Assembly (NCBI GenBank): GCA_945786965.1
Contig: CALZFZ010000186.1
Location: 1 to 35,025 of the forward strand
Direction of reading: 5' to 3'
Source: an uncultured Muriicola sp.
Lineage (GTDB): Bacteria > Bacteroidota > Bacteroidia > Flavobacteriales > Flavobacteriaceae
DNA: 35,025 nt
The notes beneath the pieces were generated by a model. That model did not search any database. It was not told where the DNA came from and worked only from the letters and a program-made list of their open reading frames with translations. Shown here piece after piece: positions 1 through 35,025 of this stretch. The translations under genes and the position numbers were made by a program. Numbering within the stretch: the first letter of the stretch is position 1; each line of letters starts with the position of its first letter.

Positions 1-2
1 AA

Positions 3-371
3 GCAGAAAAAAAACAGCTGGCATTCGCTAAGTTGAACAACTGCCCGACATCGCCCCGGAAAATGCGTTTAGTCGCAGATTTGGTACGTGGTGCTGAGGT
101 AGAAAAGGCACTTGCTATCTTACGATTTAATCCTAAAGAGGCTTCCCGCAGGTTAGAGAAACTTTTGCTATCCGCGATAGCAAACTGGCAGTCAAAAAAT
201 GAAGAAGCCAATATTGAAGATGCAGACCTTTTTGTAAAGGAGATTACAGTAGACAGTGGACGGATGCTAAAAAGACTTAGGCCGGCACCTCAGGGTAGAG
301 CACACAGAATTAGAAAACGTTCCAACCATGTAACCTTGGTTTTAGGAGCTAACAATAATACAGAAGCTTAG
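3..371 (+). CDS. rplV: 50S ribosomal protein L22 (5' end missing)
   Basis: L22 binds all domains of 23S rRNA and its long beta hairpin lines the peptide exit tunnel. The reading frame is open from base 3 to the TAG at 369-371, and the sequence before the first internal TTG ([13 protein letters not shown]) is normal L22 sequence, so the gene begins upstream of the window and position 33 is not its start. The hallmark [19 protein letters not shown] near the N-terminus and the basic C-terminal part [12 protein letters not shown] identify the family. It ends one base before rpsC, as in the S10 operon of most bacteria. Identity is certain; only the start is unseen. Confidence 0.97.
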
Positions 372-372
372 T

Positions 373-1083
373 ATGGGACAAAAAACGAATCCAATAGGAA
401 ATCGGTTGGGTATCATCAGAGGATGGGAATCTAACTGGTATGGAGGCAATGATTATGGCGATAAACTAGCCGAGGATGATAAGATCCGAAAGTATATTCA
501 CGCACGTTTGGCTAAAGCCAGTGTGTCCAGAGTAATTATTGAGCGTACCCTAAAACTAATCACTGTAACGATCACTACTGCAAGACCGGGGATCATTATT
601 GGTAAAGGAGGTCAGGAAGTAGATAAGCTTAAGGAAGAACTTAAAAAGATTACAGACAAGGAAGTACAGATCAATATTTTTGAAATCAAGAGACCTGAGG
701 TAGATAGTAACCTGGTAGCTGCCAGTATAGCCCGCCAGATAGAAAACAGGATTTCATACAGGCGTGCCATGAAAATGGCCATTGCAGCCGCCATGCGTAT
801 GAATGCCGAAGGGATCAAAATACAAATATCAGGGAGACTTAACGGAGCTGAAATGGCCCGTTCAGAATCTTATAAGGAAGGAAGAATTCCACTATCAACG
901 TTCAGGGCCGATATTGACTACGCATTGGAAGAGGCTCATACAACCTACGGTAGGTTGGGGATAAAGGTATGGATCATGAAAGGTGAAGTGTACGGTAAAA
1001 GAGATCTTTCTCCACTAGTTGGAATGTCTAAAGGACAGGGAAAAGATAAGTCCGATCACGGAAAGAAACGTAGAAGAAAGTAA
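373..1083 (+). CDS. rpsC: 30S ribosomal protein S3
   Basis: S3 sits in the head of the 30S subunit and, with S4 and S5, forms the mRNA entry channel. The protein has 236 residues. It starts with the standard [13 protein letters not shown], carries the KH-domain loop GKGG near residue 77, and has the C-terminal S3 domain ([14 protein letters not shown], then GVKVWI-like [11 protein letters not shown]). The tail is short and very basic (GKKRRRK). The start ATG lies one base after the rplV stop, which argues for translational coupling. Length and order are those of the usual S10 operon. Confidence 0.98.
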
Positions 1084-1104
1084 TTATTAAAGTAGAAGGA
1101 AGAA

Positions 1105-1527
1105 ATGTTACAGCCAAAAAGAACCAAGTTTCGTAAAGCACAGAAGGGCCGCATGAAAGGCAATTCCGGAAGGGGAAATCAGCTCTCCAACGGTATGTTT
1201 GGTATAAAGTCTATGGATTCTTGCTTTATTACCTCCCGTCAGATCGAGGCAGCGCGTATTGCAGCTACCCGGTATATGAAGAGACAGGGACAATTATGGA
1301 TCAAAATATTTCCAGATAAACCTATAACAAAGAAACCTTTGGAGGTTCGTATGGGGAAAGGAAAAGGAGCTCCTGAATATTTCGTAGCGGTTGTAAAACC
1401 GGGAAGAATTATGTTCGAAGTAGCGGGTGTGCCTTTAGATATAGCACAGGAAGCATTGCGTTTGGCTGCGCAAAAATTACCTGTAAAAACAAAATTTGTA
1501 GTGGCTAGAGATTACGACGCCGCATAA
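1105..1527 (+). CDS. rplP: 50S ribosomal protein L16
   Basis: L16 lies near the A-site tRNA and is needed for late assembly of the peptidyl transferase centre. The 140-residue protein opens with [19 protein letters not shown], the family signature, and has the central segment [20 protein letters not shown] and the glycine-rich GKGKGAPEY loop. The start follows a 21-base gap after rpsC that includes a purine-rich stretch (aaggaagaa). There is no sign of truncation. It is followed six codons later by rpmC, the normal order. Confidence 0.98.
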
Positions 1528-1545
1528 TTTTTATTGATAAGGATC

Positions 1546-1737
1546 ATGAAACAATCAGAAATAATAGAATTATCGGTAGAAGAATTAAAGGAAAAAATGG
1601 CCCAATTCAAAAAGCAGCATGCAGATTTGAAAATGGCACATTCGGTAACGCCGCTTGAAAACCCGCTTCAGATAAGAAAAGCGAGAAGAACTGCAGCGAA
1701 ATTGGCAACTGAATTAACAAAAAGGGAAAACCAATAA
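1546..1737 (+). CDS. rpmC: 50S ribosomal protein L29
   Basis: L29 is a small helical protein beside the exit tunnel and, with L23, part of the docking platform for nascent-chain factors. The open frame extends upstream to a TTG at 1534, but the family starts with a sequence like [10 protein letters not shown], so the ATG at 1546 was chosen, giving 63 residues. The helix-turn-helix signature is seen in [17 protein letters not shown]. It lies between rplP and rpsQ as expected for the S10 operon. Confidence 0.95.
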
Positions 1738-1750
1738 TTGGTTCTGCTTT

Positions 1751-2008
1751 ATGGAAAAAAGAAATTTAAGAAAAGAGAGAGTAGGGGTTGTAACCAGCAA
1801 CAGAATGGAGAAATCAATAGTGGTTTCCTCAGTAAAGCGGGTAAAACACCCTATGTACGGTAAGTTCGTATTGCGGACAAAGAAATATGTTGCACACGAT
1901 GAGACCAACGATTGCAATATTGGTGATACAGTAAAGATCATGGAAACAAGACCTTTAAGTAAAACCAAATGCTGGAGATTGGTTGAAATCCTTGAAAGAG
2001 CTAAATAA
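1751..2008 (+). CDS. rpsQ: 30S ribosomal protein S17
   Basis: S17 is a primary 16S rRNA-binding protein of the 30S body with an OB fold. The 85-residue product begins [14 protein letters not shown] and contains the typical S17 core [10 protein letters not shown] and the loop [18 protein letters not shown]. Its closing segment [21 protein letters not shown] matches the family signature for the C-terminal strand. It starts 13 bases after rpmC and ends two bases before rplN. Confidence 0.97.
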
Positions 2009-2010
2009 TT

Positions 2011-2379
2011 ATGTTACAGCAAGAATCTAAACTTAAAGTCGCAGACAACACCGGTGCTAAGGAAGTATTGACCATTCGTGTACTGGGAGGTACCAAAAGA
2101 AGATATGCTTCTGTGGGCGATAAGATTGTAGTTACGGTTAAAGAAGCTACACCTAATGGTGGCATTAAAAAAGGAGCTGTTTCAACAGCAGTGGTTGTGC
2201 GCACCAAGAAAGAAGTACGTAGACCAGATGGTTCGTACATCCGGTTCGATGACAATGCATGTGTTCTTTTGAATCCTACAGGTGAAATGAGAGGAACCAG
2301 GGTTTTTGGTCCGGTTGCAAGAGAGTTGAGAGACAAGCAGTTTATGAAAATAGTATCATTAGCTCCAGAGGTGCTATAA
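2011..2379 (+). CDS. rplN: 50S ribosomal protein L14
   Basis: L14 forms part of the intersubunit bridge region and is the docking site of the silencing factor RsfS. The 122-residue product has the exact family length and the start [19 protein letters not shown], the segment [12 protein letters not shown], and the signature [20 protein letters not shown] followed by [14 protein letters not shown]. It begins the classical spc group (L14-L24-L5-S14-S8-L6-L18-S5-L30-L15-SecY), though no promoter can be seen in the two-base gap before it, so it is presumably co-transcribed with the S10 genes. Confidence 0.98.
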
Positions 2380-2391
2380 TTATACAAGACA

Positions 2392-2703
2392 ATGAAACTA
2401 AGAATAAAAACAGGGGATACTGTACGAGTGATAGCCGGAGACCATAAAGGTACCGAAGGCAAAGTAGTTACCGTAGACCGTGAAAAAAACAAGGCAATCG
2501 TAGAAGGGGCTAACATGGTTTCAAAACATGAGAAGCCAAGTGCACAGAATCCTCAGGGAGGGATCGTGAAGAAGGAAGCTCCTATTCATGTCTCTAATTT
2601 GTCACTTATAGACGCCAAGTCTGGTGAAACTACCCGGGTAGGTTTTGAGGTGAGAGATGGGAAGAAAGTACGATTTTCTAAAAAATCTAACGAAGTAATA
2701 TAG
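2392..2703 (+). CDS. rplX: 50S ribosomal protein L24
   Basis: L24 is one of the two assembly-initiator proteins of the large subunit and sits at the tunnel exit. The 103-residue product has the KOW motif at about residues 6-30 ([18 protein letters not shown]) and the family continuation [20 protein letters not shown]. The C-terminal half [19 protein letters not shown] is typical of bacterial L24. It lies between rplN and rplE with short gaps. Confidence 0.97.
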
Positions 2704-2705
2704 TT

Positions 2706-3257
2706 ATGGCTTACGTTCCAAGATTAAAGAAAGAATACCAGCAGCGCGTAATTAAAGCGCTTAAGGAAGAATTTGGTTACGACAATATAATGCAGGTTCC
2801 CAAATTGAAAAAAATTGTAGTAAGCAGAGGGGTTGGGGCCGCGGTCGCCGACAAGAAGCTTATAGATCATGCTGTAGATGAAATGACAATGATCACTGGA
2901 CAGAAAGCAGTTTCTACCATTTCTAAAAAAGATGTGGCAGCCTTTAAATTAAGAAAAGGAATGCCCATTGGTGCAAAGGTTACCCTTCGAGGTGAGCGTA
3001 TGTACGAGTTTTTAGACAGATTGGTGACCACTGCATTGCCAAGGGTTCGTGATTTTCAGGGCATACGTGCCACGGGTTTTGACGGAAGAGGCAATTATAA
3101 TTTGGGTGTAACAGAACAGATTATCTTTCCTGAGATCAACATCGACAAGATCAACAGAATTAACGGAATGGATATCACTTTTGTGACATCTGCAGAGACC
3201 GATAAAGAAGCAAAATCATTGTTATCGGAACTGGGACTACCTTTTAAAAAGAATTAG
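2706..3257 (+). CDS. rplE: 50S ribosomal protein L5
   Basis: L5 binds 5S rRNA in the central protuberance and contacts the P-site tRNA and S13. The 183-residue product starts [19 protein letters not shown] and has the L5 signature around residues 55-80 ([25 protein letters not shown], shown here in two parts: [11 protein letters not shown] and [12 protein letters not shown]). The C-terminal part [20 protein letters not shown] is also family-typical. It is two bases downstream of rplX and one base upstream of rpsN. Confidence 0.97.
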
Positions 3258-3258
3258 T

Positions 3259-3528
3259 ATGGCTAAAGAATCAATGAAAGCCCGTGAACGAAAAAGGGCA
3301 AAAACAGTAGCAAAATATGCAGCAAAGAGAAAGGCTTTGAAAGAAGCTGGCGATTACGAGGGACTGCAAAATTTGCCGAGAAATGCTTCTCCCGTGCGTA
3401 TGCACAATCGTTGCAAATTAACGGGAAGACCCAAAGGGTACATGCGTACTTTTGGACTTTCAAGGGTAATGTTCAGGGAAATGGCCAATAAGGGATTGAT
3501 CCCCGGGGTTAAAAAAGCAAGTTGGTAA
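3259..3528 (+). CDS. rpsN: 30S ribosomal protein S14, zinc-free form
   Basis: S14 is a late-assembling protein of the 30S head. At 89 residues this is the long form; the short zinc form is about 61 residues and has two CxxC pairs. Here the conserved motif reads [20 protein letters not shown] with a single cysteine, so no zinc site can form. The C-terminus [11 protein letters not shown] is the family ending. Zinc independence is inferred from the missing ligands. The gene is in its usual position between rplE and rpsH. Confidence 0.97.
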
Positions 3529-3548
3529 TACTATAAAAAGGAAAGAAG

Positions 3549-3947
3549 ATGTTTACAGATCCTATAGCAGATTATTTAACAAGAGTGAGAAACGCCAGCA
3601 GCGCGGGTCACAGAGTAGTTGAAATACCAGCTTCCAATTTAAAGAAGGAGATAACCAAGATCTTGTTCGATCAGGGATATATCCTTAGCTATAAATTTGA
3701 AGACGATAAGGTTCAGGGTATAATAAAAATCGCATTGAAATACGATAGAAATACCAAAGAACCGGTAATTAAAAGGATACAACGTATAAGCAAACCTGGA
3801 TTGCGTAAATATGCCAATCACGAGGAAATGCCACGCGTATTGAATGGCTTGGGAATTGCCATTGTTTCTACCTCACATGGGGTAATGACCAGCAAACAAG
3901 CCAAAAGAGATAATGTGGGTGGTGAAGTATTGTGTTACGTTTATTAA
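3549..3947 (+). CDS. rpsH: 30S ribosomal protein S8
   Basis: S8 binds the central domain of 16S rRNA and in Escherichia coli is the translational repressor of the spc operon. The 132-residue product begins with the near-universal [16 protein letters not shown] and ends with GGEVLCYVY, the expected terminal signature. The segment [22 protein letters not shown] carries the family motif. I did not find an obvious S8-like target in the spaces around it, so whether S8 is the regulator here is not known. Confidence 0.98.
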
Positions 3948-3968
3948 TACGATTTAAAGTAAAAGAAA

Positions 3969-4511
3969 ATGTCTAGAATAGGAAACAATCCGATAGCAAT
4001 CCCAGAGGGAAGTTCCGTTGAGATCAATGAAAATATCATCTCAGTAAAAGGAAAGTTGGGAGAATTAACACAAGAATTCTCAGGAGTAGCTATTAAAGTA
4101 GAGGATGGACAGGTATGGGTAACCAGGCCTTCCGATTCAAAGGAACACAAAGCAAAGCATGGTCTTTACAGATCCTTGATATTTAATATGATCGAAGGTG
4201 TTTCTAAAGGATGGACAAAAGAATTAGAATTGGTAGGGGTAGGATACAGAGCCAGTAATCAAGGTCAAAAGTTAGATTTGGCATTGGGATTCTCGCATAA
4301 TATTGTACTGGATCTGGCACCGGAAGTCAAAATAGAAACGACAGCCGAGAAAGGAAAGAACCCAACCATTAAGCTAACATCGCACGACAAGCAATTGGTA
4401 GGCCAAATTGCTGCAAAAATAAGATCGTTCCGCAAGCCTGAACCATACAAAGGGAAAGGCATCAAATTTGTGGGCGAGCAATTAAGAAGAAAAGCAGGTA
4501 AATCAGCATAA
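3969..4511 (+). CDS. rplF: 50S ribosomal protein L6
   Basis: L6 binds near the sarcin-ricin loop at the factor-binding side of the 50S subunit. The 180-residue product has two related domains, starts [14 protein letters not shown], and contains the family motif [18 protein letters not shown] at the C-terminus. The middle segment [20 protein letters not shown] joins the two domains. The start ATG lies 21 bases after rpsH. Nothing unusual is seen. Confidence 0.98.
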
Positions 4512-4521
4512 GAACTGTATT

Positions 4522-4878
4522 ATGGGATTGTCAAAAACACATAGAAGAGAGCGCATCCGAAAAAGGATCAGAAAAGTTTCATTTGGTACTTCTGAAAGAC
4601 CACGGTTGTCTATATACAGAAGTAACAAAGAGATTTATGCCCAGGTCATTGATGACAATAAGGGAGTTACCCTGGCTGCTGCTTCTTCAAGAGATAAAGA
4701 ATTAAGTAAGGCAAAAGGCACTAAAATGGAAATTGCAACCCAGGTTGGAAAAGCTATTGCCGGGAAAGCCAAGAAAGCTGGAGTTGAAACCGTTGCATTT
4801 GACCGGGGAGGTAATTTATACCACGGAAGGGTTAAATCATTAGCGGAAGGTGCCAGAGAAGGTGGATTAAAATTTTAA
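4522..4878 (+). CDS. rplR: 50S ribosomal protein L18
   Basis: L18 binds 5S rRNA together with L5 and tethers it to the central protuberance. The 118-residue product begins [19 protein letters not shown] and has the fold markers [20 protein letters not shown] and [20 protein letters not shown], ending in the characteristic GGLKF. It is 10 bases after rplF and 8 bases before rpsE. Confidence 0.98.
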
Positions 4879-4886
4879 ATAATACT

Positions 4887-5411
4887 ATGTACGGCAAATA
4901 CAAAAATGTAGAAACTGTTAAACCTGGAGGCCTTGATTTAAAGGACCGTCTGGTAGGTGTTCAACGGGTAACCAAGGTAACAAAAGGTGGTAGAGCCTTT
5001 GGATTCTCTGCTATTGTGGTAGTTGGTAATGAAAATGGAGTAGTAGGTCATGGCCTTGGTAAATCTAAGGAAGTTGCAACGGCTATAGCGAAGGCAATAG
5101 AAGATGCAAAAAAGAACCTGATCCGTATTCCTTTGAACAAAGGAACACTTCCTCACGAGCAAAAAGGGAAATATGGTGGAGCACGTGTGTATATACAACC
5201 TGCTTCCCATGGTACAGGAGTAATTGCTGGAGGTGCTGTTAGGGCAGTACTGGAATCCGTAGGGGTGCAAGACGTATTGTCTAAATCCCAGGGTTCTTCT
5301 AACCCACATAATGTTGTGAAGGCCACATTTGATGCCTTGTTACAACTTAGAGATGCAAGAACAGTTGCCAAGCAGCGTGGCATAGCCATGGAAAAAGTAT
5401 TTAAAGGATAA
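4887..5411 (+). CDS. rpsE: 30S ribosomal protein S5
   Basis: S5 lies at the mRNA entry side of the 30S subunit and affects decoding accuracy together with S4. The 174-residue product has the N-terminal double-stranded-RNA-binding-like fold ([19 protein letters not shown], then [20 protein letters not shown]) and the C-terminal domain ([39 protein letters not shown]). The first dozen residues ([12 protein letters not shown]) form a short lineage-specific lead before the conserved core. Position between rplR and rpmD is standard. Confidence 0.98.
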
Positions 5412-5417
5412 GGAAGT

Positions 5418-5597
5418 ATGGCAAAGATTAAGGTAAAACAGGTAAAAAGCGGCATCAAAAGACCTCAGAATCAGAAGAGGACTTTAGAAGCATTAGGATT
5501 ACGCAAGATTGGACAGGTTGTAGAACATGATGATACGCCCAACATTCTTGGAATGATCAATAAAGTTAAACATTTGGTTTCTACAGAAGAAGCTTAA
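5418..5597 (+). CDS. rpmD: 50S ribosomal protein L30
   Basis: This short gene encodes 59 residues, MAKIKVKQVKSGIKRPQNQK followed by RTLEALGLRKIGQVVEHDD and a tail that ends STEEA. The central motif TLEALGLRKIGQVVEHDDTP is the signature of L30, a small protein of domain II of 23S rRNA on the large subunit. The ATG at 5418 follows six bases after the rpsE stop, and the TAA is at 5595-5597. It sits in the expected place between rpsE and rplO. Confidence 0.96.
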   Translation: MAKIKVKQVKSGIKRPQNQKRTLEALGLRKIGQVVEHDDTPNILGMINKVKHLVSTEEA

Positions 5598-5611
5598 GAA
5601 ATTGTGTTGAG

Positions 5612-6064
5612 ATGAATTTGAGTAATTTAAAACCAGCAGAAGGTTCTGTTCATAAGGCAGGAAAGACCATAGGAAGAGGACAAGGATCGGGTAAAGGCGG
5701 TACTGCCACCAGAGGGCATAAAGGTGCCAAATCTCGTTCGGGATATTCCAGAAAAGTCGGGTTCGAAGGAGGTCAAATGCCTTTGCAAAGACGTGTTCCT
5801 AAGTTTGGTTTTACCAATATCAACAGAAAAGAATACAGGGGTATCAATTTGGATACCTTACAGGAGTTGGTAGATAATGGCGCTGTGAAAGGCACCATTA
5901 CCTTATCGGACCTTGTAGCCAACAGATTGGCTGGTAAAAACGAATTAGTAAAAATATTAGGAGGAGGCGAATTAAAGGCTTCCTTAAAGATATCAGTACA
6001 TAAGTTTAGTGCTAGTGCCAAAAAAGCCATTGAGGCAGCAGGTGGTGAAGCAATAAATTTATAA
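5612..6064 (+). CDS. rplO: 50S ribosomal protein L15
   Basis: L15 is a late-assembly protein of the large subunit. The 150-residue product starts MNLSNLKPAEGSVHKAGKTI and has the glycine-rich extended arm GRGQGSGKGGTATRGHKGAK, which threads into rRNA, followed by FEGGQMPLQRRVPKFGF. The C-terminal globular domain ends AIEAAGGEAINL, as is typical. It lies 14 bases after rpmD and 13 bases before secY. Confidence 0.98.
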   Translation: MNLSNLKPAEGSVHKAGKTIGRGQGSGKGGTATRGHKGAKSRSGYSRKVGFEGGQMPLQRRVPKFGFTNINRKEYRGINLDTLQELVDNGAVKGTITLSDLVANRLAGKNELVKILGGGELKASLKISVHKFSASAKKAIEAAGGEAINL

Positions 6065-6077
6065 GTGAGAAGATAGT

Positions 6078-7418
6078 ATGAAGAAATTTTTTGAGATCAT
6101 ATCAAATATCTGGAAGATAGAGGAACTAAGGAACAGGATCTTGGTTACCCTTGGGTTACTTGTGGTGTATCGTTTTGGTGCACAGGTAGTACTTCCCGGC
6201 ATTGATACCTCGCAATTGGCAGAATTATCTTCAAACACAGAACAGGGAATTTTAGGTATTTTAAATGCCTTTACCGGGGGCGCATTTGCAAATGCCTCTG
6301 TATTTGCATTAGGGATTATGCCCTATATCTCGGCTTCTATTGTGGTTCAGTTAATGGGTATCGCAGTTCCTTATCTTCAAAAATTGGATAAAGAAGGAGA
6401 GAGCGGTAGAAAAACAAAGAATCAAATTACCAGATGGTTAACCATCGGGATTTGTATAGTACAGGCTCCTGCGTATTTGTATAGCCTTGGCGCTTTGGGA
6501 GTACCAGACAGCGCATTTTTACTTGGAAAAGGACTTAATTTTATTGCTCCTTCCGTTATCATTTTGGTTACAGGCTGTGTATTTGCCATGTGGCTGGGAG
6601 AAAAGATCACGGATAAAGGTATTGGGAATGGAATATCCCTGCTTATCATGATAGGGATCATCGCTACATTGCCACAATCTTTTGTACAGGAAGCAATTAC
6701 CCGCTGGGACGGTAATGGAGGCCCTATGTTGATCCTTGTAGAGGTAATATTGTGGTTTATTGTTATTCTACTAAGTGTGTTGCTGGTGATGGCCACACGG
6801 AGAATCCCGGTACAATATGCGCGGAGAACGGCTTCGGGAGGTTATGAAAAGAATGTAATGGGATCCAGACAATATATCCCGCTAAAACTGAATGCTTCCG
6901 GGGTAATGCCCATAATCTTTGCACAAGCCATTATGTTCGCACCAGGTTTGTTGGGAAGAACATTTAACGATACGGCAGTAGGGCAGTGGATGGAAGTACA
7001 ATTCCAGGATATTTTTGGATTGGCTTATAACATTTTATTTGGTTTGCTAATTATCATATTTACCTTTTTCTATACCGCTATTACGGTTCCGACCAATAAA
7101 ATGGCCGATGACCTTAAAAGAAGTGGTGGTTTTATTCCGGGGATCAGACCTGGAAAAGAAACAGGAAATTTTTTAGATAAGATTATGTCCTTGATCACGT
7201 TTCCAGGATCTATCTTTTTAGCATTGCTCGCAGTATTGCCTGCGGTAGTGGTGAAATTAATGGATATCCAGGCAGGATGGGCCCTCTTTTATGGCGGTAC
7301 TTCCTTGTTGATCATGGTGGGGGTCGCCATAGATACCGTACAACAGGTAAATGCGTATTTGTTGAACAGGCATTATGACGGTTTGATGAAATCAGGAAAA
7401 AACAGAAAAGTAGCATAA
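6078..7418 (+). CDS. secY: Protein translocase subunit SecY
   Basis: SecY is the membrane channel of the general secretion system, working with SecE, SecG and SecA. The 446-residue product has about ten hydrophobic segments. The signature of the second segment region is visible in FALGIMPYISASIVVQLM, and the cytoplasmic loop in RRIPVQYARR, a ribosome and SecA contact. NAYLLNRHYDGLMKS near the C-terminus is also typical. It is directly followed by infA with a three-base gap; the adk and map genes that often lie between them in other phyla are not present. Confidence 0.98.
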   Translation: MKKFFEIISNIWKIEELRNRILVTLGLLVVYRFGAQVVLPGIDTSQLAELSSNTEQGILGILNAFTGGAFANASVFALGIMPYISASIVVQLMGIAVPYLQKLDKEGESGRKTKNQITRWLTIGICIVQAPAYLYSLGALGVPDSAFLLGKGLNFIAPSVIILVTGCVFAMWLGEKITDKGIGNGISLLIMIGIIATLPQSFVQEAITRWDGNGGPMLILVEVILWFIVILLSVLLVMATRRIPVQYARRTASGGYEKNVMGSRQYIPLKLNASGVMPIIFAQAIMFAPGLLGRTFNDTAVGQWMEVQFQDIFGLAYNILFGLLIIIFTFFYTAITVPTNKMADDLKRSGGFIPGIRPGKETGNFLDKIMSLITFPGSIFLALLAVLPAVVVKLMDIQAGWALFYGGTSLLIMVGVAIDTVQQVNAYLLNRHYDGLMKSGKNRKVA

Positions 7419-7421
7419 TAT

Positions 7422-7637
7422 ATGGCCAAACAAGCAGCTATAGAGCAAGATGGAAGTATCATTGAAGCATTATCCAATGCAATGTTCAGGGTTGAGTTGG
7501 AAAATGGTCATGTGGTAACCGCTCATATTTCAGGAAAAATGCGGATGCATTATATCAAATTATTGCCTGGTGATAAGGTAAAGCTTGAAATGAGCCCCTA
7601 TGATTTAACCAAGGCCAGAATTACATATAGATATTAA
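7422..7637 (+). CDS. infA: Translation initiation factor IF-1
   Basis: IF-1 blocks the A site of the 30S subunit during initiation and helps IF-2 and IF-3. The 71-residue product is a single OB-fold S1-like domain: [20 protein letters not shown], then [20 protein letters not shown] and the family motif [20 protein letters not shown], ending ITYRY. Its length is the normal one. It lies between secY and rpmJ. Confidence 0.98.
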
Positions 7638-7649
7638 GAAACTCGAAAC

Positions 7650-7766
7650 ATGAAAGTAAGAGCATCCATAAAAAAGAGAAGTGCCGAGTGCAAGATTGTG
7701 CGCAGAAAAGGCAGATTGTACGTAATTAATAAGAAGAATCCTAGATTCAAACAAAGACAAGGGTAA
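7650..7766 (+). CDS. rpmJ: 50S ribosomal protein L36, zinc-free form
   Basis: The gene encodes 38 residues starting [20 protein letters not shown] and ending NPRFKQRQG, the ending shared by all L36 proteins. L36 is the smallest protein of the large subunit. The canonical form holds zinc with three cysteines and a histidine; here only one cysteine (C14) remains, with Ser or Asn at other ligand positions and Phe where the histidine would be, so this is the zinc-independent type. ATG at 7650 lies 12 bases after infA, TAA at 7764-7766, two bases before rpsM. Confidence 0.95.
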
Positions 7767-7768
7767 TT

Positions 7769-8143
7769 ATGGCAAGAATTGCAGGGGTAGATATACCCAA
7801 ACAGAAAAGAGGAGTTATCGCACTTACCTATATCTTCGGAATAGGTAAAAGCCGTGCCCAGGAGATATTGGAGAAAGCCAAGGTAAATGCAGATACAAAG
7901 GTGTCTGACTGGAATGACGACGAAATTGGTCGCATCCGGGATATGGTCTCTTCATATAAAATAGAAGGTGAGTTGCGTTCAGAGAATCAGCTGAATATAA
8001 AGCGACTTATGGATATTGGTTGTTACCGAGGGATCCGACATAGATCTGGACTTCCATTACGTGGTCAGCGAACCAAAAACAATTCCAGAACCAGAAAAGG
8101 AAAAAGAAAAACAGTGGCCAACAAGAAGAAGGCAACTAAGTAA
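7769..8143 (+). CDS. rpsM: 30S ribosomal protein S13
   Basis: S13 sits at the top of the 30S head and makes bridges to L5 and contacts with P-site tRNA through its basic tail. The 124-residue product starts [20 protein letters not shown], has the helix-hairpin-helix-like segment [17 protein letters not shown], the motif [19 protein letters not shown], and a lysine-rich tail [15 protein letters not shown]. It opens the alpha-type group (S13-S11-S4-alpha-L17). Confidence 0.98.
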
Positions 8144-8154
8144 TAAGGCGTAGT

Positions 8155-8547
8155 ATGGCAAAGACAGGTACAAAAACAACGAAGAAACGCAAGGTAATTG
8201 TAGAATCTACCGGGGAAGCACATATTACCGCTTCCTTCAACAATATCATTATTTCCTTGACCAACAAAAAAGGGGATGTTATTTCATGGGCATCTGCTGG
8301 TAAAATGGGTTTCAGAGGATCTAAAAAAAATACACCCTACGCGGCTCAGATAGCCTCTGAAGAATGTGCAAAGACTGCGCATGAGGCTGGGTTGAGAAAA
8401 GTAAAGGTATATGTGAAAGGACCTGGAAATGGACGTGAATCGGCCATCAGAGCTTTACACAATTCAGGGATAGAAGTTACCGAAATCATTGATGTAACCC
8501 CAATGCCTCACAACGGATGCAGGCCCCCTAAAAGAAGACGAGTATAA
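8155..8547 (+). CDS. rpsK: 30S ribosomal protein S11
   Basis: S11 lies on the 30S platform near the E site and the mRNA exit. The 130-residue product has the core [20 protein letters not shown], the motif [20 protein letters not shown], and the conserved end [12 protein letters not shown]. It starts 11 bases after rpsM. It is followed by an unusually long 98-base spacer before rpsD, described separately. Confidence 0.98.
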
Positions 8548-8577
8548 ATTATATAATTCCTTAAATAAATTCTCACA

Positions 8578-8631
8578 GAAAGTGTAGTTACGATTATCGA
8601 AGGATAAGCCTTAATTCATAATCACACTTTT
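8578..8631 (+). promoter_or_regulatory. Structured leader RNA upstream of rpsD (candidate S4 autoregulation site)
   Basis: The 98-base gap between rpsK and rpsD can fold into one long hairpin. Bases 8578-8585 (GAAAGTGT) pair with 8624-8631 (ACACTTTT, one G-U). Directly inside, 8592-8597 (GATTAT) pairs with 8618-8623 (ATAATC), leaving a six-base bulge (AGTTAC, 8586-8591) on the 5' side only. After one bulged C, 8599-8601 (GAA) pairs with 8615-8617 (TTC), with a possible GG/CC pairing in the loop. The stem ends 14 bases before the rpsD start codon. S4 is a known autoregulator in other phyla; control by S4 here is inference. Confidence 0.6.
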
Positions 8632-8645
8632 AATTTTAAAAGAAG

Positions 8646-9251
8646 ATGGCAAGATACACAGGACCAAAAACTAAAATCGCCCGGAAATTTGGAGAGGCGA
8701 TATTCGGAGACGACAAGTCTTTTGATAAAAAGAATTACCCACCGGGGCAGCACGGTAATACCAGACGTCGTGGAAAGAAATCAGAATATGCGATTCAGTT
8801 AATGGAAAAGCAAAAGGCAAAATATACCTACGGTATTCTGGAAAAGCAGTTTAGAAATATATTTGCCAAGGCCAATAGAAGTAAAGGCGTAACTGGGGAG
8901 GTTTTATTACAACTTTGCGAATCGCGTTTGGATAATGTGGTTTACAGAATGGGTATCTCCAATTCCAGACGAGGTGCCAGACAATTGGTATCTCACAGGC
9001 ACATTACTGTAAATGGGGAATTAGTAAATATTCCTTCGTACAGTTTAAAGGCGGGAGATGTAGTAGGAGTTAGAGTGAAGTCTAAGTCCTTACAGGCCAT
9101 TGAGGATTCATTGGCTGCAAACAGCAGTGTTTATGAGTGGATTACCTGGAATACTGAAAAGAAGGAAGGTACATTTGTGGCAGTGCCAGAAAGATTGCAG
9201 ATTCCTGAAAACATCAAAGAACAATTAATCGTTGAGTTATACTCTAAATAA
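8646..9251 (+). CDS. rpsD: 30S ribosomal protein S4
   Basis: S4 is a primary binder of the 5' domain of 16S rRNA that nucleates 30S assembly and, in E. coli and Bacillus, represses its own synthesis. The 201-residue product starts [20 protein letters not shown] and has the S4 RNA-binding domain at about residues 94-155 ([20 protein letters not shown], then [18 protein letters not shown]). The N-terminal part has no CxxC zinc knuckle. The start is 14 bases after the hairpin described at 8578-8631. Confidence 0.98.
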
Positions 9252-9268
9252 ACAACACATATCCGACT

Positions 9269-10261
9269 ATGGCATTATTTAATTTTCAGAAACCCGATAA
9301 AGTTATAATGATAGATTCCTCAGATTTCGAAGGGAAATTTGAATTTCGCCCTTTGGAACCTGGTTATGGATTGACTGTTGGGAACGCACTTAGAAGAGTA
9401 TTGCTTTCTTCTTTGGAAGGATTCGCGATTACTACTGTCAGAATAGATAAGGTAGAACACGAGTTCTCGATTATCGAAGGGGTAGTAGAAGATGTAACCG
9501 AAATTATCCTAAACTTAAAACAGGTTCGTTTCAAGCGACAGATCGACGATGTGAACGAAGAAACTGTTTCTGTTTCTGTAAGTGGAAAGGAGCAACTAAC
9601 TGCCGGTGATTTTCAAAAATTTATTTCCGGATTTCAGGTATTAAACCCGGAATTGGTGATTTGTAATATGGATCCCAAGGTGAGCATCAATATGGAACTG
9701 ATCATCGAAAAAGGACGAGGATACGTACCAGCAGAGGAAAATAAAAAATCGAATTCACCAATAGGAAGCATTGCAGTAGATTCTATTTTTACTCCGGTAA
9801 AAAATGTAAAATACAGCATTGAAAACTTTAGGGTTGAGCAAAAGACCGATTACGAAAAATTGATTTTCGAGATCGTTTCAGATGGTTCTATTCATCCTAA
9901 AGATGCGTTAACAGAAGCTGCTAAGGTGTTGATTCATCACTTTATGCTTTTCTCTGATGAGCGTATTACATTGGAAGCTGACGAAATAGCTCAGACCGAG
10001 ACCTATGATGAGGAATCCTTGCACATGCGCCAGCTATTGAAAACAAAATTGGTAGATATGGATCTTTCCGTACGAGCCTTGAATTGTTTGAAAGCTGCTG
10101 AGGTAGATACCCTGGGAGATTTGGTTTCTTTCAACAAGAACGATTTGATGAAATTCAGAAACTTCGGTAAGAAATCCTTGACCGAATTGGAAGAGCTGGT
10201 TATCAATAAAGGCTTGAATTTTGGGATGGACCTTTCCAAATATAAATTAGATAAAGATTAA
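9269..10261 (+). CDS. rpoA: DNA-directed RNA polymerase subunit alpha
   Basis: The alpha subunit dimer is the assembly platform of RNA polymerase and its C-terminal domain contacts promoter DNA and activators. The 330-residue product has the N-terminal domain with [20 protein letters not shown] and [20 protein letters not shown], a linker near residue 235-250, and a C-terminal helix-hairpin domain ([20 protein letters not shown], then [14 protein letters not shown]). It sits between rpsD and rplQ, the usual alpha-operon order. Confidence 0.98.
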
Positions 10262-10266
10262 TTTTA

Positions 10267-10301
10267 CTTATCTGTCAGCAACAAGTAAGCTAAAAGATAA
10301 G
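10267..10301 (+). promoter_or_regulatory. Possible hairpin in the rpoA-rplQ spacer
   Basis: The 58-base gap before rplQ contains CTTATCT (10267-10273) and its reverse complement AGATAAG (10295-10301), giving a 7-bp stem around a 21-base loop. There is no following T-run, so it is not a terminator. It could be a leader for L17 or an mRNA processing site; it could also be chance in AT-rich sequence. Confidence 0.3.
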
Positions 10302-10319
10302 ATTAGATAGAATAGAACG

Positions 10320-10964
10320 ATGAGACACGGCAAGAAAGTCAATCACTTAGGAAGAAAGACTGCACACAGGGCTTCTATGTTAGCAAACATGGCCTGTTCG
10401 CTTATTGAGCATAAAAGAATTAACACCACGGTTGCCAAAGCCAAAGCTTTGAAACAGTTTATAGAGCCTTTAATTACCAAGTCAAAGGCAGAGAACAACG
10501 TTTCTATGGAGAAAGGGACCCATAACAGGCGGATTGTTTTTAGGAATCTTAGAGATAAGTACGCTGTTTCCGAACTCTTTAGTACCGTATCAGAAAAGGT
10601 TGGAGACAGACCGGGCGGGTATACCAGGATCATTAAGCTAGGAAACCGCTTGGGCGATAATGCCGATATGGCGATGATAGAGTTGGTAGATTTCAATGAG
10701 ATCTATAATGCCGGAAAAGCCAAGAAAAAGAAGACTACGCGTAGAAGCAGAAGTTCCAAGAAAACAGAAGCTGTGGCAGCAAGTCCAGAAGTTGAAACTG
10801 CTGAGGTAGCAACCCTTGAAAAAGAGACTCCCAAAGCAGAGACTCCCAAAGCAGAGGCACCAAAAAAAGAAGCAGCTAAAAAGGAAGCAGCTAAGAAAGC
10901 GGCTCCAAAAAAAGAAGCTCCGGAAGCAAAGGATGAGACTAAGACAGATGATTCAAAGGAATAG
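10320..10964 (+). CDS. rplQ: 50S ribosomal protein L17 with long basic/acidic tail
   Basis: L17 binds 23S rRNA near the tunnel exit. Residues 1-120 are the normal family domain: [20 protein letters not shown], then [15 protein letters not shown] and [20 protein letters not shown]. The protein is 214 residues long, against about 127 in E. coli; the extra 85 or so residues are low complexity, rich in Lys, Glu, Ala and Pro, with short tandem units ([19 protein letters not shown]). The tail ends [10 protein letters not shown]. Such tails are common in Bacteroidota L17, and their function is not known to me. A terminator follows. Confidence 0.96.
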
Positions 10965-10990
10965 GATGTTTATAACGTTTGAAAATTTTG

Positions 10991-11023
10991 AAAAGGATAG
11001 ACCTAAAAGTCTATCCTTTTTTT
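10991..11023 (+). terminator. Intrinsic terminator after rplQ
   Basis: AAAAGGATAGAC (10991-11002) pairs perfectly with GTCTATCCTTTT (11009-11020) around the six-base loop CTAAAA, and the T-run continues to 11023. It lies 27 bases after the rplQ stop and marks the end of the ribosomal-protein transcription unit. Confidence 0.9.
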
Positions 11024-11059
11024 ATGTTTATTTGTGAAACTAAAAGAAGTAACACCAAT

Positions 11060-12187
11060 ATGAAGTATCAATCCAGAAAGAAAGCATTGTTATTATTGGC
11101 CGATGGCACCATTTTTTATGGAAAATCAGTAGGTAACGCAGATGGCACTGCATTCGGTGAAGTTTGTTTTAATACGGGAATGACAGGGTACCAGGAAATA
11201 TTTACCGACCCTTCCTATTTTGGACAACTCAATGTAATGACCAATGCTCATATCGGTAATTATGGAACCAATAGGGACGAAGTTGAATCCGATTCAGTAA
11301 AAATTGCGGGTCTTATCTGCAAAAACTTCAGTTATGAATACTCGAGGCCCAATGCTGATATGAGCTTAGAGGCATTCCTGAAAAATAGCAATTTGTTTGC
11401 AATTTCGGATGTAGACACACGCGCCCTTGTAAGTTATATTCGGGACCACGGCGCTATGAATGCCGTTATCTCTACCAGGGTAGACGCTATGGATGAATTA
11501 AAAGCAGAACTGAAAAAAGTACCAAGTATGAAGGGCCTGGAACTGTCATCAAAGGTTTCGGCAACCGAACCCTATTTCTATGGCAAAGAAGATGCTGCCT
11601 ACAAAATAGCAGCATTAGATATCGGTATCAAGAAAAACATCCTTCGAAATTTGGCCAGCAGGGACGCATATATAAAAGTGTTTCCATATAATACGGCGTT
11701 CAAAGAGTTGAAAGCCTGGAATCCTGATGGGTATTTTATTTCTAACGGCCCAGGAGATCCCGAGCCACTTCTGGAAGCCATTCAAACGGCTAAAGAGATC
11801 ATTGCACAGGACAAACCCTTATTTGGGATTTGTTTGGGGCATCAGGTTATTGCCCTTGCCAATGGGGTAACTACTTATAAGATGTACAATGGCCATAGGG
11901 GAATTAATCACCCGGTCATGAATCTGGAAACCGGAAAAGGAGAAATCACTTCTCAAAACCACGGTTTCGCGGTCAATCGTGAAGAAACAGAAGCACATCC
12001 CGATCTAAAAATAACGCATCTGCATCTGAATGATCAGACCGTTGCGGGTATACGTATGAAAAACAAGAATGTATTTTCCGTGCAATACCACCCCGAAGCC
12101 AGTCCCGGACCCCATGATGCTACCTATCTTTTCGATCAATTTTTCGAAATGATTAAGGAACATGCAAATAAGGATATGCTTGTTTAA
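11060..12187 (+). CDS. carA: Carbamoyl-phosphate synthase small subunit
   Basis: CarA is the glutaminase subunit that supplies ammonia to CarB for carbamoyl phosphate, used in arginine and pyrimidine synthesis. The open frame reaches back to 10979, but that would run through the terminator; the ATG at 11060 gives MKYQSRKKALLLLADGTIFY, the normal N-terminus, and 375 residues. The N-terminal domain has TGMTGYQEIFTDPSYFGQ. The class I glutaminase domain has the nucleophile Cys258 in GICLGHQ and the His344/Glu346 pair in YHPEASPGP. carB is not in the window. A weak -7-like box (TTTATTTG, 11027-11034) lies upstream. Confidence 0.97.
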   Translation: MKYQSRKKALLLLADGTIFYGKSVGNADGTAFGEVCFNTGMTGYQEIFTDPSYFGQLNVMTNAHIGNYGTNRDEVESDSVKIAGLICKNFSYEYSRPNADMSLEAFLKNSNLFAISDVDTRALVSYIRDHGAMNAVISTRVDAMDELKAELKKVPSMKGLELSSKVSATEPYFYGKEDAAYKIAALDIGIKKNILRNLASRDAYIKVFPYNTAFKELKAWNPDGYFISNGPGDPEPLLEAIQTAKEIIAQDKPLFGICLGHQVIALANGVTTYKMYNGHRGINHPVMNLETGKGEITSQNHGFAVNREETEAHPDLKITHLHLNDQTVAGIRMKNKNVFSVQYHPEASPGPHDATYLFDQFFEMIKEHANKDMLV

Positions 12188-12247
12188 ATAATTCACATTT
12201 TTTACGGGATATCCTTCCAATGATCAGGAATACAAATCGTCCTTTTG

Positions 12248-12255
12248 TATCTTTG
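12248..12255 (+). promoter_or_regulatory. Promoter -7 box for eno
   Basis: TATCTTTG matches the Bacteroidota TAnnTTTG element exactly and lies 34 bases before the eno start codon, predicting transcription from about 12262. No clear -33 TTG is seen at the right spacing. A 7-bp inverted repeat (ATACAAA 12230-12236, TTTGTAT 12244-12250) overlaps the box. Confidence 0.55.
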
Positions 12256-12289
12256 AAAACTATAATTCAACCAAATAAAATAATAGATT

Positions 12290-13579
12290 ATGAGTATCAT
12301 CCTTGATATACATGCCCGTCAAATTTTCGACTCAAGAGGCAACCCAACAGTAGAAGTAGATGTAGTAACAGAAAATGGTGTTTTAGGAAGGGCTGCGGTG
12401 CCTTCCGGCGCCTCAACCGGTGAACACGAAGCCGTTGAACTCAGAGATGGTGGGGCTGCCTATATGGGTAAAGGAGTTATGAATGCTGTGAAGAACGTAA
12501 ATACTGTGATTGCAGATAAAATCAGGGGCATGTTGGTCTTTGAGCAGAACCTGATAGATCAGACTATGATCCAATTAGACGGTACACCCAATAAGTCTAA
12601 ATTGGGAGCCAATGCCATTTTAGGCGTTTCAATGGCAGTAGCAAAAGCGGCCGCTAACGAAATGGGAATGTCTTTATACCGATATGTTGGCGGAGTAAGT
12701 GCCAATACATTACCGGTACCAATGATGAATATTATTAATGGTGGATCCCATTCAGATGCACCTATTGCATTCCAGGAATTCATGGTTATGCCGGTAAAGG
12801 CAAAGAGTTTTTCACACGCCATACAAATGGGGACGGAAATTTTCCATAACCTTAAAAAAGTATTGCACGACAGGGGTCTTAGCACTGCCGTTGGCGATGA
12901 AGGAGGATTTGCTCCCACGCTCGATGGTACTGAAGACGCTCTTGATACCATCGCCAAGGCTGTGCAAAAAGCCGGATATAAATTTGGGGATGAGGTAATG
13001 GTTGCCCTTGATTGTGCCGCTGCGGAGTTTTATGTAAACGGCAAATACGACTATACCAAATTTGAAGGTGATAAAGGGGCTGTTAGAAATTCTGAAGAAC
13101 AAGCAAAATATTTAGCTTCTCTTTGCGATAAATACCCTATCATTTCTATCGAAGATGGCATGGACGAAAACGACTGGGATGGTTGGAAAATATTGTCAGA
13201 CCTGGTAGGAGATAAGGTACAATTGGTGGGTGATGACCTTTTTGTGACCAATGTAACCCGCCTGTCAAAAGGAATTGAGAACGGAATAGCCAACTCCATT
13301 CTTATCAAGGTAAATCAAATAGGAACTTTAACAGAGACGATTGCTGCCGTAAATATGGCAAAGAATGCCGGGTATACTTCCGTGATGTCTCACAGATCCG
13401 GTGAAACCGAAGATAATACGATTGCAGATTTAGCCGTAGCACTCAATACAGGTCAGATCAAGACAGGCTCTGCTTCCCGTTCAGATAGAATGGCCAAGTA
13501 CAACCAGTTACTGCGTATCGAGGAAGAATTAGGTACGGTAGCCTATTATCCAGGTAATAAAGCCTTTAAAGTGAGTTAA
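12290..13579 (+). CDS. eno: Enolase (phosphopyruvate hydratase)
   Basis: Enolase interconverts 2-phosphoglycerate and phosphoenolpyruvate in glycolysis and gluconeogenesis. The 429-residue product begins [20 protein letters not shown]. Visible signatures are [17 protein letters not shown], the acid/base region [11 protein letters not shown], the metal ligands in [12 protein letters not shown] and VGDDLFVTN, and the family signature [14 protein letters not shown] followed by [11 protein letters not shown]. It has its own promoter box upstream and an intrinsic terminator 17 bases downstream, so it is probably a single-gene unit. Confidence 0.98.
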
Positions 13580-13596
13580 TAATGAACCTGGAATCT

Positions 13597-13631
13597 AAAA
13601 AAAGCCTTTCGTTTATTGAAAGGCTTTTTTT
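13597..13631 (+). terminator. Intrinsic terminator after eno
   Basis: AAAAAAAGCCTTTC (13597-13610) and GAAAGGCTTTTTTT (13618-13631) form a perfect 14-bp stem with a seven-base loop; its GC core is GCCTTTC/GAAAGGC and it ends in a T-run. With the A-run on the other side it could also act on the - strand, but no gene faces it from there. Confidence 0.9.
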
Positions 13632-13678
13632 AGCGCTATTTTTTTCGTGTAATTATCGCCATAAAGGGTACCGCAAAA

Positions 13679-13709
13679 TTGTTAAGGAGCGCCCTTTTTC
13701 TTAACTTTA
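13679..13709 (+). promoter_or_regulatory. Candidate promoter for gltA
   Basis: A TTG at 13679-13681 is followed after 20 bases by TAACTTTA (13702-13709), seven of eight matches to TAnnTTTG. This -33/-7 pairing predicts a start near 13716 and a leader of about 27 bases before the gltA ATG. The last base of the box deviates. Confidence 0.45.
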
Positions 13710-13742
13710 CTACACTATATTATTAACACCAAAATCAAACCC

Positions 13743-15026
13743 ATGAAGGATACAGCAACACTTGAGTATAATGGAAAAAAATATGAATTCCCTGTGGTCG
13801 AAGGCACAGAAAAGGAGTTGGCCATTGATATAAAAAAATTGCGATCTTCTACGGGGATGATTACGCTCGATCCGGGTTATAAAAATACAGGATCTTGCGA
13901 AAGTGCCATTACGTATCTCGATGGTGAAAAAGGAATCTTACGTTACAGGGGGTACAACATTGAAGAATTAGCAGAAAAAGCAGATTTTCTGGAGGTCGCA
14001 TATCTTTTAATTTTTGGTGAATTACCGAGTAAGAAAGAATTGGAACAATTTCATGCAGATATTACACATGAGTCTCACGTAGACGAGGAAATGAAAAAGA
14101 TTATTGACGGATTTCCAAAATCTGCCCATCCTATGGGGGTTTTATCTTCCCTTACCAGTGCCCTTATTGCATTTAATCCAACTTCTGTGAATATTTCTTC
14201 GGAAAAGGAAATGTATCATGCCATTATACGGATCATGGCCAAATTCCCTGTTCTGGTGGCCTGGACCATGCGAAAACAAAAAGGCCTTCCCTTAGAATAT
14301 GGGGATGATTCCTTGGGCTACGTGGAGAATCTTCACAAGATGATGTTTAAAAGGCCTAATAAGGAATATATAAAGAACAAAGTTGTGATCGATGCATTGG
14401 ATCAACTCTTGATTCTCCACGCAGACCACGAGCAGAACTGTTCTACTTCTACCGTAAGAATCACAGGATCTTCCCATGCAGGGCTATTTGTTTCCTTATC
14501 TGCCGGTATCTCAGCACTGTGGGGACCCTTGCACGGGGGAGCCAATCAGGCGGTATTGGAAATGCTGGAAGCTATCGCAGAAGATGGAGGCGATTATAAA
14601 AAATATATGGAGAAGGCCAAAGACAAGGACGACCCATTCAGACTCATGGGATTTGGCCATCGTGTTTATAAGAATTTTGACCCAAGAGCAAAGATCATAA
14701 AAAAAGCAGCAGATGGGGTTTTGGGAGACCTGGGCATTGAGGACCCTATCTTGGAAATTGCCAAAGGATTGGAAAAAGTGGCGCTGGAAGATAAATACTT
14801 CGTAGACCGGAAATTGTACCCTAATGTTGACTTTTACTCCGGGATCATTTACAGGGCTCTGGGAATCCCAACCGAAATGTTCACGGTAATGTTTGCCATG
14901 GGCAGGCTTCCGGGATGGATTGCACAATGGAGAGAAATGCGCTTACGCGGAGAACCTATAGGACGGCCAAGACAAATCTACATTGGTGAAAATCAACGGC
15001 CATTTGTGGCTCTGAATAAGCGATAG
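13743..15026 (+). CDS. gltA: Citrate synthase
   Basis: Citrate synthase condenses oxaloacetate and acetyl-CoA, the entry step of the TCA cycle. The 427-residue product is of the type I bacterial size. Catalytic residues fall at His264 (WGPLHGGANQAVLEML), His306 (MGFGHRVYKNFDPRA) and Asp363 (PNVDFYSGI), almost the same numbers as in E. coli. The N-terminal domain TATLEYNGKKYEFPVVEG is that of the hexameric, NADH-sensitive type, though allosteric behaviour cannot be read from sequence alone. A DDAH-like gene follows after 13 bases, probably co-transcribed. Confidence 0.97.
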   Translation: MKDTATLEYNGKKYEFPVVEGTEKELAIDIKKLRSSTGMITLDPGYKNTGSCESAITYLDGEKGILRYRGYNIEELAEKADFLEVAYLLIFGELPSKKELEQFHADITHESHVDEEMKKIIDGFPKSAHPMGVLSSLTSALIAFNPTSVNISSEKEMYHAIIRIMAKFPVLVAWTMRKQKGLPLEYGDDSLGYVENLHKMMFKRPNKEYIKNKVVIDALDQLLILHADHEQNCSTSTVRITGSSHAGLFVSLSAGISALWGPLHGGANQAVLEMLEAIAEDGGDYKKYMEKAKDKDDPFRLMGFGHRVYKNFDPRAKIIKKAADGVLGDLGIEDPILEIAKGLEKVALEDKYFVDRKLYPNVDFYSGIIYRALGIPTEMFTVMFAMGRLPGWIAQWREMRLRGEPIGRPRQIYIGENQRPFVALNKR

Positions 15027-15039
15027 GCCCTCTTAATAT

Positions 15040-15954
15040 ATGCTTCATTTAAACATTCAGGACGAAACGTCTGCCTTGAAAGCGGTGGTTTTGGGTACCG
15101 CAGAAAGTAGTGGTCCTATGCCTGCACCGGAAGACGCTTATGACCCTCAATCCCTGGAACATATCCTGGCAGGCACCTATCCTAAGGAAGAAGACATGAT
15201 TCGCGAAATGGATGCTTTTAGTGCCGTTTTAAAAAAGTATGATGTACAGGTCTTCCGCCCGGAAGTACTAAAAGACTGTAACCAGATCTTTTCCAGAGAT
15301 ATTGCATTCGTCATTGAAGATAAATTAATAGAAGCCAATATTCTGCCCGATAGGGAGCAAGAGTTTGAGGCAATTTTGCATGTACTCGATGGAATAGCAC
15401 CGGAGAATATATTAGTTCCACCAGAGGATGTTCACGTAGAAGGAGGTGATGTAATGCCCTGGAACGATTATATTTTTGTGGGCACCTATACAGGAAAGGA
15501 TTATGCCGATTTTATCACGGCAAGGACCAACCAGGAAGCGGTGGACTATTTGCAGAAGCAATTTCCAAAAAAGAAAGTAAAGGCTTTTGAGCTCCGAAAG
15601 TCCAATACAAATGCCAGAGAAAATGCACTGCATTTAGATTGTTGTTTTCAACCCATAGGCACGAACAAAGCAATACTTCATAAAAATGGATTTTTGGTAG
15701 AAGAGGAATATCAATGGCTGGTAGATTATTTCGGCAAAGAAAATATTTTCGAAATAACAAAAGAAGAGATGTATCAAATGTTCAGTAATGTATTTTCAAT
15801 TTCACCAGAAGTAATTGTTTCGGAACAATCCTTTACTCGACTTAACAACTGGCTTCGGGACCAGGGATTTACCGTTGAAAAAATTCCCTATGGAGAAATT
15901 AGTAAACAGGGAGGACTTTTGCGCTGCAGTACGCTTCCATTGATCCGGGAATAA
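15040..15954 (+). CDS. Dimethylarginine dimethylaminohydrolase-like protein
   Basis: This 304-residue protein belongs to the guanidino-group-modifying fold (DDAH, arginine deiminase, amidinotransferase). Members attack the guanidinium carbon of arginine derivatives with a cysteine, giving citrulline-type products or transfer of the amidino group. The expected residues are present: an early substrate Asp in FSRDIAFV, Glu134 in VHVEGGDVM, His198 in NALHLDCCF and the nucleophile Cys296 in GGLLRCSTLPL. DDAH or an arginine/agmatine-type hydrolase are both possible; the exact substrate is not decided by sequence. It is 13 bases after gltA, with a second enzyme of the same fold downstream. Confidence 0.8.
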   Translation: MLHLNIQDETSALKAVVLGTAESSGPMPAPEDAYDPQSLEHILAGTYPKEEDMIREMDAFSAVLKKYDVQVFRPEVLKDCNQIFSRDIAFVIEDKLIEANILPDREQEFEAILHVLDGIAPENILVPPEDVHVEGGDVMPWNDYIFVGTYTGKDYADFITARTNQEAVDYLQKQFPKKKVKAFELRKSNTNARENALHLDCCFQPIGTNKAILHKNGFLVEEEYQWLVDYFGKENIFEITKEEMYQMFSNVFSISPEVIVSEQSFTRLNNWLRDQGFTVEKIPYGEISKQGGLLRCSTLPLIRE

Positions 15955-16034
15955 AAGGATAGGATGTCCTTCACATAAATCTCAAAGAAGCACATTATTC
16001 TTTACTTAGTGTAGAATTACACCCTGAATTATTC

Positions 16035-16042
16035 TAAATTTA
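16035..16042 (+). promoter_or_regulatory. Weak promoter box upstream of the CtlX-like gene
   Basis: TAAATTTA matches seven of eight positions of TAnnTTTG and lies 23 bases before the ATG at 16065. A small inverted repeat GTGTA-N4-TACAC (16009-16022) sits just upstream. Together they suggest separate control of this gene from the DDAH-like gene, but each signal is weak. Confidence 0.3.
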
Positions 16043-16064
16043 CAGTCTGAAATAAGTGTCTCGC

Positions 16065-17012
16065 ATGCAAATTACGAATACGATATTAATGGTAAGGCCA
16101 GTACGTTTTCGTATGAATGAGGAAACGGCGGTTAATAATTATTTCCAGGAAGATCTGGATATTAAAAATCAAACCATTAACCTTAGGGCCCAGGCAGAGT
16201 TCGATGCCTTTGTGGATGCATTACGGGCCAGGGGTGTACGCATAATTGTAGTAGATGATATCTATGAACGAGATACACCAGACTCAATTTTTCCCAATAA
16301 TTGGATCTCATTTCACGCGAATGGAACGGTTGGTTTGTATCCCATGTTTGCCGAGAACAGACGTAGGGAACGGCGGGAGGATATTCTGGACCTGCTGGAG
16401 GAAGAAGGTTTCCGAATCACCAACGTTATGGATTATACATCTGCGGAAGAGGCCGGACTTTTTCTGGAAGGTACAGGAAGTCTAATTTTGGATCGTGAGC
16501 ATGAAAAAGCGTATTGTGCACTATCTCCCAGAGCCAATGAGGAACTTTTCATTGAATTTTGTGAAGACCTGGAATGTACACCGGTACTGTTCACGGCCTA
16601 TCAATCTGTAGACGGGAATAGAATGCCCATCTATCATACCAATGTAATGATGTGCATTGCCGAGAAATTTGCTGTCATTTGCCTGGATTCAATAGACGAC
16701 AAGAAAGAGCGTAAAAACGTGATGGATCACCTAAGAAACGATGGTAAGGAAATAATAGCCATCACAGAAGAGCAGGTACATCATTTTGCCGGAAATATGC
16801 TTCAGGTAATTGGAGCAGACGATAAAAGATACCTCGTAATGAGTACTGCGGCCTTTAAGTGCCTTACTCCCGAACAAATAATAAAATTGAATTCTTTCTG
16901 CGAGATTATTCACAGCCCATTAGATACCATAGAAACCTGCGGTGGCGGCAGCGCACGTTGCATGATGGCAGAGGTTTTTTTACCAAATGCCGATGCTCCA
17001 ATTTTGAACTAA
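16065..17012 (+). CDS. ctlX: CtlX-type arginine deiminase-related hydrolase
   Basis: A second member of the guanidino-group-modifying fold, 315 residues from the ATG at 16065 (MQITNTILMVRPVRFRMNEE). A GTG at 16056 would add three residues. Motifs are TAVNNYFQ near residue 25, DSIFPNNWISFH, GTGSLILDR, His191 in IYHTNVMMCI, and the nucleophile Cys299 in GGGSARCMMAEVF, with the glycine-rich lead typical of this family. The NCBI-style name is citrulline utilization hydrolase CtlX; the biochemical substrate is uncertain. It is only distantly like its neighbour and is separated from it by 110 bases. Confidence 0.8.
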   Translation: MQITNTILMVRPVRFRMNEETAVNNYFQEDLDIKNQTINLRAQAEFDAFVDALRARGVRIIVVDDIYERDTPDSIFPNNWISFHANGTVGLYPMFAENRRRERREDILDLLEEEGFRITNVMDYTSAEEAGLFLEGTGSLILDREHEKAYCALSPRANEELFIEFCEDLECTPVLFTAYQSVDGNRMPIYHTNVMMCIAEKFAVICLDSIDDKKERKNVMDHLRNDGKEIIAITEEQVHHFAGNMLQVIGADDKRYLVMSTAAFKCLTPEQIIKLNSFCEIIHSPLDTIETCGGGSARCMMAEVFLPNADAPILN

Positions 17013-17095
17013 GAAAATCGCACCACCAGGTATTATTCACATTGAAATAGTAAGAAGAATGTATTTACAGTCAAGGGTAGGCTATAAAGTTGGTT

Positions 17096-18526
17096 TTAAG
17101 GTTTTGCTTTGGCAATATTACGGATCATGCCACCAAAAATGAAGTAATGGAAAGGAACCATCGAATACCAATACAGGCGTCCTTTTAATCCTTTGGGTCG
17201 GAAGGTAGCGGTTTGATACAATACATCGTCCTTATCAATTTTAAATTCCAGCCATGCCTCCCCGGGCAATCGCATCTCCGCAAATAACAAAAGACGTTTA
17301 CCTTTTTTATCAGCCAAAAGCACCCTCCAAAAATCCAGGGAGTCACCGGGATAAATTTTATCAGGATGGGTGCGGCCTCGCCTAAGACCAACTCCCCCAT
17401 TAAATTTATCGATAATACCGCGTATTTTCCAAAGCCAGTTCCCGTAATACCAGCCTTGTTCTCCGCCAATTTTCCAGATATTTTGAAGGACGCTAACCGG
17501 GTCCTTAACTTTTATCTTCTTCTCATCCTTAAGCACTCCATATTTAGGCACCTGAATGTATTTCTCCAGATTTCTTTGGAAGCGACCACTCACCATGCTG
17601 TCTTTCCAACTGCTGATCACCAGGTTTTGTTCAATTTTTTTAAAGGCCATATCAATGGCTTCTTTGTAGGTATGGGTTTCAATCCCCAACATTTTTTGCA
17701 ACCTGTTATCCCTGGCCACTACTTCCATTTTCATACTGTCTACCAGGTTTATTGCCAATTTGTATGAGGTTGAGGTAACGAAATAAAGCCAATAAGACGA
17801 TAGTTTGGGGGTCATTATCGGAACGGTAAGGATCCAGTTTTTAAATCCTCTCACGGCAGCGTATTGTTGCAGCATTTCCTTATACGTTATAATATCCGGA
17901 CCGCCTATGTCGAAAGAGTCGTTGTAGGTTTCTTTCTTTCCCAGAACGCCCGTTAGGAAATTAATGATATCCCTGATAGCAATAGGCTGTGTTTTGGTAA
18001 GTACCCATTTAGGGGTGATCATTACGGGTAACTTTTCACACAAATCCCGGACAATTTCAAAAGAGGAACTCCCTGAACCTACAATGATACCTGCCCTTAA
18101 TACGGTGAGGTTGTAATTTCCCTGATATAAAATAGACTCTACATTTTTTCTGGATTTCAGATGTTTGGAAAGTTCTTCTTCATTCACAATGCCACTTAAG
18201 TATATTACCTGTTTTACCGAGGTTTTGTCCATATACATATTAAAGTGCTCAGCGGATAGGGCCTCCTTCTCGTCAAAATCGTGGGTTGAAGAACTCATAG
18301 AGTGAATGAGATAGTACGCCACATCAATATCTGACAGTATTTTTACCGTGGTCACTGGTTTAAGAAAATCAATTTCTACGATTTTTATTCGGGATCGGGT
18401 TTCATCGTCTACAGATAAACGTTTTTCGTCCCTCACAGCGCAGACTACCTCATGCCCCATTTCTAACAACCGGGGTAATAATCGCATTCCAATATAGCCG
18501 TTAGCTCCTGTTAATAGGATTTTCAT
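17096..18526 (-). CDS. SDR-type NAD(P)-binding protein with DUF2867
   Basis: This 476-residue protein has an N-terminal atypical short-chain dehydrogenase (NmrA/epimerase-like) domain with the dinucleotide-binding motif TGANGYIG at residues 6-13 and further fold markers VAYYLIHSMSSS, VIYLSGIVN and LRAGIIVGSGSSSFE. The C-terminal part from about residue 320 (WYYGNWLWKIRGIIDKFNGG, RVLLADKKGKRLLLFAEMRLP) fits DUF2867, a START-like fold. The substrate is unknown. Many Bacteroidota carry this fusion. It is the second gene of a two-gene - strand unit, three bases after the 160-residue gene upstream. Confidence 0.8.
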   Translation of the reverse strand: MKILLTGANGYIGMRLLPRLLEMGHEVVCAVRDEKRLSVDDETRSRIKIVEIDFLKPVTTVKILSDIDVAYYLIHSMSSSTHDFDEKEALSAEHFNMYMDKTSVKQVIYLSGIVNEEELSKHLKSRKNVESILYQGNYNLTVLRAGIIVGSGSSSFEIVRDLCEKLPVMITPKWVLTKTQPIAIRDIINFLTGVLGKKETYNDSFDIGGPDIITYKEMLQQYAAVRGFKNWILTVPIMTPKLSSYWLYFVTSTSYKLAINLVDSMKMEVVARDNRLQKMLGIETHTYKEAIDMAFKKIEQNLVISSWKDSMVSGRFQRNLEKYIQVPKYGVLKDEKKIKVKDPVSVLQNIWKIGGEQGWYYGNWLWKIRGIIDKFNGGVGLRRGRTHPDKIYPGDSLDFWRVLLADKKGKRLLLFAEMRLPGEAWLEFKIDKDDVLYQTATFRPKGLKGRLYWYSMVPFHYFIFGGMIRNIAKAKP

Positions 18527-18529
18527 ACG

Positions 18530-19012
18530 CTACAAATCTTCAATGGAAGTTGGAGAAGTATCCGTTTTATAATTGAGAATTTTTTTAAAAAATTTCTGAA
18601 TGGCTTTGGTATCAGACCGCACTTTTATAAAATAATGATCGCGATAGATGGAATACACCGCAAAATCGCCTTTGTAAATCGATAATTTATAAAAAGGGAT
18701 CACCAAAGCAAAGGTTTCTAATAAGGATCGAAAGCGCACTATAATGCCTTTAGGCCTTAGCTCAATATTACAACAATCCAAATTGTTATCTAATATTAGT
18801 AGATTTCGGATCTCAATGCTGGTTTCTGTTATAAAGAGTTTAGGAGAGCCAATGCCTCCCATATTCCAGCGATCCTTTAAAGTAAAAGGTTTCCCTACCT
18901 CATCATCTATTTTTCGCGTAAGTTCTTTGTTGTTGTATGAGACGTTTACAAGCATCAGATATTCTTTTTCAGTAGCTGGGTTAAAGTTACTTAAAACTGA
19001 ATTGAATACCAT
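18530..19012 (-). CDS. Uncharacterised 160-residue protein
   Basis: I do not recognise this protein. It has 160 residues from the ATG at 19012; an internal ATG at residue 20 (MLVNVSYNNKELTRK, at about 18955) is an alternative start. There is no signal peptide or membrane segment. It is mixed alpha/beta with several short hydrophobic strands (KLFITETSIEIRNLLIL, GIIVRFRSLLETFALVIPFY) and a basic helix (AIQKFFKKILNYK) near the end. It lies three bases upstream of the SDR/DUF2867 gene on the same strand, so the two are probably made together. It is divergent from argS, sharing a 61-base spacer. Confidence 0.65.
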   Translation of the reverse strand: MVFNSVLSNFNPATEKEYLMLVNVSYNNKELTRKIDDEVGKPFTLKDRWNMGGIGSPKLFITETSIEIRNLLILDNNLDCCNIELRPKGIIVRFRSLLETFALVIPFYKLSIYKGDFAVYSIYRDHYFIKVRSDTKAIQKFFKKILNYKTDTSPTSIEDL

Positions 19013-19043
19013 ATTACATCACGACATAAGCGCAAAAAATACG

Positions 19044-19051
19044 TAGTTTTG
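19044..19051 (+). promoter_or_regulatory. Promoter -7 box for argS
   Basis: TAGTTTTG matches TAnnTTTG exactly, 23 bases before the argS start codon, predicting a very short leader of about 16 bases. No convincing -33 TTG is present. Confidence 0.5.
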
Positions 19052-19073
19052 CAACTTTAAAGAAGACCATTCC

Positions 19074-20861
19074 ATGAATATTCAAAATGTCCTTGCTCAA
19101 AAGGTTAAAGAGGCAGTGAACTCCCTTTACAAGGTGGACCTTTCCAGTGTCGAATTCCAACCCACCCGTAAGGATTTTAAAGGTGATATTACGGTAGTAA
19201 TTTTCCCCATGTTGCGTTTTGTGAAGGGGAATCCCGTACAGATCGGTACGGCCATTGGAGAATATCTTAAGGAACATGTAGATGAAGTGTCTGATGTAAA
19301 TGTCATCAAAGGTTTCCTGAATATTGTCATTAATGATGACTATTATTTAAAGGTATTTGATGAAATTAGGACACAAACAGCTTATGGATCCCAACCTTTA
19401 GTGAAAAAAGGCGCGGTGATGGTAGAATATTCCTCACCAAACACCAACAAACCGCTCCACCTTGGGCATATCCGGAATAATTTATTGGGATATTCATTAG
19501 CTGAGATTTTAAAAGCCTCAGGTAAAAAAGTATACAAAACACAGATTATCAATGACCGTGGCATACATATATGCAAAAGCATGTTGGCATGGAAACGTTT
19601 TGGTAAGGGCGAGACCCCGGCTTCCACGGGTCTTAAAGGCGATAAACTGGTTGGTAATTATTATGTGGCGTTTGATAAGGCCTACAAGAAAGAGGTATCA
19701 CAGCTTGTTGCTGAAGGAATACCTAAACAGCAAGCCGAAAAGGAAGCGCCTATTCTTTTGGAAGCACAGGAAATGCTTAGACAATGGGAGGCAGGGGACC
19801 CGGAGACGGTTGCTTTGTGGACAAAGATGAATGGTTGGGTTTACGAAGGGTTCAATAAGACCTATGCCAATTTGGGGGTAGATTTCGATCAATTATACTT
19901 CGAAAGCAATACCTATTTATTGGGTAAAGATGTGGTAGAAGATGGCCTGCAAAAAGGGGTATTTTTCAGGAAAGAAGATGGGAGTGTATGGATAGATCTT
20001 ACCGAAGACGGGCTGGATGAAAAGATTGTTCTCCGTTCAGATGGTACAGCCGTTTACATGACCCAGGATATAGGAACTGCTATACAACGGGTACACGATT
20101 ATCCGGATATAGAGGGCATGGTATATACCGTTGGCAATGAACAGGATTATCATTTTAAGGTGCTGTTCCTTATTTTGAAGAAATTGGGCTATTCCTGGGC
20201 AGAAAATTTGTACCACCTCAGCTACGGGATGGTAGACCTTCCCAGTGGGAAGATGAAGAGCAGGGAAGGGACTGTGGTAGATGCAGATGATCTAATCGCC
20301 GATATGGCCCAAACTGCGGCAACCATTTCTCAGGAATTGGGAAAATTGGATGCCTATTCCGAGGAAGAAAAGCAGCGATTATATAAGATCGTTGGCCTGG
20401 GTGCTTTAAAATATTTCATCTTAAAGGTGGATCCTAAAAAACGGATCCTGTTCAATCCGGAAGAATCGGTCGATTTTCAGGGGAATACCGGGCCCTTTAT
20501 TCAATACACCTATGCACGCATCCAATCCATTTTAAGAAAGGCAGATTTTGATTTTGACCATAAGGCTGACTTTTCAATTGGGAAGATCAATTTACATAGC
20601 AAGGAGAAGGAACTCATTAAGCAGCTGTTGCTATACCCTGAAACCATTGCTATAGCTGCGTCGCAATACAGTCCGGCATTGATAGCCAATTATACCTATG
20701 ACCTAGTAAAGGAGTTCAATTCCTTTTATCAGCAGGTAACCATTCTCGGGGAAGAGGACGAGAAAATTAAAACTTTTAGAGTATTACTTTCCAAACAGGT
20801 TGGGCAGGTCATTAAATCGGCGTTTAAACTTCTGGGGATCGAGGTTCCGGAGCGGATGTAA
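19074..20861 (+). CDS. argS: Arginyl-tRNA synthetase
   Basis: ArgRS charges tRNA-Arg. The 595-residue product has the N-terminal Add-1 domain (residues about 1-95), then the class I catalytic domain with the HIGH-type motif in KPLHLGHIRNN and the KMSKS-type motif as GKMKSREGTVVDADDL. The C-terminal DALR anticodon-binding domain ends LLGIEVPERM. The length is normal. It starts with its own promoter box and converges on the proteorhodopsin gene, with a terminator hairpin between them. Confidence 0.97.
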   Translation: MNIQNVLAQKVKEAVNSLYKVDLSSVEFQPTRKDFKGDITVVIFPMLRFVKGNPVQIGTAIGEYLKEHVDEVSDVNVIKGFLNIVINDDYYLKVFDEIRTQTAYGSQPLVKKGAVMVEYSSPNTNKPLHLGHIRNNLLGYSLAEILKASGKKVYKTQIINDRGIHICKSMLAWKRFGKGETPASTGLKGDKLVGNYYVAFDKAYKKEVSQLVAEGIPKQQAEKEAPILLEAQEMLRQWEAGDPETVALWTKMNGWVYEGFNKTYANLGVDFDQLYFESNTYLLGKDVVEDGLQKGVFFRKEDGSVWIDLTEDGLDEKIVLRSDGTAVYMTQDIGTAIQRVHDYPDIEGMVYTVGNEQDYHFKVLFLILKKLGYSWAENLYHLSYGMVDLPSGKMKSREGTVVDADDLIADMAQTAATISQELGKLDAYSEEEKQRLYKIVGLGALKYFILKVDPKKRILFNPEESVDFQGNTGPFIQYTYARIQSILRKADFDFDHKADFSIGKINLHSKEKELIKQLLLYPETIAIAASQYSPALIANYTYDLVKEFNSFYQQVTILGEEDEKIKTFRVLLSKQVGQVIKSAFKLLGIEVPERM

Positions 20862-20888
20862 AAAAAAGACCGCCTTGAAGACGGTCTT
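20861..20888 (-). terminator. Terminator for the proteorhodopsin gene, possibly shared with argS
   Basis: On the - strand AAGACCG pairs with CGGTCTT (bases 20882-20888 with 20866-20872) around a nine-base loop and is followed by a T-run (20867 down to 20861). On the + strand the hairpin follows the argS stop codon immediately but is not followed by a clear T-run, so it mainly serves the rhodopsin side. Confidence 0.8.
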
Positions 20889-20909
20889 AACAATAATTCC
20901 CGGAGAAAA

Positions 20910-21638
20910 TTATTTTTCAGAACTCTTCGCCACAGCCAAACCATAGATTACAAGTCCGAAACCGATTTTGTTTACTGCATCACCGATGTTGTAGATCACA
21001 TCCATGTTAAGGCCTGTAAACCATCCTTCATACCAACCCGGAGTACCTGCCATATATCCTATAGGATAAATAGCCCATCCAACTAGTACAAACCAGCAAA
21101 GTGTTTTGTGAGCACTTAGAACAGCGCCGCCGGCTTCCTCAGCCAATTTTTTTGCTGTACCAAACCAGATTTCATAAACAATAGCAAAATAAGCGATACC
21201 GGATATAAGACCCCAAACCCAGGCACTATCCCTGTAAACAGCTTCCCCGAAGTATCCGGTAACAAGCATAATCAATGAAAGGGCAATCAATCGCCACATT
21301 AAAGATTTCTTGGCGCCTGCTACTTTAAGGATTAAAAAGAATTCCACACACATTAATGGCACCGTCAATACCCAGTCTACATAGCGAAAGAAGGTAGGTG
21401 ATTCAGCAAAACCAGCCCAGTAATCTCTCATGTACCAGTAGTGAACGGCAGCAATAAAAGTAATTAATCCTGATACCAGGATTGAAGTTCTCCACTTTTT
21501 ATCAAAACTGTTCATTGATAAAAAGAAAAATGCAGAGGCAGCCATCATAGCCATACAGCCTACGAAAAAAGTGAACCCTACATAGTCATTGGTAGCAATC
21601 TTAGAAACCAATGAAATTGATGCTAAAAAATTTTCCAT
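20910..21638 (-). CDS. Proteorhodopsin, proton-pump type
   Basis: A 242-residue microbial rhodopsin with seven hydrophobic segments. The retinal lysine is Lys224 in GDAVNKIGFGLV (helix G). Helix C reads RYVDWVLTVPLMCVEF, giving the pump triad Asp88, Thr92, Glu99 (the DTE pattern of outward proton pumps; sodium pumps have NDQ and chloride pumps NTQ). His66 in AVHYWYMRDYW is the partner of the proton acceptor in proteorhodopsins. The spectral-tuning position is Met96, usual in Bacteroidota and linked with green absorption. The first residues form a short signal-like hydrophilic lead. It is divergent from the retinal-forming enzyme blh and ends at a terminator shared with argS. Confidence 0.97.
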   Translation of the reverse strand: MENFLASISLVSKIATNDYVGFTFFVGCMAMMAASAFFFLSMNSFDKKWRTSILVSGLITFIAAVHYWYMRDYWAGFAESPTFFRYVDWVLTVPLMCVEFFLILKVAGAKKSLMWRLIALSLIMLVTGYFGEAVYRDSAWVWGLISGIAYFAIVYEIWFGTAKKLAEEAGGAVLSAHKTLCWFVLVGWAIYPIGYMAGTPGWYEGWFTGLNMDVIYNIGDAVNKIGFGLVIYGLAVAKSSEK

Positions 21639-21653
21639 ATAATTAGAATTAGT

Positions 21654-21661
21654 TAATTTTG
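21654..21661 (+). promoter_or_regulatory. Candidate -7 box for blh
   Basis: TAATTTTG matches TAnnTTTG exactly on the + strand, predicting transcription from about 21668 and a leader of roughly 57 bases to the TTG start at 21725. Its last base is the first base of the 7-base arm GTTTAAC described at 21660-21689. Confidence 0.45.
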
Positions 21662-21689
21662 TTTAACCAAATATAAAAAAAGTTAAACA
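21660..21689. promoter_or_regulatory. Inverted repeat in the rhodopsin/blh divergent control region
   Basis: TGTTTAAC (21660-21667) and its exact reverse complement GTTAAACA (21682-21689) are separated by 14 bases, so their centres are 22 bases apart, about two helical turns. Extended to 11 bases, 10 positions match. One arm touches the blh -7 box and covers the predicted rhodopsin start; the rhodopsin -7 box lies between the arms. This layout fits an operator for a dimeric regulator; no regulator gene is in the window. Confidence 0.5.
21668..21675 (-). promoter_or_regulatory. Promoter -7 box for proteorhodopsin
   Basis: On the - strand the sequence is TATATTTG, an exact TAnnTTTG match, 30 bases before the rhodopsin start codon, predicting a leader of about 23 bases. 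No clear -33 TTG is seen. Confidence 0.55.
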
Positions 21690-21724
21690 GAAATTCATAA
21701 TTTTATCGTACCTTTTCTATCATT

Positions 21725-22621
21725 TTGGAAAAAAAACAACAAAATATTAACACTTTTAGCAGTTTTATGATCGTTACCACCTTCTTTTTTCTGTGGATAA
21801 CGGTATTTTTTGATGTTCAAGTGGAATCAATTTTAGGATATTTTCTCATTTTCACATTTGGTATATTCCATGGATCTAACGATTTAATGCTCATTCAAAA
21901 AACGACTTCACTTACCAAACAAACCTTTTTTTGGCGAACATTAATAAGCTATATAGCCGTTGTGATGCTCACCGTCCTTTTATTTTCGTTAATTCCATCA
22001 ATTGCCCTGTTGTTCTTTGTTATAGCCAGCAGTTATCACTTCGGCGAGCAACATTGGGGGGCTCTAAAGATTAAGGCCCCTCTCAAATCCTTATTTTATA
22101 CCTTCTATGGATTGGTAATTTTCTTTTTACTTTTTTATTTAAATCAGAAAGAGGTTACCCCTATTATATATCAAATTACGGGAATAGCTATTGAGAAAGT
22201 GGTTTACCTATATACGCTGGCTGTTTCCTTTGCGGCTTTTATCGGGATTTACTTCTGGTGGTACGTTAAAAAAATGATCGATGTTAACATTATAAAAGAA
22301 CTATTCTTTCTGCTGGTCTTGGCTATTGTATTTAGAGCAGCTTCTTTGTTATGGGCTTTTAGTATTTATTTTGTGGTTTGGCACAGTATTCCTTCATTGA
22401 TAGACCAGATCCGTTTCCTTCATGGAACAGTTAACAAAGTAACATTGCTCAAATATCTAAAAAACTCTTTTCTATATTGGTTTGTATCTATGATGGGACT
22501 TGCGGTTCTTTATTTAATTTTCCAGAATCAGGAAGGTCTTTTCCTATCTATAATGATTTACTTCCTTGCCGCAATCACATTTCCACACGTGATTGTGATG
22601 ACCCGTTTAAACCGGGGCTAA
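21725..22621 (+). CDS. blh: Brp/Blh family beta-carotene 15,15'-dioxygenase
   Basis: Blh is a membrane enzyme that cleaves beta-carotene into two molecules of retinal, the chromophore of the neighbouring rhodopsin. From the TTG at 21725 it has 298 residues and about eight membrane segments. The iron-ligand histidines are in GIFHGSND (His49, with Asp53), YHFGEQHWG (His105, His110), VVWHSIPS (His220) and FPHVIV (His288). The first in-frame ATG is at 21767 (residue 15), just inside the first membrane segment; no ATG lies upstream before a stop, so TTG is a reasonable start. It overlaps the receptor gene downstream by the shared bases CTAA. Confidence 0.92.
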   Translation: MEKKQQNINTFSSFMIVTTFFFLWITVFFDVQVESILGYFLIFTFGIFHGSNDLMLIQKTTSLTKQTFFWRTLISYIAVVMLTVLLFSLIPSIALLFFVIASSYHFGEQHWGALKIKAPLKSLFYTFYGLVIFFLLFYLNQKEVTPIIYQITGIAIEKVVYLYTLAVSFAAFIGIYFWWYVKKMIDVNIIKELFFLLVLAIVFRAASLLWAFSIYFVVWHSIPSLIDQIRFLHGTVNKVTLLKYLKNSFLYWFVSMMGLAVLYLIFQNQEGLFLSIMIYFLAAITFPHVIVMTRLNRG

Positions 22622-25173
22622 AATGATACCCTGAAACTTATATTAGGTGTAAGTCCCAGCGAAATACTTTCAACGGTCTCAATTTCATCCATATCGTTTA
22701 AACGGTAATAGGTATTCAACACGTTGCGCTTTCCAAGGACATTAAGGATTGAAGCCCCTGCAGTAGCCTTCACTTCATTTCCGATCAGGAAGGTATAGTT
22801 AAGCGAAGCATCGGCTCGTAGATAATCAGGGAGTCGGCTGCTATTGGGGCTCTGGTAATTGATCGAGTTAGGGAATGTTAAGAGGTTAACCGCATTGGCA
22901 CCTTCCTCTGGCTTGGTATATGGTTTGCCTGTTCTGTAGTTGATCCCCACCCCTAATTTTAGGTTGTTATAGTTGTAGGTACTTGCAAAAGTTAATGTAT
23001 GCCGAATATCGAGGTTGTTCGGAAATTCGCTTGGCGTAATATCTTCGAACCGGTACACATTATCGTTGTAGGCATAGCTTAGCCAGGTACTGTATTGCGA
23101 ATTTTTATAGTTGATGAGAAATTCGGCTCCCTTTACCGTATAGCTGCCTATCTCGCCATTAAACTGATCCTCATTCTGAAAACCCTGGGTCCGAGTGCTA
23201 ATACCATCTACTTCTTTATAAAATCCTTCCAGCCCTATAAACCATTTATTCCGGTCATAATTGAATCCCAGAGAAGCTTGCTTGCTTTTGGTTACAGGCA
23301 AGGTGTCATCATCCGATAAGATCCATCGACGTTTCTCAATACCCAGGAAATTTTGTTCTAAATCTATGATCTGCTGGGTAGTTTGATTTTTAAATTCACC
23401 CTGGATTTCCATGTGGAAATCGGTTGCGATAGCATAACTCATATTCAGCCTTGGTTCCGGGATAAGCACATCAAATGTTCCTAAATTTTCAATATAATTA
23501 AGCCTGCCCCCAGCCATTACCTGCAATAGGCCATTTGGTGAAATATATCCTATTTCCGAAAATAGGGCATGAGTTCGTATAACCCCCTTGACATTGCTTT
23601 TAAAAGGAGGTTGCGTAACATCGGTGGTATTGGTGATTCCAACTTCGGTAAACTGATATCCATTTTTCAACTTTAGCTGGTCATTAATTGCATATGTTGT
23701 TATTAATTTGACCGACTGCTCCAACACCTGATTCTTTTGAAACAATACCTGCTGTCCATCACTGGTAATGTTCTTCGCATCCAGATTGTACCATGTATAG
23801 TAGGCATTTAAATTGGTGGAGAAACGATCGGTCCAGCTACTTTCAAGGTTACCACCAAAAGACAGGTTCCGCTGGTCTAACAAACTTTGATTGCTGCTAC
23901 CGGCATCCTGATTTGTTTCCAGGTAGTCCAGGTTGTTATTGATAGTAATAAAACTAAACCGAGCCCGGTGGAACCTATTGAAATCATAGAGCACTTTCGC
24001 GGAAAAGTCGTAAAAGTAAAAATCTTCTTCCCTGTCAATCCGAAGGTCAGATCCCTGATTATTGTTTTCTTTAACCTTAGTATCCTGAAATATACGGGCG
24101 AAAAACTGATTGTAGGTGGGTGTGTTTAAAAAGTCGGTCAAGGATCGCCTTGCTGAAAACTGAAATGCCAGGTCGTCTTTAATAGGCACATGTCCAAAGA
24201 GATCTCCACTGATCAAATTAAATCCGGCCCCTCCTGAAAAGGAATCCTGTATCTCATTTTTGGTTTGCATGCTGATAATGCCGCTTACTCCATCGCCGTA
24301 CTGGGTACTGGTTCCATTCTTTATGATCGTTACTTTATCGGTCAGGTATGGATTAAATGCTGATATGAGCCCAAAGAAATGCCCTGATTGATACATTTTT
24401 ATGCCGTCCCATAAGATAAGGTTCTGATCGTTGGTACCACCCCGGATATTGATGTCCGAAACGGTCTCATCGATACTTTTAATGCCGGGTAACGCCTGTA
24501 CTGTTTGAAGAATATCTGGTTCAATTAGCCCGGGAAGGATCCCAAAATCCTCAACACTCAGTTCAATGCTTCCATCGATCTGCCGGGCTAAGCCGGTCGT
24601 TAAAAATTGATATACCACTACTTCCTCCAGTTCCTGGTAATTAACTGCCAGTAAGATGGGTTTACAAGGGTTGGCACTTGCAAAATCTTCCGCGGTGATA
24701 TACCTGGTTTTAAACCCAAGATAGCGAATACGTATGCTAGCCTTTCTGGGGATGTTTGTGAGGGAGAACTTTCCGTTGAAATTAGTGACAACAGCTATGC
24801 TGCTACCCAGGACTTCTACCGAAGCTCCCATTACATTGTTCTTGCCAAAATTGTCAAGGACAAAGCCACAAATATCGACCGTAGTACTCCTGGAAATGGT
24901 ATAATACCGTTCGGAAAGCTTTTTTATCAGCAATTGGGTTTCATTTTGAATAGCATTCAAAATACCAGTCAGATCGGTTCCCGGGGGGATGCTGATCTTT
25001 ACGGGTTCAAGATCGGTGTCTACGTAAGAAAATTTGACGTTGAACCGTGTTTCTAAATCTTGGATATAAGAAATGATGGGTACCTTTTGATTGTCCTGGG
25101 CCAAGCCAATGGCCAGGGCCCAAAAAAGCAACAGATACAAACTGAAGTTTCTCTTACGGCGCGTTTTCTGCAT
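22618..25173 (-). CDS. TonB-dependent outer-membrane receptor with STN domain
   Basis: An 851-residue outer-membrane receptor. After a signal peptide (about residues 1-26, ending GLAQ) come an STN domain (about 30-95, DLETRFNVKFSYVD), a CarboxypepD-regulatory-like beta domain (about 98-185, CGFVLDNFGKNNVMGASVEV), a plug (about 200-310, with DILQTVQALPGIKSIDETVS and INIRGGTNDQNLILWDGIKM) and a 22-strand-type barrel ending with a terminal Phe (SFRVSF). The STN domain is the part that talks to FecR in signalling receptors, and the fecR-type gene precedes it with a 20-base overlap, so this is a trans-envelope signalling system. The ligand is unknown; no SusD-like gene is present. Confidence 0.93.
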   Translation of the reverse strand: MQKTRRKRNFSLYLLLFWALAIGLAQDNQKVPIISYIQDLETRFNVKFSYVDTDLEPVKISIPPGTDLTGILNAIQNETQLLIKKLSERYYTISRSTTVDICGFVLDNFGKNNVMGASVEVLGSSIAVVTNFNGKFSLTNIPRKASIRIRYLGFKTRYITAEDFASANPCKPILLAVNYQELEEVVVYQFLTTGLARQIDGSIELSVEDFGILPGLIEPDILQTVQALPGIKSIDETVSDINIRGGTNDQNLILWDGIKMYQSGHFFGLISAFNPYLTDKVTIIKNGTSTQYGDGVSGIISMQTKNEIQDSFSGGAGFNLISGDLFGHVPIKDDLAFQFSARRSLTDFLNTPTYNQFFARIFQDTKVKENNNQGSDLRIDREEDFYFYDFSAKVLYDFNRFHRARFSFITINNNLDYLETNQDAGSSNQSLLDQRNLSFGGNLESSWTDRFSTNLNAYYTWYNLDAKNITSDGQQVLFQKNQVLEQSVKLITTYAINDQLKLKNGYQFTEVGITNTTDVTQPPFKSNVKGVIRTHALFSEIGYISPNGLLQVMAGGRLNYIENLGTFDVLIPEPRLNMSYAIATDFHMEIQGEFKNQTTQQIIDLEQNFLGIEKRRWILSDDDTLPVTKSKQASLGFNYDRNKWFIGLEGFYKEVDGISTRTQGFQNEDQFNGEIGSYTVKGAEFLINYKNSQYSTWLSYAYNDNVYRFEDITPSEFPNNLDIRHTLTFASTYNYNNLKLGVGINYRTGKPYTKPEEGANAVNLLTFPNSINYQSPNSSRLPDYLRADASLNYTFLIGNEVKATAGASILNVLGKRNVLNTYYRLNDMDEIETVESISLGLTPNISFRVSF

Positions 25174-26065
25174 AGAAGAGTACTTTATTCTTCTCTAAGC
25201 TGTACTTAATCTGAGAAGGAGCACTTATACTCTGTAACGCCAAATTTATGTTTGTGTTGCTAAAACTACCAGTAAATAATTGCTGAAGATCTATGTTATT
25301 GGTTTCAACCTTAATGTCATATTGACGTTGAAATTCGTCAAACACGTACAATAGGGGGATACTCTTAAAAGTACTTTCGTTTCGTATCCATGAAGGTTCA
25401 GATGCTGAAGGGGTCTCGGCAGGTAGTACCGTCCCATTTATGACCATAAAAGACGTACCCGCTGGTAGCTTTCTTTCCGTACCTTGAAAGTTTACACTTA
25501 CCAGGCCTTCGAAACAAGTTACTTCAAAAAAGCCTTTTCTGCTTTCCACGTTAAACTGAGTTCCTAAAACACTTACGGTTCCGGCATCCGTGGCAACCGT
25601 AAATTTTTTGCCTTTGGCAACCTTGAAAAAGGCTTCACCCTCCAAAGATAAATTTCGTTCTTCATCCCATTTTCGGGCACTGTAAGAAAGTTTGGAATCT
25701 GCATTTAAAAGAACTTCCGAAGCATCGGGCAATACAACTTCGGTGCGTTGCGCATAGTCCGTTGAAAACGTTTCATCCAGGGACGAAATATAAAAATAAG
25801 TGGCAGCAAATAATACGGTTATGGCTGCGGCTATTCGCATCAGGTATCTCGAAGGATGCAAACGAACCACTTTTTTATCACTTGATTCCCGTGCTTTTTT
25901 GAAATCATGAAGAGCCCGTTCCAAGTCAAAGGTTGGAGCTTCCAATGATTCACTGGCACCAATGATCTTCTCATACGAAGCAAACGCTTCAGAACGCTTA
26001 AATTCTGCCAGCTCTTGCTCAGAGAGTTCATTATTTAGCCATTTGGCCAGGTAATTTTCTTTCAT
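25154..26065 (-). CDS. FecR-type anti-sigma factor
   Basis: A 303-residue single-pass inner-membrane regulator. The cytoplasmic part (residues 1-75) binds the ECF sigma factor; the membrane segment is about 75-93 (LMRIAAAITVLFAATYFY). The periplasmic FecR domain is seen in RTEVVLPDASEVLLNADSKL, LSLEGEAFFKVAKGKKFTV and VLGTQFNV, and the C-terminal DUF4974 domain in FKSIPLLYVFDEFQRQYDIK and FTGSFSNTNINLALQSI. It lies between the sigma gene (118 bases upstream) and the receptor gene (20-base overlap), the standard order. Confidence 0.95.
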   Translation of the reverse strand: MKENYLAKWLNNELSEQELAEFKRSEAFASYEKIIGASESLEAPTFDLERALHDFKKARESSDKKVVRLHPSRYLMRIAAAITVLFAATYFYISSLDETFSTDYAQRTEVVLPDASEVLLNADSKLSYSARKWDEERNLSLEGEAFFKVAKGKKFTVATDAGTVSVLGTQFNVESRKGFFEVTCFEGLVSVNFQGTERKLPAGTSFMVINGTVLPAETPSASEPSWIRNESTFKSIPLLYVFDEFQRQYDIKVETNNIDLQQLFTGSFSNTNINLALQSISAPSQIKYSLEKNKVLFYAENAP

Positions 26066-26079
26066 GATTTCTATACTTT

Positions 26080-26159
26080 ACACCTTAGTAACACTTCTAT
26101 CTTAAAAAACCCTACCGTTAATCGATCATTTTTTTATAAACCCTTTATACTAAAGGTGT
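26080..26159 (-). promoter_or_regulatory. Inverted repeat between sigma-factor and fecR genes
   Basis: In the 118-base gap, ACACCTTAGTA (26080-26090) is the reverse complement of TACTAAAGGTGT (26148-26159) apart from one extra A. A second register pairs GTAACAC (26088-26094) with GTGTTAC (26156-26162). In the - strand message these arms would pair just after the sigma stop codon and 15 bases before the fecR start codon. No T-run follows the stem, so it is not an ordinary terminator; an effect on relative sigma/anti-sigma levels is inference. Confidence 0.45.
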
Positions 26160-26183
26160 TACAATGAATTATTTTTATAGTCC

Positions 26184-26681
26184 TCAAATGCCATCTATTT
26201 GTTCACGAAGCGTTTTTAACGCCAAATGCATTCTTTTTTCAATGGCTTTGATACCAACGCCTTCTATTTCGGCGATCTCAGCATATTTTTTTCCATCAAT
26301 TCTATTGAGCAAAAAAACGGTTCGCTGGTTTTCGGGCAGGCTGTTCAATGCTCTATCCAGTTTTTCTTTAAATTCTTTTTCTTCAAGCAGAAATTCCGGG
26401 GACTCATTCGAGGTTTTTTCGCTTTTATCAGCATATTTCATCCGTACCTTCTCGGCTTTGAGGACATTGAGGTACATATTATTTGCTACCGTGTAAACAA
26501 AGGATTTTGCTTTTTGGGGAGGTACTTTGGCACAATTCTCCCAAAGTTTCACAAAGGCCTCCTGTACAGCATCATAGGCCTTTTCTTCGTTCCCGAATTT
26601 ATAATATATGTAATTAAATACCGTTTTAGAATTGGATTTGAAGATAGAATTAAATACTTCTTCTTCACAAACATTATCCAT
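26184..26681 (-). CDS. RNA polymerase ECF-family sigma factor
   Basis: A 165-residue extracytoplasmic-function sigma factor. Region 2 covers about residues 10-75 (VFNYIYYKFGNEEKAYDAVQ, EAFVKLWENC) and region 4 about 105-160 (LDRALNSLPENQRTVFLLNR, KKYAEIAEIEGVGIKAIEKR). The length and the neighbouring FecR and STN-receptor genes place it in the FecI-like group of Bacteroidota, which drives the receptor operon when the receptor binds its ligand. A TAnnTTTG box lies 33 bases upstream, so the sigma gene itself seems to use the housekeeping promoter. It is divergent from a large lipoprotein gene. Confidence 0.95.
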   Translation of the reverse strand: MDNVCEEEVFNSIFKSNSKTVFNYIYYKFGNEEKAYDAVQEAFVKLWENCAKVPPQKAKSFVYTVANNMYLNVLKAEKVRMKYADKSEKTSNESPEFLLEEKEFKEKLDRALNSLPENQRTVFLLNRIDGKKYAEIAEIEGVGIKAIEKRMHLALKTLREQIDGI

Positions 26682-26713
26682 AGTGGTTCCCTTCTTAATT
26701 GATAGTTGCGCTT

Positions 26714-26721
26714 CAAAGATA
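26714..26721 (-). promoter_or_regulatory. Promoter -7 box for the ECF sigma gene
   Basis: On the - strand the sequence is TATCTTTG, an exact TAnnTTTG match 33 bases before the sigma start codon, predicting a leader of about 26 bases. A separate inverted repeat TAGGGT/ACCCTA (26746-26751, 26774-26779) lies in the same divergent spacer and could be an operator for either gene. Confidence 0.5.
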
Positions 26722-26806
26722 TTTTAAAAAAAATAAAAAAGAGGGTAGGGTATTTCAAAAGATAGCTGTTATAACCCTATACGAACAACAAAAAATCCAA
26801 ATCGTT

Positions 26807-28624
26807 ATGAAAAATGTTTTTAAATTTTCAATGTATGCCCTGCTTTTCGTGGCTGCACTGATGGTTACTTCATGTCAGGAAGAATTTGAGGAGTTGCCGC
26901 AGCCAGATGAACAGCAAACCATTAAGGCGAATTCTTCAACTGCCATGCTTATTGAAAGAACTTCGACCAATGATGGTTCCTTCGATAATATTGTAGATGG
27001 TGCCAGCTGCTTTGCTTTGAATTTTCCGTACACCGTTGAAGTGAACGGTATTCAAATTACGATCGATTCCAGAGAAGATCTTCATCAAATTGAGAAGATA
27101 TTTGACGAATTCGACGAAGATATAGATTTCCTTGAGATCGCTTTTCCGATTACAATTACGTACAGTGATTTCACTGAATTAGTAATTAACAACAAAGAGG
27201 AATTACGTGCCCTTGCCGAAGAATGTATTGAAGGTGGAGATGATGATGATATTGAATGTATAGACTTCGTTTACCCAATTACGCTATATACGTTCGATAT
27301 TAACGAACAGCAGACCGGTAGTGTAACTGTCAATAGCGATCTTGAATTAAGACGCTTTTTTGCAGGACTCGATGATGATGACCTTATCAGTATTGACTTT
27401 CCTGTAACATTGGAATTATACGACGGCACGAAAATGACCGTATACAACAATGCAGAATTGGCTATGGCCATTGAAAATGCAAAAGATGCTTGTGATGAGG
27501 ACGATGACAACGACTATAATGATGATGATTTTACACTGGAGAGATTCAACAATCTAATAGTAGAATGTCCCTGGTTAGTACGTGAAGTTGAGCGCGATGC
27601 GATCAGCCAGACAGATCAGTACTTTGAGTATTTGATGAACTTTACAGAAGATGGTGGAGTTACTGTGAAGGACAGACAAGGAAATGTACTAAACGGTTTC
27701 TGGAGCAGTAGAATTACAGACCATGGTATCTTATTGAATTTAGAATTTGATGTTCTTGTAGACTTTACCCTGGAATGGTTTGTATATGAAATAGAAGAAG
27801 GTAAGATCAAATTATATACTGAAGGTGGAAACAAGATCATCCTTAGAAATGCCTGTGATGTATATAATGAAGATCCCAACACTTTACGTGAGATCCTTAG
27901 TGAATGTGCCTGGGTGATCAAAAAAGTGAAGAACAATGGTGACGAAATAGACCGTTTGCTTGGGTATGAGTTTAAGTTCATGGCCGAAGGCGTAGTTACC
28001 TTAAGCAATGGAGTTAACACCTCTACCGGATCCTGGGTGATCACAACCAATGCTCAGGGACGACTTGTGATGGGACTTACGTTTGGAGAAAATCCAGATG
28101 ATCCAAATAGGCTAGATCCTAATCCCAATGAGATATATTTTGAATGGTTGTTAAGTGACCTGAGAAATGACCGATTGAAATTTGAGATCGAAGGAACAGC
28201 TTACGAATTAATTTTGCAACGAGTTTGTGATGATCCAAATACGGATGGTGATGTAGGTGAAATACGGAATGTGATGATGGGTGGTGAATGGATGGTAGCC
28301 CAGTATAAAGATGGTGATGTGGATGAGACCCAGAATTATATGGCCTATACCTTTGCCTTCGGTGCAGAGCATGTAATGAGCATTACCACAGGTCAGACAG
28401 GACCTACGCAAGCTGGTATCTGGAGAATTCTTAGAAATAGTGACGGTAAATTGAAAGTCTATCTGAATGCCGGTGTTGAAGGATACCTGGAAGCTTTGAC
28501 AGATGATTGGGAATTTGTTTCCATGAACTATAATGAAGATACTATGCAGTATGACAGGATAGAACTGAAGAGCTCTAATGATTGGAATGCAAGCTATGAA
28601 GTATTGGTTTTTGAAAAGCTATAA
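26807..28624 (+). CDS. Large lipoprotein with four acidic and three lipocalin-like repeats
   Basis: The frame is open from 26699, but the ATG at 26807 gives MKNVFKFSMYALLFVAALMV followed by the lipobox VTSC (Cys23), so this is an exported lipoprotein of 605 residues. Residues 68-229 hold four beta-rich repeats of about 40 residues, each with an FPxT-type strand (LNFPYTVEV, IAFPITITY, FVYPITLYT, IDFPVTLEL) and an acidic end (GGDDDD, GLDDDD, CDEDDDND). Residues about 245-605 hold three repeats of 105-120 residues with aligned marks PWLV/AWVI/EWMV, GFWS/GSWV/GIWR and a closing strand before Cys. The latter resembles lipocalin-like domains. I know no function. It is divergent from the sigma/FecR/receptor genes, a hint of shared control. 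Confidence 0.85.
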   Translation: MKNVFKFSMYALLFVAALMVTSCQEEFEELPQPDEQQTIKANSSTAMLIERTSTNDGSFDNIVDGASCFALNFPYTVEVNGIQITIDSREDLHQIEKIFDEFDEDIDFLEIAFPITITYSDFTELVINNKEELRALAEECIEGGDDDDIECIDFVYPITLYTFDINEQQTGSVTVNSDLELRRFFAGLDDDDLISIDFPVTLELYDGTKMTVYNNAELAMAIENAKDACDEDDDNDYNDDDFTLERFNNLIVECPWLVREVERDAISQTDQYFEYLMNFTEDGGVTVKDRQGNVLNGFWSSRITDHGILLNLEFDVLVDFTLEWFVYEIEEGKIKLYTEGGNKIILRNACDVYNEDPNTLREILSECAWVIKKVKNNGDEIDRLLGYEFKFMAEGVVTLSNGVNTSTGSWVITTNAQGRLVMGLTFGENPDDPNRLDPNPNEIYFEWLLSDLRNDRLKFEIEGTAYELILQRVCDDPNTDGDVGEIRNVMMGGEWMVAQYKDGDVDETQNYMAYTFAFGAEHVMSITTGQTGPTQAGIWRILRNSDGKLKVYLNAGVEGYLEALTDDWEFVSMNYNEDTMQYDRIELKSSNDWNASYEVLVFEKL

Positions 28625-28652
28625 CAATATCTTTTTTGCCCCTATTCTTTAG

Positions 28653-28685
28653 AAAAGGGCAGCTTCCTCAGGAAGTTGCCCTTTT
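28653..28685 (+). terminator. Intrinsic terminator after the repeat lipoprotein
   Basis: AAAAGGGCAGCTTCC (28653-28667) pairs with GGAAGTTGCCCTTTT (28671-28685) around a three-base loop, with one G-T pair, and ends in a T-run. It separates the lipoprotein gene from ffh. Confidence 0.88.
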
Positions 28686-28733
28686 TGCATTTATATTTCT
28701 TTCGGTAGACTTCCGTGATCCCGTTCATATTCT

Positions 28734-28741
28734 TAAATTTG
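28734..28741 (+). promoter_or_regulatory. Promoter -7 box for ffh
   Basis: TAAATTTG matches TAnnTTTG exactly, 26 bases before the ffh ATG at 28767, predicting a leader of about 19 bases. Confidence 0.5.
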
Positions 28742-28766
28742 CATTCCTTGTAAATTGAATGAAGGT

Positions 28767-30098
28767 ATGTTTGATAATTTAAGCGAAAAACTCGATAAGG
28801 CATTACATGTTCTTAAAGGACACGGCCAGATCACAGAGATCAATGTAGCAGAGACCACCAAAGAGGTGAGAAGGGCCTTATTGGATGCCGATGTCAATTT
28901 TAAGATCGCCAAGGAATTTACCAACAGGGTTCGGGAAAAAGCATTGGGGCAGAATGTACTGACCACCTTGCAGCCCGGCCAGTTAATGGTTAAGATCGTC
29001 AAGGATGAGCTAACAGAGCTCATGGGAGGCGAAACCGAAGGCATTAACCTTTCCGGGGACCCATCCGTAATTCTAATGTCCGGCCTCCAGGGTTCAGGTA
29101 AAACAACGTTTTCGGGTAAATTGGCGAACTATCTAAAGTCAAAGAAAACCAAGAATCCATTATTGGTTGCCTGTGATGTATACCGTCCTGCAGCCATCGA
29201 TCAGTTGAATGTTGTTGGGGAACAAATAGGAGTTCCGGTATATTCCGATACCGAAAACAATGATCCCGTTTCTTTGGCGAAAGCCGGGGTTGCCCATGCA
29301 AAAGCGAACGGCCATAATGTTGTCATCATAGATACGGCCGGCCGGCTGGCGGTAGATGAGGTCATGATGACCGAAATATCAAATATTCGGGATGCGGTTA
29401 AACCACAGGAGATCTTATTTGTAGTAGATTCCATGACGGGACAGGATGCTGTGAACACGGCCAAGGCATTCAATGATGTCCTGAATTTTGATGGGGTTAT
29501 TCTTACCAAGTTAGATGGCGACACCAGGGGTGGGGCCGCTATTTCAATAAAATCAGTCGTTGATAAACCTATTAAGTTCATTGGAACAGGTGAAAAAATG
29601 GATGCCATAGATGTATTCCATCCTTCCCGTATGGCCGATCGGATTCTGGGAATGGGCGATGTTATTTCGCTTGTGGAACGAGCGCAGGATCAATTTGATG
29701 AGGAAGAAGCACGTAAGATCCAGAAGAAGATCGCCAAGAACAAATTTGGTTTCGATGATTTCCTGAAACAGATACAGCAGATCAAGAAAATGGGGAGTAT
29801 GAAAGACCTCATGGGGATGATTCCCGGGGCAGGAAAAGCCCTCAAAGGCATGGATATAGACGATGATGCTTTTAAACATATAGAAGCCATAATTCATTCC
29901 ATGACCCCGGATGAACGTTCAAACCCTTCAAAACTCGATGCAAGCAGAAAAAAAAGGATTGCCAAGGGCAGTGGCAGAACCATTCAGGAAGTAAACCAGC
30001 TTTTAAAACAATTCGACCAGATGGGTAAGATGATGAAGATGATGCAAGGCGGAGGAGGTAAAAAAATGATGCAGATGATGGGTGGCCTAAAAGGCTGA
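28767..30098 (+). CDS. ffh: Signal recognition particle protein Ffh (SRP54)
   Basis: Ffh is the GTPase that binds signal sequences and 4.5S RNA and delivers ribosomes to the membrane with FtsY. The ATG at 28767 gives MFDNLSEKLDKALHVLKGHG, the family start (a TTG 12 bases upstream was passed over), for 443 residues. N and G domains: P-loop GLQGSGKTT at residues 106-114, DTAGRLAVDE, TKLDGDTRGGAA. The methionine-rich M domain follows from about residue 320 (MGSMKDLMGMIPGAGKAL, MMKMMQGGGGKKMMQMMGG). It has its own promoter box and is followed by folD. Confidence 0.97.
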   Translation: MFDNLSEKLDKALHVLKGHGQITEINVAETTKEVRRALLDADVNFKIAKEFTNRVREKALGQNVLTTLQPGQLMVKIVKDELTELMGGETEGINLSGDPSVILMSGLQGSGKTTFSGKLANYLKSKKTKNPLLVACDVYRPAAIDQLNVVGEQIGVPVYSDTENNDPVSLAKAGVAHAKANGHNVVIIDTAGRLAVDEVMMTEISNIRDAVKPQEILFVVDSMTGQDAVNTAKAFNDVLNFDGVILTKLDGDTRGGAAISIKSVVDKPIKFIGTGEKMDAIDVFHPSRMADRILGMGDVISLVERAQDQFDEEEARKIQKKIAKNKFGFDDFLKQIQQIKKMGSMKDLMGMIPGAGKALKGMDIDDDAFKHIEAIIHSMTPDERSNPSKLDASRKKRIAKGSGRTIQEVNQLLKQFDQMGKMMKMMQGGGGKKMMQMMGGLKG

Positions 30099-30182
30099 TC
30101 AATTCAAAGTATAATTCGACAGAACTAACAGCGTAGCGTATTGAAAAGATCGCTTCACCAAACAAAGCATAAAACCAGCATT

Positions 30183-31067
30183 ATGACCATTCTTGACGGT
30201 AAAAAGATCTCTAATGAGATAAAAAATGAAATTGCTGCCGAAGTAGCTAAAATGAAAGAGGGAGGGGAAAAAGTCCCCCATTTGGCAGCCATAATCGTTG
30301 GAAATGACGGGGCCAGTCTCACCTATGTGGGAAGTAAGGTACGAGCTTGTGAACGGGTTGGTTTTGAATCTACCATGGTGCGTATGCCAAGTACAACTTC
30401 GGAATTGGAACTGCTCAATAAGATCGAAGAATTAAACCATGACGATGATATTGATGGTTTTATTGTTCAATTGCCGCTCCCCGAACAAATTGATACTCAG
30501 GAGGTCATTATGGCCATAGATCCTGATAAGGATGTTGATGGTTTTCATCCAACAAATTTTGGTAAGATGGCCCTGGATATGAGTACATTTATTCCAGCTA
30601 CTCCTTTTGGCATCCTGGAATTACTGGAGCGTTATAAAGTTGAAACAAAAGGAAAACACACCGTAGTGATCGGCAGGAGCCATATCGTTGGCAGACCCAT
30701 GAGTATTTTAATGGGGCGTAAGGGATGGCCGGGAAATTCAACTGTTACCTTAACACATAGTCATACCAAGAATATTACCCAGATAATTTCGCAGGCAGAT
30801 ATTGTTATATCGGCTTTGGGGGTACCTAAATTTCTAAAGGCCGAGATGGTTAAAGACGGAGCCGTGGTCATAGACGTTGGAATTACCCGCGTGCCGGACG
30901 ATACCAAGGAAAAAGGATATTATATTGCGGGCGATGTGGATTTTGAGAAAGTGAGTAAGAAATCTTCCTTTATTACACCCGTTCCGGGTGGGGTTGGTCC
31001 AATGACCATTGCCATGCTACTTAAAAATACACTACTGGCCAGAGAGCGACACAGAGGAAGAAAATAA
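30183..31067 (+). CDS. folD: Methylenetetrahydrofolate dehydrogenase / cyclohydrolase
   Basis: FolD interconverts 5,10-methylene- and 10-formyl-tetrahydrofolate with NADP. The ATG at 30183 gives MTILDGKKISNEIKNEIAAE, the standard N-terminus, and 294 residues; the frame is open 14 codons further back but that part is unlike the family. Visible motifs are TYVGSKVRACERVG with the catalytic lysine, VQLPLPEQID, DVDGFHPTNFGKM, the Rossmann loop VIGRSHIVGRPM and the end PVPGGVGPMTIAMLLKN. It lies 84 bases after ffh with no promoter box that I can see, so it may be read through from ffh. Confidence 0.97.
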   Translation: MTILDGKKISNEIKNEIAAEVAKMKEGGEKVPHLAAIIVGNDGASLTYVGSKVRACERVGFESTMVRMPSTTSELELLNKIEELNHDDDIDGFIVQLPLPEQIDTQEVIMAIDPDKDVDGFHPTNFGKMALDMSTFIPATPFGILELLERYKVETKGKHTVVIGRSHIVGRPMSILMGRKGWPGNSTVTLTHSHTKNITQIISQADIVISALGVPKFLKAEMVKDGAVVIDVGITRVPDDTKEKGYYIAGDVDFEKVSKKSSFITPVPGGVGPMTIAMLLKNTLLARERHRGRK

Positions 31068-31092
31068 GCATAAACCTTTTTTAGGTCTTAAG

Positions 31093-31245
31093 CTATTGGG
31101 GCATTTCTCTTACTTCAACACTTCCTTGAAGGGAATCTGTAGGCGTAATAATATCGATATCAGAATCACCTTCACTATTGGTACAAGCCCATAGCGATAT
31201 AATGGCAATTATGACAAGGAGAAAGTAGGCTATATATGGTCGCAT
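31093..31245 (-). CDS. Small predicted lipoprotein, 50 residues
   Basis: On the - strand an ATG at 31243-31245 opens a 50-codon frame ending in TAG at 31093-31095. It reads MRPYIAYFLLVIIAIISLWA followed by Cys21 and an acidic part (TNSEGDSDIDIITP) that ends VREMPQ. The basic start, hydrophobic core and lipobox LWAC make a clear lipoprotein signal, and the remaining 29 residues are acidic and probably unfolded. It faces folD and is divergent from the esterase gene. Function unknown; small lipoproteins of this kind are often overlooked by gene callers. Confidence 0.6.
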   Translation of the reverse strand: MRPYIAYFLLVIIAIISLWACTNSEGDSDIDIITPTDSLQGSVEVREMPQ

Positions 31246-31305
31246 GACTCAATAATTTAGTAGGTATTTTTACCGAGTTACAATGTATTGATAACGCTTA
31301 AAAAA

Positions 31306-31348
31306 CACTTTTGGTATTGGAGGCATAGACCAAAAGTGGTACCTTTTG
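31306..31348 (+). promoter_or_regulatory. Nested inverted repeats upstream of the esterase gene
   Basis: CACTTTTGG (31306-31314) and its perfect reverse complement CCAAAAGTG (31330-31338) are 15 bases apart. A third half-site CTTTTG (31343-31348) forms a second inverted pair with CAAAAG (31331-31336), six bases apart. The group ends 18 bases before the ATG at 31367. It may be an operator or a leader hairpin; no T-run follows. Confidence 0.45.
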
Positions 31349-31366
31349 TCGAAAATATTCCAGTTT

Positions 31367-33103
31367 ATGAAATGGTTTCCCTCACTTTTAACAGTCCTTT
31401 TGTTATTCTTAACTGCTTGTCAGAATTCTGATAACCAAAATACCATACGTAATTTTCAAATCTCATTTCCGGAAGAAATAAGTACCGATGCCCTGGATGG
31501 CCGACTTTTACTTATGCTCTCCAGCAATGATGAAAAAGAACCCAGGTTTCAGATCAATGATGGTCTTACAACGCAGATAATCTTTGGAATGAACGTAGAT
31601 CAAATGAATCCGGGATCAGCTGTTAATTTCGATGAGTTGGCTTTTGGATATCCGTACCCAGATTTCGCGGAGGTACCCCCTGGCGAATACTGGGTGCAAT
31701 CGTTATTGCATATATACGAGACCTTTAACCTGGCCACAGGTCATACCGTCAAATTACCAATGGATAACGGAGAAGGACAACAGTGGAACCGGTCTCCGGG
31801 CAACCTGTATAGCAAACCATTTAAGATCACCGTCACCGGGAAAGGGATAGATCCTGTGAATATCGTGATGGACCAAAAGATACCGCCAATCCCAGAACCC
31901 GAAGACACCGAATGGATAAAGCACATAAAGATAAAATCGGAAAAACTTACTGAATACTGGGGACGGGATATGTATCTGGGAGCTCATGTATTATTGCCCA
32001 AAGGATTTAATGAACACCCGGAAGCCAGGTATCCGCTGATGATATTTCACGGCCATTTTCCGGACGATTTTGGGGGTTTCAGAACCCAACCACCCGACCC
32101 AAACCTGGAACCCGATTATTCAGCGAGGTTTGACGTTGAAGGCTATAACATCATTCAACAACAGGAAGCCTATGATTTTTATAAACGCTGGAATGAACCC
32201 GATTTCCCACGTTTTATAATCATTGAAATTCAACATCCTACTCCCTATTATGATGATTCCTATGCGGTCAATTCTGCCAGTCAGGGCCCCTATGGGGATG
32301 CCATAACCTATGAACTTATTCCACATATAGAAAAGGAATTCAGGGGTCAGGGTGAAGGATGGGCCCGATTTCTTTATGGAGGTTCTACCGGGGGATGGGA
32401 AGCTTTGGCCGTGCAGGTGAAATATCCGGAAGAATATAATGGCTGTTTTGCCGCCTGCCCGGACCCAATAGATTTCAGCGCGTATTGTTTAACCAATATT
32501 TACGAGGACCAGAACGCATACTACTATAAGAGCGATCACAGACAACTGGAAGTCCCGGCGCATAGGGATTATTTGGGCCAGATACAGGGTACCGTGAGAG
32601 GAAATAACCATTTAGAACTCGTATTGGGCGATAAGTCGCGCTCAGGACAACAATGGGATATTTGGGAAGCAACCTATTCGCCTCAGGGAAATGACGGCTA
32701 CCCGAAACGCATTTGGGATAAAATGTCGGGCGATATCGACCATGAAGTGGCCCAATACTGGAGGGAGAACTATGATCTTCGCTACATTCTGGAAAGGGAC
32801 TGGGACAAACTGGGCGATCAGCTCAAAGGAAAGATCCACATTTATTGCGGGGATATGGATAATTACTACCTGAACAATGCGGTCTACCTGATGGAAGATT
32901 TTTTGGAAAACACTACCGATCCCTATTATGACGGAGAGGTCGCTTATGGAGATCGCGCAGAGCACTGCTGGAATGGGGATCCGAATGAACCCAACGCCAT
33001 TAGCCGGTTGCGCTATAACAGCATGTATGTGCCTAAAATCATGAAACGAATTGCCAAAAGCGCGCCGAAAGGCGCCGACCTTACCAGCTGGCGATATAAA
33101 TAG
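31367..33103 (+). CDS. Lipoprotein esterase-like alpha/beta hydrolase
   Basis: A 578-residue exported lipoprotein from the ATG at 31367 (MKWFPSLLTVLLLFLTAC, lipobox LTAC); a TTG at 31346 would add seven residues. Residues about 25-180 form a beta-rich domain that I cannot name. From about residue 190 there is an alpha/beta hydrolase of the putative esterase (PF00756-like) type: YPLMIFHGHFPDDFGG, the nucleophile Ser340 in YGGSTGGWEALA, Asp496 or Asp498 in YCGDMDNYY, and His533 in RAEHCWNG, a plausible catalytic triad. Substrate unknown. It is followed after four bases by a DUF2306 gene, so the two form an operon. Confidence 0.8.
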   Translation: MKWFPSLLTVLLLFLTACQNSDNQNTIRNFQISFPEEISTDALDGRLLLMLSSNDEKEPRFQINDGLTTQIIFGMNVDQMNPGSAVNFDELAFGYPYPDFAEVPPGEYWVQSLLHIYETFNLATGHTVKLPMDNGEGQQWNRSPGNLYSKPFKITVTGKGIDPVNIVMDQKIPPIPEPEDTEWIKHIKIKSEKLTEYWGRDMYLGAHVLLPKGFNEHPEARYPLMIFHGHFPDDFGGFRTQPPDPNLEPDYSARFDVEGYNIIQQQEAYDFYKRWNEPDFPRFIIIEIQHPTPYYDDSYAVNSASQGPYGDAITYELIPHIEKEFRGQGEGWARFLYGGSTGGWEALAVQVKYPEEYNGCFAACPDPIDFSAYCLTNIYEDQNAYYYKSDHRQLEVPAHRDYLGQIQGTVRGNNHLELVLGDKSRSGQQWDIWEATYSPQGNDGYPKRIWDKMSGDIDHEVAQYWRENYDLRYILERDWDKLGDQLKGKIHIYCGDMDNYYLNNAVYLMEDFLENTTDPYYDGEVAYGDRAEHCWNGDPNEPNAISRLRYNSMYVPKIMKRIAKSAPKGADLTSWRYK

Positions 33104-33107
33104 TGTA

Positions 33108-33731
33108 ATGGGAAATTCAACTAACAAATTAGCCTGGTTTGTATTCGCAGTAGCTGCTATTTCAGTAGGATTATATCCGCTAACCTATTTTGTAATAGAC
33201 CGGAAATTTGGACTCCTGGCTAGTAAAAGCGAGGCTTTGTTAGCGAGCATTCCCTGGAACATGGGTTTTTATGGCCATATTCTTTTAGGTGGGCTGGCAT
33301 TGTTTATTGGCTGGATTCAGTTCAACAAAAAAATACGAAATGCCAATTTAAAAAGGCATCGTATTATTGGTAAGATCTATGTTATCGCAGCAGTGATAAG
33401 TGGGTCTTGTGGTATTTTTATCGGATTCTGGGCTACCGGGGGTATCATTTCATCCATCGGTTTTATAAGTTTAGGAACCTTGTGGTTATATACTACCTCA
33501 ATGGCATATTTTGCAATTCGAAAGGGGGATGTGCAATTACATCAGGGATTTATGATCTATAGCTATGCCTTGTGTTTTGCTGCCGTAACTTTAAGGATTT
33601 GGTTACCGCTCCTAACGATGGCTTTCGGGGATTTTACCATTGCATATCGCCTTGTAGCATGGTTATGCTGGGTACCCAATGTAATATTTGCATTTTTTTG
33701 GGTGCGAAAAAAAGGGATCATTTTAGGCTGA
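33108..33731 (+). CDS. DUF2306 membrane protein
   Basis: A 207-residue inner-membrane protein with about six or seven hydrophobic segments. The frame is open back to 33051 inside the esterase gene, but the ATG at 33108 comes four bases after that gene's stop and gives MGNSTNKLAWFVFAVAAISV, a good first membrane segment. Conserved DUF2306 marks are KRHRIIGKIYVIAAVI and QLHQGFMIYSYALCFAAVTL, with a conserved HR and LHQ. The family's role is unknown. It is probably co-transcribed with the esterase. Confidence 0.8.
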   Translation: MGNSTNKLAWFVFAVAAISVGLYPLTYFVIDRKFGLLASKSEALLASIPWNMGFYGHILLGGLALFIGWIQFNKKIRNANLKRHRIIGKIYVIAAVISGSCGIFIGFWATGGIISSIGFISLGTLWLYTTSMAYFAIRKGDVQLHQGFMIYSYALCFAAVTLRIWLPLLTMAFGDFTIAYRLVAWLCWVPNVIFAFFWVRKKGIILG

Positions 33732-33891
33732 GCTGCGAAAAATGATCTAATGACGCTCTCAGCGAAATTGGCATTGGTATGACTAATAATCTATCAAGGA
33801 TTATTCCTATCTTTATATATGGGATAGTCTCCCAAACAACGACCTTGGACACTTCCGAATTTATTTATATGAACCAATAATTTTTTCAAAC

Positions 33892-34452
33892 ATGACAACT
33901 ATTTTGGTGTTACTTGGCTTACTGGTACTGATCGCCGTATTTCTGGTTGGAATATTCAATCGTTTCGTAAAAAATAAGAATGTAGTGAACGATGCCTGGA
34001 GCAATATTGACGTTGCCCTGAAAAGACGGTATGACCTAATTCCGAATCTGGTGGAAACGGTAAAGGGTTATGCCAAACACGAAAAATCAACATTTGAAGC
34101 CGTGATCAATGCCCGAAATGCCGCCATGCAGGTTCCGAAGGGAGACATCAATGCCCAAATAAAGGCAGAGACCCAACTACAACAGGGCCTGAGAAGTATT
34201 TTTGCCTTGGGAGAGGCCTATCCAGATTTAAAAGCCAATGCAAATTTCCTTGATCTACAGGAAAAATTGAACACCATTGAAGAAAATCTCGAACGGAGCC
34301 GTCGATACTATAATGGAACGGTAAGGGAAAACAATACGTATGGTGAAAGTTTCCCCGGGGTCTTTTTTGCAGGGATGTTCAAATACCAACACTTCGACTT
34401 TTTTGAAACCGATGAGGCCACTAGGGCGAATGTAAAAGTAGATTTTTCCTAA
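33892..34452 (+). CDS. LemA family protein
   Basis: A 186-residue LemA protein: a single N-terminal membrane segment (residues 3-22, ILVLLGLLVLIAVFLVGIF) and a helical domain outside, with the family core AWSNIDVALKRRYDLIPNLV and VKGYAKHEKSTFEAVINAR. The later part DLQEKLNTIEENLERSRRYY and FPGVFFAGMF is also typical. The role of LemA is poorly known. It is followed by a DUF2207 gene, the usual partner. A weak -7-like box (TATCTTTA, 33808-33815) lies 77 bases upstream. The 160-base spacer before it shows nothing else. Confidence 0.93.
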   Translation: MTTILVLLGLLVLIAVFLVGIFNRFVKNKNVVNDAWSNIDVALKRRYDLIPNLVETVKGYAKHEKSTFEAVINARNAAMQVPKGDINAQIKAETQLQQGLRSIFALGEAYPDLKANANFLDLQEKLNTIEENLERSRRYYNGTVRENNTYGESFPGVFFAGMFKYQHFDFFETDEATRANVKVDFS

Positions 34453-34599
34453 AAAAAGCATTGGATTCATGGCTAATGAATTCGGGTAATCCCCCATGCA
34501 CGTGGACTTTTGGTTTTGGATCCTTGTTTGGTGAGCCGTAAAACGGCCGTTACCCATGAAGAGCCAATTAAAATTGGGCAATGAAGTAAACTTTACAAC

Positions 34600-35025
34600 A
34601 TGAAGAAAGCCTTTCTGTATCTTTTTGCAATGCTGTGGTTTTTGGCTGTAGGTGCCCAGGATTTTACTGTAAAAAAGTATTCGGTGGAAATCCATATCAA
34701 TGAAAAAGGATACTTCGATGTAGTAGAAAATTATGATATTAATTTTGAGACCTACAAGCACGGAATATACCGCACCATTCTAACCAACTATGACCTGATC
34801 GATTCGGCAGGGAACCCCACAAAGCGAAGAATAAGGATCGACAAGATTAAGGTGCCCAATTATAAATTTGAAGCCCCTTTCGATTTTGTCCAAAAGCTGA
34901 GCGATAAAATTGAAATCAAAATAGGGGATAAGGATATCACCTTGATTGGGCCGCAACATTACGAAATTAAGTACCGGGTATACAACGCTTTTCTTTTTGA
35001 AAAGAACCAAATTCGATTTTATTGG
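34600..35025 (+). CDS. DUF2207 membrane protein (3' end missing)
   Basis: The frame starts at the ATG at 34600 (MKKAFLYLFAMLWFLAVGAQ, a signal peptide with cleavage after about residue 19) and stays open for 142 codons to the window end. The visible part is the extracytoplasmic DUF2207 domain: KKYSVEIHINEKGYFDVVEN, TYKHGIYRTIL, YEIKYRVYNAFLFEKNQIRF. Family members are usually about 600 residues with membrane segments near the C-terminus, not seen here. It lies 147 bases after lemA, its common partner. A 15-codon frame (34556-34603) overlaps its start codon as ATGA; whether it is translated is unknown. Confidence 0.88.
   Translation, partial: MKKAFLYLFAMLWFLAVGAQDFTVKKYSVEIHINEKGYFDVVENYDINFETYKHGIYRTILTNYDLIDSAGNPTKRRIRIDKIKVPNYKFEAPFDFVQKLSDKIEIKIGDKDITLIGPQHYEIKYRVYNAFLFEKNQIRFYW

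Follow-up and report, generated by a model that had tools for sequence, protein, structure and literature searches.

The window, i.e. the whole stretch of 35,025 nucleotides that was analysed, is contig C186 of an uncultured Muriicola genome of 2.39 Mb that is ~80% complete. It contains an opsin gene of the proteorhodopsin type specifying 242 amino acids on the minus strand (positions 20910–21638), identified by PF01036 and its relatives, and blh, the beta-carotene 15,15'-dioxygenase gene, on the plus strand (21725–22621; PF15461). These Pfam assignments confirm the identities of the two genes, which were described as lying on opposite strands in an earlier sequence-only reading of this DNA. 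The opsin is 93–94% identical to the opsins of one Eudoraea MAG and two Muriicola species. The divergent spacer between the genes (21639–21724) is 86 bases long if blh starts at the TTG at position 21725; in the 31 relatives with a blh alignment starting from residue 1, this position is ATG in 14, TTG in 9, and no usual start codon in 8. Immediately 3' of blh (22618–26065), the opposite strand carries a FecR-like gene and a gene whose product has domains of the TonB-receptor plug and carboxypeptidase-like types.

The spacer contains a 30-bp operator-like palindrome, TGTTTAAC-N14-GTTAAACA (21660–21689), with the core TGTTTAA-N16-TTAAACA. The -7 box of the rhodopsin gene, TATATTTG (21668–21675, minus strand), lies within the palindrome, and that of blh, TAATTTTG (21654–21661, plus strand), shares two nucleotides with it (21660–21661). 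The 8-bp inverted repeat that brackets one box and meets the other, and the two boxes on opposite strands with six bases between them, are therefore present as first described. When the -7 box is taken as spanning -12 to -5, as described for F. psychrophilum (PMC9723704), transcription is predicted to start at ~21663 (minus strand) and ~21666 (plus strand), so that simultaneous use of the two promoters by two polymerases would hardly be feasible, and both predicted starts would be covered by a single protein bound to the palindrome. No further site was found in the window at up to three mismatches. Thus, a DUF2867 SDR-type gene located 3 kb from the opsin gene (17096–18526), which by eye resembles the site-bearing genes of loci L171, L178, and L182, has no site of its own.

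An inverted repeat of 8 bp is by itself weak evidence, because one with a loop of 3–40 bases occurs in 1,362 of 5,000 (27%) dinucleotide shuffles of the AT-rich spacer sequence. The particular 7-bp arms observed here, at spacings of anywhere from 10 to 22, were found in 3 of 20,000 shuffles. Comparison with related spacers, which the sequence-only reading had proposed as a check, was made over ~110 nt upstream of the opsin gene in 80 named relatives and the window. In these 81 sequences, the core is perfect in 44; the number rises to 73 when one mismatch is tolerated and to 79 when two are, and the objection that the repeat might not be conserved consequently fails. Shuffled sequences match the core at these two tolerances in 0.16 and 2.7% of cases, respectively. 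At the other spacers from 4 to 29, at most one exact and five one-mismatch matches were obtained, and the two-mismatch matches reach 29 of 81 (spacer 26) versus 79 at spacer 16. One of the two exceptions, L068, carries TGTCTAG-N16-TTAGACA, in which one position of each arm has changed in a matching way. In a second set of eight opsin spacers, three of which were chosen because their genomes lack sites (overall, 15 places were hand-picked, with exceptions and ordinary genomes mixed), four contain the palindrome with no more than one mismatch, and nothing below three mismatches was found in the other four (G029, G089, G014, and G051). A flavobacterial-type opsin-blh pair with the palindrome was also found in a record titled Candidatus Rokubacteria (L080), which is probably a misplaced contig or the result of transfer.

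The palindrome is not confined to the opsin locus. In the Muriicola genome, ~0.002 copies of the exact 8-bp form are expected from base composition and two were observed, the second at C27:8316–8345. When three mismatches are allowed, the same genome contains 21 forward matches versus 38 of the reversed control pattern; since there is no excess at this level, near-exact sites alone are informative in this genome. In 11 named relatives, 128 sites with at most one mismatch were identified versus 50 for the reversed pattern, and in 120 Flavobacteriaceae genomes (one per genus) 361 exact sites were identified, distributed over 97 genomes, whereas the reversed pattern gave 16 matches and a spacer of 15 gave 7. 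A chance palindrome or simple AT-rich repeat, although suggested by the frequency of 8-bp repeats among shuffles, is thus ruled out for practical purposes by the conservation at one spacing and by the reversed and spacer-15 controls.

The site on C27 is flanked on one side by a flavin-reductase gene, behind which lies a photolyase gene, and on the other by a kynurenine-3-monooxygenase-like gene (the latter assigned by eye). The neighbours of sites at 40 loci include genes for opsin, photolyases, a cryptochrome-like protein, FolE (GTP cyclohydrolase), PTPS, and flavin reductase, and also fasciclins, CIA30, DoxX_2, and, by eye, HtpG; 20 of the places were hand-picked among the sites listed, i.e. 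14 exact sites and 6 one-mismatch sites chosen as AT-rich. A gene set comprising SRPBCC (by eye; without a Pfam match), SDR, and photolyase genes is also located beside sites. In an automatically picked set, 28 of 29 motif loci are intergenic, versus 9 of 30 reversed-pattern loci. A gene of the light set adjoins 12 of the 29 motif loci (17 when fasciclins are included) and none of the 30 reversed-pattern loci, where the reference consists of genes found next to the motif in other genomes and the term 'light set' is our own. The site lies between the regulator gene described below and crtI in 8 of the 29. Twelve motif loci without a reference match adjoin, by eye, genes for a DUF2867-type SDR, HtpG, a TetR-like protein, and others. 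HtpG-like genes (by eye) or fasciclins were seen beside palindromes at L103, L113, L115, L189, L192, and L199 and at L104, L137, L172, L173, and others; fasciclin, HtpG, and CIA30 genes do not belong to the classical light genes. In Winogradskyella wandonensis (L109) and Nonlabens tegetincola (L116), a palindrome (1501–1530) lies upstream of a second rhodopsin gene (PF01036), the product of which resembles the sodium pump. All of the LitR/CarH-type regulon targets that were tested are present, i.e. photolyase/cryptochrome, FolE, and carotenoid genes and the regulator itself. Judged from these sequence comparisons, the palindrome is well supported as an operator, and it appears to serve a family-wide regulon.

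Two MerR-domain proteins are encoded in the Muriicola genome, and the long one (P0001, contig C81) is the candidate regulator. Its gene heads a MerR-crtI-crtB-crtZ cluster (assigned by Pfam for crtI and crtB and by eye for crtZ), and a palindrome with two mismatches overlaps its start codon. One P0001 match is present in each of 12 rhodopsin genomes searched, including that of the window; in 11 of the 12, the palindrome covers the regulator start at the same place with two mismatches, and an N17 form was recognised by eye in the twelfth. At the regulator gene, all 12 have a -7 box joined directly to the left arm, which is the layout seen at blh. Among the family genomes, sites are present in 94 of 97 with a close ortholog, in 3 of 9 with distant matches (7 sites), and in none of 14 without a match; this division into close and distant was set after a gap between E values of ~2e-73 and 2e-48 had been seen, and G031 (E 4e-5) counts as distant. 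The co-occurrence of ortholog and sites gives p ~1e-16 in Fisher's test with kinship ignored and one genome per genus. Genomes G029, G089, and G130 have a close ortholog and no exact site, and only forms with at least three mismatches were seen at the places read; G051 has the ortholog and sites, yet no palindrome at its opsin gene. A close ortholog was found in 21 of 22 opsin genomes, which were defined by E below 1e-50, a cut-off chosen after the list had been seen and leaving out one weak match. The exception is G014, the opsin frame of which (G014:C16:15275–16003, L160) contains one in-frame stop and which has neither a regulator match nor exact sites; decay of the whole programme is possible in this genome.

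Sites are also present in 75 of 76 genomes that have the ortholog and lack opsin, and the opsin gene is therefore one client among several. This distribution bears on the possibility that another transcription factor binds the palindrome and that the CarH-like gene is merely a target, co-occurring with the sites through a shared lifestyle. The sites in three genomes with distant homologs only would fit such a factor, and a site at the start of the CarH-like gene is expected under any regulator; however, the contrast between genomes with a close ortholog and those without a match, the position of the site over the regulator's own start codon, as autoregulation predicts, and the persistence of sites in ortholog genomes devoid of opsin make this explanation very improbable. 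MliR of Bizionia was also considered and rejected, as it is linked to iron and not to the palindrome in the available text of the report on it (PMC9478572). We strongly infer that P0001 is the regulator acting on the palindrome.

At the opsin locus itself, blh is oriented divergently from the opsin gene in 79 of the 80 loci examined; the contig of L017 stops 105 nt upstream. In the 79 spacers with the palindrome, TANNTTTG occurs on the opsin strand at a single offset within the palindrome in 29 (47 with the relaxed form TANNTTT[GAC]), and on the blh strand abutting the outer edge of the palindrome in 35. Inspection by eye of the window together with its six closest relatives showed no change in the blh box and an exact opsin box in five of seven. 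From the opsin-proximal palindrome, the blh start position is 35–37 nt away in 26 of the 31 relatives aligned from blh residue 1; four others have 45–47 nt and one has 27 nt. The opsin ATG lies 10–24 nt from the palindrome in these relatives, and the spacing on the blh side is the steadier of the two. In 33 other gene-site pairs, exact TANNTTTG was found at -6, i.e. at the edge as in blh, in 8 and within the site at +15 in 2.

An operator serving rhodopsin alone, with the blh box an accident of AT-rich sequence, would account for the presence of the exact blh box in fewer than half of the spacers, and the base composition of the right flank makes such boxes fairly common. This reading is improbable nevertheless: the mirror-image box on the opsin strand at the other edge of the palindrome occurs in only 7 of 79, and the identity of the blh box among the closest relatives and the steadier spacing to the blh start argue against it as well. 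One operator common to rhodopsin and blh is thus well supported on comparative grounds, because the repeat is conserved, the boxes lie at fixed offsets, and the distance to the blh start is steady. The joint control of pump and retinal supply put forward in the sequence-only reading is strengthened to this extent, and the second set of spacers, with the palindrome in half of them, counts against it.

A second copy of the palindrome is present in 41 of the 79 spacers, and the 42 extra copies are 34–35 nt (31 copies), 44–46 nt (10), or 10 nt (1) away, spacings that mostly differ by one helical turn. In 18 of the 31 relatives, no more than 12 nt separate the beginning of the outer palindrome from the blh start; the clade of the window has a single copy. 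The 23 bp between arm starts and the pairing of palindromes at 35 or 45 nt suggest that one helix face is occupied by two dimers or a tetramer, rather than by the lone dimer first envisaged.

P0001 resembles CarH of Thermus, Myxococcus, and Bacillus megaterium in possessing MerR and cobalamin-binding domains and the key cobalamin residues. An N-terminal MerR domain (PF13411, E 2.2e-12) and a helical B12-binding_2 domain (PF02607, E 1e-9) were identified; the PF02310 profile gave no match to P0001 and matched three other proteins of the genome. The best match among solved structures is Thermus CarH/LitR (E ~1e-11), which is also the first match of the predicted model (mean pLDDT 85), with the cobalamin domain aligned at Z 18.5 and an rmsd of 3.0 over 193 residues. 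Thus, the fold predicted after the helical domain matches the Rossmann B12-binding domain of Thermus CarH despite the missing PF02310 match. Residues W143, E153, H154, and H193 align to W131, E141, H142, and H177 of CarH and are invariant in 12 orthologs. The position of His132, for which a ligand switch has been described in Thermus CarH (PMC10442372), is Gln in 11 of the 12; as this residue was described for the Thermus protein, its use as a family-defining criterion is doubtful. By the features examined, in sequence and in the predicted model, P0001 belongs to the CarH/LitR family, His132 excepted.

These features also bear on the signal. P0001 might be the regulator without being a B12 light sensor, responding through a partner photoreceptor, as class II LitR does, or to redox, singlet oxygen, or B12 supply. 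The unmatched PF02310 profile and the Gln at the His132 position point in this direction, as do the GxxH motif of light-responsive domains (PMC11796333), which reads ENEIH in P0001, and the action of class II LitR with a LOV protein (PMC9758184). Against this stand the invariant cobalamin W, E, H, and H residues and the prediction of a complete cobalamin-domain fold, and we regard this alternative as rather unlikely.

Comparison with known systems places the operator apart from both related types. CarH is a B12-dependent light repressor of carotenoid genes, and the presence of carotenoid genes nearby and of an operator over promoters is common to CarH and the system described here (PMC8156234). 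Its operator consists of tandem 11-bp direct repeats, nAnnTnnACAn, in contrast to the 30-bp inverted repeat found here, and only the core TnnACA fits the palindrome arms. Unlike in Thermus, the residue corresponding to His132 is mostly Gln, and rhodopsin and blh are among the targets. Class II LitR (PplR/PmlR2 of Pseudomonas), whose light genes include phrB, cryB, and folE, represses photolyase, cryptochrome-like, FolE, and SDR genes and a family member, i.e. the same kinds of genes as found beside the palindrome, and likewise acts through two half-sites at promoters (PMC9758184). The class II LitR consensus, T(G/A)TACA-N12-TGTA(C/T)A, differs from TGTTTAA/TTAAACA at N16 in both sequence and spacing, and at N12 to N14 the opsin spacers contain no exact and at most two one-mismatch matches; in the parts of that paper available to us, rhodopsin or carotenoid targets are not named, unlike here. 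In Sediminicola, blh adjoins the proteorhodopsin (PR) gene and a MerR-family gene precedes crtI (PMC4732338), and in Dokdonia MED134 a TTG/TANNTTTG promoter lies upstream of PR (PMC3587595), both as in the present genome; the available portions of these two accounts contain no operator, regulon, or MerR-PR link. Start sites for flavobacterial rhodopsin were not found in the accessible text of PMC5069720.

Taken together, the reading that we consider probable is that the palindrome is the operator of a family-wide light and photo-damage regulon, with the CarH/LitR-like P0001 repressing in the dark and being released by light. By analogy, dark repression through promoter occlusion is the most likely mode of action, since CarH and class II LitR are both repressors with operators at promoters. 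In the dark, P0001, presumably loaded with adenosylcobalamin, would sit over the overlapping rhodopsin and blh promoters and exclude RNA polymerase from both, because the 30-bp site contains or borders both -7 boxes and both predicted starts. In the light, the cobalamin bond would be broken and P0001 released from the DNA, leading to joint induction of rhodopsin, retinal synthesis, carotenoid, photolyase, and pterin genes. Binding of P0001 to the palindrome, repression, and light and B12 as the signal are thus steps that we infer. The presence of exact TANNTTTG at both offsets in well under half of the spacers counts against this reading, as do the two mismatches in the regulator's own site in this genome, the genomes in which ortholog and sites do not coincide, the unmatched PF02310 profile, the Gln at the His132 position, and the many site neighbours outside the classical light genes. 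Light control, a speculation in the sequence-only reading, gains weight from the regulon and its CarH/LitR-like regulator, and light stands as a candidate signal. A light response of PR, cryptochrome, and photolyase is stated for Dokdonia MED134 (PMC9040609). The rule of a light switch may not be universal, because constitutive PR expression is mentioned for Dokdonia PRO95 (PMC3587595) and, in the part of the report available, no car or lit operon was found in a light-induced Chryseobacterium (PMC7064467).

In the open-licence literature searched, as far as the available text of these papers extends, we found no description of this operator or of the wiring of rhodopsin and blh into a CarH/LitR-type regulon, and no regulator or operator named for proteorhodopsin in marine flavobacteria. 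The present analysis provides a precisely defined DNA site, a photoreceptor candidate, and a set of putatively co-regulated genes. In its broadest form, which we hold to be about evenly balanced between right and wrong, the proposal is that rhodopsin phototrophy throughout the Flavobacteriaceae has a single master light switch, a B12-photoreceptor repressor that acts on the 30-bp inverted repeat as a new operator and governs the proton pump, the second rhodopsin (in two genomes), the retinal enzyme, carotenoid precursors, and photolyases as a single programme. If true, rhodopsin phototrophy would be joined with B12-based photoprotection, two systems that are usually studied apart. Such a switch predicts that phototrophy depends on vitamin B12, the supply of which, besides light, would therefore set opsin expression.
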